64,000 nucleotides of DNA from the NCBI GenBank assembly GCA_030262725.1, contig JAJSZS010000001.1, forward strand, positions 1-64,000, in the 5' to 3' direction. Source of the stretch: Candidatus Desulfofervidus auxilii. GTDB taxonomy: Bacteria; Desulfobacterota; Desulfofervidia; Desulfofervidales; Desulfofervidaceae. The notes beneath the pieces were generated by a model. That model made no database searches, was not told the DNA's origin, and worked only from the letters and a program-made list of their open reading frames with translations. Shown in pieces: positions 1 through 64,000 of the stretch. The translations under genes and the position numbers were made by a program. Within the stretch, counting starts at the first letter, position 1. Every line of letters starts with the position of its first letter.

Positions 1-321
1 ACTATCTCTGGAGCTTATGGAATTGGGGGTGGGGCATTATTAGCCCCTATCCTTATTTCGGTATTTATGTTACCACCTCATGCTATCGCTAGTTCCACCC
101 TTACAGGCACATTTACTACTTCTATAATGGGTGTATGTTTTTACTACTTGCTAGATTATCCACCCAATTGGAAAATTGCTATTTTGTTTGGTATAGGGGG
201 TATGCTAGGTATGTATACTGGGGCAAGAACACAAAAATATATTCCTGAAAGAGTAATAAAAATCATACTTGCCTTTCTCATTTTTATTCCTGCACTAAAA
301 TATATTTTAGATTATTTTTAA
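1..321 (+). CDS. TauE/SafE-family sulfite exporter-like permease, C-terminal part
   Basis: The reading frame is open from base 1 and ends at a TAA at 319-321, giving the last 106 residues of a protein whose start lies outside the window. The first visible residues (ISGAYGIGGGALLAPILI) are the glycine-rich motif that opens the second repeat of TauE/SafE permeases, followed by hydrophobic helices and a GARTQ-type loop typical of the family's C-terminal end. The family moves small organosulfur or sulfite anions across the inner membrane; the substrate here cannot be told. Its 3' end overlaps the convergent TPR lipoprotein gene by 15 bp. Confidence 0.8.
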   Translation, partial: TISGAYGIGGGALLAPILISVFMLPPHAIASSTLTGTFTTSIMGVCFYYLLDYPPNWKIAILFGIGGMLGMYTGARTQKYIPERVIKIILAFLIFIPALKYILDYF

Positions 322-1443
322 CTCTTCACATAGGCGTTTTAAAGCAATAAGGGCATCAGCACCACTTAATGGTTTCATAGGAGCAAATAATCTATTTGGA
401 CGGTCATAAGGTGTAATAAATCCTTTTACTAAAGCAAGAATACATGCATTATAATAACTTGCTTTTGGATTTAAATCTTTATAAGGTGATCTTACTTTTT
501 TAAAACGAAAACTTAAATATTTATTTCCAGTAAGTCTTATCAGAATATCTTGTAAAATTTCGCAGAATGAAGCTCGTGTAATTTTTTGTTGAGGAGAAAA
601 ATATCCATCTATTGTAGCAGAAAGTTCTTTTATTTTTAAAGGTACAATAGCTTCAATTTCTTTAGCAAATCTTTCCTTACCTATATCTCTTACTATTATT
701 TGAGATTTTGATGTTACTTCTAATATTTGAGGTAGATGGAGTTCATGTACAAGTAGGGCTGCTATATCTGCTTTAGTGAGAGTATCTTTTAAGCCAATTT
801 CTCTACCAATATTGCTTTTTGGTTGAGCTTTTTCAATCTTTTTAATCTTTTCAATCTCATTATAAGCCTGAAGTACAAATGGATTTTCTGTTTTTAATAC
901 TCGTTCAAATAATATCTTTGCTTTATCAAACAAAAATGCCTTTTCATAAAGACAAGCCATGTAATATGTTGCTATTGGATGAGCGGGTTTTAATTGCATT
1001 ATTTGTTTGAAAGCCTCTTCAGCTATAGATAAGGATTTTTTTGTAAAAAGCAGATATATTAATCGAATTTTTCCTATTAATACTTCTGCTTTTTCTTCAT
1101 TATTTTTTACAAAGGTTTCAGCTTTTTCTAATTTTTCCCATGCCTTTTTTTCTTTACCTTGTTTTGCTGCTATCAAGGCTAAGCCAATATAGGCTTTAAC
1201 TAATTTAGGATTGGATTCTAAAGCTAATAAAAATTCTTTTTCTGCTTTTTTAAGTTTATTCTTTTCTAGTAAAACCATACCTACTTCTATATGATGTATA
1301 GTGCTTGAAATGCCTGTTTTTAAAGAAAAACTTCTTGGTCGACAGGCAAAAAGAATATTAATTGTAATTGTTAAAATGAGCATTATTTGGTAAATTTTTT
1401 TTATGGGATTTTTATTACGAAAAATTTGGCATTTAATAGGCAC
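307..1443 (-). CDS. TPR lipoprotein with C-terminal SLH-like domain
   Basis: A 378-aa protein. With the GTG start the N-terminus is basic (NKNPIKK), then a hydrophobic stretch ends in the lipobox LFAC, so it is a predicted lipoprotein. An ATG at 1383 would leave no positive charge before the hydrophobic core, so the GTG start is preferred although it overlaps the 5' end of the divergent gene by 41 bp; an AAGGGG lies just upstream. Residues about 55-200 form tetratricopeptide repeats (KKAEKEFLLALESNPKLVKA and later units). The last 70 residues (SPYKDLNPKASYYNACILAL...) resemble a surface-layer homology repeat. Likely an envelope scaffold; the partner is unknown. Confidence 0.72.
   Translation of the reverse strand: MPIKCQIFRNKNPIKKIYQIMLILTITINILFACRPRSFSLKTGISSTIHHIEVGMVLLEKNKLKKAEKEFLLALESNPKLVKAYIGLALIAAKQGKEKKAWEKLEKAETFVKNNEEKAEVLIGKIRLIYLLFTKKSLSIAEEAFKQIMQLKPAHPIATYYMACLYEKAFLFDKAKILFERVLKTENPFVLQAYNEIEKIKKIEKAQPKSNIGREIGLKDTLTKADIAALLVHELHLPQILEVTSKSQIIVRDIGKERFAKEIEAIVPLKIKELSATIDGYFSPQQKITRASFCEILQDILIRLTGNKYLSFRFKKVRSPYKDLNPKASYYNACILALVKGFITPYDRPNRLFAPMKPLSGADALIALKRLCEELKII
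1368..1396 (+). promoter_or_regulatory. Promoter of the lipid kinase-like gene
   Basis: TTGTTA (1368-1373), 17-bp spacer, TAAATT (1391-1396), then six T residues and the ATG at 1403. The promoter lies inside the 5' coding part of the divergent TPR lipoprotein gene. Confidence 0.5.
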
Positions 1444-1960
1444 TATAATTCCCCTTATTTATTTTTTTTCTCCATTATCACCTAAAAAAGCAGCACTTAT
1501 AGTTTTTGTCATATTTATCTTTGTCTTTATTGGTGATGTACTCCGTTTATTTTATCCTCCTTTAAATAAATGGTTTTTAAACTATTTTGGCTTTCTCGTC
1601 AAAGAGAAAGAGAAAAAAAGTATTACAGGAAGTACTTATTATCTTTTTGCCATCAGCATTACTCTTTTCTTTTTCCCAAAAACTATAGCTACTTGTGCTA
1701 TTCTTTATCTTACTTTGGGAGACCCTATAGCAGCTATTGTCGGCCATTATTTTCCTCTTTTTCGTATTTGGCAAGAAAAAAGTTTAGGTGGTACTTTAGC
1801 CAACTTTATTGTCTGTTTAAACATTGGTTTTTATTTTTTCTCCCCCTTTGTTGCTATCATAGGTGCTATTACGGCTACTTTGGTTGAACTTTTTTCTCCT
1901 ATTGATGATGCTATTTCTATTCCTTTATGCTCTGCTTTAGTGCTTTATTATGTTTTATGA
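1403..1960 (+). CDS. Diacylglycerol/polyprenol kinase family (CTP-dependent) membrane protein
   Basis: A 185-aa multi-pass membrane protein. It carries the family hallmarks in order: RKxxHxxG near residue 6-12, a GDVLRL loop around residue 43, GDPIAAIVG near residue 110 and KSLGGTLANF near residue 131. These match the SEC59/DGK1/VTE5-like group, which phosphorylates lipid alcohols using CTP; the exact lipid is not predictable. There is no Shine-Dalgarno. A TTGTTA-17-TAAATT promoter ends exactly 6 nt before the ATG, which suggests a leaderless message. The 3' end overlaps hemA (convergent) by 13 bp. Confidence 0.7.
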   Translation: MGFLLRKIWHLIGTIIPLIYFFSPLSPKKAALIVFVIFIFVFIGDVLRLFYPPLNKWFLNYFGFLVKEKEKKSITGSTYYLFAISITLFFFPKTIATCAILYLTLGDPIAAIVGHYFPLFRIWQEKSLGGTLANFIVCLNIGFYFFSPFVAIIGAITATLVELFSPIDDAISIPLCSALVLYYVL

Positions 1961-3261
1961 TATTCATGTTTTTCTTCTATATTATCTAAATTAAATAATT
2001 GACGTGTAATATCCAAATAAAAATCAATTTTATCTCTGTTTTCCTTTTGTTTTAAAAAGGTTATAGGGTCATGTAGAATCTTTTTTATCATTGCCTCTGT
2101 CATAATGGAGATAGCTTTTTTATCTTCTTCAGAAAGGTGTTTTAAACGATTGAATGTTTTATTTAATTCTTTTAATCTTATAGTTTCAAGTTTATATTTA
2201 AGGGCAATAATTGTGGGCACTACTTCCAATGTCTCTAGCCAACGTTGAAATTTAATAGTTTCTTCTTCTACAATACGCTCAGCTTTAATTGCTTCCTTTT
2301 GGCGTTTCAATCTATTTTCTTCCACCACACTTTGCAAATCATCTATATCATAAACATAAGCATTATCTAACTTATTGATCTTTGGATCTATATCTCTTGG
2401 TACAGCAATATCAATAAAGAAAATAGGGCGATGACGCCTTTCTCGCATAATCTGTTTTATGTCCTCATAATGAATAATGAAATGAGGTGCTCCTGTAGAG
2501 CTTATAATAATATCTACTTCCTTTAAGGCATCTTTTATTTCTTCCATAGAGATAGCTTGACCATGAAATCTTTCTGCTAATTCAATTGCTCTTTCTAAAG
2601 TACGGTTAGCAACAATTAAACTTTTAGCACCATTGTTTAAAAGATGTTGAGCAGCTAATTCTGCCATTTCTCCTGCACCAATAAGCATAATGCGTTTTCC
2701 TTCTAAATGACCAAATATTTTCTTTGCCATCTCTACTGCTGCATAACTAACAGAAACAGCATGATGAGCTAATTTTGTTTCAGTACGGATGCGTTTAGCT
2801 ACTGAAAATGCTTTATGCAAAAGGCGATTTAAAATTGGTCCAGCTGTACGATGCTTTAAAGCAAGACGATAGGCATCTTTTATTTGACCAAGTATTTGAG
2901 GCTCTCCTAATACCATAGAATCTAAAGAAGAAGCTACACGAAAAAGGTGTTTGACAGCATTTATATGAGAATATACATAAAGAAACTTTTCAAGCTGAGA
3001 TAAAGGTATTTTTCCATAATCTGAAAGAAAATTTTTTACTATTTTAACTGCAACTTCAGGGGCATTTTTTGTAACAAATAGAATTTCTACTCGATTACAG
3101 GTAGAAAGGAAAAATACTTCTTTCATGCCAGAAAGGCGTATAAGCTGTGAAAGTATTTCATCTGTATGTTGAGCAGCAGAAAGTTTTTCTCTTATTTCTA
3201 TAGGAGCTGTCCGATAGTTAAGACCTAAAAGCAATATATTATGAGCATTCATATTTTTCAC
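1948..3261 (-). CDS. hemA: Glutamyl-tRNA reductase
   Basis: A 437-aa protein that reduces glutamyl-tRNA to glutamate-1-semialdehyde, the first step of C5 tetrapyrrole synthesis. The N-terminus has GLNYRTAPIEIREKL and the catalytic cysteine in STCNRVEI (about residue 55). The NADPH-binding motif LIGAGEMAELAAQHL follows near residue 190, and the dimerisation helices fill the C-terminus; the length is normal. Its start overlaps the stop of the upstream ccsA-like gene in an ATGA, so the two are cotranscribed, an arrangement common in delta-proteobacteria where haem supply and cytochrome c assembly are linked. Confidence 0.96.
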   Translation of the reverse strand: MKNMNAHNILLLGLNYRTAPIEIREKLSAAQHTDEILSQLIRLSGMKEVFFLSTCNRVEILFVTKNAPEVAVKIVKNFLSDYGKIPLSQLEKFLYVYSHINAVKHLFRVASSLDSMVLGEPQILGQIKDAYRLALKHRTAGPILNRLLHKAFSVAKRIRTETKLAHHAVSVSYAAVEMAKKIFGHLEGKRIMLIGAGEMAELAAQHLLNNGAKSLIVANRTLERAIELAERFHGQAISMEEIKDALKEVDIIISSTGAPHFIIHYEDIKQIMRERRHRPIFFIDIAVPRDIDPKINKLDNAYVYDIDDLQSVVEENRLKRQKEAIKAERIVEEETIKFQRWLETLEVVPTIIALKYKLETIRLKELNKTFNRLKHLSEEDKKAISIMTEAMIKKILHDPITFLKQKENRDKIDFYLDITRQLFNLDNIEEKHEYHKT

Positions 3262-4073
3262 CTAAAGCTGTGATAACCTTTAAGAAGATAATTAACTCCA
3301 AGAAATGTAAATAGCAAGCAAGCAAAGCCTATAATGGATAACCAGGCAGCTCTCCTTCCTCTCATGCCTTTAGTTATTCTTTGATATAATAAAACAGCAT
3401 ATACAAGCCATGTTAATACTGACCAAATTTCTTTTGGATCCCAACTAAAAAATTGTCCTCTGACCCATTGTGCATAAATAGAACCACTTACTAATCCTAA
3501 AGTAAGCATAACAAATCCTACAATGAGGGCATGATAATTTAAAGTGTCAAGAAAGGATAAAGCAGGAAGACGGCGAAAAATACCTCTTGTTTTCTTTTGT
3601 TTAATTTGGCTTTCTTGTAAAAGATAAACAATACCTGCACAAAAAGCCACAGCTAAAAGTGCATCACCAATAAGACTTAAACCAATATGTAAATTGAGCC
3701 ATAATTCCCGAAATGAGGGACGTGGAGGAGTAGCAATTCCAGGGACAAGACGTGAAAGGAAAAGTAAAGAGACAATTAGTGGGGTAAAAAATGCTCCTAA
3801 AATGCCTACATTAAATCGGTAAAAAAGTATAAGATAAGTTAGAGAAAGTGACCAAGCTACAAAAGAAAGAGAACCTTCCATTGAAAGTAATGGAAAAAAT
3901 CCATAACGCATCCAACTAAAACCTATTGCTGCTGTATGTAACCAAAAAGTTAAAAAAAGGATAAATGTAGCTATTCTTAGAAGTGTACGATGTATAGTAA
4001 AAAGATTGATAAGAAAACATATCATACTTACTGTATAGCCAAATAGGCTCATTTGGTAAAAAAAATTGTCCAT
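3258..4073 (-). CDS. CcsA/HemX-type cytochrome c biogenesis membrane protein
   Basis: A 271-aa inner-membrane protein with about eight hydrophobic helices. Near residue 215 it has the tryptophan-rich motif QFFSWDPKEIWSVLTW, the haem-handling WWD-type signature of the CcsA/ResC family, and conserved histidines flank it (YHALIVG, NLHIGLSL). It is likely part of system II-type haem delivery to apocytochromes, or the HemX variant found next to hemA. It is the first gene of the hemA operon. The start codon has no Shine-Dalgarno; a TTGCCA-18-TATAAA promoter ends 6 nt upstream. Confidence 0.86.
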   Translation of the reverse strand: MDNFFYQMSLFGYTVSMICFLINLFTIHRTLLRIATFILFLTFWLHTAAIGFSWMRYGFFPLLSMEGSLSFVAWSLSLTYLILFYRFNVGILGAFFTPLIVSLLFLSRLVPGIATPPRPSFRELWLNLHIGLSLIGDALLAVAFCAGIVYLLQESQIKQKKTRGIFRRLPALSFLDTLNYHALIVGFVMLTLGLVSGSIYAQWVRGQFFSWDPKEIWSVLTWLVYAVLLYQRITKGMRGRRAAWLSIIGFACLLFTFLGVNYLLKGYHSFR

Positions 4074-4079
4074 GTAAAT

Positions 4080-4109
4080 TTTATACTATAAAAATAATCC
4101 CATTGGCAA
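4080..4109 (-). promoter_or_regulatory. Promoter of ccsA-hemA
   Basis: Minus strand: TTGCCA (4109-4104), 18-bp spacer, TATAAA (4085-4080), then 6 nt to the ATG at 4073. Confidence 0.5.
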
Positions 4110-4165
4110 CAAATAACTATAATTTTTTTTAAAATCGGCTATTTAATTATTTTTGTCCAAAGACC

Positions 4166-4193
4166 TTGACATATTTGATATAATTTTTATTCA
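4166..4193 (+). promoter_or_regulatory. Candidate promoter of the 10-TM transporter
   Basis: TTGACA (4166-4171), 16-bp spacer, TATTCA (4188-4193), 11 nt before the ATG. A TATAAT at 4179-4184 is nearer but sits only 7 bp from the TTGACA. Confidence 0.4.
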
Positions 4194-4204
4194 AAGAGGC
4201 ATTT

Positions 4205-5227
4205 ATGTGGAGTGATATTTTTAGAGAGGCATTAACAGTTACTGTCTTTGTTTTCATTATTATGATGGTCGTAGATTTTATAGATGCTTTTACTGAGCAA
4301 AAATTGACAATCTTTTTAAAAGGAGGACGCTGGCGACAATATTTTCTTGCTGCTTTTTTAGGAGCTACTCCTGGTTGTTTAGGAGCATTTATGGTAGTGA
4401 GTTTATATATTCATGGACAATTAAGCCTTGGAGCTGTTATTGGTTGTATGATTGCTACTTCTGGTGATGAATCTTTTGTAATGATAGCTAAAATTCCTCA
4501 AACTGCCTTATTACTTACTTTTTTGTTATTTTTTATAGGATTAACAGCTGCCTGGCTAGCTGATAATTTGATAAAATTTCTTCCTGCTTCTTTTAACATT
4601 TGTTGTCCTGAAAAAAGCTTTCATGCAGAATATGCAGAACCTGCCTTTACTTTAGATAGTTTAAAGAAAAATTTTAAGCAACTTTCTTTTCATCGTTTTC
4701 TTTTAATATTATTATTGATTTTTACACTTTTTTTATTTCTCAGTGGACGTATTGGACCTGAAAAATGGAATTGGGTAAAAATAACATTTACAGGACTCTT
4801 ATCTATAAGTCTAATTATTTGTATATTTGCTTCTGAACATTATCTAGAAAGCCACATTTGGCAACACCTTATTCAAAACCATCTTTGGCGTATATTTTTC
4901 TGGACTTTAGGTGCCTTAATGTTTATTAAAATTGGTTTAATGTATTTTAATTTAGAAAACTTTATTAAAGAGCATCTTACCTGGGTACTGCTTTTAAGTG
5001 CCCTTGTTGGAATTATTCCTGAATCTGGCCCTCATCTTATTTTTGTTTTTCTTTATGATCAAAAAATTATTCCTTTTTCAGTATTATTAACTTCATCTAT
5101 TGTTCAAGATGGTCATGGTATGCTTCCTCTCTTTTCAGCTAGTTTAAAAGCTAGTATATGGACAAAAATATTTAATCTTTGTTTTGGAATAATCATAGGT
5201 GGAATTTTTTATCTTTTAGGTTATTAA
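4205..5227 (+). CDS. Putative 10-TM manganese/heavy-metal exporter (ArsP_2/DUF2899-like)
   Basis: A 340-aa protein with about ten hydrophobic segments. Two inverted-repeat motifs are visible: GATPGCLGAFMVVSLYIHG near residue 54 and GIIPESGPHLIFVFLYDQ near residue 270, each a small-residue or proline loop followed by an aromatic helix. This fits the putative heavy-metal exporter family often annotated as putative manganese transporter. Transport direction and metal are inferred from the family only. An AGAGG sits 5 nt before the ATG; the gene is monocistronic. Confidence 0.7.
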   Translation: MWSDIFREALTVTVFVFIIMMVVDFIDAFTEQKLTIFLKGGRWRQYFLAAFLGATPGCLGAFMVVSLYIHGQLSLGAVIGCMIATSGDESFVMIAKIPQTALLLTFLLFFIGLTAAWLADNLIKFLPASFNICCPEKSFHAEYAEPAFTLDSLKKNFKQLSFHRFLLILLLIFTLFLFLSGRIGPEKWNWVKITFTGLLSISLIICIFASEHYLESHIWQHLIQNHLWRIFFWTLGALMFIKIGLMYFNLENFIKEHLTWVLLLSALVGIIPESGPHLIFVFLYDQKIIPFSVLLTSSIVQDGHGMLPLFSASLKASIWTKIFNLCFGIIIGGIFYLLGY

Positions 5228-5291
5228 TTCAGAACTTTATAAAAAAATTGCCGATATTTTATATGACTTTAAGTTTTAAAGGAGGTTAATT

Positions 5292-6080
5292 ATGCAAGAT
5301 GCAGAAGTACAAACAGAAAATAAAGTACTTAATATTGAAATTCCTGCAATACCAGTTGTAATTCAAAAGGTATTAAATGTTTTAGAAAATCCTCATGCTA
5401 ATGCCAATATAATAGCAGCAAATGTAGCTAGGGATCCTGGTCTTTCAGCAAAAATTCTAGGTGTAGCTAATTCAGCTTTTTATGGATTTTCTCATAAAAT
5501 TACTTCCCTTCCACAAGCAATTATGATTCTTGGTCTAAATGCTTTAAAAGGGATATTAGTAACTCTTGCCTTATTAGAAAAAGAATATAGCAAAAAAGTC
5601 AAAAAAACTATTGTAAATCTCTGGCAACATTTAACTAGATCTGCTTATATTGCAAAAGAAGTGGCTATATCACTTAATTTTAAAAACAAATCAGATATTA
5701 TAACTGCTGCACTTTTACATGATATAGGAAAAGCTATTATAGCATTAAATTTCCCAGAAAAAACATTAGAAATAGAAAAGTTAAAAAAAGAGAGGAATAT
5801 GAATAGCATTGAAGCTGAAAAAGAAATATTGGGATTTTCTCATGAAGAAGTAAATTTTTTACTTTGTGAAAAATGGTCTTTATCGAATTTTATCAAATAC
5901 CCTCTCTCTTTTCATCATCGTGTAAATCAAACAGAAAATTTTGTTAAAGAAATAGCCTTTATTCATTTTGTAGATGCTATAGCAAACAAAATAGAACCAC
6001 AATCAGAAGCATTAGAAATATTAGGGATATCAGAAGCAAAAAAAGAAGAGATTATTTGGAAAGTAGAGTTTGGCAGATGA
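5292..6080 (+). CDS. HDOD domain signalling protein
   Basis: A 262-aa protein made of one HDOD domain: LEIPAIP-type opening, DPGLSAKILGVANSAFYG near residue 54, and an HD-like motif [12 protein letters not shown] near residue 142. HDOD proteins act as scaffolds in signalling (chemotaxis, motility, stress) and generally lack the full metal ligand set of HD phosphohydrolases. A strong AAAGGAGG precedes the ATG. No partner domain is fused. It stands alone between a transporter gene and the convergent DUF429 fusion gene, so its pathway is not evident. Confidence 0.85.
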   Translation: MQDAEVQTENKVLNIEIPAIPVVIQKVLNVLENPHANANIIAANVARDPGLSAKILGVANSAFYGFSHKITSLPQAIMILGLNALKGILVTLALLEKEYSKKVKKTIVNLWQHLTRSAYIAKEVAISLNFKNKSDIITAALLHDIGKAIIALNFPEKTLEIEKLKKERNMNSIEAEKEILGFSHEEVNFLLCEKWSLSNFIKYPLSFHHRVNQTENFVKEIAFIHFVDAIANKIEPQSEALEILGISEAKKEEIIWKVEFGR

Positions 6081-6091
6081 TTAAATTTTTA

Positions 6092-7447
6092 TTAACTAAT
6101 TGAAGGGATGGTTTTGATTTCTTTTTTAGATAAAGAAGATTTTGGGAAAAAAAATATACTAAAAAAGTAGCCAGTTTCTTGTAAACAAGTTAATGAAGTA
6201 AGGCTTTGATGTATATAAGTTGTTTTTTTCTTTTCTAAAAAATGACATAATTTAAAATAATTTTTTTCTTCAGGTTTCCAAGGGATGAAAAGAAGTATTG
6301 AAGAATTATTTTGTTTATATAAAATTTTTTCAATTACTTCTTGCCAAATGTGCCAAAAATCTGCATAAGGGTCAAGGAAAATAAGGTCATATGATTGCTT
6401 TTGTATTAAAATATCATAACCATTATTTATTTTAAGAGCAGGCTTATTTAATAATCTTTCATAAGCCAAAATAGCTTTTTTATTTTTATCATAAAAATCA
6501 ATACAATAATCCTTTTTCTTTTTTTCACAGATTTCTTTTACAAGCCATGCACTACCAGCATACTGGCAATTTTTAAGGTATGATTTTTGTAAATGATAAA
6601 GTGGTAGATAAGACCATCTTTCTTCAAAAGAAAGTATAATTTCTGGTCTTGTTTTATAAATAGGAAAACCACAAAAAGTATCAGCGTAATGAAAATGCTT
6701 TGTATATTTAAGTAACCAATTGACAATGGCAATAAGCCAGCTTTGTTTTAAAACATCTCCATAATTGCCTGGAGTATATTTAATTTCTAAAGGTTCTTCT
6801 AAACAAGATGGTTTAAAAATATAAAAAGGGCCTATCCCTCTTAAATTGTTTTCTAAAGGTAATCGATAAAGTTTATCTGGCATATAAAAATAAAGAAATG
6901 CTATTATAGCGCAAATAAAGGCATCAAGTGCTCCATCACTTACAATATTTTCAGGTAAAATTTTTATTTCTACATTTAAAACTTTTGGTAAGATAGCTAA
7001 AGTTTTTTCTATTAACATTTTTAATGCATTAGGAGAAGTTTTGTATTTTTTTAAAAGAGGTTCTTTTTCAAGCATAAAAAATAATGAAGCCCTAGGATGA
7101 GTTTCAATAATTGAGCCTACATAAGGAGAGATAAAAGAGACTAATTGCTGCGCTCTTAAAGGTACTGCCTGCATTGAGTTTGGCGATTGTACCCAATTCT
7201 TATTTTCTTTTAAAAGACAACGTAATGCAATATCTGAAATCCTCCATTTTCTTGTACTAGAAGAATAAGTTAATGGTGCATCAATAGCACAGCCAAGAAA
7301 AACTTTTTTTTGAACAAGATTTAATATTTCATCTAAAGCAGCTATTTGATATGGTGGTATTTCTAAAAATAACTTCTTTTTATCCCAAGACAGTTCACAT
7401 ACCCAAGAATTTTTAGCTCCAGCAATATCTATACCTAGAAATAGCAT
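6092..7447 (-). CDS. DUF429 (RNase H-fold) fused to RlmJ-like rRNA methyltransferase domain
   Basis: A 451-aa protein with two domains. Residues about 1-205 are DUF429, a predicted RNase H-fold nuclease: FLGIDIAGAKN at the start, AIDAPL near 57, ETHPRASLF near 116 and SDGALDAFICA near 171 supply the acidic residues. Residues about 224-440 look like the RlmJ (DUF519) family: YTPGNYGDVLKQ matches the NHADVLKH motif, DTFCGFPIYKT matches DTHAGAG.Y, and LIFLDPYADF sits where the catalytic DPPY is expected. RlmJ methylates A2030 of 23S rRNA; the altered motif leaves activity uncertain. ATG at 7447 is preferred over the in-frame TTG at 7450. Confidence 0.72.
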   Translation of the reverse strand: MLFLGIDIAGAKNSWVCELSWDKKKLFLEIPPYQIAALDEILNLVQKKVFLGCAIDAPLTYSSSTRKWRISDIALRCLLKENKNWVQSPNSMQAVPLRAQQLVSFISPYVGSIIETHPRASLFFMLEKEPLLKKYKTSPNALKMLIEKTLAILPKVLNVEIKILPENIVSDGALDAFICAIIAFLYFYMPDKLYRLPLENNLRGIGPFYIFKPSCLEEPLEIKYTPGNYGDVLKQSWLIAIVNWLLKYTKHFHYADTFCGFPIYKTRPEIILSFEERWSYLPLYHLQKSYLKNCQYAGSAWLVKEICEKKKKDYCIDFYDKNKKAILAYERLLNKPALKINNGYDILIQKQSYDLIFLDPYADFWHIWQEVIEKILYKQNNSSILLFIPWKPEEKNYFKLCHFLEKKKTTYIHQSLTSLTCLQETGYFFSIFFFPKSSLSKKEIKTIPSIS

Positions 7448-7474
7448 CAAAAATCACTAACAATTTGATATTGA

Positions 7475-7512
7475 TTTGTCAACTTGACAAAAAAGAAACG
7501 CCGTTTTAAAAA
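7475..7512. promoter_or_regulatory. Divergent promoter with 17-bp palindrome of facing -35 boxes
   Basis: TTTGTCAACTTGACAAA (7475-7491) is a perfect inverted repeat around one central base. It places TTGACA on both strands, 1 bp apart. On the plus strand TAAAAA (7507-7512) follows after 17 bp and serves the ferredoxin oxidoreductase operon; on the minus strand a weak TAGTGA (7459-7454) lies 17 bp away and 6 nt before the ATG of the DUF429 fusion gene. The palindrome may also bind a regulator. Confidence 0.5.
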
Positions 7513-7526
7513 GCTTAACACTGACA

Positions 7527-7772
7527 ATGTATCGAAGACTTCATTTAATTAGATTTCTTTCCTATCAAATAAAAATTTTAGAAGATCAATGTAAAGGTTG
7601 CCAATTATGTGTATATGTCTGTCCTAAGCATTTACTAAAACTTTCTTCTCATACAAATGAAAAAGGTTATTTTGTTGTAGAATGGAAAGATATGGGCTGT
7701 ATTGGTTGTGGTCTTTGTTATCATATTTGTCCTGAGCAAGCTATTAGAATTTATGCTGAGGTAAAAGAATGA
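7527..7772 (+). CDS. 4Fe-4S ferredoxin subunit of 2-oxoacid:ferredoxin oxidoreductase (delta)
   Basis: An 81-aa protein with two [4Fe-4S] motifs: CKGCQLCVYVCP and CIGCGLCYHICP. It starts the four-gene oxidoreductase operon and overlaps the alpha subunit in an ATGA, so it is the electron-carrying delta subunit. The ATG at 7527 has no Shine-Dalgarno, and about 20 residues precede the first typical residues (KILEDQCKGC), so the true start could be slightly downstream. A TTGACA-17-TAAAAA promoter lies 14 nt upstream of the ATG. Confidence 0.88.
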   Translation: MYRRLHLIRFLSYQIKILEDQCKGCQLCVYVCPKHLLKLSSHTNEKGYFVVEWKDMGCIGCGLCYHICPEQAIRIYAEVKE

Positions 7773-8860
7773 GTAGGTTATATCTAAAAGGAAATGAAGC
7801 TATTGTTGAAGGTGCTTTAAGAGCAGGTTTAAATGCCTTTTTTAGTTATCCTATTACTCCAGCAAGTGAAATTATAGAAGCATTTGCTGAAAAATTTTTT
7901 GCTGATAGAGAAAGAGAAAAAAGAGGAGAAAGACCACTTTATCCAAAATTTAAAGTTTTTATGCAAATGGAAAGTGAGATTGCCTCAATTAGTGCAGTTA
8001 TGGGAGGAGCTGCTGCTGGTTTTAGGGTGATGACAAGTTCATCTAGCCCTGGGATTAGTTTAAAAATGGAAGGTATTTCTTATCTTGCTGCTTGTGAGCT
8101 CCCATGTGTGATTGTAAATATTATGAGAGGTGGTCCAGGTTTAGGAAGCATTCAACCAGAACAAGGAGATTATTTTCAGGCAGTAAAAGGCGGTGGGCAT
8201 GGAGATTATAAATTGATTGTTTTTGCACCAAATTCTGTTCAAGAGATGGCTGAACATACTATGTTGCTTTTTAATCTTACAGATAAATATCGAAATCCTG
8301 GTATGCTTTTAGCTGATGGTTATCTTGGTCAAATGAAAGAATCCATGGAAATACCAAAAATACCAATAGAGGAATATGAAAAACCATGGGCTGTAACTGG
8401 AATAGGAGAAAGAGAAAAACAAAATGTCATTGAATTTCTTTATCTTGTTCCTGAGCCTATGATAGAGGCAAAAAAAAGATTATTAAAGAAATATAAGGAA
8501 ATAGAGAAAAATGAAATAAGATATGAAACTTATAAAATAGATGATGCTAAAATCTTGATTACAGCTTATGGTACTTGTTCTAGAGTAGCAAAGGCAGCTG
8601 TTGATTTGGCTAGGGAAAAAGGAGTAAAAGTAGGTTTACTTCGTCCTATTACACTATGGCCATTTCCTTATAAAATTTATGCTGAACTTACTAATTATCA
8701 AATTGATCGAGTGTTGGTAATAGAAATGTCATTTGGTCAATTTGTAGAAGATGTGCGTTTAGGAGTAGAAGGCAGGGCAGAAGTAAAACTCTATGCTTGT
8801 TATGGAGGAATTGTGCCTACAGAGGAGGATATTTGGGAAAAAATAAAGGAGATAGCTTGA
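7769..8860 (+). CDS. 2-oxoacid:ferredoxin oxidoreductase, alpha subunit (KorA/VorB-like)
   Basis: A 363-aa protein. It opens with KGNEAIVEGALRAGLNAFFSYPITPASEI, the pyrimidine-binding domain signature, and contains SSSSPGISLKMEGISYLAACELPCV, which lines the TPP site. The C-terminal transketolase-like domain follows (LITAYGTCSRVAKAA). With delta, beta and gamma subunits beside it, it forms a complex that oxidatively decarboxylates a 2-oxoacid to an acyl-CoA using ferredoxin. 2-oxoglutarate or branched-chain 2-oxoacids are the likely substrates; sequence reading alone does not decide between Kor and Vor. Confidence 0.92.
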   Translation: MSRLYLKGNEAIVEGALRAGLNAFFSYPITPASEIIEAFAEKFFADREREKRGERPLYPKFKVFMQMESEIASISAVMGGAAAGFRVMTSSSSPGISLKMEGISYLAACELPCVIVNIMRGGPGLGSIQPEQGDYFQAVKGGGHGDYKLIVFAPNSVQEMAEHTMLLFNLTDKYRNPGMLLADGYLGQMKESMEIPKIPIEEYEKPWAVTGIGEREKQNVIEFLYLVPEPMIEAKKRLLKKYKEIEKNEIRYETYKIDDAKILITAYGTCSRVAKAAVDLAREKGVKVGLLRPITLWPFPYKIYAELTNYQIDRVLVIEMSFGQFVEDVRLGVEGRAEVKLYACYGGIVPTEEDIWEKIKEIA

Positions 8861-9606
8861 TGCGTGTTTCAGCTTTAATTCCAAAGTATCCAGAACCTGA
8901 AACATATTTAGGTCGTACACATTATTGTCCTGGTTGTGGACATGGCATTTTACATAAAATTTTAGGTGAAGTTATTGATGAATTAGGTATTAGGAAAAAA
9001 GTAATTTTGATTGAACCAATAGGTTGTTCTGTTTTAGCTCTTAATTATTTAAAAGTAGATGGGATTCAAGGACCTCATGGACGTGCACCAGCTATTGCCA
9101 CTGCTGTAAAAAGACTTAGGCCAGAAAATATTGTTATTACTTATCAAGGGGATGGGGATCTAGCTGCTATTGGTACTAATGAAATATTGCATGCGGCTAA
9201 TCGAGGTGAGCTTTTTACTGTTATATTTATTAATAATGCTGTTTATGGTATGACTGGAGGACAAATGGCTCCTACTACCCTTATAGGTCAAAAGAGTACT
9301 ACTACACCAACAGGCAGAAAAGTAGAATATACTGGTTATCCTTTAAGAATTTGCGAACTGCTTAATACACTTGAAGCCCCAGTTTATTTAGAACGAGTAA
9401 GTCTTCATGATGTAGAACATATTTTACAAACTAAAGCAGCTATTAAAAAAGCCCTTTTAAAGCAAATAGAAAAAAGAGGTTTTTCTTTAGTGGAGGTATT
9501 ATCAAATTGTCCAACAAATTGGAAAATGAGCCCAGAAGAATCTTGGGAATTTGTTAAAAATGAAATGGTAAAAATTTTTCCATTAGGAGTATTTAGAGAT
9601 AAATGA
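8860..9606 (+). CDS. 2-oxoacid:ferredoxin oxidoreductase, beta subunit (TPP-binding)
   Basis: A 248-aa subunit. YCPGCGHGILHKIL near the N-terminus and the thiamine diphosphate and metal motif GDGDLAAIGTNEILHAANRG (ending near residue 110) identify it, with NAVYGMTGGQMAPTT completing the active site. The start is the ATG at 8860, which overlaps the alpha subunit's stop by one base (TGATG); an earlier in-frame ATG at 8797 lies well inside the alpha gene and is rejected. AAAGGAGAT lies just upstream. It supplies the catalytic TPP to the complex. Confidence 0.93.
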   Translation: MRVSALIPKYPEPETYLGRTHYCPGCGHGILHKILGEVIDELGIRKKVILIEPIGCSVLALNYLKVDGIQGPHGRAPAIATAVKRLRPENIVITYQGDGDLAAIGTNEILHAANRGELFTVIFINNAVYGMTGGQMAPTTLIGQKSTTTPTGRKVEYTGYPLRICELLNTLEAPVYLERVSLHDVEHILQTKAAIKKALLKQIEKRGFSLVEVLSNCPTNWKMSPEESWEFVKNEMVKIFPLGVFRDK

Positions 9607-10145
9607 AGATACAGATTATTATTGCTGGATTTGGTGGGCAGGGAGTATTATTTTTAGGAGATTTAATTGCTCATTCTGCTGTGAAAGAAGGGAAATATGT
9701 TACTTGGGTACCTTCTTATGGCCCAGAATCACGTGGAGGTACTTGTAATTGTCAAGTAATATTGGCTGATCAACCAATTGGTTCACCTGCTATTTCTCAT
9801 CCAGATATTCTTATTGTTTTTAATACCCCTTCTTTTTATAAATTTCTTCCTTATTTAAAAACAAAAGGAATATTATTTTATGATAATTTTCTTATTAAGA
9901 AACCTACAATCAGAGAAGATGTGAAAATGTTTGGTGTTCCTGCATTTCAACTGAGCAAAATGGGTAATATGGTAATGATGGGTGCTTTTTTAGTTGTGAC
10001 TAATTATATAAAGCTTGAAACAGTATTTCAGGTATTAAAAGAAAAACTTAAAGGGGGAAAAGAAAAATTTTTTCCTTTAAATAAAGAAGCTATTGAAAAA
10101 GGTATGCAATTTATTAAGGAGATTAAAGATGTGGCAACAACTTGA
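9603..10145 (+). CDS. 2-oxoacid:ferredoxin oxidoreductase, gamma subunit
   Basis: A 180-aa subunit with GFGGQGVLFLGDLIAHSAV at the N-terminus and the PSYGPESRGGTCNCQVI segment, both hallmarks of the gamma (CoA-side) subunit. It overlaps the beta gene in an ATGA and closes the delta-alpha-beta-gamma set, so the enzyme is complete. The stop codon lies 17 bp inside the following small gene. Confidence 0.93.
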   Translation: MKIQIIIAGFGGQGVLFLGDLIAHSAVKEGKYVTWVPSYGPESRGGTCNCQVILADQPIGSPAISHPDILIVFNTPSFYKFLPYLKTKGILFYDNFLIKKPTIREDVKMFGVPAFQLSKMGNMVMMGAFLVVTNYIKLETVFQVLKEKLKGGKEKFFPLNKEAIEKGMQFIKEIKDVATT

Positions 10146-10344
10146 TCCTATTTTAGTAAAAAAGATTAAAGCTAAGCTTGAAGAAGAACTTGATAAAAGA
10201 GAATTAGAAACAATTCAATACTGGTTAGAAGAAATTAATAAAATTTATGCTCGCCATCGTGATATAACTACATTGCAAAATGCTCTCAAAGAATTAATCC
10301 AACGTATGAGAAATAGGATGAGAGCCTTAAAAGAAAAACTTTAA
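10129..10344 (+). CDS. Small charged helical protein, function unknown
   Basis: A 71-aa protein that I do not recognise. It is almost wholly helical and charged (KIKAKLEEELDKRELETIQY, then LKELIQRMRNRMRALKEKL), without cysteines or membrane segments. The start at 10129 has AAGGAG 7 nt upstream; an ATG at 10093 lacks this. It overlaps the gamma subunit gene by 17 bp and is followed 9 bp later by pheA, so it is translated from the same message. It may be an accessory factor of the oxidoreductase or an unrelated passenger. Confidence 0.65.
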   Translation: MWQQLDPILVKKIKAKLEEELDKRELETIQYWLEEINKIYARHRDITTLQNALKELIQRMRNRMRALKEKL

Positions 10345-10353
10345 GTTGATAAG

Positions 10354-11439
10354 ATGAAAACTGAGGAAATTTTGAAATTAAGAAGTGAAATTGATATTTT
10401 AGATGAAAAAATTTTAGAGTTACTTAATCAAAGGGCTGAAATTGCTTTAAAAATTGGTAATATTAAAATTAAAAATAATCTCCATTTTTGGGATCCTCAA
10501 CGGGAAAAAGAGATATTTAATCGTTTAAAATTGCTTAATAAAGGTCCTCTTTCTGATAAAGCTATTTTTAATATTTTTCATGAAATCATTACAGCCACAA
10601 GGGAATTACAATGTCCTACGAAAGTTACATTTCTTGGTCCCGAAGCTACATTTAGTCATATGGCTGCTATTAAACATTTTGGCAAAGCTGCACTTTTTTA
10701 TCCAGTAGCAACAATTAAAGATGTTTTTCATGAAGTAGAAAAAGGACATTATGATTATGGTGTAGTACCAGTAGAGAACTCAATTGAAGGTGTAGTAGCT
10801 TTTACATTAGATATGTTTATGCAATTTAATTTAAACGTTTGTGGCGAGATTTATTTAAAAGTAAATCATTATCTAGCTTCAATTACAAGAGAAAAAAAAG
10901 ATATTGAGAAAATTTATGCTCATCCACAAGCTGCTGCTCAATGTCGAGAATGGTTAGCATCTAACTTACCTAATATACCTATTGAAGAAGTAGTTAGTAC
11001 AGCTTTAGCAGCTCAAAAAGCGAAAGAAGATCCAAAAGCAGCAGCTATTACTACTAAATTGGCAGCAGAAAAATATGGTCTTTATATTCTTGAAGAACAC
11101 ATAGAGGACTTTGCTCATAATACTACACGTTTTTGGATAATAGGACATCAATTGCCAAAACCTACAGGCCATGATAAAACCTCTTTGATTTTTGCTACAC
11201 CTCACAGACCTGGAGCTCTTTACGAAGCATTAAGACCTTTTGCAGAAAGAAAAATCAATTTAACAAAACTTGAATCACGGCCTATGAAAAGTCTTCCTTG
11301 GCATTATCTTTTTTTTGTAGATTTAGAAGGACATTATAATGATAAAATCATTAAGGAAGCAATAAATGAATTAAAAGAAATTTGTGCTTATCTTAAACTC
11401 TTAGGTTCGTATCCTCGGGCACAAACAATTGACCTTTAG
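10354..11439 (+). CDS. pheA: Bifunctional chorismate mutase/prephenate dehydratase
   Basis: A 361-aa P-protein for phenylalanine synthesis. Residues 1-85 are an AroQ chorismate mutase (LRSEIDILDEKILELLNQRA). Residues about 90-270 are prephenate dehydratase: TFLGPEATFSHMAA, PVENSIEG and the catalytic threonine in HNTTRFWIIG. Residues about 280-355 form the regulatory ACT domain with the phenylalanine-binding ESRP motif (LTKLESRP). All three domains look intact, so feedback inhibition by phenylalanine is expected. It is the last gene of the oxidoreductase transcription unit. Confidence 0.96.
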   Translation: MKTEEILKLRSEIDILDEKILELLNQRAEIALKIGNIKIKNNLHFWDPQREKEIFNRLKLLNKGPLSDKAIFNIFHEIITATRELQCPTKVTFLGPEATFSHMAAIKHFGKAALFYPVATIKDVFHEVEKGHYDYGVVPVENSIEGVVAFTLDMFMQFNLNVCGEIYLKVNHYLASITREKKDIEKIYAHPQAAAQCREWLASNLPNIPIEEVVSTALAAQKAKEDPKAAAITTKLAAEKYGLYILEEHIEDFAHNTTRFWIIGHQLPKPTGHDKTSLIFATPHRPGALYEALRPFAERKINLTKLESRPMKSLPWHYLFFVDLEGHYNDKIIKEAINELKEICAYLKLLGSYPRAQTIDL

Positions 11440-11477
11440 TTTTTAAAAAACCGATTATTATAATAAAAGATTTTTTC

Positions 11478-11506
11478 TTGTCATAAAATAGTGAACATGA
11501 TAAGAT
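11478..11506 (+). promoter_or_regulatory. Sigma70-type promoter for pilC
   Basis: TTGTCA at 11478-11483 and TAAGAT at 11501-11506 are separated by exactly 17 bp. AAAGGAG at 11511-11517 and the pilC ATG at 11524 follow, so the untranslated leader would be about 10 nt with a usable ribosome binding site. Confidence 0.65.
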
Positions 11507-11523
11507 GCAAAAAGGAGTAAGCT

Positions 11524-12735
11524 ATGCCTGTTTTTGTATGGGAAGGTAAAACTGCTGAAGGGAAGACAATCAGAGGAGAATTTGAAGCCTCTAATGTTAG
11601 TGTTGTTCGTCATAGATTAAGGCATCAAGGTATTACACCAATAAAAGTTGTACCTAAAACTAAAAAACTTGAAGATTATCTTCCTTTTTTAAAAGGTAAA
11701 GTCAAAGAAAAGGATCTAGTTATATTTACTCGACAACTAGGAACAATGTTAAATTCTGGTGTGCCAGTAGTTAGAGCATTGGATGTGCTTTCTATTCAGC
11801 AAAAAAATAAACTTTTTAAAAAAGTGCTTCAAGAGGTTAAAACAGAAGTAGAAGGTGGTTCTACACTAGCTGATGCTTTTAAGAAATACCCTCATATATT
11901 TGATGAACTTTTTGTTAATATGGTGGCAGCAGGTGAAACTGGTGGTGCTTTAGATCAAGCTTTGGAAAGATTAACAATTTATAAAGAAAAGGCTTTAGCT
12001 CTTAAAAGAAAAGTAAAAGGAGCTATGGTTTATCCAATTATTACATTAATGGTAGCAATAGCAGTTGTGGCTGTTATTCTTGTTTATGTAATCCCTTCTT
12101 TTCAAAAAATATTTGCTGATTTTGGCACAAGTTTACCTGCACCTACACAGTTTGTTATTAATTTAAGTATGTGGTTTAGAAAGTATTTTCTTCAACTTTT
12201 TATGATAATTTTTGGAGTTATTATTGGAGTTCGCCTTTGGCAAAGGACAGAAAGTGGGAAAAAAATTTTTGATAAACTTCTTCTTACCATACCTTTGATA
12301 GGAACTTTATTACAAAAAACAGCTATTGCCCGTTTTTCTCGCACACTATCAACAATGTTACAGAGTGGTGTTCCTATTTTGCAGAGTTTGGATATTGTAG
12401 CTAAAACATCTGGTAATAAAGTTATAGAAATTGATTTACAAAAAGTAAAATTAGAAGTAAGTCGTGGTCAAACATTAGCAAGTTCTATGGGCGAGATGAG
12501 GATTTTTCCTCCATTAGTAGTACAAATGGTAGCTGTAGGAGAAGAGACAGGAGAATTAGAGAAAATGCTTTCAAAAGTAGCAGATTTTTACGAAGAAGAA
12601 GTAGATGCTGCTGTTGAAGCATTAACTTCCATGTTAGAACCAATGATGATTGTTTTTCTTGGTGGAATTATTGGTGGTTTAGTAGTGGCTCTCTATCTTC
12701 CTATATTTAAACTGGGTGCAGTGGTGGGTGCTTAA
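11524..12735 (+). CDS. pilC: Type IV pilus inner-membrane platform protein PilC (GspF family)
   Basis: A 403-aa protein with the duplicated T2SSF domain: LEDYLPFLKGKVKEKDLVIFTRQLGTMLNSG opens repeat 1 and KTAIARFSRTLSTMLQSGVP opens repeat 2. The GETGGALDQAL and GEETGELEKML motifs and three membrane helices (about residues 170, 220 and 375) are in place. The N-terminal VWEGKTAEGKTIRGEFEA is typical of PilC rather than archaellum relatives. It anchors the assembly ATPases at the pilus base. No other pilus gene is adjacent. Confidence 0.93.
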   Translation: MPVFVWEGKTAEGKTIRGEFEASNVSVVRHRLRHQGITPIKVVPKTKKLEDYLPFLKGKVKEKDLVIFTRQLGTMLNSGVPVVRALDVLSIQQKNKLFKKVLQEVKTEVEGGSTLADAFKKYPHIFDELFVNMVAAGETGGALDQALERLTIYKEKALALKRKVKGAMVYPIITLMVAIAVVAVILVYVIPSFQKIFADFGTSLPAPTQFVINLSMWFRKYFLQLFMIIFGVIIGVRLWQRTESGKKIFDKLLLTIPLIGTLLQKTAIARFSRTLSTMLQSGVPILQSLDIVAKTSGNKVIEIDLQKVKLEVSRGQTLASSMGEMRIFPPLVVQMVAVGEETGELEKMLSKVADFYEEEVDAAVEALTSMLEPMMIVFLGGIIGGLVVALYLPIFKLGAVVGA

Positions 12736-13807
12736 GAATTGTGTTAAGTGTGGAAGATGTCTTTCTGTCTGCCCAATTTATAAAATAAGTGGACATGAAA
12801 GACTTTCTCCTAGAGGAAAATTAAATCTTATAGAACTTTATCAAGAAGGTATTCTTCATCCTTCTCCTTTATTTATAGAAACAATTAGTGCCTGTATTTC
12901 ATGTGGACAATGCGAAGAAAGATGTGTTTTAAATCTTCCTATTAAAGAAATTATTCATCAATTGCGAGAAAAACTTTGGTCTCATCAAAAAATTCAATTT
13001 TATCGTGCTTGGTTAATAAGCAATATTTTGGCATCAAGAGGTATTCTTTGGCGTTTATTAGCTATGTTTAAACAATTTTCACCCTTACCTTTTTCTTTTG
13101 CTCAAAAACCATTTTTACCACAAAATATTAAATCTTCAGGTAAAAAAACAGTAGGTATTTTTGTTGGATGTATAACTAATTTTATTTATCCTCATTTAGG
13201 TTATAAGCTTTTAAAATTATTAAAATATTTAAACTATGAAATATTTATTCCAAATGAACAAGTTTGTTGTGGGCTTATGGCTTATAATTTAGGAGATAGA
13301 GAAATAGCTTTTACATTGGCTCAAAAAAATATTGATGCTTTTAAAAATAAAAAAATAGATTTTATTCTTACTCCTTGTGCTTCTTGCTATCATCATTTAA
13401 CTACTTTCTCTCTTTATCAGGAAACAGGCTTATCAAAGAAAGTAATGGAGCTTAATAGATTTTTGTTCAATAATAAAATTCCTTTTATTTTTCTTAATCA
13501 AAAATTAACTTGGCATGATCCCTGCCATCTTTATTATCACCATAATATTTGGGAAGAACCAAGGGAATTGCTTAAAAAAATAGGTATTTTTGTTGAATCT
13601 AGCCCAAATGGTATGTGTTGTGGACAAGGAGGTAGTTTTTCTATTAATTTTCCTGAATTATCTAAGAAAATGCTTGAAAAAAGAATAAATTTTATTAAAA
13701 AAACAAAAGCTGATATTGTTGTTACTAATTGTATGGGTTGTCTTATCCAATTAAAGACTGGTTTAGGAAAAGAGAAAGTAAAACATATTTTGGAACTAAT
13801 TGCTTAA
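12716..13807 (+). CDS. CCG-domain iron-sulfur protein (GlcF/HdrD-like)
   Basis: A 363-aa protein. Two [4Fe-4S] motifs open it (CVKCGRCLSVCP and CISCGQCEERC). Two CCG (DUF224) domains follow: CGLMAYNLGD with PCASCYHHL, and HDPCHLYYHH with GMCCGQGGSFSIN and CMGC. This layout belongs to glycolate or lactate oxidase iron-sulfur subunits and HdrD-type heterodisulfide reductase subunits. With no flavoprotein subunit beside it, the substrate is open. The GTG at 12716 overlaps pilC by 20 bp; a GTG at 12728 is an alternative start. Confidence 0.85.
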   Translation: MQWWVLKNCVKCGRCLSVCPIYKISGHERLSPRGKLNLIELYQEGILHPSPLFIETISACISCGQCEERCVLNLPIKEIIHQLREKLWSHQKIQFYRAWLISNILASRGILWRLLAMFKQFSPLPFSFAQKPFLPQNIKSSGKKTVGIFVGCITNFIYPHLGYKLLKLLKYLNYEIFIPNEQVCCGLMAYNLGDREIAFTLAQKNIDAFKNKKIDFILTPCASCYHHLTTFSLYQETGLSKKVMELNRFLFNNKIPFIFLNQKLTWHDPCHLYYHHNIWEEPRELLKKIGIFVESSPNGMCCGQGGSFSINFPELSKKMLEKRINFIKKTKADIVVTNCMGCLIQLKTGLGKEKVKHILELIA

Positions 13808-14075
13808 AATAGGTCTTTTTTACTTTTGGCTCTTTTGGTAGCCATTTTTCAAGCAATTTATTTATATTTTCTAATAAATTACGTAATGTTTTAATAACAC
13901 TTTTTTTCACTAAAGGAAGTGATGGGTCATTTTCCATCTCTTCTAATTTTTTATCCCATTTTTCAATCTGCTGATGTATATCCTTTAATAATTCAGAAAA
14001 TTTTGCCTCAGTATTAGCCCATGCATTAACACTTATAAGACAAAATAAACAAAAAAATAAGTATGTTCTTATCAT
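13743..14075 (-). CDS. Small exported protein, function unknown
   Basis: A 110-aa protein with a clear signal peptide (MIRTYLFFCLFCLISVNAWA) followed by a charged helical region (KDIHQQIEKWDKKLEEMEND) and a hydrophobic tail. I do not recognise the family. Its ATG lies one base after the purA stop, so it is read from the purA message; in-frame codons further upstream lie inside purA and would hide the signal peptide. The last 65 bp overlap the convergent CCG-protein gene, an unusually long convergent overlap that could mean the true protein is shorter. Confidence 0.5.
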   Translation of the reverse strand: MIRTYLFFCLFCLISVNAWANTEAKFSELLKDIHQQIEKWDKKLEEMENDPSLPLVKKSVIKTLRNLLENINKLLEKWLPKEPKVKKTYFKQLVPKYVLLSLFLNQSLIG

Positions 14076-14076
14076 A

Positions 14077-15387
<1,311 letters not shown>

Positions 15388-15393
15388 TTAATT

Positions 15394-15963
15394 TTATAAG
15401 CCTAGAGTTGCAGCAATAGTTTCACCAAAAGCTTTAGCTGCATGAGGGCCATTGGCAGTAATGATTTTTCCATCTTTTTCAACAGATTTGCCTGTATAAA
15501 TAGCTCCTGCCCTTTCTAAAGCTCTTGCTTCAGAAGACCAAACTGTTGCCTTTTTACCTTTTAATATACCTGCATTTGCCAATGTTACTGGAGCAATACA
15601 AATAGCTGCTATAACTTTATCTTTTTCCAGAGCTTCTTTTATTAACTTATGTGCAGTTTTATCATTCCAATATTGTGTTGCTCCTATACCACCAACAAAG
15701 ATAATTGCATCATAATCATCTATTTTAATATCCTTAAGTAATATATCTGGTTTATAAACTCCTCCCAACATCCCTTTTGCTGGTGTAAGAGAAGTAGAGG
15801 CTACAATAACTTTTGCTCCTTTTTCTTCTAAAACTTCTTTTGTAACAAAAAGTTCTTCATCTCTAAAATTATTTTCAGCAATAATCATAACTATTTTAAC
15901 ATCATTACTAAAAACATTGCTCCATACAAATAAAAATAAAACCATTAAAATTATTTTCTTCAT
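15394..15963 (-). CDS. Exported DJ-1/PfpI-family protein
   Basis: A 189-aa protein with a cleavable signal peptide (MKKIILMVLFLFVWSNVFS) ahead of a complete DJ-1/PfpI domain. The glutamate on the first strand (EELFVTKEVLEEKGAKV), the nucleophile elbow with cysteine in AAICIAPVTLAN and the GPHAAKAFGE segment are present. Family members act as deglycases, chaperones or proteases; export to the periplasm is the unusual point. GGAGGT precedes the ATG. A TTGACA-17-TAATTA promoter lies upstream, and purA follows. Confidence 0.85.
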   Translation of the reverse strand: MKKIILMVLFLFVWSNVFSNDVKIVMIIAENNFRDEELFVTKEVLEEKGAKVIVASTSLTPAKGMLGGVYKPDILLKDIKIDDYDAIIFVGGIGATQYWNDKTAHKLIKEALEKDKVIAAICIAPVTLANAGILKGKKATVWSSEARALERAGAIYTGKSVEKDGKIITANGPHAAKAFGETIAATLGL

Positions 15964-15983
15964 TTTTTTACCTCCTTTTTTTC

Positions 15984-16012
15984 TAATTACCTTAGTGCCA
16001 AAAGGCTGTCAA
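15984..16012 (-). promoter_or_regulatory. Sigma70-type promoter for the DJ-1/purA unit
   Basis: Read on the minus strand: TTGACA (16012-16007), a 17-bp spacer, then TAATTA (15989-15984). The GGAGGT and ATG of the exported DJ-1 gene follow directly. Confidence 0.5.
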
Positions 16013-16059
16013 GGATAATACAGCTAACTTTTTCCTGCCAATATGATAATATTTAATAT

Positions 16060-19000
16060 ATGATAAACTTACTTATTAAACATCTTTCAAATTACTCTAA
16101 GATCTGTCTTTGCGGTTTAGAAGGCAGCGCATTGGCTTATATTTTAGCTAAATTACAAAATGTTTTTAAAAGACCTTTTTTAATCATTTCTCCAGATATA
16201 GATAAGGCACAAAAATTAAGTGAAGCTTTAAATTTTTTTCTATCTTCTAAAATTTTTTCTCCGCTTGAACAAAAAGTGTTTCTTTTGCCCGAAGAATTAT
16301 TATTGCCTTATACTGGAATAAGTCCAAGACCAGAAATTATTGCTAAACAATTTAATGCCCTTTTTGGTTTGCTTAATATAGAAAATCCCATAGTAATTAC
16401 CACTCCAAGAATGCTTATGTCTTTTTTTATGCCTATTGATGTATTTAAAGAAAGAACACAAATTTATGAAAAAGGAGAAGAATTAGAAAGGGAAAAATTT
16501 ATTAATTTTTTACAAACATTGGGTTATGAACATTTATCTATTGTGGAAAGTCCAGGTGAGTTTAGTGTTAGGGGTAATATTATTGATATTTTTTGTCCGC
16601 TTTATTTTCTTCCACTGAGATTAGAATTTTTTGGTGATATTTTAGAATCCATACGTCTGTTTAATCCTGTTACTCAACGCTCTGAATATCATTTAAATGA
16701 ATTTATTTTAATTCCAGCAAATCCTATTCCATATCAAGAAGATGCTTTTAAAAAAGCTTATAAACGCTTTAAAATCCCTATTTTAGAAGCACCATTACAT
16801 CAACCTGGAATAGAAGATTTTTTCCCACTTTTTTATGAAAAAACTAATACTCTATTTGATTATCTTCCTAAAGAGACTATTTTTTGTCTATTGGAACCAG
16901 AAAATATTGAAAAAAGGGCAGAAGAGTTTGAAAAAAAATTAAAAATTCATCTTGAAGAACTTTCTCATGAAAAAAGACCATATTTACCTTTTGAATTAAC
17001 CGCAATTTCTTTTAAGACAATAAAAAATGAAATTAAATTTAAAAAACAGATTTTGATTTATTCTTTACCTATTTTGAAAAAATTGCCTACAGTAGAATTT
17101 AAGTCAAAAATGCCTTTTTCTCATATTTTGCCAAAAGAAAAATATCTTTATTTTCGTTCTTATTTAGAAAATTGGCTAAAAGAAGGTTATTCTATAAATC
17201 TTATTGCTAGTGATAAGTATAGTAAAAAACAGTTAACTAGCTTAATAGAAAGTTGGGGTTTTTCTTTTTCTTTAAAAACATCACCTCTTGAATCAGCACC
17301 TGGAATAAATATTTATTGTGGCAATTTGTCAGAAGGTTTTGAATTTCCCGAAGAAAAAGTTGTGTTTTTGGGAGAAAATGATTGGAGGACAAAGGAAAGG
17401 ATTGTTATAGAGAAAAATAAAGAGGATTTTTTGCCTGTTAGCAGTTTTGAAGATTTAAAAGAAGGTGATTTGCTTGTTCATGTAGAACATGGTATTGGAC
17501 GATATATAGGATTAAAAACCATTACCAGTGGAGGTATTACTGGTGATTTTCTAGTAATTGAATATCAGGGAGGAGATAAATTATATTTACCTGTAGATAG
17601 ATTACATCTTGTACATAAATATAGAGGGATAGAAGATAAAATACCTCCCTTAGATAGACTTGGTGGACGCACTTGGAATAGAACAAAACAGCAGGTTAAA
17701 AAGGCTGTAGAAAAGGTTGCAAAAGAACTCCTTGAACTCTATGCAAAACGTCTTGCCCAACCTGGTTATGCCTTTTCACCTCCAGATAGCTTATTTTATC
17801 AATTTGTTGAAAGTTTCCCTTATCCTGAAACCCCTGATCAACAAAGAAGTATTAATGAAATATTAGAAGATATGATGTGTCCTCGACCTATGGAAAGATT
17901 ATTATGTGGTGATGTTGGCTTTGGAAAAACAGAGGTAGCTATAAGGGCAGCATTTAAAGCTGTTCTTGATGGAAAACAAGTAGCAGTATTGGTACCAACA
18001 ACTATTTTAGCCGAACAACACTATCTTACCTTTAAAGAGCGTTTAAAGGATTTTCCTGTCAATATTGCTTGTCTTAGTCGTTTTCGTTCTTCTAAAGAAC
18101 AAAAAGATATTTTGCAAAGATTAAAAAAAGGAGAGATTGATATTATTATTGGGACTCATCGCATTTTACAAAAAGATGTAATATTTAAAGACTTAGGTCT
18201 TTTAATTATAGATGAGGAACATCGATTTGGTGTAAGACAAAAAGAGCATTTAAAAACATTAAAATCTAATGTAGATGTCCTTAGTTTAAGTGCTACTCCT
18301 ATTCCCAGAACCCTTTATCTTTCTTTGCTTGGTATAAGAGATTTAAGTATTATTGAGACACCACCTCCTGGTAGAAGGCCGATAATGACTTATTTAGCTA
18401 AATTTAATCCGCTTCTTATCAAGGATGTCATAAAAAGAGAGGTTGAAAGAGGTGGTCAGGTGTTTTTTGTTCATCCAAGAGTAAAAGGGATTCCTGGCTT
18501 GGCAAGATTTTTAAAAAAGCTTTTGCCAGAAATACGTCTTGGCATTGCTCATGGACAGATGTCAGAAAGAAAGTTAGAAAATGAAATGCTTAAATTTCTT
18601 AAGCATGAAATAGATGTACTTTTGTGTACAAATATTATTGAATCTGGATTAGATATTCCAAATGCTAATACAATCATTATCAATCGTGCTGATTTGTTTG
18701 GATTAGCTCAACTTTACCATTTAAGAGGACGGGTAGGTAGAAGTCATCGTCAAGCATATGCATATCTATTGGTGCCAGGGAAAAAGCTTATTACTAAAGA
18801 AGCACAAAAGCGTTTAAGAGCCCTCCTTACTTATACAGAGCTTTCTTCTGGTTATAAGCTTGCTCTTTATGATTTAAAACTACGAGGAGCTGGGCAAATA
18901 TTAGGCACAGCTCAGTCTGGCCATATTGCTGCTGTAGGTTATGAGATGTATTTAGAACTTTTACAAAAAGCAGTTAAAGCCTTAAAAGGAGAAAGTTTAA

Positions 19001-19446
19001 AAGAGGAAATTGAACCAGAGTTAAAATTACCTATTATGGCATATATTCCAGAGTCTTATGTGCCTGATGAAAATCAACGCATTATTTTTTATCGCCGTTT
19101 AAGTCAAGTAAAAGATGAAGAGGAATTAAAGGAATTAGAAAAAGAAATGATAGATAGATATGGTCAACTGCCTAAAGTAGTAGAAAATCTTTTTCAACTT
19201 TTACACTTGAAGCTTTTCTGTCGGCAATTTAGAATCAGTCGTCTTTATACAAAAAATGGATGGTTAAAAATTGTGTTTGAAAAAGAGACTCCTATTTCTT
19301 CTGAAAAAATGGTAAAATTTCTTTCTGAGCGTCCTAGCTATCGTTTTAATCCTAAAGGGGAATTGGAGATACCTTTAAGGCATGAAGATATATTAAAAAA
19401 GGCAAAAAAGGTGTTAGTAGCTCTTAAGGAAGTGATAAATGTATAG
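16060..19446 (+). CDS. mfd: Transcription-repair coupling factor
   Basis: A 1128-aa protein. The N-terminal UvrB-like region contains SVRGNIIDIF. The RNA-polymerase-interacting domain begins near residue 460 (LKEGDLLVHVEHGIGRYIGL). The RecG-type translocase has Walker A GDVGFGKTE near residue 618, DEEHRFGVRQ near 716 and the QTGR-like motif HLRGRVGRS near 895. The TRCF C-terminal domain is present (YIPESYVPDENQRIIFYRRL). It removes stalled RNA polymerase from lesions and recruits UvrA. No Shine-Dalgarno precedes the ATG; a TAATAT lies 7 nt upstream. Confidence 0.97.
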   Translation: MINLLIKHLSNYSKICLCGLEGSALAYILAKLQNVFKRPFLIISPDIDKAQKLSEALNFFLSSKIFSPLEQKVFLLPEELLLPYTGISPRPEIIAKQFNALFGLLNIENPIVITTPRMLMSFFMPIDVFKERTQIYEKGEELEREKFINFLQTLGYEHLSIVESPGEFSVRGNIIDIFCPLYFLPLRLEFFGDILESIRLFNPVTQRSEYHLNEFILIPANPIPYQEDAFKKAYKRFKIPILEAPLHQPGIEDFFPLFYEKTNTLFDYLPKETIFCLLEPENIEKRAEEFEKKLKIHLEELSHEKRPYLPFELTAISFKTIKNEIKFKKQILIYSLPILKKLPTVEFKSKMPFSHILPKEKYLYFRSYLENWLKEGYSINLIASDKYSKKQLTSLIESWGFSFSLKTSPLESAPGINIYCGNLSEGFEFPEEKVVFLGENDWRTKERIVIEKNKEDFLPVSSFEDLKEGDLLVHVEHGIGRYIGLKTITSGGITGDFLVIEYQGGDKLYLPVDRLHLVHKYRGIEDKIPPLDRLGGRTWNRTKQQVKKAVEKVAKELLELYAKRLAQPGYAFSPPDSLFYQFVESFPYPETPDQQRSINEILEDMMCPRPMERLLCGDVGFGKTEVAIRAAFKAVLDGKQVAVLVPTTILAEQHYLTFKERLKDFPVNIACLSRFRSSKEQKDILQRLKKGEIDIIIGTHRILQKDVIFKDLGLLIIDEEHRFGVRQKEHLKTLKSNVDVLSLSATPIPRTLYLSLLGIRDLSIIETPPPGRRPIMTYLAKFNPLLIKDVIKREVERGGQVFFVHPRVKGIPGLARFLKKLLPEIRLGIAHGQMSERKLENEMLKFLKHEIDVLLCTNIIESGLDIPNANTIIINRADLFGLAQLYHLRGRVGRSHRQAYAYLLVPGKKLITKEAQKRLRALLTYTELSSGYKLALYDLKLRGAGQILGTAQSGHIAAVGYEMYLELLQKAVKALKGESLKEEIEPELKLPIMAYIPESYVPDENQRIIFYRRLSQVKDEEELKELEKEMIDRYGQLPKVVENLFQLLHLKLFCRQFRISRLYTKNGWLKIVFEKETPISSEKMVKFLSERPSYRFNPKGELEIPLRHEDILKKAKKVLVALKEVINV

Positions 19447-20482
19447 ACTTTCTGATTATGATTATTTTTTACCAAAAGAATTAATCGCTCAAGAACCTCC
19501 AGAAAGAAGAGAAAAAGCAAGGCTTTTAATTTTAAATAAAAAAACTGGTGAAATAATACATACAAAATTTTCCCAAATTATAGATTTTTTAAATAAAAAT
19601 GATGTGCTCGTTATAAATGATACAAGGGTTATTCCTGCTCGTCTTATTGGAAGGAAGATTACAGGTGGTAAAGTAGAAATATTATTACTTTCTTTTGATC
19701 CTATAAAAGTAAAAGATAAAGTCTTTACTACTGAAGCACTTTTAAAAGCATCTCGTGCTCCTAAACCTGGACAATACATTTATTTTGAAAATGGATTAAA
19801 GGCAGAAGTTTTGAGTTATGATAAAGGAAAGGTAATCTTGCGTTTTATTGCAGATTGTCCATTTTATGAGATATTAAATAAGATTGGTCGAATTCCTCTT
19901 CCTCCTTATATTAAAAGAGAAGATAGACCAGAGGATAGAAAAAATTATCAAACAGTTTATGCTGCTAAAAATGGTTCTGTAGCAGCACCTACTGCAGGTC
20001 TTCATTTTACTAAAGAATTATTAAATGCTATTTCTGCTAAAGGAATAGAGATTGTCCGTCTTACTCTTCATGTAGGCTATGGTACTTTTTTGCCAGTAAA
20101 AGTAGATGATATAAGGAAGCATAAAATGCATGGAGAAACTTATGAAATTTCAGAAGAGGCAGCCAATGCTTTAAATCATGCTTTAAAATTAAAAAAAAGG
20201 ATTATTGCAGTTGGTACAACTAGCACAAGACTTTTAGAATATCAAATGACAAAATATGGTGAAATTAAGCCAGAAAAGGGTATTTGTGATTTGTTTATCT
20301 ATCCTGGATATAAATTTAAAATTGTTAAAGCTATGATTACAAACTTTCATTTGCCAAAATCTACTTTAATTATGCTTGTTTCTGCATTTGCTGGTCGTGA
20401 TTTAATTTTTAAAGCCTATCATGAAGCAATTAAAAGGCAATATCGATTTTATAGTTATGGTGATGCCATGTTTATCATTTAA
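19439..20482 (+). CDS. queA: S-adenosylmethionine:tRNA ribosyltransferase-isomerase
   Basis: A 347-aa enzyme that converts preQ1 in tRNA to epoxyqueuosine using SAM. Family motifs are DYFLPKELIAQEPPERREKARLL at the start, NDTRVIPARL, AAPTAGLHFT and HKMHGETYEIS. It overlaps mfd by 8 bp and the tgt start region by about 20 bp. Together with tgt it forms the queuosine pathway pair, here cotranscribed with yajC-secD-secF as in many bacteria. Confidence 0.96.
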   Translation: MYRLSDYDYFLPKELIAQEPPERREKARLLILNKKTGEIIHTKFSQIIDFLNKNDVLVINDTRVIPARLIGRKITGGKVEILLLSFDPIKVKDKVFTTEALLKASRAPKPGQYIYFENGLKAEVLSYDKGKVILRFIADCPFYEILNKIGRIPLPPYIKREDRPEDRKNYQTVYAAKNGSVAAPTAGLHFTKELLNAISAKGIEIVRLTLHVGYGTFLPVKVDDIRKHKMHGETYEISEEAANALNHALKLKKRIIAVGTTSTRLLEYQMTKYGEIKPEKGICDLFIYPGYKFKIVKAMITNFHLPKSTLIMLVSAFAGRDLIFKAYHEAIKRQYRFYSYGDAMFII

Positions 20483-21617
20483 AGGTAATTCTTTAACATT
20501 TTATGTTGAAGCAAGAGATGGACAGGCAAGAGCAGGTATTTTAGAAACACCTCATGGTATTATTCATACACCTGTTTTTATGCCTGTTGGTACACTCGCT
20601 AGTGTTAAAGCGCTTACTCCAGAAGATTTAAAAGAAATCGGAGTGGAAATTATTTTAGGTAATACTTATCATCTTTATCTTCGTCCTGGTATAGAATTGA
20701 TTGCACAATTTAATGGACTGCATCAATTTATGCACTGGGATAGACCAATTTTAACTGATAGTGGTGGTTTCCAAATTTATAGTCTTGCAGCTAAAAGAAA
20801 AATCACAGAAGAAGGTGTATTTTTCCGCTCTCATATAGATGGCTCTTTACATTTTCTTACACCAGAAAAAGTAATAGCTATTCAGGAAACATTTGGAGCA
20901 GATATTATTACATGTTTTGATGAATGTATGCCTTATCCAATAGATTATGATTATGCAAAAAAATCTTTGGAGCTTACTTTACGTTGGGCAAAACGTTGTA
21001 AAATAGCTCATCATAAGGAACAGGCTCTTTTTGGTATTGTACAGGGTGGGGTTTTTTTAGATCTTCGTCGTGAAGGGGCAGAAAGATTAATAGAGATGGG
21101 CTTTGATGGTTATGCTATAGGTGGATTAAGTGTAGGAGAACCAAAGGAAAGGATGTGGGAAGTAATAGAAACAATGGATGAGGTTTTGCCATTCAATCAG
21201 CCTCGTTATGCTATGGGGATTGGATTGCCTGAGGATATAGTTGAAAGTGTGTGGAGAGGAGTAGATATGTTTGACTGTGTAGTGCCTACTCGCCATGCTC
21301 GCACTGGTACACTTTTTACTTCTTTTGGTCGTCTTGTTATTCGACATGCCTGTTATGCTAAAGATGAACGTCCTATTGATGAAAATTGCAATTGTTATGT
21401 CTGTAGACATTATAGTCGGGCTTATCTTAGACATCTTTTTTTAAATAAAGAAATATTAGCATATCGTTTAAATAGTTATCATAATATTTATTATTTTATT
21501 AATCTTATGAAAGAAATAAGAGAGGCAATTTTAAAAGGATGTCTTGCGGAATTTAAAAAAACATTTTATGAAAGACGAAATCAAAATAAGGAGGAAATGA
21601 CTAATGGAATTTTTTAA
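20463..21617 (+). CDS. tgt: Queuine/preQ1 tRNA-guanine transglycosylase
   Basis: A 384-aa enzyme exchanging the guanine at tRNA position 34 for preQ1. It shows DGQARAGILETPHG, ILTDSGGFQIYSL with the catalytic aspartate, FDECMPYP, VVPTRHARTG and the zinc site CNCYVCRHYSRAYLRHL near the C-terminus. The start is not certain: in-frame starts at 20421, 20457 and 20463 all lie inside queA. 20463 is chosen because family members have only a short extension before the DGxARAG motif. Confidence 0.95.
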   Translation: MPCLSFKGNSLTFYVEARDGQARAGILETPHGIIHTPVFMPVGTLASVKALTPEDLKEIGVEIILGNTYHLYLRPGIELIAQFNGLHQFMHWDRPILTDSGGFQIYSLAAKRKITEEGVFFRSHIDGSLHFLTPEKVIAIQETFGADIITCFDECMPYPIDYDYAKKSLELTLRWAKRCKIAHHKEQALFGIVQGGVFLDLRREGAERLIEMGFDGYAIGGLSVGEPKERMWEVIETMDEVLPFNQPRYAMGIGLPEDIVESVWRGVDMFDCVVPTRHARTGTLFTSFGRLVIRHACYAKDERPIDENCNCYVCRHYSRAYLRHLFLNKEILAYRLNSYHNIYYFINLMKEIREAILKGCLAEFKKTFYERRNQNKEEMTNGIF

Positions 21618-21939
21618 TTTGGCTTGGGCAATGGCTTCACCCCAACAGGGTAGTCCTCAAGACGGGGGAAGTATTTTGGCTGCCTTTTTACCTCTTCTTA
21701 TTATATTTGCCATTTTTTATTTTTTGCTCATTCGTCCTCAACAGAAACAAGCTAAAAAACACAGAGAGCTTTTACAGAATTTGAAAAAAGGTGATTGGGT
21801 AGTGACTGCTGGTGGATTGCGTGGCCGAGTAATAAATGTGACAGATACAGTAGTAACACTTGAGCTTCCACCAGATAATGTAAAGGTAAAAATCACTAAG
21901 AATTATGTAATGGGATTGCTTAAGCCAGAAAGCGAATAA
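21604..21939 (+). CDS. yajC: Preprotein translocase subunit YajC
   Basis: A 111-aa protein with one membrane helix (LAAFLPLLIIFAIFYFLLIRP), the conserved RPQQKQAKKHRELLQNLKKG and VVTAGGLRGRV segments. AAGGAGG precedes the ATG, and the gene overlaps the tgt 3' end by 14 bp. It associates with SecDF to assist protein export, and its two partners follow immediately. Confidence 0.96.
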   Translation: MEFFNLAWAMASPQQGSPQDGGSILAAFLPLLIIFAIFYFLLIRPQQKQAKKHRELLQNLKKGDWVVTAGGLRGRVINVTDTVVTLELPPDNVKVKITKNYVMGLLKPESE

Positions 21940-21947
21940 AAATTAAG

Positions 21948-23546
21948 ATGAAGAGGCTTAAGTGGCGTGGTTTAATAGTAATATGTGTTTTGATTTTGGC
22001 AATAATTTATTTAATCCCTACTTTTGTAAGTGAATTGCCTTCATGGTGGAAGGAATTTTTACCACAAAATAAAATTCAATTAGGTCTTGATCTAAAAGGT
22101 GGTATTCATTTAGTACTTGGAGTAAAGGCAGAAGAGGCAGTTAAAACAAGTGTAGATAATTTGGCTGATGAGATAGAGACAAATTTAAGAGAAGAAAAAT
22201 TACCCTATTTAGAAGTAAAAAGAGAAGGCTTAAAGGATATTAAAGTTATACTTGTAAGAAAAGAAGATGTGGAACATTTTAAAAAGATTATTGAAGAAAA
22301 AATACCAGACCTTCTTTGTAAAGGTGCCGAAAGAAAAGATAGACTAGAGATAGTGAAGTTAAGTTTAAAATCTGAGAGAGAAGGTGAGATAAAAAGAATG
22401 GCTATTGTTCAGGTATTAGAGACTATCAGAAATAGAATAGATCAATTTGGTGTAGCAGAGCCTGATATACGTCTTCAAGGTAGGGAAAGGATTTTAGTTC
22501 AGTTGCCAGGGATAAAAGACCCACAAAGGGCAATAAATATCATTAGTCGTACAGCTAGACTTGAATTTAAGTTATTGGCAGAAGAAGCTAGTATAGAGGA
22601 GGCTTTAAAAGGTAATATTCCACCTGGTTGTGAAATTCTTTATGGTATTAAAGAAGACCCACTAACACATAAAAAGATTAAAATTCCTTACCTTGTGAAA
22701 AAACGTACCCTTCTTACTGGAGATTATATTGCAGATGCACGTGTTCTGATTGATCCAGAATTGAATGAGCCATATGTTGCTATTACGTTTAATAAACAAG
22801 GGGCGAGGATTTTTGCTAGAATAACTGAAGCTAATGTAGGTAAAAGATTAGCAATCATTTTAGATAATAGAGTGCATTCTGCTCCAGTAATTAGGGAAAA
22901 AATTCCACATGGTGAAGCGAGGATTACTGGTGCATTTACTTTAGAAGAGGCTAGAGATTTAGCAGTAGTTCTAAGAGCTGGAGCACTACCTGCCCCTATA
23001 AGAATTTTAGAAGAGCGCACAGTAGGGCCTTCTTTAGGTCAAGATTCTATTCGTAAAGGTGTAAAAGCTTCAATTATTGCTGGATCATTGGTAATAATTT
23101 TTATGATAATTTATTATGGTTTTTCTGGTATTATTGCTGATATAGCTTTAATGGTTAATCTTATTTTGCTTTTGGCAGGTCTAGCTATGTTTCAAGCAAC
23201 CCTTACTTTACCAGGTATTGCAGGTATTGCTTTAACTATTGGGATGGCGGTGGATGCTAATGTGCTTATTTTTGAACGTATTCGAGAAGAATTGCGTTTA
23301 GGACGTACAATTCGTTCAGCTATAGAGGCTGGATATCGTAAAGCTTTTTGGACTATTTTTGATGCTAATACTACTACTTTACTAACAGCTTTAATTCTTT
23401 TTCAATTTGGTACAGGTCCAGTAAAAGGTTTTGCTGTTACTTTAAGTTTAGGTATTTTGGCTAATATGTTTACAGCTGTTTTTATGTCCAAAGTAATTTT
23501 TGATTATTTAATTTATCGGTTTAATATGAGAAAATTGAGTATTTAG
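21948..23546 (+). CDS. secD: Protein translocase subunit SecD
   Basis: A 532-aa inner-membrane protein. An N-terminal helix precedes [15 protein letters not shown], then the large periplasmic region with [15 protein letters not shown] and the SecD signature [30 protein letters not shown], and finally the RND-type membrane domain ([19 protein letters not shown]). It uses the proton motive force to pull substrates out of the translocon. It starts 8 bp after yajC and is followed 11 bp later by secF. Confidence 0.97.
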
Positions 23547-23557
23547 GGATAAAAAAT

Positions 23558-24628
23558 ATGGGATTAACATTAATTAAATCTGATATTAATATTGATTTCC
23601 TCCGTTGGCGCAACTGGGCTATAAGTCTTTCACTTTTTATTATATTTGTTGGATTAATCTCTCTCATACTAAGAGGTGGCCCTAAATATGGTATTGATTT
23701 TGCTGGAGGAACGTTGATTCAGATTAAATTTTTTAAACCTGTTAAGATAGATATGATTCGAGAGGTATTAAAAGGACTTAAAATTAAAGATGTAACAGTA
23801 CAACGTTTTGGTAAAATAGAAGAAAATGAATATCTTATTCGTATGCCTTTAGCTATTGATAGCTTAAAACGGATTTCTGAATCTCTTAAAGAAGTTTTAG
23901 AAGAAAAACTTGGTAAAAATAGTGTTGAAATAAGACGGGTTGAAATGGTAGGCCCAAAAGTTGGGAAAGATTTAAGAAGAAAGGCACTTTTAGCCCTTTT
24001 TTATGCTGTTTTAATCATTGGTATATATATTTCAGGTCGATTTGAAATGAAATGGGGGACAAGCCTTATTATGGCAGCAGCTTTATTTGGTGTTGTTTAT
24101 ATATTTTTGCTTCTAAAAGCACCTCTTTCATTTTTGGTTCTTATTGCTTTTATTACTACGCTTTTCCTCTATGCTCTGCTTAATTTGCGTTTTGCTTTAG
24201 GTGCCATTTTGGCACTTGTTCATGATGTTCTTATTACATTAGGTATATTTTCCCTTTTAAATAAAGAAATAGACCTTTTAATTGTAGCTGCATTTCTTAC
24301 CATTATTGGTTATTCTTTAAATGATACTATTGTTGTTTTTGATCGTATTCGTGAAAATATGCGAAAAGCAACAAAGGAAAGGTTTACTTCAATAATCAAC
24401 CGTAGTATTAATGAAACGCTTAGCCGTACAGTTCTTACTTCAGGTACCACTTTAATGGCTTTACTTGCTTTATATCTTTTTGGTGGTGGTGTAATTCATA
24501 ATTTTGCTTTTGCTCTTTTAATCGGTGTTATAGCAGGTACATATTCTTCTATATTTATTGCTAGCCCTGTTCTTAGTTTATTGGAGGGAAGACAATTATT
24601 TTTATTAAAAACTAAAAAAGCGAGGTAA
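23558..24628 (+). CDS. secF: Protein translocase subunit SecF
   Basis: A 356-aa partner of SecD. It has the [15 protein letters not shown] motif, the [18 protein letters not shown] segment leading into five membrane helices, and the [12 protein letters not shown] motif near residue 262. Its length is slightly above the usual 300-330 residues. It is the last Sec gene of the operon; the LysM protein gene starts 3 bp later. Confidence 0.97.
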
Positions 24629-24631
24629 GCT

Positions 24632-25555
24632 ATGAGAAAGTTTATTATTTTTTTTATTTTTTTAGGATGTTTTGTTTTCTCTTTATCAGCAGATGAGCTT
24701 TATGTTGTTAAGAGGGGAGATACACTGTGGGATATATGTGAGAAGTATTATCAAGATCCATTTTTATGGCCAAAACTCTGGCAAATTAATCCTCAAATAA
24801 CGAATCCTCATTGGATTTATCCAGGTGATGTTTTATGTCTTAAAGAAACACCAGAAGCACTTATTGAAGCAACTAAAAAGATAGAAGGGCAAAAGAAAAA
24901 AGAAATTTCTTTTGATTGGCGTTATTTAGAAGCAGTAGGTTATTTATTACCTTATAAGGAAAAATCAATGGGTGAAATTATAAAGGCAGTGGGTGAGGAC
25001 AAAGTTATTTTAGGTCAAGGAGATAAAGTATTTATAAGATTTAAAGAAAATGTTAAGCCAAAATTAGGTACTATTTGGACTATATTTCGCATTTCACCAG
25101 TAATAAAGCATCCTGTTACTGGAAAAAATGTTGGTTATATTCATGAAATACTTGGCACGGTTAAATTGACTCATATTTATCAAGATATGGTAAAAGCACA
25201 AATTGTTCGTTCTTATGATGTTATTTATGTTGGAGATTATTTAAAACCTTATGAAGCTTTTAAGCTATTTTCCATTTCCAATGAAAAGCCTAAAAATATT
25301 AAGGCTTATATTGTAGCAAGTAGAGCAAAAATTACTGAAATTGGTTGGCCTGAAGTAGTTTATATTGATGCGGGAGAAGAACAGGGATTAAAGCCAGGTC
25401 AAATTTTAGATATCTTTCGTGAAAAGAAAAATTTTCCTCCTTTACCTCTTGGCCAAGTTCTTATTATCCATGTTACTCCAAAAACAGCCACTGCTATTAT
25501 ACTAAAATCAAAATATCCATTTCACAGTGGTGACTTAGTAACAGCCTTAAAATAA
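24632..25555 (+). CDS. Exported LysM-domain protein
   Basis: A 307-aa protein with a signal peptide (MRKFIIFFIFLGCFVFSLSA) and one LysM domain directly after it (YVVKRGDTLWDICEKYYQDP with NPHWIYPGDVLCL). The remainder, about residues 95-305, is a beta-rich region (LGQGDKVFIRF, YIDAGEEQGLKPGQILDIF) found C-terminal to LysM in many delta-proteobacterial proteins. LysM binds peptidoglycan glycan strands, so it probably sits on the cell wall in the periplasm. Its stop overlaps the dprA start by one base. Confidence 0.85.
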   Translation: MRKFIIFFIFLGCFVFSLSADELYVVKRGDTLWDICEKYYQDPFLWPKLWQINPQITNPHWIYPGDVLCLKETPEALIEATKKIEGQKKKEISFDWRYLEAVGYLLPYKEKSMGEIIKAVGEDKVILGQGDKVFIRFKENVKPKLGTIWTIFRISPVIKHPVTGKNVGYIHEILGTVKLTHIYQDMVKAQIVRSYDVIYVGDYLKPYEAFKLFSISNEKPKNIKAYIVASRAKITEIGWPEVVYIDAGEEQGLKPGQILDIFREKKNFPPLPLGQVLIIHVTPKTATAIILKSKYPFHSGDLVTALK

Positions 25556-26604
25556 TGGATCTTTATTGGCTGGCATTACCATTTCTGCCAAGGATAGGAA
25601 ATCAGACTTGGATGAAATTATTAAACCACTTTGGCTCTCCAAAGGAGATCTTTTCTGTTCCTGCTAAAGAACTTAAATTTTTTGGATTACATGAGGAGAC
25701 AATTAAAATCATTATCTCTGGACAATGGAAGAAAAAAGCTGAAGCTCTTTTTAAAAAAATAAAAAATTTGGGATTAGAAATTATTACTTATAATGATGAT
25801 AAATATCCAAAATTATTGAAAGAAATTTTTGATCCACCTCTTATATTATATATTAAAGGGAATAAAGATTTATTAAATACTACTTGTATAGCAATTGTTG
25901 GTACAAGGAGAGCTAGTTTTTATGGGATAAAAATGGCTACAAAATTGGCTATTGGCTTGGCTGAATCTGGTATAACAGTTGTTAGTGGTCTTGCCCGTGG
26001 AATTGATGCAGCTGCTCATAAAGGAGCTCTTCAAGCCAAAGGGAAAACTATAGCTGTTTTAGGTTGTGGCTTAGATGTAATTTATCCAAAAGAAAATGAA
26101 AAACTCTTTAATGAAATTGCTGAAAAAGGAGCTCTTATTTCTGAATTTTTGCCAGGCACACCACCTTTAGCACATAATTTCCCTATACGTAATCGGATTA
26201 TAAGTGGTCTTTCATTAGGAGTGGTTGTTGTAGAAGCTGCTTTAAAAAGTGGTTCTTTGATTACTGCTAATCTTGCGTTAGAACAAGGGAAAGAAGTATT
26301 TGCTGTACCAGGCCCAATAGATGAATCCCGTAAAGGGACTCATAATTTGCTTAAACAAGGAGCAAAACTAGTAGAGGATGTCTCAGATATCTTAGAGGAA
26401 TTTCATTTTTATTCAAAAACAGTTACTTTAAATTTAGATCCTTTACAAGAAAAAATCCTTTCTCTTTTAGATACACCTAAGACTTTAGAAGAAATAGCCA
26501 TTATTTTAAATGAAAATATTACTAATCTTTCTGCTACTTTGACTTTGCTTGAGGTTCAAGGATTAATAAAACAATTGCCAGGAAAGCAATATATAAAAAT
26601 TTAA
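25555..26604 (+). CDS. dprA: DNA processing protein DprA
   Basis: A 349-aa protein with an N-terminal SAM-like region (LPRIGNQTWMKLLNHFG), the Rossmann-like DNA_processg_A domain (AIVGTRRASFYG, SGLARGIDAAAHKGAL, AVLGCGLDVIYPKEN, GSLITANLALEQGKEVFAVPG) and a C-terminal winged helix of about 60 residues. DprA binds incoming single-stranded DNA and loads RecA during transformation; it is widespread even where competence is unknown. Its ATG overlaps the stop of the LysM gene. Confidence 0.96.
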   Translation: MDLYWLALPFLPRIGNQTWMKLLNHFGSPKEIFSVPAKELKFFGLHEETIKIIISGQWKKKAEALFKKIKNLGLEIITYNDDKYPKLLKEIFDPPLILYIKGNKDLLNTTCIAIVGTRRASFYGIKMATKLAIGLAESGITVVSGLARGIDAAAHKGALQAKGKTIAVLGCGLDVIYPKENEKLFNEIAEKGALISEFLPGTPPLAHNFPIRNRIISGLSLGVVVVEAALKSGSLITANLALEQGKEVFAVPGPIDESRKGTHNLLKQGAKLVEDVSDILEEFHFYSKTVTLNLDPLQEKILSLLDTPKTLEEIAIILNENITNLSATLTLLEVQGLIKQLPGKQYIKI

Positions 26605-26614
26605 GGGGTGAAAT

Positions 26615-27019
26615 ATGAAAGTAGAAGAAATAATGAATACAAAGATAGAATTTATAGAGGCCAATGCTACTGTATATGATGCTATAGAAAAAATGGTTGA
26701 TAAAAGGATCAGATCTTTGGTTGTGAAGCCTAGAGATGAAAATGATGTTTATGGAGTGATAACAGTAAGAGACATAGTTTTTAGAGTTTTAAATAAAAAT
26801 CTTGATCCAAATAAAGTAAAAATAGAAGAAATTGCATCAAAACCTCTAGTATGTGTTGATAAAGATATAGATATAGAGCATGTAATAAAATTGATGGAAA
26901 AATTTAATATTGCAAGGGTTTTTGTATGTGAGAAAGGAAACCTTTTAGGAGTAGTTGCTCTATTAGATGTGATGTCTGGCTCATTAATTAAAAGAGTAAG
27001 AGGGGGATGTATTGCTTAA
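26615..27019 (+). CDS. CBS-domain pair protein
   Basis: A 134-aa protein consisting of two CBS motifs: VEEIMNTKIEFIEANATVYDA with YGVITVRDIVFRVL, and IASKPLVCVDKDIDIEHVIK with LLGVVALLDVMSGSL. Such modules bind adenosine nucleotides and usually regulate a partner. AAGGGG lies before the ATG. The gene overlaps the DUF47 (PhoU-like) gene by 8 bp and the phosphate permease follows, so it is likely a nucleotide sensor for phosphate uptake (inference). Confidence 0.87.
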   Translation: MKVEEIMNTKIEFIEANATVYDAIEKMVDKRIRSLVVKPRDENDVYGVITVRDIVFRVLNKNLDPNKVKIEEIASKPLVCVDKDIDIEHVIKLMEKFNIARVFVCEKGNLLGVVALLDVMSGSLIKRVRGGCIA

Positions 27020-27638
27020 GAAACTATTTTTTGGTGGTAAAATAGAACAAAAAGTTATTGAAAAGATAAAAAAACACATAGAAATACTTTGTTCTGCCTG
27101 TGAAACTTTTAGAATAGCACTTGAAAAGCAAGATAAAAATTTAATATCTAATGTTTTTGAATTGGAAAGAGAAGGAGATATAGTTAGGAGAGAGATTGTT
27201 TCAGATATTTTTATAGGTGCTTTTTTGCCATTTTTACGTCCAAATATATGTAAATTTGTTGAGATAGTAGATAATGCACTTGATGCAGTAGAAGATGCAG
27301 CATTTGAATATTTGGATTTGGAATTAGATGGGGAGATCAGAAGTGATTGTATAAAAATTGCAAATATAAATTTTAAGATGTGTGAAATACTCTCAATTGC
27401 TTTTGAAACATTGCTTACTGGTAAGGATTTAAGAGAAAAAAATTTGGTAATAAGAATTTATGAAAAGAAAATTGATGAGATAAAGCATGATTTGATGAGA
27501 AAATTGAGAGAAAAAGATATAAAAAATTTTTGGGAAGGTAAAATAATTTCAGATTTTATAACATATCTAGCAAATGTTAGTGATATTATTGAAGATGCTA
27601 GTGATTATCTTCAAATAATAAATGTAAGTATGAGATAA
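27012..27638 (+). CDS. DUF47/PhoU-like phosphate transport regulator
   Basis: A 208-aa all-helical protein with the DUF47 pattern: VFELEREGDIVRREIVSDIF, then IVDNALDAVEDAAFEYLDL and a final FITYLANVSDIIEDASDYLQI, which repeats the acidic metal-binding motif of PhoU-type bundles. DUF47 proteins are encoded beside PiT permeases and control them. It overlaps the CBS gene and sits 9 bp before the permease. Confidence 0.88.
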   Translation: MLKKLFFGGKIEQKVIEKIKKHIEILCSACETFRIALEKQDKNLISNVFELEREGDIVRREIVSDIFIGAFLPFLRPNICKFVEIVDNALDAVEDAAFEYLDLELDGEIRSDCIKIANINFKMCEILSIAFETLLTGKDLREKNLVIRIYEKKIDEIKHDLMRKLREKDIKNFWEGKIISDFITYLANVSDIIEDASDYLQIINVSMR

Positions 27639-27647
27639 CATATTTTT

Positions 27648-28580
27648 ATGAAAGAAATTTTCCCAATTATTGCCTGTTGTTTTATTGCCTTTGGTATTGG
27701 TTCAAATGATACATCAAATGCGCTTAGCATATGTATAGGATGTGGAATAATAAATTTTAAAAAAGCTATTTTTTGGTTTGGGTGCTTTGTTTTAATTGGC
27801 ATTTTATTACAAGGACAAAAAGTAATGAAGACAGTTGGTCGAGATATTTTAGAAATAAATTTTTTTATTTTAACCGTATCTTTATTTGTGTCTGCCTTTT
27901 TGATTGTCATTTTTAATTGGAAAAAACTACCACTTTCTACTCATCAAGTGATAATTGGTAGCTTAGTAGGTTCTGGTGTTGCTTTTGATATAGATGTTAA
28001 CTTTTTTTCTTTTTTAAAGATTGCTATTTCATGGGTTATATCTCCTTTAGGCGCATTTTTACTGGCTATGATATTGTATAGAATAATGGAAAAGACAATT
28101 TCTAAATTGCCTTTATTTTATATTGAAAGAGTACTTAAAATCTTATTACTTATGAGTAGCTTACTTATTGCTTATAATACCGGAGCTAATGAGCTTGCTA
28201 CTGTTTTGGGAGGGGTTGTTTATATAGATTTAATCAAAAAGATACAAGCATCATTACTTGGCTCTTTTTTTGTTTTATTAGGAGCATTTTTTTTAAGTCA
28301 TCGAGTAATTGAGACTGTAGGAAAAAAAATAACTGCTTTAGATCCTTATTCTGGATTTGCTGCTCAATTTGGTGCAGGGAGCTGTTTATTGCTTTTTACA
28401 TCTTTTGGAATGCCTATTTCTACAACTTATTGTATTATTGGAGGAATTATAGGAGTTGGGATATTAAAAGGGATAGAAACAGTAAAAATTGAATTAATTA
28501 AAAAGATAATCTTAAGTTTAATTTTAACTCCTATTTTGGCATTTTTAATTTGTTTTTTAATTATAAAAATTTTAAGGTAA
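27648..28580 (+). CDS. PiT-family inorganic phosphate permease
   Basis: A 310-aa permease. Both PiT signature repeats are visible: FGIGSNDTSNALSICIG near residue 18 and YNTGANELATVLGGV near residue 175. LSTHQVIIGSLVGSG and MPISTTYCIIGGIIGVG are the matching second halves. It imports phosphate, usually as a metal-phosphate complex, driven by protons or sodium. With the CBS and DUF47 genes it forms a three-gene module. Its 3' end overlaps the SPOR-protein gene by 9 bp. Confidence 0.93.
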   Translation: MKEIFPIIACCFIAFGIGSNDTSNALSICIGCGIINFKKAIFWFGCFVLIGILLQGQKVMKTVGRDILEINFFILTVSLFVSAFLIVIFNWKKLPLSTHQVIIGSLVGSGVAFDIDVNFFSFLKIAISWVISPLGAFLLAMILYRIMEKTISKLPLFYIERVLKILLLMSSLLIAYNTGANELATVLGGVVYIDLIKKIQASLLGSFFVLLGAFFLSHRVIETVGKKITALDPYSGFAAQFGAGSCLLLFTSFGMPISTTYCIIGGIIGVGILKGIETVKIELIKKIILSLILTPILAFLICFLIIKILR

Positions 28581-29027
28581 TGGAATAGGTTTAGTAGGAG
28601 AGTATTTCTGAGAAATAAGGTTGGTATGGATAGATAAAATTTGTTTTAATGAATAAGGTCCAACATAGACGCGATAATAAGTTACATTATTTATTTTTAC
28701 TGTCTTAAGAAATGTTTTATAACCTTGTTTTTTTAATTTTTCCTCAAATGTTAATGCATTTTCTTTTTTTCTAAAAGAGCCCACTTGGATGCCATATGTC
28801 TGTTGAGAGATTTTTTTTGCCTTTATTTCCTTAACTATTTGTTTAGGAGAAGGTGGGAAATTTTCAGAGCTTTTAATATGAAATAAAGGAGGGAAATAAA
28901 TTAATTCCTGACCTACAAATATACCTAATATAAACATCCATAACAGAGAAAAAATAACAAAAATAATTCCCCAAAAAATTCCTGTACGACTTAATTTTAT
29001 AATATAAACCTTTTTCTTTTCAGCCAT
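28572..29027 (-). CDS. SPOR-domain membrane protein
   Basis: A 151-aa protein with a short cytoplasmic N-terminus, one membrane helix (GIFWGIIFVIFSLLWMFILG) and a C-terminal SPOR domain (YGIQVGSFRKKENALTFEEK through YYRVYVGPYS). SPOR domains bind denuded septal peptidoglycan, so it probably acts at division. Its ATG overlaps the argS stop by one base; the two are cotranscribed. Confidence 0.88.
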   Translation of the reverse strand: MAEKKKVYIIKLSRTGIFWGIIFVIFSLLWMFILGIFVGQELIYFPPLFHIKSSENFPPSPKQIVKEIKAKKISQQTYGIQVGSFRKKENALTFEEKLKKQGYKTFLKTVKINNVTYYRVYVGPYSLKQILSIHTNLISQKYSPTKPIPLP

Positions 29028-30670
29028 TACATTTTTTCTGGAGCAGAGACACCTAAAAGATTAAGACCTGTTTTAATTACTTTTTTTACTGCTTGTGCTA
29101 ATGCAAAACGAGCTTCACAGATTTCTTTTGGTGTTCCTAAGATACGATAATGATTATAATAACGGTGAAATTCCCCAGCTAATTCTGTTAAATAATATGG
29201 AATTTGATGAGGCTCTAAAGTTCTAGCTGCATCTTCTATTACTTCAGGAAATTTAGCCAAAAGTTTAATTAAATTAATCTCATCTTGAGTTTCAAGAGGT
29301 GTTAAGTCAATTTGATCTAAAGGTGGGAAAACAATACCTTTTTCCTTTGCCATCTCTTCAATACTACATACCCGTGCATGAGCATATTGGACATAGAATA
29401 CTGGATTTTCCATTGTTTGCTGTTTTGCTACTTCTAAATCAAATTCAAGATGGCTATCACAAGAACGAGTAAGAAAGATAAAACGAGCGGCATCCTTTCC
29501 AACCTCTTCTAAAACTTCTCTTAAAGTAATAAATTCTCCAGCTCTAGTAGACATAGCTACTGGTTTTCCACCTCTTTTTAAATGTACTAATTGTACTAAT
29601 AGGATTTTTAAGATTGTTGGATCATAACCCATAGCTTGAATACCTGCTTTAATCCTGGGTACATATCCATGGTGATCAGCTCCCCAAATATTTACAATTA
29701 AATCAAAACCACGTTCCAATTTATCTTTATGATAAGCTAAATCAGAAGCAAAATAAGTTGTATTTCCATTAGCTTTTACTAATACTCGATCCTTTTCATC
29801 TCCATATTTAGAAGAAACAAACCATAAAGCACCATCTTTACTATAAACAAGTTTTTTTTCTTTAAACCATTGCAAAAGTTTGCTTATTTTTCCTGTATTA
29901 ACAAGTTGTTTTTCACTAAACCAACAATCAAAAGAAACACCAAAATTATTTAAATCTTTTTTTATTTCTTTTAAGATTTTTTTGCTAGCAAATTCTGCTA
30001 AATCAGCTATTGCTTTTTTTTCTTCCATTTCTTTATACTTCAAACCATCTTTTTCATAAATTTCCCTAGCTATTTCTTTAATATATTCTCCTTTGTAACA
30101 ATCCTGAGGAAATTCATTTTTTTCTCCTAACAATTCTAAATAACGCAAATATACAGATTTTCCTAAAATATACATTTGATTTCCTACATCATTAATATAA
30201 TATTCACGAAAAACTTCATATCCAGCAAAATCAAGGATATTGGCTAATGTATCACCAACAGCAGCGCCTCTTCCATGACCTATGTGTAAAGGACCTGTAG
30301 GATTAGCACTGACAAATTCTAAAATTACTTTTATTCCCTTTTTTGAACTTCGTCCATAACTTTCTGCTTTAGTAATTATTTCTTTGAGTACTTTCTGCCA
30401 TGCTTTCGGTTTTAAAAAAAAATTAATAAAACCAGGACCAGCTACTTCTACTTTTTCTAACCATTCACAAGTAGGTAAATGAGAAACAATTAATTCTGCT
30501 ATACGACGAGGTGGTTGTTTGAGGTGTTCTGCTAGTAAAAAGGCAATATTTGTAGCAAAATCTCCATAGCTTTCTATTTTTGGGACTTCTACATTAAAAT
30601 TAGAAATTTCTAAATCAGAAAATGCTTTTTTTGAAGCAAAAAGAAGAATCTCCCTAATCTTTTTCTTCAT
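29027..30670 (-). CDS. argS: Arginyl-tRNA synthetase
   Basis: A 547-aa class I synthetase. The N-terminal additional domain (PKIESYGDFATNIAFLLAE) precedes the HIGH-type motif ANPTGPLHIGHGRGAAVGD near residue 132; the KMSK-equivalent is PVAMSTRAGEFITL, the degenerate form normal for ArgRS. The C-terminal anticodon-binding helix bundle ends in the usual NLLGVSAPEKM. It overlaps the preceding small cysteine-protein gene by 17 bp. Confidence 0.97.
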   Translation of the reverse strand: MKKKIREILLFASKKAFSDLEISNFNVEVPKIESYGDFATNIAFLLAEHLKQPPRRIAELIVSHLPTCEWLEKVEVAGPGFINFFLKPKAWQKVLKEIITKAESYGRSSKKGIKVILEFVSANPTGPLHIGHGRGAAVGDTLANILDFAGYEVFREYYINDVGNQMYILGKSVYLRYLELLGEKNEFPQDCYKGEYIKEIAREIYEKDGLKYKEMEEKKAIADLAEFASKKILKEIKKDLNNFGVSFDCWFSEKQLVNTGKISKLLQWFKEKKLVYSKDGALWFVSSKYGDEKDRVLVKANGNTTYFASDLAYHKDKLERGFDLIVNIWGADHHGYVPRIKAGIQAMGYDPTILKILLVQLVHLKRGGKPVAMSTRAGEFITLREVLEEVGKDAARFIFLTRSCDSHLEFDLEVAKQQTMENPVFYVQYAHARVCSIEEMAKEKGIVFPPLDQIDLTPLETQDEINLIKLLAKFPEVIEDAARTLEPHQIPYYLTELAGEFHRYYNHYRILGTPKEICEARFALAQAVKKVIKTGLNLLGVSAPEKM

Positions 30671-30824
30671 TTTTCTTTTCTTCTTCCTCTTCTGATTTTA
30701 TAGAAACATCTCTTACAAAATCCGGACAACGAAAACTACCTGCTTCTTGTTGGATGGTAAATTTTTTTTGACAAAATTCTCGCCAAGCACAAACTGCACA
30801 TAATTTTATTTGTTCTTCAACCAT
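30654..30824 (-). CDS. Four-cysteine miniprotein, possible Fe-S or zinc site
   Basis: A 56-aa protein starting at the ATG at 30824, which has GGAGG 6 nt upstream. Four cysteines are arranged CAVCAWREFC, then a further CPD near residue 34; the tail is strongly acidic and basic (SEEEEEKKNEEKD). The spacing resembles cysteine clusters that bind [4Fe-4S] or zinc, such as the C-terminal cluster of Cas4/AddB-type nucleases, but the protein is too short to be one. It lies between the alkyltransferase and argS with overlaps at both ends. Function unknown. Confidence 0.7.
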   Translation of the reverse strand: MVEEQIKLCAVCAWREFCQKKFTIQQEAGSFRCPDFVRDVSIKSEEEEEKKNEEKD

Positions 30825-31350
30825 TATATCCTCCCTCATGTTTTAATAAAAAAATTTTCCAATCAAGTCCAGCAGAATAACCACTGATTCCGTTTTTTCC
30901 TACAATACGGTGGCAAGGAATAAAAATAGGTAAAGGATTTGCACGACATGCTTGGGCTACTGCTCTTATTCCTTTTGGGAAACCTGATTTAATAGCTAAA
31001 TCTTGATAAGTAATAGTTTGTCCATAAGGTACTTTTAAGATATTTTGCCAAACCATTTTTTGGAATAATGTACCAATAAAAAGAATAGGAAGATGAAAAT
31101 AAAATTTTGAAGAAAAATAGTTAATTAAAGCTTTTTCTGCTTTTTTAAAGATTGATTCTCTTTTTTTCTCCAATTTTATATTTCCCAAATGGCGCTTTAA
31201 ATGTTTAAAAGTAGGGGTTTCTTTTATTAAAGGTGCTTTTTTTGTTTTAAAATCAGGTAAAATCATACCACATAATTGATTATCAAATGCTAATAAAATA
31301 AATTCTCCTTGTTCACAAATAAAATAGTTATAAATTAAAATGTTTCTCAT
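30817..31350 (-). CDS. ogt: Methylated-DNA--[protein]-cysteine S-methyltransferase
   Basis: A 177-aa suicide repair enzyme for O6-alkylguanine. It has FQKMVWQNILKVPYGQTITY (helix-turn-helix), RAVAQACRANPLPIFIPCHRIVG with the acceptor cysteine in PCHR, and the closing GYSAGLDWKIFLLKHEG. The ATG at 31350 overlaps the trxB stop in an ATGA and is preferred to a TTG at 31359. The N-terminal domain is short and divergent, as in many Ogt proteins. Confidence 0.94.
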   Translation of the reverse strand: MRNILIYNYFICEQGEFILLAFDNQLCGMILPDFKTKKAPLIKETPTFKHLKRHLGNIKLEKKRESIFKKAEKALINYFSSKFYFHLPILFIGTLFQKMVWQNILKVPYGQTITYQDLAIKSGFPKGIRAVAQACRANPLPIFIPCHRIVGKNGISGYSAGLDWKIFLLKHEGGYNG

Positions 31351-32270
31351 TTTTTCCAACCAGATAAATACTTTTCAGCTCCTACTGCTGCTATTGCTCC
31401 ATCACCTACTGCTGTAGCAATCTGCTTTAAAGGGCCATTTCTCACATCACCAGCAGCAAATATACCTGGAATAGAAGTTTGGCAAAAATTATCAGTAATA
31501 ATATATCCATTTTCATCTAAACTGACTAAATCCTTTACTAATTCTGAATTTGGTTGAAATCCAATAAAAATGAAACACCCATTTACTTTTAATTCCTCTT
31601 TTTCTCCTGTTTTTACATTTTCTAAAACTAATCCTTCTACTTTATTTTCCCCTTTAATTTCTTTGACTATTGTATTCCAAATGAATTCAATTTTTTCATT
31701 TTTAAAGGCTTCTTCTTGAAGGGCTTTTGCTGCCCTTAGTTCATCCCTCCGATGGATGATAAATACTTTTTTAGCAAATTTTGTTAAATGAAGTGCTTCT
31801 ACAATGGCAGTATTTCCTCCCCCAATAACAGCTACATCCATTCCCTGAAAAAATGGGGCATCACAAGTAGCACAATATGAGACACCTCTTCCAGTCAATC
31901 TTTCTTCACCTGGAACACCCAGTTTTTTAAAACGAGCTCCAGTAGCTAAAATAATAGCCTTTGTTTCTAGTGTTTCTCCTTCTCCTACAACTAATTTTTT
32001 TTCTCCTTCCAATCGAATTTCGTTTACCGCAAATGCTGTCCTAATTTCTATTCCCAAATTTCTCACCTGCTGTTCAAATAAAAGCATAAGCTCTGGCCCA
32101 TTTATTCCTTTAGGAAAACCTGGATAGTTTTCTACTTTGGTAGTAATGATTACTTGACCACCAGGTGCAAGTTTTTCTAGTATGATTGCTTTAAGTTTTG
32201 CACGTGCCAAGTAAATACCTGCAGTAAGTCCTGCAGGACCAGCACCAATAACAATTACCTCATAAGACAT
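31347..32270 (-). CDS. trxB: Thioredoxin reductase
   Basis: A 307-aa FAD and NAD(P)H enzyme. VIGAGPAGLTAGIYLARAKL is the FAD-binding motif, YCATCDAPFFQG carries the redox-active CxxC (near residue 136), VIGGGNTAIVEALHL is the pyridine nucleotide site and GIFAAGDVR the second FAD motif. AGGAGG precedes the ATG, and a TAGACC-17-TATAAT promoter lies upstream. It heads an operon with ogt, the cysteine miniprotein, argS and the SPOR gene. Confidence 0.95.
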   Translation of the reverse strand: MSYEVIVIGAGPAGLTAGIYLARAKLKAIILEKLAPGGQVIITTKVENYPGFPKGINGPELMLLFEQQVRNLGIEIRTAFAVNEIRLEGEKKLVVGEGETLETKAIILATGARFKKLGVPGEERLTGRGVSYCATCDAPFFQGMDVAVIGGGNTAIVEALHLTKFAKKVFIIHRRDELRAAKALQEEAFKNEKIEFIWNTIVKEIKGENKVEGLVLENVKTGEKEELKVNGCFIFIGFQPNSELVKDLVSLDENGYIITDNFCQTSIPGIFAAGDVRNGPLKQIATAVGDGAIAAVGAEKYLSGWKK

Positions 32271-32290
32271 ACTTCCTCCTTTTTAAACAA

Positions 32291-32319
32291 ATTATAACCC
32301 TTTCTGGTGGTTTGGTCTA
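32291..32319 (-). promoter_or_regulatory. Promoter for the trxB operon
   Basis: On the minus strand: TAGACC (32319-32314), 17-bp spacer, perfect TATAAT (32296-32291), followed by AAGGAGG and the trxB start. Confidence 0.6.
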
Positions 32320-32326
32320 GATTAGC

Positions 32327-32356
32327 TTGACTTTTTTTAGATTAACAGGTTAATAT
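32327..32356 (+). promoter_or_regulatory. Promoter for zapB-zapA
   Basis: TTGACT (32327-32332), an 18-bp spacer and TAATAT (32351-32356) stand just upstream of the AAGGAGGT and ATG of the zapB-like gene, back to back with the trxB promoter. Confidence 0.5.
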
Positions 32357-32372
32357 GAAAAAGGAGGTGAAG

Positions 32373-32594
32373 ATGGAGGCGTTGGATATTTTAGAGGAAA
32401 AGGTTAAATTATTATTAGAGCGGTTTAAGGCACTAAAGGAAAATTATGCACAGATATCACGCCAATTAGAAGAAGCGAAGGGAAAGATAAATTCTTTAGA
32501 AGAAGAATTAAAACAGTTAAGAGAAGAAAGGGATTTCATTGCTGGGAAAATTCAAGATGTGATTGAGAAACTTGAACAAATTGAAGAATTATGA
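32373..32594 (+). CDS. Cell division protein ZapB-like coiled coil
   Basis: A 73-aa protein, nearly all one coiled coil with heptad hydrophobics (LEEKVKLLLERFKALKENYA, then LEEELKQLREERDFIAGKIQ). AAGGAGGT lies 4 nt before the ATG at 32373; the ATG at 32355 lacks a site. It overlaps zapA in an ATGA. Pairing with zapA and its size make a ZapB-like role in stabilising the Z ring likely, though coiled coils alone are weak evidence. Confidence 0.72.
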   Translation: MEALDILEEKVKLLLERFKALKENYAQISRQLEEAKGKINSLEEELKQLREERDFIAGKIQDVIEKLEQIEEL

Positions 32595-32887
32595 AACAAA
32601 ATTTTATTACAGTTAGACTTTTTGATCGAGAATTAACTATAAAAACAGAAGAACCTCCAGAAAAGATTGAAAAAATAGTTAATTTTGTAAATGAATATTT
32701 AGAACATATTAAAAAACAAAAGCTTTTTAGGGATAGGGTATCTATTAATTTGTTAGCCCTTTTAAATATAGCACTTGAATATGAAGAAATGAAGGAAAAA
32801 TATCAAAATATAAACGGGAGAGTAGCTTATTTAGTAAGATTAATTGATAATTTTTTAGAAAAGGATACCTGCGGTGTGCGTGATTGA
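32591..32887 (+). CDS. zapA: Cell division protein ZapA
   Basis: A 98-aa protein with the ZapA pattern: VRLFDRELTIKTEEPPEKIEKIVNFVNEYL then SINLLALLNIALEYEEMKEKY and a C-terminal helix. ZapA crosslinks FtsZ filaments at midcell. Its last seven codons lie inside the 5' strand of the 6S RNA terminal helix, so the C-terminal residues CGVRD are dictated by RNA structure. Confidence 0.88.
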   Translation: MKQNFITVRLFDRELTIKTEEPPEKIEKIVNFVNEYLEHIKKQKLFRDRVSINLLALLNIALEYEEMKEKYQNINGRVAYLVRLIDNFLEKDTCGVRD

Positions 32888-33042
32888 GCAGATGATTTTG
32901 GGCCGACATCTTTTTTCTTGGGAACTCCCTCTGGTTCTGGATGGCATATTTGCCCTTTTTGGGCAAAGAGTCAGAAGGAACTATGGAGTGCCCACTTGTA
33001 TAAAAGAGGTTCAAAAGATTCTGCTAACACGGCACCGCGGGT
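32867..33042 (+). ncRNA. ssrS: 6S RNA
   Basis: A 176-nt segment folds into the 6S architecture. The ends pair (ACCTGCGGTGTGCGTG with CACGGCACCGCGGGT, 33028-33042). AGCAGA (32887-32892) and a TTTT run extend the helix against AAAAGATTCTGCT (33013-33025). A large central bubble follows, closed by GGGAACTCC (32920-32928) with GGAGTGCCC (32985-32993), and an apical hairpin TTTGCCC-TTTTT-GGGCAAA (32949-32967). The position directly after zapA is the classic site. 6S RNA binds the sigma70 holoenzyme and mimics an open promoter. Length and fold support the call; the exact ends are inferred. Confidence 0.87.
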
Positions 33043-33211
33043 TAATTTTTGTCCAAGTGGGGCAAAGGTAAATTGATATATAATAATCATTTATTAATAG
33101 GATTTAAAAAAGGCCCATAAGGGCTTGATATATAATTATTTCAAGATTTGTTTTCTTTTTTCCTTCCTTGGGTTTACTTTAAGCCCTACTTGGCGTTTTA
33201 GGGGTAAAAAA
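33043..33211 (+). other. Spacer between 6S RNA and rny
   Basis: 169 bases of AT-rich sequence. A short interrupted hairpin (AAGGCCC-ATAA-GGGCTT, 33110-33126) lacks a T tract. Two TATAAT-like boxes (33079 and 33131) have no good -35 at 17 bp. AGGGG lies before the rny ATG. I see no ORF or terminator I can support. Confidence 0.4.
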
Positions 33212-34768
33212 ATGGTAGAACACCTTCTTTCAGGATTAATTGGTGCTTTGTTAGGTATTGGTGTTTTTTGGTTTGTTCAACATTTTCTTTATAAAAAACA
33301 TTTAGTCTCAGCGAAAAAAGAGGCTGAACGTATTATAGAGGAGGCGAAACAAGAAGCTAGGCAAATTAAGCGAGATGCTTCTAGTCATGCTAAAGAGATT
33401 CTATATCAGATGAGATCTGATTTTGATCGAGAGATAAAAGAGAAAAGAAAAGATCTACAGCGATTAGAGAATCGGCTTTTACATAAGGAAGAGCAAGTGG
33501 ACAAGAAGTTAGCAACTTTAGAGAAAAAGGAGGAAACACTTGCTTTTAGAGAGAGAGAATTAAGGGAGCAAGAAAGAATTTTAGAAGAAAAAAAGGCAAA
33601 TTATGAATCTTTGCTGCAAGATGTTCGAAAAAAATTAGAAGAAGTGGCTCATATGACAGCAGAAGAAGCTAAACAAGCTCTTTTAAAAGAAGTAGAAGAG
33701 GAAACTCGCCATGAGGCAGCAAGATTGATACGCCAGATTGAAGAAGAAGCAAAGGAAAAGGCAAATAAAAAAGCTAAAGAAATTTTGGCTTTAGCTATTA
33801 ATCGTTATGCAGGAGAATTTGTAGCAGAGAAAACAGTTTCTGTAGTACCATTGCCTAATGAAGAAATGAAAGGGCGTATTATTGGTCGGGAAGGTAGAAA
33901 TATTAGGGCAATAGAGGCAGCTACAGGTGTGGATGTAATTATTGATGATACACCAGAAGTTGTTATCCTTTCTGCATTTAATCCTATTCGTCGAGAAATT
34001 GCCAGACTTTCTTTAGAACGCTTGATTGCTGATGGTCGTATTCATCCAGCTCGAATAGAAGAAGTAGTGCAAAAAGTTACACAAGAGGTGGAGATGGCAA
34101 TTCGTGAAGCTGGAGAACAAGCATGTTTTGATGTAGGGGTTCACGGTCTTCATCCAGAGCTTGTAAAGCTTTTAGGAAAACTTAAATATCGTACAAGCTA
34201 TGCCCAGAATGTTCTTCAACATTCAATAGAAGTAGCTTTTCTATGTGGTATTATGGCTTCAGAATTAGGTCTTGACCCAAAATTGGCTAAAAGAGCAGGT
34301 CTTTTACATGATATTGGTAAAGCTGTTGATCATGAGATAGAAGGGCCACATGCTTTAATTGGTGCTGATTTGGCAAGGAAATATGGAGAACAAGAAGAGA
34401 TTATCCATGCAATTGCAGCCCATCATGAAGATATTCCACCTGAAAGTGTCCTTGCTATTCTTGTCTCTGCGGCAGATACACTTTCTGGTGCTAGACCAGG
34501 TGTGAGGAAAGAAACATTTGAATCTTATATCAAAAGATTAGAAAATCTAGAAAAGATTGCTCAGAGTTTTAAAGGAGTATGCAAGGCATATGCTATTCAA
34601 GCAGGAAGAGAGCTGCGTATTATTGTAGAGAGTGATCTCTTAAGCGATGAAGATATTACATTGCTTGCCCATGATGTAGCTAAGCGGATAGAAAAGGAAA
34701 TGACTTATCCAGGTCAGATTAAGGTTTCTGTTATTCGCGAAAAGAGGGCAATTGCTTATGCCAAATGA
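33212..34768 (+). CDS. rny: Ribonuclease Y
   Basis: A 518-aa membrane-anchored endoribonuclease. The ATG at 33212 gives the expected N-terminal helix ([20 protein letters not shown]), then about 150 residues of coiled coil ([20 protein letters not shown]). The KH domain has [21 protein letters not shown], and the HD domain has HSIEVAFLC and [15 protein letters not shown] with both metal ligands. Length equals the family norm; the ATG at 33125 would add 29 atypical residues. It initiates mRNA decay at the membrane. Confidence 0.96.
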
Positions 34769-35561
34769 GATAGTCAATGTGCTTCTTATTGGAGACATTA
34801 TTGGCCGTCCTGGTCGAAAGATAGTTTATCAGAAATTGCCTCAATTATATGAAAAATATAAGCTTGATTGTGTTATTGTTAATGGAGAAAATGCAGCTGG
34901 TGGTTTAGGTCTCACACCAGCTGTAGCTAATGAATTATTTAAAAATGGTATAGCAGTTATTACTTCTGGTAATCATATTTGGAGAAAAAAAGAGATTTTT
35001 CCTTATCTTGATCAAACAGATAGACTTTTAAGACCTGCTAATTATCCACCACAAGTACCAGGCAGAGGTTGGACTGTACTTACTTTATCTTGTGGGACAA
35101 AATTGGGAGTAATTAATTTAGAAGGACGAGTCTTTATGCGCAGTTTAGATTGTCCTTTTCGTAAAGCTGAAGATATTTTGAAAGAAATGAAAAAAATAAC
35201 CTCAATTATTATAGTTGATTTTCATGCAGAAGCTACTTCAGAAAAAATGGCTTTAGGTTGGTTTTTAGATGGTAAGGTAAGCGCTGTATTGGGTACACAT
35301 ACACATGTACAAACAGCTGATGAAACTATTTTACCGCAAGGCACTGCTTATATTACTGATGTTGGTATGACAGGTCCTATTTTTTCTATTATTGGTATGG
35401 AAAAAGAACATGCCTTAAGAGGTTTTTTGACACAATTACCTCAAAAATTTAAGCCAGCAAAAGGCCCTGTTTCTTTACAAGGAGTGATAGTAACTATAAA
35501 TGTTGTTTCTGGTAAAGCAGAAGCAATAATGCGAATTAGAGAGGTGAGCAATGGAAGTTAA
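34758..35561 (+). CDS. ymdB: YmdB-type metallophosphoesterase (TIGR00282)
   Basis: A 267-aa protein with the dinuclear metallophosphoesterase motifs [44 protein letters not shown] and [11 protein letters not shown]. YmdB-type enzymes hydrolyse 2',3'-cyclic nucleotides and affect RNase Y-dependent processes, which fits its place right after rny. The ATG at 34758 overlaps rny by 11 bp; a TTG at 34752 is an alternative. Confidence 0.9.
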
Positions 35562-36768
35562 AGAAGAAATAAAATTTCTTTTAAGAGGAGTAGTAGAAGT
35601 AATCTCTGAAAAGGAATTGGAAGAAAAATTAAAACAAGCTTATAAAGAAAAAAGGCCTTTACGTATTAAGGCAGGCTTTGATCCAACAGCTCCTGATCTC
35701 CATTTAGGTCATACTGTTCTTATTCAAAAATTGAAACATTTTCAAGAATTGGGACATGAAGTATATTTCCTCATTGGTGATTTCACAGGTATGATTGGAG
35801 ACCCTTCAGGCAAGATAGAGACAAGACCTCCTCTTACAAAAGAACAAGTGCTTGCCAATGCTGAAACTTATAAAGAACAGATCTTTAAAATTTTAGATCC
35901 AGAAAAGACAAAAATTGTATTTAATAGCACTTGGTTAAATAAACTTTCTGCCATTGACTTAATTAAACTCTGTGCTCATTATACAGTTGCTCGTATGTTA
36001 GAAAGGGATGATTTTCAAAAGCGATTTAATACGGGAAAACCTATTAGTATTCATGAATTTATCTATCCGCTTCTTCAAGGATATGATTCTGTCGCTTTGA
36101 AAGCAGATGTGGAATTAGGAGGAACAGACCAAAAATTTAATCTTTTAGTAGGACGAGAACTTCAAAAAGATTTTGGTCAAATTCCACAAGTAATAATGAT
36201 GGTACCATTGTTAGAAGGTATAGATGGTATACAAAAAATGAGTAAAAGCTTGGGTAATTATATTGGTATTACTGAACCTCCTAATACCATGTTTGGGAAA
36301 ATTATGTCTATTTCTGATGAGCTTATGTGGCGATATTATGAATTATTAAGCAATCGTCCTTTGGATGAGATTTTAAAAATGCAAGAAAAAGTAAAAAAAG
36401 GGGAGCTTCACCCAAAAGAGGCAAAAAAACAATTGGCAATAGAGATTGTTGCTCGTTTTCATGGTCAGAAAGCAGCAGAAGAAGCAGCTAATGAATTTGA
36501 AAGGGTTTTTAAATATAAAAAATTACCAAAAGATATTGAAGAAGTTACTGTTTATTGGCCTGAAGAAAAAATATGGCTTCCAAAACTTCTTCAATTGGCA
36601 GGTTTTACAGAAAGCACATCATCTGCCAAACGTTTGATTCAACAAGGAGGTGTGAGGATTAATGGTGAGAGGATAAAGTCAGCAGAGACAACAATTTCAA
36701 CAGGAAATGTCTATATTATTCAGGTGGGGAAAATTAGATATAAAAAAATAAAATTAAAAGAAAAATGA
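35551..36768 (+). CDS. tyrS: Tyrosyl-tRNA synthetase
   Basis: A 405-aa class I synthetase. [18 protein letters not shown] contains the HIGH-type motif, [15 protein letters not shown] binds tyrosine, and [12 protein letters not shown] is the KMSKS loop. A C-terminal S4 RNA-binding domain is present ([19 protein letters not shown]). The form is the long-insert TyrZ-like type found in many proteobacteria. GAGAGG lies upstream, and the start overlaps ymdB by 11 bp. Confidence 0.96.
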
Positions 36769-36987
36769 AAAAAATGAAACATCCCTATCACTTTACAATA
36801 AAATAAATAGCTTATTGAACATAAGTCTCCAATATTTTTTATAAACAAATAGAAATTTTTTTCATTACCATAAAGTAAAAATGAAAGGAGGCTTAATTAT
36901 ACAAGCTTTATTCAGAAAGTTTGAAATGTGTCAAACAATTTTTTTCTACTTTGACTTCTTTGTCACAACCCGTTAAAAGAAACAGGC
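36769..36987 (+). other. Intergenic region before the dnaA-like gene with an orphan Shine-Dalgarno
   Basis: 219 bases, very AT-rich. AAAGGAGG at 36884-36891 is a perfect ribosome binding site with no ATG, GTG or TTG at a suitable distance; only ATT or ATA codons follow, opening a frame of about 25 codons that ends just before the dnaA-like start. No DnaA-box cluster, terminator hairpin or other structure is evident. A promoter (TTGACT-17-TAAAAG) lies at 36951-36979. Confidence 0.4.
36951..36979 (+). promoter_or_regulatory. Candidate promoter for the dnaA-like gene
   Basis: TTGACT (36951-36956), 17-bp spacer, TAAAAG (36974-36979), ending 8 nt before the ATG at 36988. TAAAAA-type -10 boxes recur at other promoters in this window. 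Confidence 0.45.
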
Positions 36988-38310
36988 ATGTATGTGAAGG
37001 GTTTGAAAAAAATTTGGGAACAAGTAAAGTTACATTTAAGTGAAGTTTTACCTTCTAACCTTTTTCAAATTTGGATTAATCCTCTTCAGCTTTTAGGGAA
37101 AGAAGGGGGGAAAATATTATTAGGTTGTCCTAATCAATTTTTTCTACAATGGGTAAAAACGCATTTTTTACATCATTTAGAGGAGGCATGGCGACAATAT
37201 TTACCTGAATGTAAAGAAGTAGTCTTAAAAATTATAAAGAATGAAAAAACAGAAAATAAAACCCTTATAATTCAATCTCTTCCTCTAGTGCTTCCTCGTC
37301 CGCGTCTCTGTAAAGAATTTACATTTGATGAATTTGTAGTAGGCAAATGTAATCAATATGCTTATGCTACTGCATGTAATTTGGTAAATGGTCATTTAGA
37401 TCATCCAATCTTTTTTTATTCTGATATAGGATTGGGTAAGACTCACATTGCACAGGCTATTGCTCATTATATTCTTAATGAAAAGAAAGAAACAAGGGTA
37501 TTTTATCTCACTGCAGAAGATTTTACTAATCAGATGGTGAAAGCTTTAAAAGAGCATAGTATTAATGAATTTAAAGAAAAATATCGTCAAGAATGTGATG
37601 TATTTATTTTAGAAAATATCCATTTTTTGGCTGGTAAGGAAAAAATACAATCAGAGTTAGCTTACACTTTGGATGTTTTATGGGAAATGAAGAAAAAAAT
37701 CGTATTTACAGGCATTACTTATCCTCAAAAGATCCCAGCTCTAAAAAAAGAATTAAAATCTCGTATGGAAAGTGGTTTAATTGTTCCTATTGATCCACCG
37801 GATCAAGAAACAAGATTTAAAATATTAAAGAAAAAAGCCAAAAAACAGCCATTATCAGTGCCAGAAGATATTTTGGCTTTTTTAGCCCAAAGAATAGAAG
37901 GAGATATTAGACGACTTGAAAGTGCTTTAAGTAATCTTACCGCTCGTGCTTTACTTCAAAAACGTCCTCTTAATTTAGATTTAGCTAAAGAAGTAGTAGG
38001 TATATTTGCAGAAACTAAACCAAAAATTAATATCAAAAAGATTCAGTTTTTGGTTTGTCAGTATTATCATCTAAATTTAGAAGAATTGCTTTCTTCTTCT
38101 CGCAAAAAACAAGTAGCTTTACCACGGAAAATAGCTATTTATTTAGCTAAACAATATCTAAATCTCTCTCTTTCAGAATTAGGTAAAATTTTTCATCGTC
38201 ATCATGCTACTATCCTCAATGCCCTACACACGATTGAAAAAGAGATAAAAAAACAAGGACAACTTGCTCATGAAATTGAATATTTGTGCCAAAAACTTGA
38301 AGAAGATTAA
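36988..38310 (+). CDS. Divergent DnaA-family replication initiator-like AAA+ protein
   Basis: A 440-aa protein with full DnaA layout. Domain I is residues 1-80 ([12 protein letters not shown]). The AAA+ core has Walker A GLGKTHI (148-154), the sensor 1 region [20 protein letters not shown] with the box VII arginine at 259, and [12 protein letters not shown]. Domain IV spans about 345-425 ([15 protein letters not shown], then [11 protein letters not shown]). Two points differ from canonical DnaA: the Walker B acidic pair reads EN (209-210) instead of DD, and the GxxxHxTVxxA DNA-binding signature reads [10 protein letters not shown]. It is not beside dnaN or a box cluster, so it may be a paralogue or regulator rather than the main initiator. 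Confidence 0.82.
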
Positions 38311-39347
38311 AAAATCATCCAAGGTTTTGGTAAAAAAAGTTGTTTATAGAGATTAAGGGCATATCTATCAGTCATACCAGCGATAAAATCGCAAACAATA
38401 CGTTCTTTTTTTTCAAAAAAATTATTTATTTTTGCTATTTCAATAAAAAGTTTTTTATCCTCCAATAATTTAAAATAAAGGTCTTTTATTACTCGTTTTG
38501 CCTTTTCAAAATCTTTTCGTACCTTAGGATTAAGATAGACTCTTTCAAATAAAAAATCTCTTAAAATTAACATAGCTTCTAATACATCTTCAGAAAGAGT
38601 AAGTTGATTTTCTTTTTTTAAAGTTTCAGTAACAAGACTTGAAACCATAGTATTTATCCTTTTGGCATGAGTATTTCCTAATATTTTTTGGCAAAAAATA
38701 GGTATATCATTTTCTTTAATAATACCTGCCCTAATAGCATCTTCTACATCATGGCTAATATAAGCAATAATATCTGCTATTCTTACTACTTGCCCTTCAA
38801 GAGTAATAGCTTTGTTTTCTTCAGAAGTAGGGATAATTTCACCTCTTCCTTTTGAGTGTTTTAATATTCCATCTCTTACTTCATAAGTAAGATTTAAACC
38901 TTTACCTCCATATTCTATTTTATCTACAATACGTAAACTCTGTTCATTATGAGCAAAACCACCTGGAACAATTTCATTTAATGCCTCTTCACCAGCATGA
39001 CCAAATGGGGTATGACCCAAATCATGACCTAAAGCAATGGCTTCAGTTAAATCTTCATTTAAAGCTAAACAACGGGCAATAGTGCGAGCAATTTGAGATA
39101 CTTCTAAAGTATGAGTGAGTCGTGTGCGATAATGATCTCCTGTAGGAGAAAGAAAGACTTGAGTTTTATGTTTTAATCTTCGAAATGCTTTAGAATGAAT
39201 AATCCTATCTCTATCCCTTTGAAAGGCTGTTCTTAATGGACATTCAGGTTCTGGATGAATTCTTCCTTTTGATTTGGCACTTAAAGCAGCGTATGGAGAA
39301 AGAATTTTTGCTTCCTTTTCTTCCAAAATTTCTCTTATACACCGCAA
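38307..39347 (-). CDS. dgt: dGTPase-family deoxynucleotide triphosphohydrolase
   Basis: A 346-aa HD-superfamily enzyme. [20 protein letters not shown], then the metal ligands in [16 protein letters not shown] and [19 protein letters not shown], and [18 protein letters not shown] define the dGTPase-like group that hydrolyses dNTPs to nucleosides and triphosphate. Length fits the type 2 subfamily. It lies last in a minus-strand operon and its stop overlaps that of the dnaA-like gene by 4 bp. Confidence 0.9.
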
Positions 39348-39348
39348 T

Positions 39349-39720
39349 TTATTTACCTGTTATTACCCTTGTTTCTAAGCACTGTTTGATCTTTGTTTTA
39401 AGTTCGGTTAAATCAAAAGACTTAACAACATAAGCATCTGCTGCTAAGGATTTAATATCACTTTTATATGTTTCATAAGCAGTAGAAAGAATTACTGGAA
39501 GATCAGGATGTTTATTGCGGATTTTTTGAAGGACATCTAAACCATTACAATCTGTTAGTTTAATATCTAGTATGATTAAATCAGGTCTTTCTTTTTCAAT
39601 TAACTCTTCAATATTACGACCAGTAGCTGCTGTTGCCACTTCATATCCTTCTTCTTTCAACTCCTCCTCATAGAGCATCCGAATATGTTTTTCATCATCT
39701 ATTACTAAAATTTTTGCCAT
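39349..39720 (-). CDS. Stand-alone response regulator receiver protein (CheY-like)
   Basis: A 123-aa single receiver domain. The acidic pair is in [16 protein letters not shown], the phospho-acceptor aspartate in [17 protein letters not shown] (near residue 52), the switch threonine in VILSTAYET and the lysine in AYVVKSFDL. There is no output domain and no histidine kinase nearby. It sits between trmJ and the dGTPase gene with 1-bp gaps, so it is cotranscribed with nucleotide and tRNA enzymes. Confidence 0.92.
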
Positions 39721-39721
39721 C

Positions 39722-40456
39722 TTATCCTCCTTTAGTTTTTTCTACATACCAATCTATTTGGCGACAAATACCTCTTATAACCTTTATATCACTACTAGTT
39801 AAAGGAATTTTACTAAATATTCTTTTAAGCACTCGATAAGTATGTCCTTTCTCTCCACCTAAAACAAACCCTATTTTACTAAGAGAGTTTATTAGATGAG
39901 CATACATAGCTTCAACTTCTTTAGATGTAGCTAAGCGAGGTAATTTATAAGAAATTCCATTTCCTAAAGCATGACAGAAAAGTTCATAAAGGACAATTCC
40001 TACTGCCAGTGCTAAGTTTAAGGAAGGATGCTTAGAGGATGTAGGTATAGTAATAATAGCTTGACACAAGTCTAAATCAGTATTTTTAAGACCTGTTCTT
40101 TCAGGCCCAAAGACAAGAGCAATATCATTTTCCTGAGAAATAGCAGTTAAAAAAGGAGCAATTTCTCTAGGAGAAAACACAGTTCTTTTATATCTTACTC
40201 TAGCAGTTGTACCTACAACATAAGAAAAAGATGCTAAAGCTTCCTCTAAGGATGAATAGAGGATTGCTTTATAAAGAATATCCTTTGCATTAGTAGCCCT
40301 TGCTAAAGCCTCAGAACGAAGATAAAAAACCGGATTAACAAGAATTAATTTATCTATACCAAAATTTTTTAAAATTCTAGCTACACTACCAACATTTCCT
40401 GAAATAGCTGGATTTACTAAGATAACATGAAATTTAGATAATCGAAGAAAATACAT
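39722..40456 (-). CDS. trmJ: TrmJ-type tRNA/rRNA methyltransferase (SPOUT family)
   Basis: A 244-aa protein. VILVNPAISGNVGSVARILKNFGIDKL, LVFGPERTGLKNTDLDLCQ and IPTSSKHPSLNLALAVGIVLYEL are the three SPOUT knot motifs of the TrmJ group, which 2'-O-methylates position 32 of tRNA with SAM. The C-terminal extension of about 75 residues is typical of TrmJ. The ATG at 40456 overlaps the stop of the upstream 60-aa gene by one base (TGATG); the preceding TTG is rejected. Confidence 0.9.
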   Translation of the reverse strand: MYFLRLSKFHVILVNPAISGNVGSVARILKNFGIDKLILVNPVFYLRSEALARATNAKDILYKAILYSSLEEALASFSYVVGTTARVRYKRTVFSPREIAPFLTAISQENDIALVFGPERTGLKNTDLDLCQAIITIPTSSKHPSLNLALAVGIVLYELFCHALGNGISYKLPRLATSKEVEAMYAHLINSLSKIGFVLGGEKGHTYRVLKRIFSKIPLTSSDIKVIRGICRQIDWYVEKTKGG

Positions 40457-40638
40457 CAATCACTTTTTGAAGGTTTACTATCTTTTTTTTCCAAAACTTC
40501 CTTAATAGTATAGAAGATATCTTTAAAACATTGAGCAAATCCTGTTGGTGAGAGTCTTCCTATTTCTATAAATTTTATTACAATTTCTTTTGTTATTTTT
40601 AAAATTTTTTCTTCATCCTGAGTCATAAATTTCCCCAT
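40456..40638 (-). CDS. Small helical protein upstream of trmJ, function unknown
   Basis: A 60-aa protein (core ITKEIVIKFIEIGRLSPTGF, then FKDIFYTIKEVLEKK). I do not recognise a named family; the sequence looks like a compact all-helical domain. Two starts compete: ATG at 40638, 3 nt after a long RNA hairpin, and ATG at 40626, preceded by GGGGA. It overlaps trmJ by one base and heads the operon trmJ-receiver-dGTPase. Confidence 0.7.
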   Translation of the reverse strand: MGKFMTQDEEKILKITKEIVIKFIEIGRLSPTGFAQCFKDIFYTIKEVLEKKDSKPSKSD

Positions 40639-40724
40639 TTTGGCCTCTGCTGAAAAGAGCGGAAGAAGGCCGTTCTTAGTTTCAGCAGAGGCCGCGAAGA
40701 GATACCGTTTCCAGCACCCCTTCT
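40639..40724 (-). ncRNA. Structured 5' leader RNA of the 60-aa/trmJ operon (two perfect helices)
   Basis: Between the predicted transcription start (about 40724) and the ATG at 40638, the minus-strand RNA folds almost completely. Stem I pairs GAAGGGGTGCTG (40723-40712) with CGGTATCTCTTC (40707-40696), 12 bp including GU pairs, closed by a GAAA tetraloop. Two bases later stem II pairs GGCCTCTGCTGAAA (40693-40680) with TTTCAGCAGAGGCC (40655-40642), 14 bp without mismatch, topped by a 7-bp stem (40676-40670 with 40662-40656). The only SD-like AGAGG before the ATG at 40638 is buried in stem II. No match to a known riboswitch class is recognised. Confidence 0.7.
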
Positions 40725-40729
40725 AAAAA

Positions 40730-40758
40730 AACATATAAAGTAAAATAATATAAGTCAA
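40730..40758 (-). promoter_or_regulatory. Promoter for the structured leader and 60-aa/trmJ operon
   Basis: On the minus strand: TTGACT (40758-40753), 17-bp spacer, TATGTT (40735-40730). A start point 6-7 nt downstream would fall at the first base of stem I of the leader. Confidence 0.6.
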
Positions 40759-40804
40759 GTCTTTGATTAACTTGGTAATAAGAGAAGCATGGGATTTTTA
40801 TTTA

Positions 40805-41227
40805 TTAAGCTGCTATTTTTCTTTTTATTTCTTGCATCTCATACTCTAACCGAGTAACACGTTCTTCAAGCCTTACATGCTCATCCCTTCTTACTATAAC
40901 CTCATAGAGTCTATCTAGTCTTTTATTGGTTTCATCAATCCTTTTATTTGTTTCATCAATTCTTTTATTCAACTCTTCTCTTACTGAGTCGATCCTTGCA
41001 TTTAATTCCTCTCTTACTGAATCAATCCTTTTATTTGTTTCATCAATTCGCCTGCTTTGATCTGCTAAGTGAATATTTACATCATCAAGCCTTTTATTTA
41101 TATCATCAAGCCGATTATTAATAAAGGCAAGATAATTTTTTATCTCCTTATTTTCCTCCTTAATCCTCCCCAATTCAGGCAAAATCAATTCCTTAAATGT
41201 ATTAGTGATAATCTCTTTTAACTCCAT
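40805..41227 (-). CDS. Coiled-coil protein with heptad and 11-residue repeats
   Basis: A 140-aa protein. After a helical N-terminus (LKEIITNTFKELILPELGRI) it is built of near-identical units: RLDDINK, RIDETNK (repeated) and two hendecads RIDSVREELNA and RIDSVREELNK, then a charged C-terminal helix. It should form a long parallel coiled coil; no catalytic motif is visible. Similar repeat proteins are frequent in thermophiles, without defined function. The ATG at 41227 has GGAG 6 nt upstream; the TTG at 41239 is rejected. Confidence 0.72.
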   Translation of the reverse strand: MELKEIITNTFKELILPELGRIKEENKEIKNYLAFINNRLDDINKRLDDVNIHLADQSRRIDETNKRIDSVREELNARIDSVREELNKRIDETNKRIDETNKRLDRLYEVIVRRDEHVRLEERVTRLEYEMQEIKRKIAA

Positions 41228-41314
41228 TTTTTTCTCCAAATTTCTCTTTCTAAAATATACTTAAAAGAAAGAAAAAAATCAACTGAAGGCTGCTTTATTT
41301 TTGTTATCAGAGGG

Positions 41315-41343
41315 TTGACATTAATATACAGATTATATATTAT
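41315..41343 (+). promoter_or_regulatory. Strong promoter of vapBC
   Basis: Perfect TTGACA (41315-41320), 17-bp spacer, TATTAT (41338-41343). It is the best sigma70 match in the window. Confidence 0.7.
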
Positions 41344-41357
41344 TGTAATGATTCAAT
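41342..41357 (+). promoter_or_regulatory. Possible VapB operator
   Basis: ATTGTAATGATTCAAT is an imperfect inverted repeat (ATTG.A....T.CAAT) lying across the expected transcription start of vapBC, where an autoregulating antitoxin would bind. It is short and AT-rich, so chance is possible. Confidence 0.3.
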
Positions 41358-41371
41358 ACAAAGGAGGAAAA

Positions 41372-41626
41372 ATGGCTCTTAGTATCAGGAATCCAAAGGC
41401 AGAGAGGTTAGCCAGGGAGGTTGCTGAAAGAACAGGGGAAAGCTTGACTCAGGCTATAATCCATGCCTTAGAAGAACGGCTTGAGAGAATTAAAGGTAGT
41501 AAACGAGCTAGCGATCTTTTTGAAGAGATAATGAGGATTTCTAAAAGGTGTAGTGCCCTTCCAGATTTTGATTCTCGTTCTCCTGAAGAGATCCTAGGCT
41601 ATAATGAAAAAGGTTTTTTGAAGTAA
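41372..41626 (+). CDS. vapB: VapB-type antitoxin (Rv0623-like)
   Basis: An 84-aa protein. MALSIRNPKAERLAREVAER is the N-terminal ribbon and helix of the Rv0623/PSK-type transcription factor family, followed by TGESLTQAIIHALEERLERI. The C-terminal part (LPDFDSRSPEEILGYNEKG) is the usual toxin-binding tail. AAAGGAGG precedes the ATG at 41372; the frame open from 41315 lies in the promoter. It is followed 1 bp later by the PIN toxin gene. Confidence 0.9.
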   Translation: MALSIRNPKAERLAREVAERTGESLTQAIIHALEERLERIKGSKRASDLFEEIMRISKRCSALPDFDSRSPEEILGYNEKGFLK

Positions 41627-41627
41627 A

Positions 41628-42038
41628 ATGGTAATTGATAGTTCAGCTTTGATAGCTATTCTTCTTGGAGAGCCAGAGGCAGAGGCTTTGGTAAGAGCGA
41701 TAGTTCGTGATCCCAAAAGGCTTATGAGTGCTTTTTCGGTTCTTGAGAGCGGAATCGTAATAGAAGCCAAGAAGGGAGAAGCAGGTAGTAGAGAGTTTGA
41801 GCTTCTCCTTCATCGGGCAAAGATAGAGATCGTGCCTTTTAATGCTGAGCAGTATGAAATTGCTCTCTCTGCTTGGAGAAAATATGGAAAAGGGCGGCAT
41901 CCTGCAGGGCTCAATATCGGGGATTGTTGTTCTTATGCCTTAGCCCGTTATTCAGGAGAGCCTCTTCTTTTTAAAGGTGATAATTTTGCAAAGACAGATA
42001 TTCCCAAGGTTAACTGGATGCAGGAAACCAGCAGCTAA
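41628..42038 (+). CDS. vapC: VapC-type PIN-domain ribonuclease toxin
   Basis: A 136-aa PIN domain. The four acidic positions are seen: VIDSSALIAIL (Asp3-4 region), SVLESGIVIEAK (Glu near 40), LNIGDCCSYALA (Asp near 99) and LFKGDNFAKTDI (Asp near 118). VapC toxins cleave tRNA or rRNA when released from VapB. All active-site residues are intact, so the toxin should be active. It is cotranscribed with the antitoxin. Confidence 0.92.
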   Translation: MVIDSSALIAILLGEPEAEALVRAIVRDPKRLMSAFSVLESGIVIEAKKGEAGSREFELLLHRAKIEIVPFNAEQYEIALSAWRKYGKGRHPAGLNIGDCCSYALARYSGEPLLFKGDNFAKTDIPKVNWMQETSS

Positions 42039-42096
42039 TGCAAGAAAAGCTTGTGCTTCTTTGTACAAGGTAAAAGAATACAAATCTGTGGTATTC

Positions 42097-42125
42097 TTGC
42101 TAGTGATAATATTTCATGATAACTT
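42097..42125 (+). promoter_or_regulatory. Candidate promoter for the Uma2 gene
   Basis: TTGCTA (42097-42102), 17-bp spacer, TAACTT (42120-42125), about 36 nt before the ATG. Both boxes are imperfect. Confidence 0.35.
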
Positions 42126-42161
42126 ATGTTTTAGTTTTTCAAGATTTATAAGGGGGCCAAA

Positions 42162-42713
42162 ATGGATACAGCAGTAAAAAGGTCAATAAAGTTTACATAT
42201 GAAGATTATCTTCATTTTCCTGAGGACAAGAGGTATGAGATTATTGATGGGGAGATTTATATGGTTCCATCGCCAGTGCCATACCATCAAATGGTTTTAG
42301 GGAATTTATATTTAAGATTGTGTGAAATTGTTGAGGAAAAAGGCATAGGAGAAGTTTATTTTGCCCCTTTAGATGTAGTGTTTTCAGATATAGATGTAGT
42401 TCAGCCAGATATTATATTTATCTCCAAAGAAAGATTAAATATTATAACAGAGAGAAATATTCAAGGTGCTCCTGACCTTATTGTTGAAATCATCTCACCT
42501 TCTTCTGAATATAAAGATAGAGTCATAAAGAGAAAGCTTTATAGCAAATATGGAGTAAAGGAGTATTGGTTAGTAGATCTTGAGAAGAAAGAAGTTGAAG
42601 TTATGAGTTTAAAAGAAGGTGGTCTTGAAACAGTAAAAATTTATAAAAAAACAGATATTTTAGAATCTTTAGTCCTTAAAGGGATAAAAATAAAATTAGA
42701 TGATATCTTTTAA
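42162..42713 (+). CDS. Uma2-family (DUF820) PD-(D/E)XK endonuclease-like protein
   Basis: A 183-aa protein. FTYEDYLHFPEDKRYEIIDGEIYMV is the opening motif. VVQPDIIFISKE and APDLIVEIISPSS carry the PD...ExK-like residues, and KYGVKEYWLVDLEKKEVEV closes the fold. Uma2 proteins are predicted restriction-type nucleases, common in cyanobacteria and thermophiles; cellular role unknown. AAGGGGG lies before the ATG. It follows vapBC and adds to the accessory look of this patch. Confidence 0.87.
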   Translation: MDTAVKRSIKFTYEDYLHFPEDKRYEIIDGEIYMVPSPVPYHQMVLGNLYLRLCEIVEEKGIGEVYFAPLDVVFSDIDVVQPDIIFISKERLNIITERNIQGAPDLIVEIISPSSEYKDRVIKRKLYSKYGVKEYWLVDLEKKEVEVMSLKEGGLETVKIYKKTDILESLVLKGIKIKLDDIF

Positions 42714-42774
42714 AATATTCTAATACATGATTCGAAAGTCCGATGCCTACATTATCTTTATCCTTCTTTTTTTA

Positions 42775-42802
42775 TTGACAATTTTTAAACAACGAGTATG
42801 TT
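42775..42802 (+). promoter_or_regulatory. Promoter of the lipoprotein gene
   Basis: TTGACA (42775-42780), 16-bp spacer, TATGTT (42797-42802), 10 nt before the ATG at 42813. The in-frame ATG at 42798 falls inside the -10 box and cannot be the start if this promoter is right. Confidence 0.5.
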
Positions 42803-42812
42803 AAAAATAGTT

Positions 42813-43373
42813 ATGTTTAAGTCTTACATATTAATATTTATTTTTATTTTTTCCTCATGTACTATAACTCGATATGTTACTGAAACAGAAAGAAGTGGGG
42901 TTGAGCAACTTCTTATATCTAAATCAATAGATAGGGCAATAGAAAAAATAAATGAATTTCCAGTTAAAAACATCAAAATTTATATTGATATTGCTTCTTT
43001 AGCACCAAAAGAAGAAATTTATCTTAAGAAAGCGCTATCTCATTGGTTTTTAAAAAAAGGAGCAATAATAGTAGAAAATAAAAAAGAAGCTGATTTAATA
43101 GCATCCATTTTAGTAAAATGTATAGGAACAGATAGATTGGAAGCGACATTTGGAGTACCCTCTTTACCTATTCCCTTTACTGGTATTATGACCCCTCATG
43201 TAGATATTTTGGCAATGGATAAACAAAAAGGATATAGTGAAATTGAGATTGTTTTTTATTCTACTAAATCTGGTAATTTTAGAAAAAAAACTGATTCTTT
43301 GGTTGGTCAGGCAAATTTTAATGTTTTTAAAATTTTTCTTATCCCCATTTATCGGAATAATATTTATGATTAA
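42813..43373 (+). CDS. Lipoprotein of unknown function
   Basis: A 186-aa protein starting MFKSYILIFIFIFSSC, a lysine followed by a hydrophobic core and a lipobox ending in cysteine, so a lipoprotein. The mature part (IKIYIDIASLAPKEEIYLKK, then ADLIASILVKCIG and VDILAMDKQKGYSEI) has alternating strands and helices. I do not recognise the family. Its 3' end overlaps the next membrane-protein gene by 8 bp, so the two are translationally coupled. Confidence 0.65.
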   Translation: MFKSYILIFIFIFSSCTITRYVTETERSGVEQLLISKSIDRAIEKINEFPVKNIKIYIDIASLAPKEEIYLKKALSHWFLKKGAIIVENKKEADLIASILVKCIGTDRLEATFGVPSLPIPFTGIMTPHVDILAMDKQKGYSEIEIVFYSTKSGNFRKKTDSLVGQANFNVFKIFLIPIYRNNIYD

Positions 43374-43698
43374 AGAATGGTTAAAAACTTATTGGAAAGA
43401 AATTTCTATTTATTTAAGCAGATTTGGAAATTTTGATTTTACCATATTACCTTTATTAAAAAATCCTTTATTTGTAATTGGAATATTTTTTATTGCTTTT
43501 GTTTTACTTATGTTGCGTTTGTTTCGTATCTTAGCTATTTATATAGGAGTATTAGTATTTCTTTTTGCTTGGTCTTTTTTAATTGCTCCTTATGGTTCTC
43601 CAGGAAATGTGCCCTTTGTTAATTGGTGGTTTTTAATAGGTATTGGTATTTTAGTTTTGGTTATAGAATTTTATCTTTGTTTAATAGTATTAGAATAA
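43366..43698 (+). CDS. Small membrane protein, function unknown
   Basis: A 110-aa protein with about three hydrophobic helices ([40 protein letters not shown] and [20 protein letters not shown]) after an amphipathic N-terminus. The start at 43366 overlaps the lipoprotein stop; upstream in-frame starts lie inside that gene. No family recognised. It precedes enolase by 16 bp, but enolase has its own strong ribosome binding site. Confidence 0.6.
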
Positions 43699-43714
43699 AC
43701 AAAGGAGGTTTAAA

Positions 43715-45004
43715 ATGCCATTTATTTCAGAGATTAATGCATTAGAAGTTTTAGATTCTCGTGGGAATCCTACTATAGCTGTTTATGTATTTTTAGAAAG
43801 TGGTGTTATAGGTAAAGCAATAGTGCCTTCAGGTGCATCTACTGGAAAAAGAGAAGCGTTAGAATTAAGAGATAATGATAAAAATCGTTATAATGGGAAA
43901 GGTGTGCTTAAAGCGATAAATAATGTAAAGGAAAAGATTGCTCCTAAGTTAATCGGTATTGATGTGAGAGAACAAGCTTTAATTGATAATATTATGCTAG
44001 AATTAGATGGAACACCAAACAAATCAAATCTTGGTGCTAATGCTATTTTAGGTGTTTCTTTAGCCTGTCTTCATGCTGCATCTATCTATTTAGATATGCC
44101 ATTATATAAATATTGTGGTGGTGTAGATGCAACTTTATTACCTGTGCCTATGTTTAATGTCTTAAATGGAGGTGTGCATGCAGACAACAAAGTAGATTTT
44201 CAAGAATATATGCTAGTACCAGCAGGTTTTTCTACTTATAAAAAAGCATTACAGGCAGGTGTAGAAATTTATCATGTTTTAAAAAAGATTTTAAAAGAAA
44301 AAGGACTATCTACAGCTGTAGGAGATGAAGGGGGATTTGCCCCTGATTTAAAAAACAATGAGGAGCCTTTAGAACTATTAATAGAAGCCATAGAAAAAGC
44401 AGGTTATAAGCTAGGAGAGGAAGTATTTTTAGCTATGGATTTAGCAGCAAGTAGTTTTTATAGGGATGGGAAATATTATTTAACAGGTGAAGGGAAAGTG
44501 CTTAATACAGAGGAAATGATAGATTTGCTTTCAAATTTAGTAGAAAAATATCCTATTATTTCAATAGAAGATGGTCTAGCAGAGGAGGATTGGGAAGGTT
44601 GGAAAAAGCTTTGCGAAATATTAGGTGATAAAATACAAATTGTTGCAGATGATCTCACAGTGACAAATCCAGCTATTATTGAAAAAGGTATAAAAGAAAA
44701 GGCATTTAATGCTGTGCTTATCAAGTTAAATCAAATTGGCACTGTTACAGAAACACTGAAGGCAATTGAGTTGACTCATAAAGCAGGGATGGCTGCTTGT
44801 ATTTCACATCGCTCTGGTGAAACTTCAGACATTACTATTGCGGATTTAGCTGTAGCTAGAAGGACAGGTATAATAAAGACAGGTGCCCCTTGCCGAAGTG
44901 AAAGATTGGCAAAATATAATCGTCTATTAGAAATAGAGGCTGAATTAGGAGAAATAGCTGAATTTATTGGGATAAAAGGATTTAAAGCAAAAAGATATTG
45001 TTAA
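43715..45004 (+). CDS. eno: Enolase
   Basis: A 429-aa glycolytic enzyme converting 2-phosphoglycerate to phosphoenolpyruvate. It shows [15 protein letters not shown], the substrate loop [25 protein letters not shown], the metal ligands in [24 protein letters not shown] and ADDLTVTNP, and the signature [14 protein letters not shown] with [17 protein letters not shown]. Length is normal. AAAGGAGG precedes the ATG. Enolase also joins RNA degradosomes in some bacteria; nothing here shows that. Confidence 0.97.
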
Positions 45005-45023
45005 AAAATAACTTGCCAAAGAC

Positions 45024-45052
45024 TTGACAATTAATAAAAAAATGAATAAAAA
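45024..45052 (+). promoter_or_regulatory. Promoter of the TonB-dependent receptor gene
   Basis: Perfect TTGACA (45024-45029), 17-bp spacer, TAAAAA (45047-45052), 4 nt before one ATG and 7 nt before the next. No Shine-Dalgarno fits in between, and there is no room for a cobalamin riboswitch. Confidence 0.55.
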
Positions 45053-45059
45053 ATAAATG

Positions 45060-46856
45060 ATGAAAAAATTATTTAAAATTTTATTTTTTTTACTATTACC
45101 TCTTACTATTGAAGCACAAACTATTACTTTGCCAAAGGTAGTTGTAACTGCCTCACGTATTGAAGAAAAAGAAACAGCAAGTTCAATAACTATTCTTGAT
45201 GGAGAGGAATTAAAAAAACAAGGTATAATTAATGTAACCGAAGCATTGCATCAAATACCAGGTATCTCTATTACACAAAATGGTTTTGGTGGTGTAACTT
45301 CTGTATATATTAGGGGAGGTAAAAATGGACAGGCAGCTATTTTAATTGATGGTGTACCCATATATGATCCAGCAGGGATTGATAAAGGTGATTTAGGTGC
45401 ATTTTTATCTCATATTCAAATAGAAGATATTGATAGGATTGAGATTGTACGAGGTCCTCAAAGTATATTATATGGTTCAAATGCAATGACAGGTGTAATA
45501 AATATTATTACAAAAAAGGGGATAGGTAAACCAAAAATAAAACTATTAACAGAAGGTGGTTCTTTTAATACTTCTAGAGAATCTTTGACCTTAAGTGGAG
45601 GGGAAGAAAATATCAGTTATTTTTTAAATTATACTAGGTTTGACTCTGATGGTATTTCTAAAACAAATTCTAAATCGTCTTATTTTAATCCAGATAAAGA
45701 TGCATATCGTGAACATTATTTAGGAGGTAGGGCAGATTTAAAATTTTCAGATAAAGTAAGATTTGGTTTTTCATTGAGATACATAAATGCAGAACAAGAA
45801 CTTGATGGTTGGAATGATTTTGAAAATGATCGTCTATTTTTTACTCAATTATATTATGAACAAGATTTATTTCCTATATGGAAACATAATTTGAGATTTA
45901 GTTACACAAGCACTAATCGCAAATATGAGCCTTATAGCTTTTATGAAGGGACCTTAACTGATTTTTCTTGGCAGCATAATTTTAATTTATTTAAATTTTT
46001 TAAGGTTATAACAGGGTTTGATTATCGTTATGAAAGAGCAAATACAAGTTATATAGAAGAAAAAGATTTGGATGAAAAGGCATGGTTTGGTGAAGGGATT
46101 TTTAATTATAAAAATCTTTATATCAGCTTAGGTGTGCGTTATACAGATGTTCAGGATGTAGGAAATAAAACTACATATCGTTTTGCTGGAGCATATACAT
46201 TTCCAACACAGACTAAAATACACATAAGCTATGGCACGGGATTTAGAGCTCCTTCACTTTATCAGTTGTATGATACTATTTATGGCAATCCTAATCTTAA
46301 ACCAGAATATTCAGAAGGATTTGATGTAGGTATAACTCAATGGTTTTTAAATAAAAAATTATCTTTTGATATAACTTATTTTTACAATGATATTGATGAT
46401 TTGATTGAGTGGGTTTGGATCGGTCCTGGATGGTATGATGGTAAGTATTTTAATGTAAAAGAGGCATATACACATGGGGTTGAGGTTTCTTTTGATATAT
46501 TACCTTTCTCTTGGTGGCAATTGGGATTGCATTATACATGGTTAAATGCAAAAGATTTGACAAATGATAGTTGGCTTTTAAAAAGACCACATCATAGATT
46601 TGGTTTTAGTACTGTTTTATCGTTAGATAAATGTTATTTGGGAATTTATGGAAATTATGTAGGTCATTATTCAGATTATTTAAATACTCAAGTAAAAAGC
46701 TACTTTGTTATGCATGCTGCTTTAAGATATAAAATAAATCGCCATATCTCTTTTCATGTAAGAGTAAATAACCTTTTTGATAGAGACTATGAAGAAACTT
46801 ATGGCTATAACACTCCAGGTATTTCTGCCTATGGTGGAGCAGAAATAATTTGGTAA
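45060..46856 (+). CDS. btuB: TonB-dependent outer-membrane receptor, BtuB-like
   Basis: A 598-aa receptor. The signal peptide (KKLFKILFFLLLPLTIEA) is followed by a TonB-box-like LPKVVVTASR, then the plug domain (GIINVTEALHQIPGISI, VYIRGGKNGQAAILIDGV, IDRIEIVRGPQSILYGSNAM) and a 22-strand-type barrel ending NLFDRDYEETYGYNTPG with a C-terminal tryptophan. The size matches BtuB or FepA-small types. The btuFCD-type transporter genes 1 kb away make cobalamin the probable ligand; haem or other chelates remain possible. ATG at 45057 is an equal alternative. Confidence 0.85.
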   Translation: MKKLFKILFFLLLPLTIEAQTITLPKVVVTASRIEEKETASSITILDGEELKKQGIINVTEALHQIPGISITQNGFGGVTSVYIRGGKNGQAAILIDGVPIYDPAGIDKGDLGAFLSHIQIEDIDRIEIVRGPQSILYGSNAMTGVINIITKKGIGKPKIKLLTEGGSFNTSRESLTLSGGEENISYFLNYTRFDSDGISKTNSKSSYFNPDKDAYREHYLGGRADLKFSDKVRFGFSLRYINAEQELDGWNDFENDRLFFTQLYYEQDLFPIWKHNLRFSYTSTNRKYEPYSFYEGTLTDFSWQHNFNLFKFFKVITGFDYRYERANTSYIEEKDLDEKAWFGEGIFNYKNLYISLGVRYTDVQDVGNKTTYRFAGAYTFPTQTKIHISYGTGFRAPSLYQLYDTIYGNPNLKPEYSEGFDVGITQWFLNKKLSFDITYFYNDIDDLIEWVWIGPGWYDGKYFNVKEAYTHGVEVSFDILPFSWWQLGLHYTWLNAKDLTNDSWLLKRPHHRFGFSTVLSLDKCYLGIYGNYVGHYSDYLNTQVKSYFVMHAALRYKINRHISFHVRVNNLFDRDYEETYGYNTPGISAYGGAEIIW

Positions 46857-46863
46857 ATTGGAT

Positions 46864-47889
46864 TCAAACAACTATATCAATTAAATGACCACAAAAAGGA
46901 CAGTTTTTGTTTTTTAAGTTGTTCTTTATCACTCGCCATCCTAATCTTTCAATAAGCAATCTTCCACAATTTGGACAATATGTATTTTCTCCTTTATGTC
47001 CTGTGACATTTCCAATATATGGATAAAAAATTCCTTCTTTTTTAGCCAAATTATAAGCTGCTTCAAGTATTTCAATAGATGTAGGAGGCAATTGATACCG
47101 ATAAGCGGGAAAATAACGAGTAAAATGAAGAGGCACTTCAGGACCTAAATATTTTAGGTGTTTTTTAATCAATCTATTAATCTTTATTAAATCATCATTT
47201 AATCCAGTGACAATCAGATGGATCATCTCAACATGTATTCCCATCTCCTTTGCTGCCTTTGCATTGCGCCAAATTATTTCCTCTTTTGTTCCTCCCAAAT
47301 AATGTTTATAAACTTCTTCATCTCCTTTTATATCTATATTTATGGCATCAAGTCCTGCTTCTTTAAGCAATTTTAAGGCATCAAGTGTCATATAACCATT
47401 TGAGACAAATGTATTATAAATTCCTTCTTTTTTAGCTAATTTAAAAACATCTATGGCGTATTCAAATAAAAGTGTAGGTTCTTGGAAACTAATACATAAT
47501 CCATCCATTTTTTTATCCTTTGCAATTTTTATCATCACTTCAGGTGGGATAAAGTGAGCAGATTCAATTTTTGGTAATGTCTTAGAAAGATGCCAATTTT
47601 GACACCAAGGACAGCTAAGATTACAAGACCAAGTAGAAAAGGTAAGTGCACTTGAACCAGGATAAAAATGGAAAAAAGGTTTTATTTCAATAGGTCTAGC
47701 CTCTAAAGCACTAATATCTCCATAAACTAAAGTATAAAGCACACCATTTATGTTTTTTCTTGTTTTGCAAAATCCACTTTTCCCCTCAGATATAAGACAT
47801 TTTCTTTCACATAAAAGGCATCTTACTTTTTCACCTTTTTTCTCTTGAAGGATAGCTTTACGTACATTTGGATAATTTAAAATCTCCAT
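46864..47889 (-). CDS. amrS: AmmeMemoRadiSam system radical SAM enzyme AmrS
   Basis: A 341-aa radical SAM protein. An N-terminal cysteine cluster (CLLCERKCLISEGKSGFCKTR) precedes the SAM-cluster motif STWSCNLSCPWCQNW with CxxxCxxC near residue 88. ALEARPIEIKPFFHFYPGS is characteristic of AmrS, and a C-terminal pair of CPNCG and CPFCG knuckles closes it. The substrate is unknown. The AMMECR1 and Memo partners that name the system are not in this window. The gene faces the receptor gene with a 7-bp gap. Confidence 0.9.
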   Translation of the reverse strand: MEILNYPNVRKAILQEKKGEKVRCLLCERKCLISEGKSGFCKTRKNINGVLYTLVYGDISALEARPIEIKPFFHFYPGSSALTFSTWSCNLSCPWCQNWHLSKTLPKIESAHFIPPEVMIKIAKDKKMDGLCISFQEPTLLFEYAIDVFKLAKKEGIYNTFVSNGYMTLDALKLLKEAGLDAINIDIKGDEEVYKHYLGGTKEEIIWRNAKAAKEMGIHVEMIHLIVTGLNDDLIKINRLIKKHLKYLGPEVPLHFTRYFPAYRYQLPPTSIEILEAAYNLAKKEGIFYPYIGNVTGHKGENTYCPNCGRLLIERLGWRVIKNNLKNKNCPFCGHLIDIVV

Positions 47890-47908
47890 AATTTTTTAGT
47901 AACATATC

Positions 47909-47939
47909 TAGACAAGTGCATAAAGATAAGGCATATCAT
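47909..47939 (+). promoter_or_regulatory. Candidate promoter for the btuFCD-type operon
   Basis: TAGACA (47909-47914), 19-bp spacer, TATCAT (47934-47939), 7 nt before the ATG at 47947. The spacer is long, but TATCAT also serves the rpoH-like gene. Confidence 0.4.
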
Positions 47940-47946
47940 TTATTTG

Positions 47947-48750
47947 ATGAGGATAGCTATTATTTTTCTTTTAATTACATACTTCATTTCCTTTGTTCAT
48001 GCAGGTGAACGTATTATTTCATTAGCACCAAGCATTACTGAGATGGTTTATGCTTTAGGCGCAGGAGATAAATTAGTTGGTGTGACAAAACACTGTGATT
48101 ATCCTCCAGAGGCTAAGAAAAAGCCTAAAATAGGTACTTTTATTCATCCCTCTTTTGAAGCAATTGTAAATTTAGAGCCTGATTTAGTTATTGCCTTAGA
48201 AAAGGCTACACCTTTTCATATAATAAGTCGTCTTAAAAAAATAAATATAAAAGTATTAGTTTTAAAAAATAAAGGATTAAACAGTATTTGGGAAAATTTG
48301 CTTTTATTAGGAAAGATACTTGATAGAGAAACAATAGCTAAAAGACTTGTAAAAAAATTGCAAAATGAAATTAAAATCCTTTCTAAACAGGTAAAAGGAT
48401 TGCCAAAACCAAAAGTTTTTTGGCAAATAGGTATACGTCCTTTAATTACATGTGGACGCTCTTCATATCATCATGAATTAATCAATTTGGCTGGAGGTAT
48501 AAATATTGTAAAGGAAAATACTGCTTATCCTGTATATAATTTAGAAGAGGTGATTAAAGCACAACCTGATATAATTATTGTTTCTAATATGGAAAATAAA
48601 GTAGCAAAAACATTTTGGCAAAAATTTCAAATAACAAATCGGATTTATACAGTAAATTCAGATATTTTTGATAGACCTTCTCCAAGAATAATACAAGCTC
48701 TTAAAATTCTTATTCAAATTTTACATCCTGAGGTTGCCATTGATTCGTAA
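47947..48750 (+). CDS. btuF: Periplasmic cobalamin-type ABC transporter binding protein
   Basis: A 267-aa protein with a signal peptide (RIAIIFLLITYFISFVHA) and the class III binding-protein fold. RIISLAPSITEMVYALGAGDKLVGVTKHCDYPPEA is the BtuF-type N-lobe, then FEAIVNLEPDLVIA and a long linker helix, and ITCGRSSYHHELINLAGGINI in the C-lobe. It overlaps the permease start by 17 bp. Ligand by context: cobalamin (or cobinamide); iron chelates are the alternative. Confidence 0.85.
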   Translation: MRIAIIFLLITYFISFVHAGERIISLAPSITEMVYALGAGDKLVGVTKHCDYPPEAKKKPKIGTFIHPSFEAIVNLEPDLVIALEKATPFHIISRLKKINIKVLVLKNKGLNSIWENLLLLGKILDRETIAKRLVKKLQNEIKILSKQVKGLPKPKVFWQIGIRPLITCGRSSYHHELINLAGGINIVKENTAYPVYNLEEVIKAQPDIIIVSNMENKVAKTFWQKFQITNRIYTVNSDIFDRPSPRIIQALKILIQILHPEVAIDS

Positions 48751-49690
48751 GTTTTATATTTGCATTTTTGTTCTTTTTATTATTGTTAATCTTTCTTTAT
48801 TTTGGGGTCTTCCCTTAGAATGGCCATTTTCATCAGCTACAAAGATAATTTTGTGGCAATTGCGTTTACCAAGAGTTATTCTTGCTGGTTTAGCAGGTGG
48901 GGCATTAGGAATTTCAGGGGCAGTGTTGCAAACTCTTTTCCTAAACCCTTTAGCTGAACCATATATTTTGGGCATTTCAGGTGGCGCTGCTCTTGGAGGA
49001 GCTTTAGCTTTGTTATTAGGTATAAATCTTTTTGGTTTAGGAATCACTTTAGGTGCTTTTGCTGGTGCTATATTTGCTCTTTTTCTTTTATTAGGATGGA
49101 TAGGTTTAAAAGGAGAAATAAGTACTTATTTTTTGCTTTTAGCAGGTGTAGTTTTAAATGCACTTTTTTCATCAATAATCCTTTTTATATTTGCTTTAGT
49201 GAAGTCAGAGGTTTTGCGTTCCATATATTTTTGGCTTCTAGGTGACTTATCTACAGTAGGTCTTAATGAAGTTGGATGGCTTATTTTTTTTGTCTTTTTT
49301 TGTAGTTTAGGTTGTTTTTATTATGCATATGCTCTTGATGCCTTTGCTCAAAGTGAGATAATAGCTTATACTTTAGGCTTTTCTGTAGAAAAAATAAAAA
49401 GACAGCTACTTATAATTGTTTCTCTTTTAGTTGGAGCAACAGTAGCAGTGACGGGAATGATCGGTTTTGTTGGTCTTATTACTCCTCATGTTGTTCGTAT
49501 GTGGGTAGGAAGTGGACATCGGCAAGTTCTTCCTTTTTCTTTTTTATGTGGTAGTGGATTTCTTATATTAAGTGATACTTTGGCTAGACAGCTTTTTACT
49601 CCTTTAGAAATGCCAGTAGGTGTAATAACTTCCATTTTAGGAGCGCCTTTTTTCCTTTACCTTTTAAAATGCCATGTTAAGACTAATTAA
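48734..49690 (+). CDS. btuC: BtuC/FecCD-family ABC permease
   Basis: A 318-aa integral membrane protein. LPRVILAGLAGGALGISGAVLQTLFLNPLAEPYILGISGGAALG is the FecCD signature region (near residues 45-90) and GFVGLITPHVVRMWVGSGHR the coupling-helix motif near residue 245. About nine to ten helices. The start is a TTG at 48734 inside the btuF gene, or a TTG two codons later. Couples to the ATPase that follows. Confidence 0.92.
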   Translation: MPLIRKFYICIFVLFIIVNLSLFWGLPLEWPFSSATKIILWQLRLPRVILAGLAGGALGISGAVLQTLFLNPLAEPYILGISGGAALGGALALLLGINLFGLGITLGAFAGAIFALFLLLGWIGLKGEISTYFLLLAGVVLNALFSSIILFIFALVKSEVLRSIYFWLLGDLSTVGLNEVGWLIFFVFFCSLGCFYYAYALDAFAQSEIIAYTLGFSVEKIKRQLLIIVSLLVGATVAVTGMIGFVGLITPHVVRMWVGSGHRQVLPFSFLCGSGFLILSDTLARQLFTPLEMPVGVITSILGAPFFLYLLKCHVKTN

Positions 49691-50435
49691 TGTTTGGTAT
49701 CGTTATAAAGAGGATTGGGTTTTAAAAGGGATAAATTTAATCTGTAAAAAAGGTCATTTTGTTGGAATATTAGGCCCAAATGGAGTTGGAAAAACTACGC
49801 TCTTATATTTAATGGCTGGTATTTTATTGCCTCAAAGAGGTGAAATATTGTTTGAGACAATTCCTCTAAGAAAAATTCCTCCTCAGGAACGTGCTAAAAA
49901 AATTGCTCTTTTACCTCAATTAAATCATTTTATTTTTCCACTTAAAGTAGAAGAGGTGGTGCGATTAGGTAGATTGCCATACATCTCTCCATTTAGCTCA
50001 TTTAAATCTAAAGATAAATTGGCTATAGAAAAGGCAATGGAACTTGTGGGAATTGCTGATTTAAAAGGAAGAAGTATAAGTAGTTTAAGTGGTGGGGAAA
50101 GACAACAGGTATTATTAGCTAGGGCTTTGGCTCAGGAACCTGAAATTCTTCTGTTAGATGAGCCTACTACTTATTTAGATGTAAAACACCAAATAAAATT
50201 TTTATCTCTTCTCAAAGAATTGCAAAAAAAGAAAGAATTAACTATCATTTTTGTTTCTCATGATCTTAATCTTGCTATAAAATTTAGCGATATTGTTGTA
50301 TTTCTCAAAAAAGGGCAGATTTATTGTCAAGGAATACCATTAGAGGTTGTTAAACCTGAAGTAGTAGAAGCTGTATTTAATGTTAAGGTAAAAGTAATAC
50401 ATTCAAAAGGTAATTGTCCTTATGTGGTTATTTAA
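49674..50435 (+). CDS. btuD: ABC transporter ATP-binding protein, BtuD/FecE type
   Basis: A 253-aa ATPase. Walker A GPNGVGKTTLLYLMAG, Q-loop LPQLNHFIFP, signature SSLSGGERQQVLLARAL, Walker B ILLLDEPTTYLDVKHQ and the switch histidine in FVSHDLNLAI are all intact. It overlaps the permease gene by 17 bp and completes the importer with the binding protein and permease. Confidence 0.94.
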   Translation: MLRLINVWYRYKEDWVLKGINLICKKGHFVGILGPNGVGKTTLLYLMAGILLPQRGEILFETIPLRKIPPQERAKKIALLPQLNHFIFPLKVEEVVRLGRLPYISPFSSFKSKDKLAIEKAMELVGIADLKGRSISSLSGGERQQVLLARALAQEPEILLLDEPTTYLDVKHQIKFLSLLKELQKKKELTIIFVSHDLNLAIKFSDIVVFLKKGQIYCQGIPLEVVKPEVVEAVFNVKVKVIHSKGNCPYVVI

Positions 50436-50436
50436 C

Positions 50437-50465
50437 TTGGCAATAAAGATACTCTGTGCTATCAT
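50437..50465 (+). promoter_or_regulatory. Promoter of the rpoH-like gene
   Basis: TTGGCA (50437-50442), 17-bp spacer, TATCAT (50460-50465). The start codon follows after exactly 6 nt (50472), so the transcript would begin at or next to the A of the ATG. Confidence 0.6.
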
Positions 50466-50471
50466 AATTTT

Positions 50472-51398
50472 ATGATTACAGAAAAAGAAGATTTTGAAAC
50501 TATTGTTTCAGAGGAAGAAAAAAGTGGAACAATTGTACCTCCTTCAGGTGCAGCTATTGTCCAGCGTTATCTTTGGGAAATTAACCGTTATCCTATCCTT
50601 ACACCTGAAGAAGAGTTTCGTTTGGCAAAGCTCTATAAAGAAAAACATGATCGTGAGGCAGCATTTAAATTAATCACTTCTAATCTAAGACTGGTAGTAA
50701 AAATTGCTCTTGAATTTCAACATTTCTGGGTAAGCAATCTGATGGATTTGATTCAGGAAGGTAATATTGGATTAATGATGGCTTTGAAGAAATATGACCC
50801 AGATAAAGGCATTCGTTTCTCTTATTATGCTACTTTTTGGATTAAGGCTTATATTTTAAAATTCATTTTGGATAATTGGCGTCTGGTAAAAATAGGCACA
50901 ACTCAAGCACAAAGAAAATTATTTTACAACCTTTATAAAGAAAAAGAGAAACTTGCTCAGTTGGGTTATGAGCCAATGCCACAACTGATTGCTCAAAGGT
51001 TACAAGTGCGAGAGAGCGATGTGATAGAAATGGAACAAAGAATGGGTAGTAGTGAAGTTTCTTTAGATGCACCACTAAGTGCTGATACTGATGATAGTCT
51101 TGTTGAGGTTATTCCTGCTCAATCAGAAACTCCAGAAGAATCTTGGGCTAATGCTGAGATAAAAGAGTTATTGAGAAAAAAAATAGATTCTATCAAAGAG
51201 AGTCTTTCACCAAAAGAAAGAGACATTTTAGAACTGCGTTTATTATCAGATAAACCACTTACCCTTAAAGAAATTGGTAAAAAACACGGTATTTCACGAG
51301 AGAGAATTAGGCAGATTGAAGCACGTCTGTTAAAGAAATTGCGTGAATATTTAAAAAAAGAATTTCCAGACTATAAAGAAGCCTTATCTGTTGAGTAG
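50472..51398 (+). CDS. rpoH: RpoH-like alternative sigma-70 family factor
   Basis: A 308-aa sigma factor. Region 1.2 is RYLWEINRYPILTPEEEFRLAKLY; region 2 has LVVKIALEFQ, MDLIQEGNIGLMMALKKYDP and FSYYATFWIKAYI. The QRKLFYNLYKEKEKL stretch (near residue 155) is the RpoH box that distinguishes heat-shock sigma factors. Region 4 ends with LTLKEIGKKHGISRERIRQIE. It would direct RNA polymerase to heat-shock or related promoters. It appears leaderless: no Shine-Dalgarno, and the -10 box is 6 nt before the ATG. The hsp20 gene lies 12 kb away. Confidence 0.88.
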   Translation: MITEKEDFETIVSEEEKSGTIVPPSGAAIVQRYLWEINRYPILTPEEEFRLAKLYKEKHDREAAFKLITSNLRLVVKIALEFQHFWVSNLMDLIQEGNIGLMMALKKYDPDKGIRFSYYATFWIKAYILKFILDNWRLVKIGTTQAQRKLFYNLYKEKEKLAQLGYEPMPQLIAQRLQVRESDVIEMEQRMGSSEVSLDAPLSADTDDSLVEVIPAQSETPEESWANAEIKELLRKKIDSIKESLSPKERDILELRLLSDKPLTLKEIGKKHGISRERIRQIEARLLKKLREYLKKEFPDYKEALSVE

Positions 51399-51405
51399 AA
51401 GGTAA

Positions 51406-53067
51406 ATGAAAAAATGGCTCTGGCTGTATATTATACTTTTATTATGTACTCCTTTATATGCAGTAGAAGACCATTCTCTTTCATATTATTATTTTATTCA
51501 AGCTCAACAAGCGCTTCATAGAGGGGATTTGGATAAAGCTATCTCTTATTATGAAAGGTCTATCTCCTTTGATCCCAAGGCAACAAGTGTTATGTTAGAG
51601 TTGGTAAAGGCATATTTACAGAAAAAAGATTTTGAGGAGGCTAAAAAATGGTTAAATAAACTTTTGATTGAAAAGCCAAAAAATATTAAAGCAAGGTTTT
51701 TGTTAATTTGGATTTATATTAATGAACATCATTATCAGCATGCTATAGAAGAATGTAAGAAAATTCTTGAAATTTCTCCTTCTAATAAAGAAGCAGCTTT
51801 TTATTTAGGTAATCTTTATGCTCAAGTCAAAAAATATAAAGAGGCAATAAATGTTTTTGAAAACTTGCTTAAAAAAGAGCCTAAAGCATATGTATATTAT
51901 CATTTAGGTAATCTTTATTTTTCCTTAAAAGATTATAAAAAAGCAGAACAACATTTAAAAAAAGCAATTAAATTAAATCCATTATTAGAAGATGCCTTTT
52001 TTATTTTAGCTAAAATAAAGGAAAAAGAAAAAAATTTTAAAAAAGCAGAAAAAATTTATAAGCAGATGTTAGAAAAAAATCCTCATAATTGGCAAACTAT
52101 TTTTGCTTTAGCTGAGCTTTATTTAAAACAAAAAAAGGTAAAAAAGGCTGAAGATTTGTTTTCTTCCTTTACAAGAGATAATCAAGATAGATTTAAAGTA
52201 AGTCTTTTTTGGCTAAAACAGAAAAAATATAATCAAGCTATAAAGATTCTTGAATTTTTAATGAAAGTTCAACCTGAAGTAGATGAATTTAAATATCATT
52301 TAGCCTATGCATATGAGAACAAGGGTGAGATAAAAAAGGCTTTAAAACTGTTAGAAAAAATCAATTTTCCTTCTCCGGTTTATGCAGATGCTGTAGTGTT
52401 TTATGCATATATTTTACAAAAACAAAAGAAAATATTTGAAGCAGCAAGAAAATTGGAAGAGGCTATTAAATTTTATCCTAAAAAATCTACCCTTTATATT
52501 GCTCTTTCAGAATTATGGGAGAGTAATGAGTACTATTTAAGAGCTTTGAAAGTGCTTAAAGAAGCAGTAAAACTTTTTCCAGAAAATGCATCACTCCATT
52601 TTAGATTAGGTGTTTTATATGACAAATTAAAACAAAAAAAACGATGCATCGCTGAAATGAGATATACTATTATTTTAAATCCTTCTCATGCTGAGGCTTT
52701 AAATTATTTAGGATATACTTATGCTGAGATGGGAGAAAATCTTGATGAAGCAGAACGATTAATAAAAAGGGCTTTAAAAATAAAACCAAAAGATGGTTAT
52801 ATTATTGATAGTTTAGGCTGGGTTTATTATCAAAAAGGTGATTATAAAAAGGCACTTGAGCTTTTAAAAAAAGCATATAAATTCACTCCAAATGATCCTA
52901 TTATTACTGAGCATTTAGGTGATGCTTATTATAAAAACGGTAATTATCAAAAGGCATTAAAATATTATCAGCAGGCACTGAGGTTAAAGCATCCTCATAT
53001 TGATAATCTTATTTATAAAATTGAAAGATTAAAATATATGTTTAAGAGAAGATTCCTTGAGAATTAG
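51406..53067 (+). CDS. Exported TPR-repeat protein
   Basis: A 553-aa protein with a signal peptide (KKWLWLYIILLLCTPLYA) followed by about thirteen TPR units over residues 25-540, for example GDLDKAISYYERSISFDPKA and KGDYKKALELLKKAYKFTPN. No other domain is visible. The layout (TPR protein followed by a LolB-like lipoprotein) recurs in Desulfobacterota, where the TPR protein is presumed to serve envelope assembly. It starts 7 bp after the sigma factor gene and overlaps the next gene by 11 bp. Confidence 0.85.
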   Translation: MKKWLWLYIILLLCTPLYAVEDHSLSYYYFIQAQQALHRGDLDKAISYYERSISFDPKATSVMLELVKAYLQKKDFEEAKKWLNKLLIEKPKNIKARFLLIWIYINEHHYQHAIEECKKILEISPSNKEAAFYLGNLYAQVKKYKEAINVFENLLKKEPKAYVYYHLGNLYFSLKDYKKAEQHLKKAIKLNPLLEDAFFILAKIKEKEKNFKKAEKIYKQMLEKNPHNWQTIFALAELYLKQKKVKKAEDLFSSFTRDNQDRFKVSLFWLKQKKYNQAIKILEFLMKVQPEVDEFKYHLAYAYENKGEIKKALKLLEKINFPSPVYADAVVFYAYILQKQKKIFEAARKLEEAIKFYPKKSTLYIALSELWESNEYYLRALKVLKEAVKLFPENASLHFRLGVLYDKLKQKKRCIAEMRYTIILNPSHAEALNYLGYTYAEMGENLDEAERLIKRALKIKPKDGYIIDSLGWVYYQKGDYKKALELLKKAYKFTPNDPIITEHLGDAYYKNGNYQKALKYYQQALRLKHPHIDNLIYKIERLKYMFKRRFLEN

Positions 53068-53704
53068 TTTTTTTTTAATTTTTTTTATCATAGTTTCCTG
53101 TCAACCATATTTTAAGAAAAAAATTTTACCTCAAGAATTTTTTAAAAAAACAAATAATTCTTTTTTTATAGAGGGCAAATTTAAAATTAAACGTAGTAAT
53201 TATGGTTTTTTTGGAAATTTTCAGGTCATTAAATTAAAAGATTCAATTCGTTTGGATATTTTTACTCCCTTTTATTCTCCACTTTTAAGTTTTGTTAAAA
53301 AAGATAATTCTAATCTTATTCTATACCAAAATGGCTCAATTTATAAAGAAGAAGAGTCAATAAAAATTATTAAAAAACTGCTTCCTGCTGGTTTAAATTT
53401 AGATGCATTTATTGCTATCTTAGGAAATCAATCTTGGTTTATTCCTTTTAATCGTTATTACATAAAAGAAAATAAAAATGAATATCATATTTGGCTAATG
53501 GATAAAAAAGGCAGACAACAAGAAATATGGATAAATAAAATAAATTTAAAAACAAAAAAATTTATATTGAAAAATAGTATGGAAGAAATTTTATGTAAAG
53601 TTTCTTTTCATTATGAAAAAAATAAAATAAAATCGATAAATATAATTGATATGTTTGGTACTAAATTTAAAATTACTTATGAGAGCTTTAGAAAAATGCC
53701 TTAA
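53057..53704 (+). CDS. LolB-like outer-membrane lipoprotein
   Basis: A 215-aa predicted lipoprotein (RISFFLIFFIIVSC lipobox). The mature part starts FIEGKFKIKRSNYGFFGNF, the strand pattern that opens LolB-type half-barrels, continues with SIRLDIFTPFYSPLLSFVKK and ends in IIDMFGTKFKITY. LolB inserts lipoproteins into the outer membrane; similarity here is structural in pattern, so the call is tentative. The start is a TTG that overlaps the TPR gene. It faces the DedA gene with a 17-bp convergent overlap. Confidence 0.6.
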   Translation: MRISFFLIFFIIVSCQPYFKKKILPQEFFKKTNNSFFIEGKFKIKRSNYGFFGNFQVIKLKDSIRLDIFTPFYSPLLSFVKKDNSNLILYQNGSIYKEEESIKIIKKLLPAGLNLDAFIAILGNQSWFIPFNRYYIKENKNEYHIWLMDKKGRQQEIWINKINLKTKKFILKNSMEEILCKVSFHYEKNKIKSINIIDMFGTKFKITYESFRKMP

Positions 53705-54287
53705 TACAAATATATCCTAAAATGAGCATAATAGTAAATCCTGTTGCTAACCAATTAAAATAATGTTCAATAAATATTTGTATTTTTTTACCATAAATAT
53801 AAAGTATACCTCCAACTAAAAAAAATCTAGCTCCTCGTGCAAAAAAGGAAGTTATGACAAAGGGCAAAAAATTAATTTTAAATGCACCAGCAGAAATAGT
53901 AAAAAGCTTATAAGGTAAAGGAGTAAAACCAGCAATACTAATAGCCCAAATATCATAAGTTTGATAAAGAGTTTGTACTTTTATATATTTTTCTGTTAGT
54001 CCATAAAAATTTATAATTTTTTGGCCGATGGTAGCCATAAATTGCCAACCAATAATATAACCTAAAATGCCTCCTAAAACTGAACCAATTGTGCAAAGGA
54101 GGGCATAGAAAAATCCTTTTTTTGGTTGTGCTACTGTCATAGTAATAAGTAAGGGATCAGGGGGGATAGGAAAAAAAGAAGACTCAGCTACTGCAATCCC
54201 AAACAATGCACTGTTAGCATAAGGAGTTTGTGCCCAAGCAATTACCCATTTGTAAAGTTTTTTTAAGAAATTACTCTGACCAGCCAT
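53688..54287 (-). CDS. YqaA/DedA-type VTT-domain membrane protein
   Basis: A 199-aa protein with the VTT (SNARE-associated) pattern: [20 protein letters not shown] near residue 38, then [14 protein letters not shown] and [17 protein letters not shown]. YqaA-type DedA proteins are proposed lipid or ion flippases. The ATG at 54287 is preferred over a GTG at 54293. It overlaps pcm by 17 bp and ends the pfpI-thyX-pcm operon. Confidence 0.85.
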
Positions 54288-54924
54288 GGACACCTACTAA
54301 AGGAACAAAGCGACATCCACCTAAATTTTCTCTAATAATACTTCCATCAGCTAGTTTTGTAATTTTATAAAGTACTTGAGCAGCTCGATCTCCGATGGGA
54401 ATAACCAATTTCCCAAAAACATCAAGTTGTTCTAAAAAAGGAGGAGGAATGTCTGGAGCAGCAGCTGTGACAATAATTGCTTGAAACGGTGCTGCCTCTG
54501 GCCAGCCTAAAGTACCATCACCTGTTTTATATGCAATATTAAAATAGCCTAATCCATCTAAAACTGCTTTTGCTTTTTCTAACAAAGATGGTACACGTTC
54601 AATAGTAAAGACATTTTTAGCAAGCTCAGCCAAAATAGCTGTTTGATAACCAGAACCTGTGCCAATTTCTAAAACTTTTTCATTGCCTTTTAACTCCAAA
54701 GCCTCTGTCATAAGGGCAACAATATAAGGTTGTGAAATTGTTTGTCCTTCTCCAATAGGTAGGGGATAATCATTATAAGCCTGAGACCAAAGGGCTTCAT
54801 CTACAAATAAATGTCTAGGAATTTTGCGCATAGCTGCTAATACTCGTCCATCTTTTATGCCACGTGCTTCAATCTGTTCTTTAACCATACGTTCTCGTGT
54901 TTGTGCGTAAATATCTTCTGTCAT
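54271..54924 (-). CDS. pcm: Protein-L-isoaspartate O-methyltransferase
   Basis: A 217-aa repair enzyme. [20 protein letters not shown], then [38 protein letters not shown] and the SAM-binding [18 protein letters not shown] are diagnostic. It methylates isoaspartyl residues with SAM so damaged proteins can be repaired, a function prominent in thermophiles. The ATG at 54924 overlaps the thyX stop (ATGA); the longer frame upstream lies within thyX. Confidence 0.95.
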
Positions 54925-55664
54925 TTTTTTCCTAAAACTTTTTCTTTTAAAGGCATTTTTCCACAACTGAATTTTCCTTCTGGACAATATCCCAAACGTT
55001 CACATTTTGCTCCAGCTTCAGCAAAAACAGCTGGCAATTTCTCTTTGCAAATATTTAACATTGCATTTGCTAAATTTCTAATTTCCCATTGAGCCCTTTC
55101 ACAGCAACGTAAAGCAAAAAAATTAAGAAGACTACGGCAATTCATAGTTATTACTATCTTTGTTTCACAAGCATTGGGTAAAACAAAACGGGCATCTTGA
55201 TGTGCCTTTTCGCCTTTAATACCCATTTTTTCTAATTTATTTACAATAATTTTATATGTTTCTTGAAGATTTTTCATTGTATTTTCATAAATTTTCTTTA
55301 ATTCATGATCTTTAGCAATGGATGGCGGAACAATATAAAAAAAATCTTCAATTTTTACATATCGTTGACTTTGTTGAGAATAAGAAGCAATACGATGTCT
55401 AACCAATTGATGACTTAATGCCCGCGAAATACCAGAAACAGCAAATGTGAAAGAGACATGTTCTATAACAGATTCATGACCAGATGCAACAATTTTTCGA
55501 ACAAATGCCTCTTGTTCATCTACAGGAGGGATTCCTTTAATAGCTTTTTTAAAAATTTCAGATGCATCTTCTCTACTGTAGCATTGCCGACAAGCTGTAT
55601 AGATTACAGCCAAAGCATTAGGAGTCATGCTTAAAAGTTCTACTTTTAATTGTGTTTCTGGCAC
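54921..55664 (-). CDS. thyX: Flavin-dependent thymidylate synthase
   Basis: A 247-aa enzyme making dTMP from dUMP with FAD. The ThyX motif [15 protein letters not shown] (RHRxxSxxxxSxR type) is near residue 90, with [18 protein letters not shown] before it and an [25 protein letters not shown] segment after it. Length is slightly above average because of a C-terminal tail with three cysteines ([17 protein letters not shown]). GTG start with AAGG upstream. No ThyA is seen in the window. Confidence 0.93.
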
Positions 55665-55666
55665 AA

Positions 55667-56179
55667 TTAAACCTTAAGAGCTCTGATGATTTCTAAGACA
55701 AACATAGGCAAATCTTCTGGTTGCCTAGAGGTGATTAAATTGCCATCTACCACCACTTCTGCATCAATAAATTTAGCTCCAGCATTTTCTAAATCATCTT
55801 TGATAGCAAAAAAGCCTGTAACAGTCTTTCCATTTAAAATTTTAGCCGAACACAGTAGCCATCCTCCATGGCAAATGGCTGCCACTACTTTTCCTTCTTG
55901 ATACATTTTTTTAACTAAATCTACTATTTCAGGATACCTCCTAAGAATATCTGGTGCATAACCACCGGGAATAATAATTCCATCTAATGTTTCAGTTTTA
56001 ACTTCTTTTGCATTCACTTCACTTTTAATTGGATAGCCATATTTTCCTTTATAAATTTTTCCCTTTTCTGGCCCAACAACTATAACTTCTATTCCTATTT
56101 CTTTTAATCGCAAAAGTGGATACCATACTTCTAAATCTTGATAAATATCAGCTACAAGGATAGCTATTCTTTTAGTCAT
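55667..56179 (-). CDS. PfpI/DJ-1-family intracellular protein
   Basis: A 170-aa PfpI-type protein without a signal peptide: RIAILVADIYQDLEVWYPLLRL, DGIIIPGGYAPDILR and the nucleophile elbow AAICHGGWLLCSA with cysteine and histidine adjacent, as in PfpI proteases and YajL/DJ-1 deglycases. SRQPEDLPMF closes the site. AAGGAG precedes the ATG and overlaps the stop of the 44-aa gene. It is the second DJ-1 family protein in the window. Confidence 0.9.
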   Translation of the reverse strand: MTKRIAILVADIYQDLEVWYPLLRLKEIGIEVIVVGPEKGKIYKGKYGYPIKSEVNAKEVKTETLDGIIIPGGYAPDILRRYPEIVDLVKKMYQEGKVVAAICHGGWLLCSAKILNGKTVTGFFAIKDDLENAGAKFIDAEVVVDGNLITSRQPEDLPMFVLEIIRALKV

Positions 56180-56188
56180 ATTTACTCC

Positions 56189-56323
56189 TTAATCTGTATG
56201 AACAGTTTTTGTTGCAAAAGCTGCTTCAAAATCTACTACACGATCTTTTTTAAAAGCACCAAAAAGAACAGCTGCTAAAAGACAAACAGCTATTATTGTA
56301 ATGATAGCTGCCTTCCCACTCAT
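56189..56323 (-). CDS. 44-residue single-pass membrane protein
   Basis: A short ORF, ATG at 56323 to TAA at 56189. It encodes a hydrophobic segment (AAIITIIAVCLLAAVLFGAF, from residue 5) followed by a short charged tail (KKDRVVDFEAAFATKTVHTD). A strong AGGAGGGGG lies 3-4 nt before the ATG, and its stop codon sits in the ribosome binding site of pfpI, so it is translated and coupled. Function unknown; it could be a small regulator or a membrane-anchored partner of the pfpI product. Confidence 0.65.
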   Translation of the reverse strand: MSGKAAIITIIAVCLLAAVLFGAFKKDRVVDFEAAFATKTVHTD

Positions 56324-56351
56324 TTCCCCCTCCTAATAAAAAATTTTACTT

Positions 56352-56380
56352 TTTTTAACATTCAAATTGAGTTTTTTCAA
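56352..56380 (-). promoter_or_regulatory. Promoter for the 44-aa/pfpI/thyX/pcm operon
   Basis: Minus strand: TTGAAA (56380-56375), 17-bp spacer, TAAAAA (56357-56352), then a leader of about 20 nt with the AGGAGGGGG. Confidence 0.5.
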
Positions 56381-56411
56381 TATTTTCTAGCAAGGGGTAG
56401 GAATATGGTTT

Positions 56412-57125
56412 TTATCCAAGTCCAGCTCTTTTTCTCAAAAGAATACGTTCTATTTTTTTAATCACAGATGCCAAAAATTCACGCTCAGAAGTATTTAAGC
56501 CTATAAATTTTACAGCCATAAACGCAATTTTAGGGAATTCTTTCTTTTCAAATTTTCTTACTACTTCTACTAATGGTTTTAATTTTTTCTCTTCATTGCC
56601 AAACTCTAATACAAGTCGAAAACGATCTCCCACTTTAAATTCTTCAAGATAAGTCTTTTTAGGATAAGAAAAACAAATGCCTCCTTCAGAAATATCAATA
56701 ATAGGAAATACTTCTTTTTCTATGTAAAGAGTAATAGGATATTCTTTTACAGGGGTTACTCGATAAAAAAATCTAAGATTGCGTTTGTAAAAATACTTGG
56801 GATAACTTAATCGTAATGCCTGTGTTTGATGACCAGGAGAGAGTGTATAGTCTAATAATTCTAAAATCTTTGTATAAAATGCATATCTTTCAGGTGATGA
56901 TGTAGGGGTGGGATACCAAAGGAATGTAGCTTCAATAGTTTCTCCTATCATAGATTTTAAAATAGGAGGTTGTGTTTGAGCTGCAATAAATGAATCATTC
57001 TCAGGAAATATTTCATAAATTATAGTACTTCTTACTTCAATTTGATATTCCTTTTCTGAGGCTGCTAAAACTAGATCTAAATGTCTGGCTGGTTGGATGA
57101 CACGTTCTATTTCAGGAATAGCCAT
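56412..57125 (-). CDS. PilZ-domain c-di-GMP receptor protein (YcgR-like)
   Basis: A 237-aa protein. The N-terminal half is a YcgR-like flap domain (IGETIEATFLWYPTPTSSPE). The C-terminal PilZ domain has RFFYRV (RxxxR) near residue 130 and DISEGGI (DxSxxG) near residue 149, so the c-di-GMP binding residues are intact. It probably couples c-di-GMP to motility or pili. It begins 10 bp after pyrG and is read from that message. Confidence 0.87.
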   Translation of the reverse strand: MAIPEIERVIQPARHLDLVLAASEKEYQIEVRSTIIYEIFPENDSFIAAQTQPPILKSMIGETIEATFLWYPTPTSSPERYAFYTKILELLDYTLSPGHQTQALRLSYPKYFYKRNLRFFYRVTPVKEYPITLYIEKEVFPIIDISEGGICFSYPKKTYLEEFKVGDRFRLVLEFGNEEKKLKPLVEVVRKFEKKEFPKIAFMAVKFIGLNTSEREFLASVIKKIERILLRKRAGLG

Positions 57126-57135
57126 TAACTTCTCC

Positions 57136-58788
57136 CTACTTACTATTCTTATACTTTAAGGCAGCCTGAATGAAGGCTTTAAATAGAGGGTGGGGAGACA
57201 TTGGTCTTGATTTAAATTCAGGATGAAATTGGCAACCAACAAACCAAGGATGCTCTTTTAATTCTATAATTTCTACCAATTCTCCATCAGGAGAAAGTCC
57301 ACTAAAAATCATTCCCTTTTTTGTTAAAATCTCTCGGTATTCATTATTAAATTCATAGCGGTGTCTATGTCGTTCAAAGATTTCTTCTGTTTGGTAAGCA
57401 GCATAAGCAAAAGTATCCCTTTTTAAATGGCAGGGATAGGCACCTAAACGCATAGTGCCACCTTTATCAGCATGTTCATCTCTTCTTTGAATACTACCTA
57501 GACGAAAATCATACCATTCTCGCATAAGATAAATTACAGGATAGGGTGTATTAGGATTGAATTCAGTGCTATCTGCATTTTTTAATCCAACTACATTTCT
57601 AGCAAATTCTATTACAGCAAGCTGCATACCCAAACAGATTCCAAAAAATGGGATTTTTCTTTCTCTAGCATATTGTATAGCCATAATCTTTCCTTCTATT
57701 CCTCTTTTGCCAAAACCACCAGGCACAAGAATACCATCTACATCCTTAAGCCACTTTTCTGCCCCTTCTGCCTCAATATCTTCTGCTTCAATAAATTTTA
57801 AATTTACTTGACTTTCATTAGCTATTCCCCCATGCATAAGGGCTTCATTTAAACTTTTGTAAGAATCTTTGAAAGTAGCATATTTTCCTACCACTCCAAT
57901 GGTAACTTCATGTTTAGGATTTTTAATCTTTTCCACTAATTCTTCCCAGGCATCTAATTTTGGTTCACGTGTCCAAATATTTAATAATTCTACAATTTTG
58001 TTATCTAGCCCTTCTTTATGAAATACTAGAGGCACTTCATAAATAATATCTACATCTTTGGCTGTAATAACTGCATCTTCATCTACATTACAAAAAAGAG
58101 AGATTTTCTTTTTTATTTCTGGAGGCAAAAATCTATCTGTACGACATAAAAGAATATCTGGCTGGATACCAATAGCCCTTAATTCTTTTACACTATGCTG
58201 AGTGGGTTTTGTTTTCAATTCGCCAGAACTTTTTATATACGGAACAAGTGTTAAATGTATATAAATGGCATTTTCTTTTCCTACATCTAATCGAAACTGA
58301 CGAATGGCTTCCAAAAAAGGTAACCCTTCAATATCTCCTACTGTTCCACCAATCTCAATAATGGCAATTTGGGCATCTCCAGCAACACTCATAATTGCCT
58401 GTTTAATTTCATCAGTAATATGTGGTACTACTTGTACTGTTCCTCCTAAATATTCTCCACGTCTTTCCTTAAGGATAACAGAATAATAAATCTTGCCAGA
58501 TGTATAATTATTTTTTCCACTCATAACAGCTGAGGTAAATCGTTCATAATGACCTAAGTCTAAATCTGTTTCTACTCCATCTTCAGTAACATAGACTTCC
58601 CCATGTTGAAACGGATTCATAGTGCCAGGGTCAACATTAATATATGGATCAAGCTTTTGAAAAGTAACAGTAAGACCTCTTGATTCCATTAAAGCACCAA
58701 TGGCTGCTGAGGCAATACCTTTACCTAGAGAAGAAAGAACACCACCTGTGACAAAAATAAACTTTGTTTTTAAATTTTTTAAAGCCAT
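57136..58788 (-). CDS. pyrG: CTP synthase
   Basis: A 550-aa enzyme aminating UTP to CTP. The synthetase domain has [39 protein letters not shown] and [17 protein letters not shown]. The glutaminase domain has [13 protein letters not shown], the nucleophile in [15 protein letters not shown], and the catalytic His-Glu in [12 protein letters not shown]. Length is standard. No Shine-Dalgarno precedes the ATG; a TTGACA-16-TATAAA promoter ends 8 nt upstream, back to back with the pdxA promoter. Confidence 0.97.
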
Positions 58789-58796
58789 TTTACAGA

Positions 58797-58824
58797 TTTA
58801 TAGCAAGAATACAATAGGTGTCAA
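58797..58824 (-). promoter_or_regulatory. Promoter of pyrG
   Basis: Minus strand: perfect TTGACA (58824-58819), 16-bp spacer, TATAAA (58802-58797), ending 8 nt before the pyrG ATG. Confidence 0.6.
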
Positions 58825-58825
58825 G

Positions 58826-58854
58826 TTGATTTTTAAGATAAAAAAGCATAATAT
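58826..58854 (+). promoter_or_regulatory. Promoter of pdxA
   Basis: TTGATT (58826-58831), 17-bp spacer, TAATAT (58849-58854), 5 nt before the pdxA ATG. Its -35 box is one base away from the -35 box of pyrG on the other strand. Confidence 0.55.
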
Positions 58855-58859
58855 TTAAC

Positions 58860-59849
58860 ATGTTGCCATATTTAGCTATTACTTTAGGAGATGTATGTGG
58901 TATAGGGCCGGAAATCACACTTAAAGTTTTGTCTAAAAAAGAAGTTTATCAATTTTGTTATCCAATAGTTATTGGCGATGCAGCTGCTTTAAAAAAAGCA
59001 GCAAAGTTATTAAAAATAGATATAAAATTGATGTCTCCTTGGGAAAAAGGTTTTTTACCTTCGCCAAATCATATTTTTCTTTTAGAAGTTTCTCATTTAT
59101 CAGAAAAAGACTTAATTTATGGAAAACCAACAGTAAATAGTGCCCGTGCAAGTGTAGATTATATTAAAATTGCTGTTGATTTAGCTTTAAAAAAGAAAGT
59201 AAATGGTATTGTAACATGTCCTGTGAATAAAGCTGCTATTAATCGAGCAGGTATTTCTTTTAGTGGTCATACAGAGCTTTTAGCAAAACTAACCAATACA
59301 AAACATTATGCTATGCTTTTTTGGGGAAAGAAATTAAAAGTAGCATTACTTACTATTCATGTGCCTTTGAAAAAAGTACCAACATTGGTTACACAAGAAA
59401 AAATTTTTAATTTAATTTCTTTAACATTTCATTTTTTAAAAGAAAAATTAAATATTTCCAATCCTCGCATAGCTGTAGCTGGTCTTAATCCTCATGCTGG
59501 GGAAGAAGGATTAATGGGAGATGAAGAAATAAAGATTATATCTCCTGCTATAAAAAAGGCTAAAGAAAATGGGATTGATGTAAAAGGGCCATTTCCACCA
59601 GATACTGTATTTTATTTAGCAAATGAGGGAAAATTTGATGTAGTTATTTCTATGTATCATGATCAAGGTTTAATACCCTTTAAACTTTTACATTTTCGTG
59701 ATGGTGTTAATGTTACAATGGGATTACCTATTGTTCGTACTTCTGTGGATCATGGTACAGCCTATGATATTGCTGGAAAAGGTATAGCAGATGAAAGGAG
59801 TCTTTTTTCCGCCCTTTGTTTAGCTGCAAAAATGGCTTTTAAATTTTAA
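58860..59849 (+). CDS. pdxA: 4-hydroxythreonine-4-phosphate dehydrogenase
   Basis: A 329-aa enzyme of the DXP-dependent pyridoxal phosphate route. It shows ITLGDVCGIGPEITLKVL, NSARASVDYIKIAVDLAL, TCPVNKAAINRAGISFSGHTELLA, LNPHAGEEGLMGDEE, GPFPPDTVF and MYHDQGLIPFKLLHF with the metal-binding histidines. Length is normal. It appears leaderless. Its last 4 bp overlap those of folE2. Confidence 0.96.
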   Translation: MLPYLAITLGDVCGIGPEITLKVLSKKEVYQFCYPIVIGDAAALKKAAKLLKIDIKLMSPWEKGFLPSPNHIFLLEVSHLSEKDLIYGKPTVNSARASVDYIKIAVDLALKKKVNGIVTCPVNKAAINRAGISFSGHTELLAKLTNTKHYAMLFWGKKLKVALLTIHVPLKKVPTLVTQEKIFNLISLTFHFLKEKLNISNPRIAVAGLNPHAGEEGLMGDEEIKIISPAIKKAKENGIDVKGPFPPDTVFYLANEGKFDVVISMYHDQGLIPFKLLHFRDGVNVTMGLPIVRTSVDHGTAYDIAGKGIADERSLFSALCLAAKMAFKF

Positions 59850-60628
59850 TATTTTTTCCTTTCAATATAGGCATAAGCATTATGATTATGGATGGATTCA
59901 AAGTTTTCTGCCTCTACAGCAAACCAAGTAATATTATCATCTGCTAGAAGTTTTTCAGCGATTTCTCTTACTACATCTTCTACAAATTTTGGATTTTGAT
60001 AAGCCTGTTCTGTTACATATTTTTCATCTATCCGTTTTAATACTGAATATATTTGGGATGAGCCAGCCTTTTCTACTAATTGAATAATATCTTCAAGCCA
60101 AACAAATTTTTTAAAACGAAGCCTTAGATTAACAATTCCTCTTTGATTATGGGCACCAAAATCACTTATTTCTTTTGAACAAGGACAAAGTGTACAAATA
60201 GGTACTTTTACACCAACCTCTAAATCCAATTTATTTTTTAAACTTCCTACTAATCGACAACGATATTCCATTAATCCTTTTGTTTTTGAAACAGGAGCTT
60301 TTTTTTCTATAAAATAAGGAAATTCTATTTCTAAATGAGCAGAAACAGCATTTAATCTTTCTTTCATTTTTTTGAGAATTTCTTTTATGCTTTTTAAGCT
60401 AATTAATTCTTCTTGATACTCATTTAATATTTCCACAAAACGGCTCATATGTGTTCCTTTAAACTGATGTGGTAAACCTACATACATATTAATAGAAGCC
60501 ACTGTTTTTTGTTTCCCTTTTTCTCTGTCTAAAACAGTAATTGGATATGAGATATTTTTTATACCAACTTTATCAATTTCTATGCGACGTGTGTCAGGAA
60601 GATTTTGTACATCAACTATATTTTTCAT
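59846..60628 (-). CDS. folE2: GTP cyclohydrolase IB
   Basis: A 260-aa FolE2-type enzyme, the metal-flexible alternative to FolE, giving dihydroneopterin triphosphate for folate and queuosine precursors. Motifs are PDTRRIEIDKVGIKNISYPI, THMSRFVEILNE and the catalytic cysteine region CTLCPCSKEISDFGAHNQRG, with ESIHNHNAYAYI at the end. The ATG at 60628 is 6 nt after a TTGACA-17-TAAAAA promoter, without a Shine-Dalgarno; the GTG at 60631 is rejected. Confidence 0.95.
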   Translation of the reverse strand: MKNIVDVQNLPDTRRIEIDKVGIKNISYPITVLDREKGKQKTVASINMYVGLPHQFKGTHMSRFVEILNEYQEELISLKSIKEILKKMKERLNAVSAHLEIEFPYFIEKKAPVSKTKGLMEYRCRLVGSLKNKLDLEVGVKVPICTLCPCSKEISDFGAHNQRGIVNLRLRFKKFVWLEDIIQLVEKAGSSQIYSVLKRIDEKYVTEQAYQNPKFVEDVVREIAEKLLADDNITWFAVEAENFESIHNHNAYAYIERKKY

Positions 60629-60634
60629 CACTCA

Positions 60635-60663
60635 TTTTTACAATAGAAATGAAAGTGTGTCAA
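60635..60663 (-). promoter_or_regulatory. Promoter of folE2
   Basis: Minus strand: perfect TTGACA (60663-60658), 17-bp spacer, TAAAAA (60640-60635), then exactly 6 nt to the ATG at 60628. Confidence 0.6.
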
Positions 60664-60686
60664 AGGAATTATTTATCATTTTTGGA

Positions 60687-60714
60687 TTGATTTTTTAGTA
60701 AAAAGCTTTATTTT
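60687..60714 (+). promoter_or_regulatory. Promoter of the DHH phosphoesterase gene
   Basis: TTGATT (60687-60692), 16-bp spacer, TATTTT (60709-60714), then 6 nt to the GTG at 60721. Confidence 0.5.
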
Positions 60715-60720
60715 AAATTT

Positions 60721-61716
60721 GTGACATTTAAATCTGTGAAGGAGAAATTGGAAAAACTTTATGCTATCCTCTCACCTGAGGATAAAGTTTTAATAATTAT
60801 TTTTCCGGATCCTGATGCTATTGCTAGTGCTTGGGCTTTAAAAAGACTTCTGTGGCGTAGAGTGCAAACAGTAACTATTGCCTATATAAGAGAAACAAAA
60901 AGATTAGATAATCTGGCTATGCTTAAGTTACTTAAAATTAATATTTGTTCTTTTTCAGATATAGAACTTTCTTCTTTCACAAAATTAGCAATTGTAGATT
61001 CCCAACCTAGTCATTTTTCAGAATTAAAAGACATTTTTTTTCATATTATTATTGATCACCATCCTTTAAATGGGGAAATTGAAGGTAATTTTATAGATAT
61101 TGTGCCAGAGTGTGGTGCTACAGCAACACTTTTGACTGAATATCTACGAAGAGCACGTATTAAACCTTCTTCTGCTTTGGCTACTGCTCTTTTTTATGGA
61201 ATAAAAACTGATACACAAAATTTTGCCTTTAGAGGCACAGAAAGAGATATTAAAGCTTTTCGATACTTATTTAATTATATCAATCATACAATCATTCGTA
61301 AAATAGAAGGTTCTGAAATTAGTTTAAATAATATCCCATATTTTAAAAAGGCATTTAATGTTATGCAGGTAAATTTGGCTCAACATCAGATATTCATTTA
61401 CTTAGGAAAAATAACTGAATCAGATATATGTGTTATTTTAGCCGATTTTTTCCTAAAAATTGCTGAAATTTCATGGAGTATAGTGGCTGGCCGATATAAA
61501 AACCGTCTTATTATTATTTTTCGAAGCGATGGCTATCGTAAGCATGCAGGTCGATTAGCAGAAAGGGCATTTGGTCATCTAGGTCAAGCAGGAGGGCATA
61601 AGGAAATGGCTAGGGCTGAAATTCCACTTAATAGGCTTAAGGATATTTTAAGAAGTTTTACCGATAAAGATATAAAACAATTTATTTTAAAACAGATAAT
61701 TAAAATGGGGTCATAA
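60721..61716 (+). CDS. DHH/DHHA1-family phosphoesterase (NrnA-like)
   Basis: A 331-aa protein. FPDPDAIASAWALKRL is motif I, AIVDSQPSHFSEL motif II and IIDHHPLNGEIEG the DHH motif. GAIKTDTQN-type residues (YGIKTDTQNFAF) follow. The DHHA1 domain contains YRKHAGRLAERAFGHLGQAG with the GGHKEMA binding loop. NrnA-type members degrade nanoRNA or pAp; c-di-AMP phosphodiesterases are close relatives. Motif I reads DPDA rather than DADA/DxD-G, a mild deviation. GTG start, apparently leaderless. Confidence 0.87.
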   Translation: MTFKSVKEKLEKLYAILSPEDKVLIIIFPDPDAIASAWALKRLLWRRVQTVTIAYIRETKRLDNLAMLKLLKINICSFSDIELSSFTKLAIVDSQPSHFSELKDIFFHIIIDHHPLNGEIEGNFIDIVPECGATATLLTEYLRRARIKPSSALATALFYGIKTDTQNFAFRGTERDIKAFRYLFNYINHTIIRKIEGSEISLNNIPYFKKAFNVMQVNLAQHQIFIYLGKITESDICVILADFFLKIAEISWSIVAGRYKNRLIIIFRSDGYRKHAGRLAERAFGHLGQAGGHKEMARAEIPLNRLKDILRSFTDKDIKQFILKQIIKMGS

Positions 61717-61717
61717 A

Positions 61718-62767
61718 ATGATATTAGAACAAATGAGTTATATAGAAAAAGTGGGGCGTTTTATTTATCTATTTTTACGTGAAGAATTAGAAAGATTTCT
61801 AATAAAAAAAGCATTAATTGATTCTTTTTTTAATTTTTTAAAAGAAGGTTTAGAATATCCTTTTGTAGATAAACGTGAGCTTAAACCAAGAGCTAGAATT
61901 TATGAAAAAGAGTATCCATTACATCATGCTTTTTTAGTAATATTTTCTGAAGGAACATTACCAAGCTATTGCAAACGTTATATTCGTTTTTTTGAAAGTA
62001 ATAAATTAGTTAAAGAAAATTTGCAATATTTAGTAGATTTAAAACTTTACAAAAAATTTTCAAAAAATTTAAGCTATTTTGAACAAAGTGATTTTTTTAA
62101 ACTTCTGGATCAAATTTTACCTGTAGATTTTGCCCTTCTTATTCAGCGAGAAGGTTTATTAAGAAGACCTCGTTATCTTTTATCTCATTTTCGTGTAAAA
62201 ATAGATTGGCCTATTGATGCTGCAGCAGAAGATCTAGCAAAATACTTACGTTATATTTCTAGAGATTTATATGAAAAAGGAGAAAAGTATGCTGAGCTTT
62301 TACAGCAGAAATTCTTTGAATATTATGGTTTTCACCATACTGCTGGTGGTCGGCGATCTGCTGCTATCATTGCTGCTCAATATCTTAAACACCTTGAGTT
62401 TATTTCCACTATTTATGTTGCTAGTGCTAGTTGTCGCTCTCTTATTCGCATTACAACAGAAGGCACTATTAGTAAATTTGTCCTTTTAAGATTAACTAAT
62501 GAAGAGATAGAAAAAATAGCTATAGAAAATCATATGGATAAAGAAGAATTTGAAAAATATTTTATTTTTCATCGTTTTGATGAATATGGTATTGCTCTTT
62601 TTCAGGTTATTTATACACATACAGAAGTTTCTACTCCGCCTTCTGATGGAAAATTAAGGGAATTAAATCCAGATGCTTATTGGATAATAGTAAATAAACA
62701 ATTACTTTTACCTATATTGAAATTTCCTGAAATTCGCCCTATAGAATATCGTACTATTTATGCATAA
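61718..62767 (+). CDS. Uncharacterised protein paired with the DHH phosphoesterase
   Basis: A 349-aa soluble protein that I cannot assign. It is rich in aromatic and charged residues. The most distinctive stretch is YYGFHHTAGGRRSAAIIAAQ followed by ATIYVASASC-type residues (STIYVASASCRSLIRITTEG) in the second half; RRPRYLLSHFRVKIDWPIDA lies before it. No signal peptide, membrane segment, P-loop or zinc motif is evident. It starts 1 bp after the DHH gene stop, so the two are strictly cotranscribed and may act together in nucleotide metabolism (inference from position only). Confidence 0.75.
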   Translation: MILEQMSYIEKVGRFIYLFLREELERFLIKKALIDSFFNFLKEGLEYPFVDKRELKPRARIYEKEYPLHHAFLVIFSEGTLPSYCKRYIRFFESNKLVKENLQYLVDLKLYKKFSKNLSYFEQSDFFKLLDQILPVDFALLIQREGLLRRPRYLLSHFRVKIDWPIDAAAEDLAKYLRYISRDLYEKGEKYAELLQQKFFEYYGFHHTAGGRRSAAIIAAQYLKHLEFISTIYVASASCRSLIRITTEGTISKFVLLRLTNEEIEKIAIENHMDKEEFEKYFIFHRFDEYGIALFQVIYTHTEVSTPPSDGKLRELNPDAYWIIVNKQLLLPILKFPEIRPIEYRTIYA

Positions 62768-62790
62768 GGCCCTCTTTGAAGAGGGCCTTT
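62766..62790 (+). terminator. Bidirectional hairpin terminator
   Basis: AAGGCCCTCT with AGAGGGCCTT forms a 10-bp GC-rich stem with a TTGA loop, starting inside the stop codon of the unknown-protein gene, followed by a loose T-rich tract. It lies between convergent genes and could serve both the plus-strand DHH operon and hsp20 on the minus strand. Confidence 0.75.
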
Positions 62791-62794
62791 ATAT

Positions 62795-63238
62795 TTATTC
62801 AACCTTAATCTTAATCTCTTTCTTTTTAGCCTTTTCAGATTTAGGTAAAACAATCTTTAATATACCATTTTTATAAGAAGCTTCAATTTTATCTTCATCC
62901 ACCTCTACAGGCAATCTGATAGTTCTTACAAAGCTTCCATAGCGCCGTTCTACCAAGTGATAATCCTCATCTTTTTCTTCTTTTTCTTGCTTTTTCTCTC
63001 CCTTAATAGAAAGGACATTACCACTTAATGTAATTTCTACATCCTTTGGATCAACTCCTGGAAGTTCTGCTTTTACAACTAGATTATCCTTTGTTTCAGT
63101 AACATCTAGTGCTGGAGCCCATCCCTCTATTGGTTCAAGTCCTACTCTTTCACCAAAGAAACTTTCCCAGAGTCTGTCCATTTCCTTTCTCAAGCTTTCG
63201 AGTTCCCTTCTTGCTCTCCAAGGTAGAATTTCAAACAT
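62795..63238 (-). CDS. Hsp20/alpha-crystallin small heat-shock protein
   Basis: A 147-aa chaperone. The N-terminal arm is ARRELESLRKEMDRLWESFF, then the alpha-crystallin domain (APALDVTETKDNLVVKAELPGVD, EITLSGNVLSIKGEKK, YGSFVRTIRLPVEVDEDKIE) and the C-terminal IKIKVE-type extension. It binds unfolded proteins in oligomeric cages. AGGAGGTGAT precedes the ATG at 63238; a GTG at 63247 is rejected. It may be a target of the RpoH-like sigma factor, but its -35/-10 pair (TTGACT-16-TACTTT) looks housekeeping. Confidence 0.95.
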   Translation of the reverse strand: MFEILPWRARRELESLRKEMDRLWESFFGERVGLEPIEGWAPALDVTETKDNLVVKAELPGVDPKDVEITLSGNVLSIKGEKKQEKEEKDEDYHLVERRYGSFVRTIRLPVEVDEDKIEASYKNGILKIVLPKSEKAKKKEIKIKVE

Positions 63239-63285
63239 ATCTATCACCTCCTTTTTATTTTATTTTTTATTTTGTTTCCTTTTTT

Positions 63286-63313
63286 AAAGTAATCATTATT
63301 TTTAAGTAGTCAA
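63286..63313 (-). promoter_or_regulatory. Candidate promoter of hsp20
   Basis: Minus strand: TTGACT (63313-63308), 16-bp spacer, TACTTT (63291-63286), about 48 nt before the ATG. No CIRCE element or clear sigma32-type box was seen. Confidence 0.35.
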
Positions 63314-63335
63314 GGATTTAATAAAAATAATCGGC

Positions 63336-63366
63336 TTGACATTTATGTAAAAATTAGGTGTAGTAT
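63336..63366 (+). promoter_or_regulatory. Candidate promoter of the outer-membrane barrel gene
   Basis: Perfect TTGACA (63336-63341) and TAGTAT (63361-63366) with a 19-bp spacer, followed by AAGGAGGG and the ATG at 63392. Confidence 0.4.
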
Positions 63367-63391
63367 AGGCTAAATTATGAAGGAGGGTGAT

Positions 63392-64000
63392 ATGAAGAAA
63401 AATGTTGTTAGCGGTATTGTAATTTGTTTGATAACTTTTTATTTTGATTTTGCTTCAGCTCAAATTCAAGGTAAATTTTGGTTTGGTGGTATGGGTGCAT
63501 ATCTTGATTATAAAGAGAAAGAAGCAGGTAAAGTTTTAGATAAAGATTATGGCTGGCTTCCTGGATTTGAAGGAGGGTTTTTATTAAGTGAAAGGGATTG
63601 GATGCTTAGAATTATGGGTAGAAGAGTTAGTGGTGATGTAACTTATGATGGTCAAACAAGCGAAGGAGTACCTTTAAAGTTTGATAATGAACATGAAACA
63701 ATTTGGTCAGTCGAATTGAATTATGGATATACTTTTAAAACTATAATTAACATTACTCCATATGTTGGTATTGGTTATCGGAAATGGGTGAGAGGGAAGG
63801 CTCAATTAGTTCAAGCAGCTGATGGTAGCTATACTTGGGATTATAAAGAAGTTTATAAATGGGGATATGTACCAGTAGGAGTAATTTTGGAGAAAAGGTT
63901 TTTAAGGTCTTTTAAAATAGGTTTTGATGCTGCTGTAGTATTTCCTTTTAATATGAAAATGACTGCGTATCTGAGTGAAATTGGTGGTTCAGATCTAGAT
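63392..64000 (+). CDS. Outer-membrane beta-barrel protein, N-terminal part
   Basis: The frame opens at the ATG at 63392, 4 nt after GGAGGG, and runs past the window end, giving the first 203 residues. A signal peptide (KKNVVSGIVICLITFYFDFASA) precedes amphipathic strands such as GKFWFGGMGAYLDYKEKE, VELNYGYTFKTIINITPYVG and YVPVGVILEKRFLRSFKIGF, a pattern of outer-membrane barrels of OmpA- or porin-like size. The specific family cannot be told from this fragment. Confidence 0.72.
   Translation, partial: MKKNVVSGIVICLITFYFDFASAQIQGKFWFGGMGAYLDYKEKEAGKVLDKDYGWLPGFEGGFLLSERDWMLRIMGRRVSGDVTYDGQTSEGVPLKFDNEHETIWSVELNYGYTFKTIINITPYVGIGYRKWVRGKAQLVQAADGSYTWDYKEVYKWGYVPVGVILEKRFLRSFKIGFDAAVVFPFNMKMTAYLSEIGGSDLD

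Follow-up and report, generated by a model that had tools for sequence, protein, structure and literature searches.

What does a highly structured stretch of about 85 nt, lying between a promoter-like sequence and a small open reading frame (ORF) upstream of a trmJ-type gene, do for its host? The window, i.e. the whole stretch of DNA analysed here, comprises 64,000 nt of Candidatus Desulfofervidus auxilii (JAJSZS010000001.1, positions 1–64,000; family Desulfofervidaceae). A first-pass annotation of the window had proposed a cis-regulatory leader controlling a 60-aa protein, trmJ, a receiver protein and a dGTPase. We find instead that the RNA is a member of a conserved structured RNA family without an Rfam class, usually accompanied by a small-protein gene and found beside changing neighbours. 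The features of the locus are as follows.

40730–40758, minus strand: sigma70-like promoter TTGACT-17-TATGTT, start point expected at ~40724
40640–40724, minus strand: conserved RNA (P1 and P2), sole genome-wide match of covariance model R2
40696–40723, minus strand: P1 hairpin, 12 bp with a GAAA loop and several conserved G–U pairs, read and folded
40642–40693, minus strand: P2 hairpin, 14-bp helix, terminator-like in relatives, the window copy without a U-tract
40661–40671, minus strand: loop motif GGCCUUCUUCC, pyrimidine-rich and near-invariant in homologues
40632–40636, minus strand: Shine–Dalgarno (SD)-like GGGGA for the conserved start (predicted from homologues), outside P2
40456–40626, minus strand: small protein of an unnamed family, 56 aa from ATG 40626, from a homologue search in the phylum
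39722–40459, minus strand: TrmJ-type RNA methyltransferase (TIGR00050, above cut-off), a local neighbour outside the conserved unit

A two-hairpin RNA in the window

Both hairpins of this RNA (minus strand, within 40725–40639) were evident from direct reading of the sequence. P1 pairs positions 40723–40712 with 40707–40696 around a GAAA loop (40711–40708), and after a linker of 2 nt the strands of P2 (40693–40680 and 40655–40642) form a perfect 14-bp helix whose 24-nt loop contains a small inner hairpin. Folding confirmed the two helices that the first-pass annotation had described, with a minimum free energy of −48.5 kcal/mol versus −27.4 ± 3.5 for shuffled sequences (z = −5.95) and none of 200 shuffles as stable. 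The noted GC-richness of the leader also held, at 53% compared with 30% upstream and 25% downstream. The hairpin sequence is single copy in the 2.27 Mb genome, hence a dispersed repeat or mobile element, a concern raised at the outset, was rejected. Just upstream of the promoter lies a 144-aa coiled-coil ORF with repeated RIDETNKRID-like units (40805–41239, minus strand), followed by an ORF pair (41360–42038, plus strand) that by sequence reading resembles a VapBC pair, with an antitoxin of 103 aa and a PIN-domain toxin of 136 aa.

Covariation and conservation of the RNA

The window RNA could be placed in a family through its relatives, as the same two hairpins occur upstream of small-protein homologues in the phylum. 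In a covariance model of P2 only (R1, built from 12 sequences), 11 of the 15 pairs were supported by compensation; it had matches in 62 of 394 phylum genomes, a few of which were bare terminator stems matched by chance (L072, L085). In a full-length alignment (A6) of 22 sequences, none from the window’s family, 93.1% of cells were paired and double-change cells numbered 76 versus 23.6 in shuffles. The P1 and P2 structure used for this count was assigned by eye on the sequence alignment, but RNAalifold, run without a given structure, predicted the same two helices unprompted (13 of 23 pairs compensated). Compensatory changes, which the first-pass annotation expected of a regulatory RNA, were abundant in both helices. 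The model built from A6 (R2) is blind to the window’s family and scored the window RNA at 48.3 bits (E = 2.8e-6), its only match in that genome; across the phylum R2 found one location per genome in 95 of 394 genomes.

Two parts of the RNA were conserved beyond pairing. Two neighbouring G–U pairs in P1 were kept in 21/22 and 22/22 sequences of A6, and the terminal loop of P2 across relatives was a near-invariant GGCCUUCUUC in the DNA upstream of small-protein homologues, with the loop statistics anchored on the CTTC motif and the CTTC positions hence conserved by construction. Pairing between the 5′ strand of P1 and the loop of P2 was unsupported: 87% of cells can pair in this register, the best of seven, but there is no covariation, owing to the invariance of the loop.

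That the RNA is an ordinary terminator, a dispersed repeat or a chance hairpin is very improbable on this evidence. P2 does look like a terminator stem, and it was similar bare stems that gave R1 its few chance matches, but compensatory changes in two hairpins, a conserved loop, a single copy and the promoter position all argue against such an origin. A chance hairpin and a repeat are refuted by the single copy, the fold z-score, the covariation and the sole R2 match.

The small protein and its translation start

The 60-aa ORF beginning at ATG 40638 had no Pfam or NCBIfam match, and clear relatives were found within the phylum. These homologues begin at MTxDEEK, for which the window equivalent is ATG 40626, and ATG 40638 is probably not the true start. 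It had been suggested that the only SD-like sequence (AGAGG) sits in the 3′ strand of P2 before ATG 40638. The conserved start at 40626 has its own SD, GGGGA (40636–40632), outside the hairpin; P2 therefore need not hide the ribosome site, and gating of the SD by P2 was rejected. With only ~15 nt between the RNA and the conserved ORF start, the window copy is necessarily part of the small gene’s 5′ leader.

The small protein was predicted as two helices (pLDDT 90.6), a structure search with it returned no informative match and no nucleic-acid-binding fold was recognised in it. A resemblance to ROS_MUCR, seen in 4 of 55 members (best E = 0.03), was too weak to keep. The same assembly also contains a second, divergent small-protein gene without the RNA, on a contig of 3.2 kb (G000:C69 2333–2461, L026). 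It is most like the copy in genome G033 and possibly marks a stray contig.

Genes neighbouring the RNA

In most copies a small gene (50–70 aa) lies 3′ of the RNA on the same strand, with a median of 78 nt (range 13–573) between P2 and the small-gene profile match. One of the neighbour counts was sampled upstream of the small gene and is hence biased, whereas the R2 set is unbiased; in 14 of 39 further R2 loci the small gene was not behind the RNA. The next gene in those loci was mostly pyrE (two identified by NCBIfam, the rest by closely similar N-termini), and one further copy precedes an SMR transporter. Altogether pyrE or other genes stand behind the RNA in about a dozen genomes, which carry the small gene elsewhere; a single genome (G221) had an RNA found and no small gene found. 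The neighbours being the small gene, pyrE and others, the RNA does not have the surroundings of a ribosomal-protein leader.

The trmJ gene was found behind the small gene only in the window’s family (tblastn and reading of the next ORF). In other families the ORF after the small gene resembles mpl or rph, as judged by sequence and not by HMM. Because the neighbours change, control of the trmJ operon was rejected as a general function, and with it the proposal that regulation of trmJ, the receiver protein and the dGTPase is what has been conserved. As far as sequence comparison goes, the conserved unit is the RNA, usually with the small gene, and trmJ and the genes for the receiver and the dGTPase belong to the local setting.

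Promoter-like sites and U-tracts

The TTGACT-17-TATGTT promoter that had been read in the window is present, and such a motif alone is no better than chance (3 found versus 2.9 expected), but the site is kept in family relatives, with TTGAC...TATAA at the same place in L003, L004, L005 and L007. Over 96 non-redundant leaders the best sigma70-like site ended ≤20 nt from P1 in 72, with a mean score of 8.0 versus 6.4 in shuffled sequences. Downstream of P2 a U-tract (≥5 T in 8 nt) was present in 79% of copies compared with 16% of random places. Both statistics are simple scores with mononucleotide shuffles or random places as controls, and the start of P1 is approximate. The RNA thus appears, on these predicted sites, to have the promoter of its own that is expected of a trans-acting small RNA.

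The window copy has GGCCAAAATGGGG instead of the U-tract, and no intrinsic terminator, which would need a U-tract after its GC-rich hairpin, was found there; five relatives from the family or order keep all or part of the tract. In 20 of 108 copies the next ORF begins ≤30 nt after P2, too close for another promoter to fit, hence these genes must be read through the RNA.

A tRNA-Ala(GGC) gene precedes P1 by a few tens of nt at several loci (L015, L032, L042, L055, L068, L070, L086 and others). The CCA end found upstream was considered as tmRNA and rejected, since ARAGORN identified tRNA-Ala(GGC). In several families the RNA behind this tRNA may be cut out of the tRNA transcript.

A candidate small RNA with read-through into the next gene

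The explanation that we rank best, and to which we give about an even chance, is a small RNA with its own promoter, a terminator in P2 and read-through into the next gene. Transcription would start at P1, and in most relatives P2 would end it incompletely, as an intrinsic terminator, so that a small RNA of two hairpins is set free. Its function would reside in the exposed loop (U)UGGCCUUCUUC, most probably through seed pairing with purine-rich sites in mRNAs and independently of Hfq, and where P2 is read through, the gene behind would be transcribed. The window copy, which has no U-tract, is the 5′ leader of the operon of the small-protein gene and trmJ, and any release of it would depend on processing. 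Base pairing and its targets are what we infer, since a simple target search was negative: in five family genomes exact matches to the 10-base complement of the loop were not concentrated at gene starts.

A purely cis-acting leader or attenuator, in which a ligand or protein at P1 or the P2 loop sets the level of transcription or translation that continues into the gene behind (the small gene, or pyrE in other genomes), is a possible reading that we take seriously while holding it to be somewhat improbable. That the small gene adjoins the RNA in most copies is explained more simply by a pure cis role; P2 with its U-tract resembles an attenuator, the window RNA is fused to the mRNA and in the 20 of 108 copies a second promoter would not fit ahead of the gene. 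Yet neighbours vary between clades at distances of up to 573 nt, Rfam gave no riboswitch or leader match, the loop is invariant and no conserved alternative pairing with covariation was found, and the SD of the window’s conserved start is free. The 5′ promoter, the frequent 3′ U-tract and the change of neighbours lead us to favour a small-RNA gene over a purely cis sensor. The structure is kept beside the small gene, pyrE, the SMR transporter and others, which counts for this reading, while the window copy without a U-tract and the 20 of 108 copies that must also be leaders count against it. Hence, of the leader claim made for this locus, the position ahead of the small gene, as part of its 5′ leader, stands for the window, whereas the changing neighbours, promoter and U-tract favour a small-RNA gene.

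Distribution, Hfq and the role of the small protein

Among the matches listed in a GTDB pattern scan, carriers were Desulfocapsa, Desulforhopalus, Desulfurivibrio, Desulfopila, Desulfofustis, Desulfosediminicola, Syntrophaceae and Ca. Desulfofervidaceae. Those listed from other phyla had no small gene and unconvincing R2 scores, and the only two strong R2 matches in that pattern set were both additional Desulfobacterota contigs. The RNA family is so far known only from one clade of Desulfobacterota, comprising sulfate reducers and relatives.

Hfq (PF17209) had no match in the Ca. Desulfofervidus auxilii genome, which does not fit an Hfq-dependent small RNA, and in the sample of 394 phylum genomes none of the 92 with Hfq carried the RNA. 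An rpoB tree of 29 genomes placed all sampled small-protein carriers in one clade (support 98), with Hfq only outside it. Hfq and the small protein fall on opposite sides of this deep division of the phylum, and both together occur in 0 of 394 genomes. The small protein was considered as an Hfq replacement, as the 92 genomes with Hfq and the 145 with the small protein do not overlap (Fisher 2.6e-22), and this was rejected as phylogenetic; the rpoB tree shows one deep split, so the exclusion is not independent evidence.

The small protein is encoded in 98 of 99 RNA-bearing genomes, even where the two are unlinked. This, together with the near-invariant loop and the P1 G–U pairs kept in nearly all A6 sequences, is consistent with a protein-binding RNA, in which a regulator, possibly the small two-helix protein itself, binds the G–U-rich P1 or the loop for autoregulation or as a sponge. 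We consider this unlikely, because the joint occurrence of RNA and protein tracks a single clade and cannot count as independent support, in 47 genomes the protein was found and the RNA was not, and the protein has no recognised nucleic-acid-binding fold. More speculative still, and in our view a long shot, is that the RNA and the two-helix protein work as a regulatory pair dedicated to each other, in a large clade where Hfq was not found; if true, the small protein would be a new kind of RNA-binding partner, for the two-hairpin RNA or for small RNAs generally.

The retention of a single-copy RNA with compensatory changes in ~100 sampled genomes indicates that its function is strongly selected, and its hosts play a central part in the anaerobic cycling of sulfur and carbon. 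Cultured carrier species, among them Desulfopila aestuarii DSM 18488, Desulforhopalus vacuolatus DSM 9700 and Desulfofustis glycolicus DSM 9705, make its job, and how it would work without Hfq, testable. The RNA also offers a way into the study of the small protein, which has no name and is conserved in this clade as well.

Comparison with known RNAs

The first-pass annotation recognised no known riboswitch class, in agreement with our searches. Rfam 15, run on the window and 20 homologue loci, yielded only 6S and tRNA matches and no family above the gathering threshold at the RNA, and a permissive scan gave only chance-level miRNA and lncRNA matches. The single Rfam match in the window was a 6S RNA (32863–33047, plus strand, 88.9 bits). 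Among the papers searched, none was found to describe the two-hairpin RNA; a non-coding RNA prediction study reportedly exists for Oleidesulfovibrio alaskensis. Desulfotalea-1, a candidate structured RNA named after a Desulfobacterota genus, is entered in the motif table of Weinberg et al. (2010, PMC2864571) with its role unassigned, listed for Proteobacteria, not called cis-regulatory and without an Rfam accession. By that table entry alone, our RNA could be the same motif (PMC2864571).

With trans-acting bacterial small RNAs that have a terminator and a pyrimidine-rich loop, the RNA shares a promoter-like site, two hairpins, a single copy, an exposed CU-rich conserved loop and, in most relatives, the U-tract. 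It differs from typical members in that no Hfq was found in the host and in that the window copy is fused to an mRNA and lacks the U-tract. The E. coli pyrE attenuator is a GC-rich hairpin and U-tract before pyrE, and one set of genomes here has a hairpin and U-tract in the same position; unlike that attenuator, the RNA has a conserved hairpin pair and loop and also precedes unrelated genes, including in the window. Finally, E. coli rrA, rrB and rrF are described in PMC8144298 as small RNAs behind ribosomal RNA operons. A small RNA from a stable-RNA transcript is likewise suspected here behind tRNA-Ala(GGC) in some families, but compared with that description (PMC8144298) our RNA mostly has its own promoter-like site and precedes protein genes, and the likeness meant here is one of arrangement.
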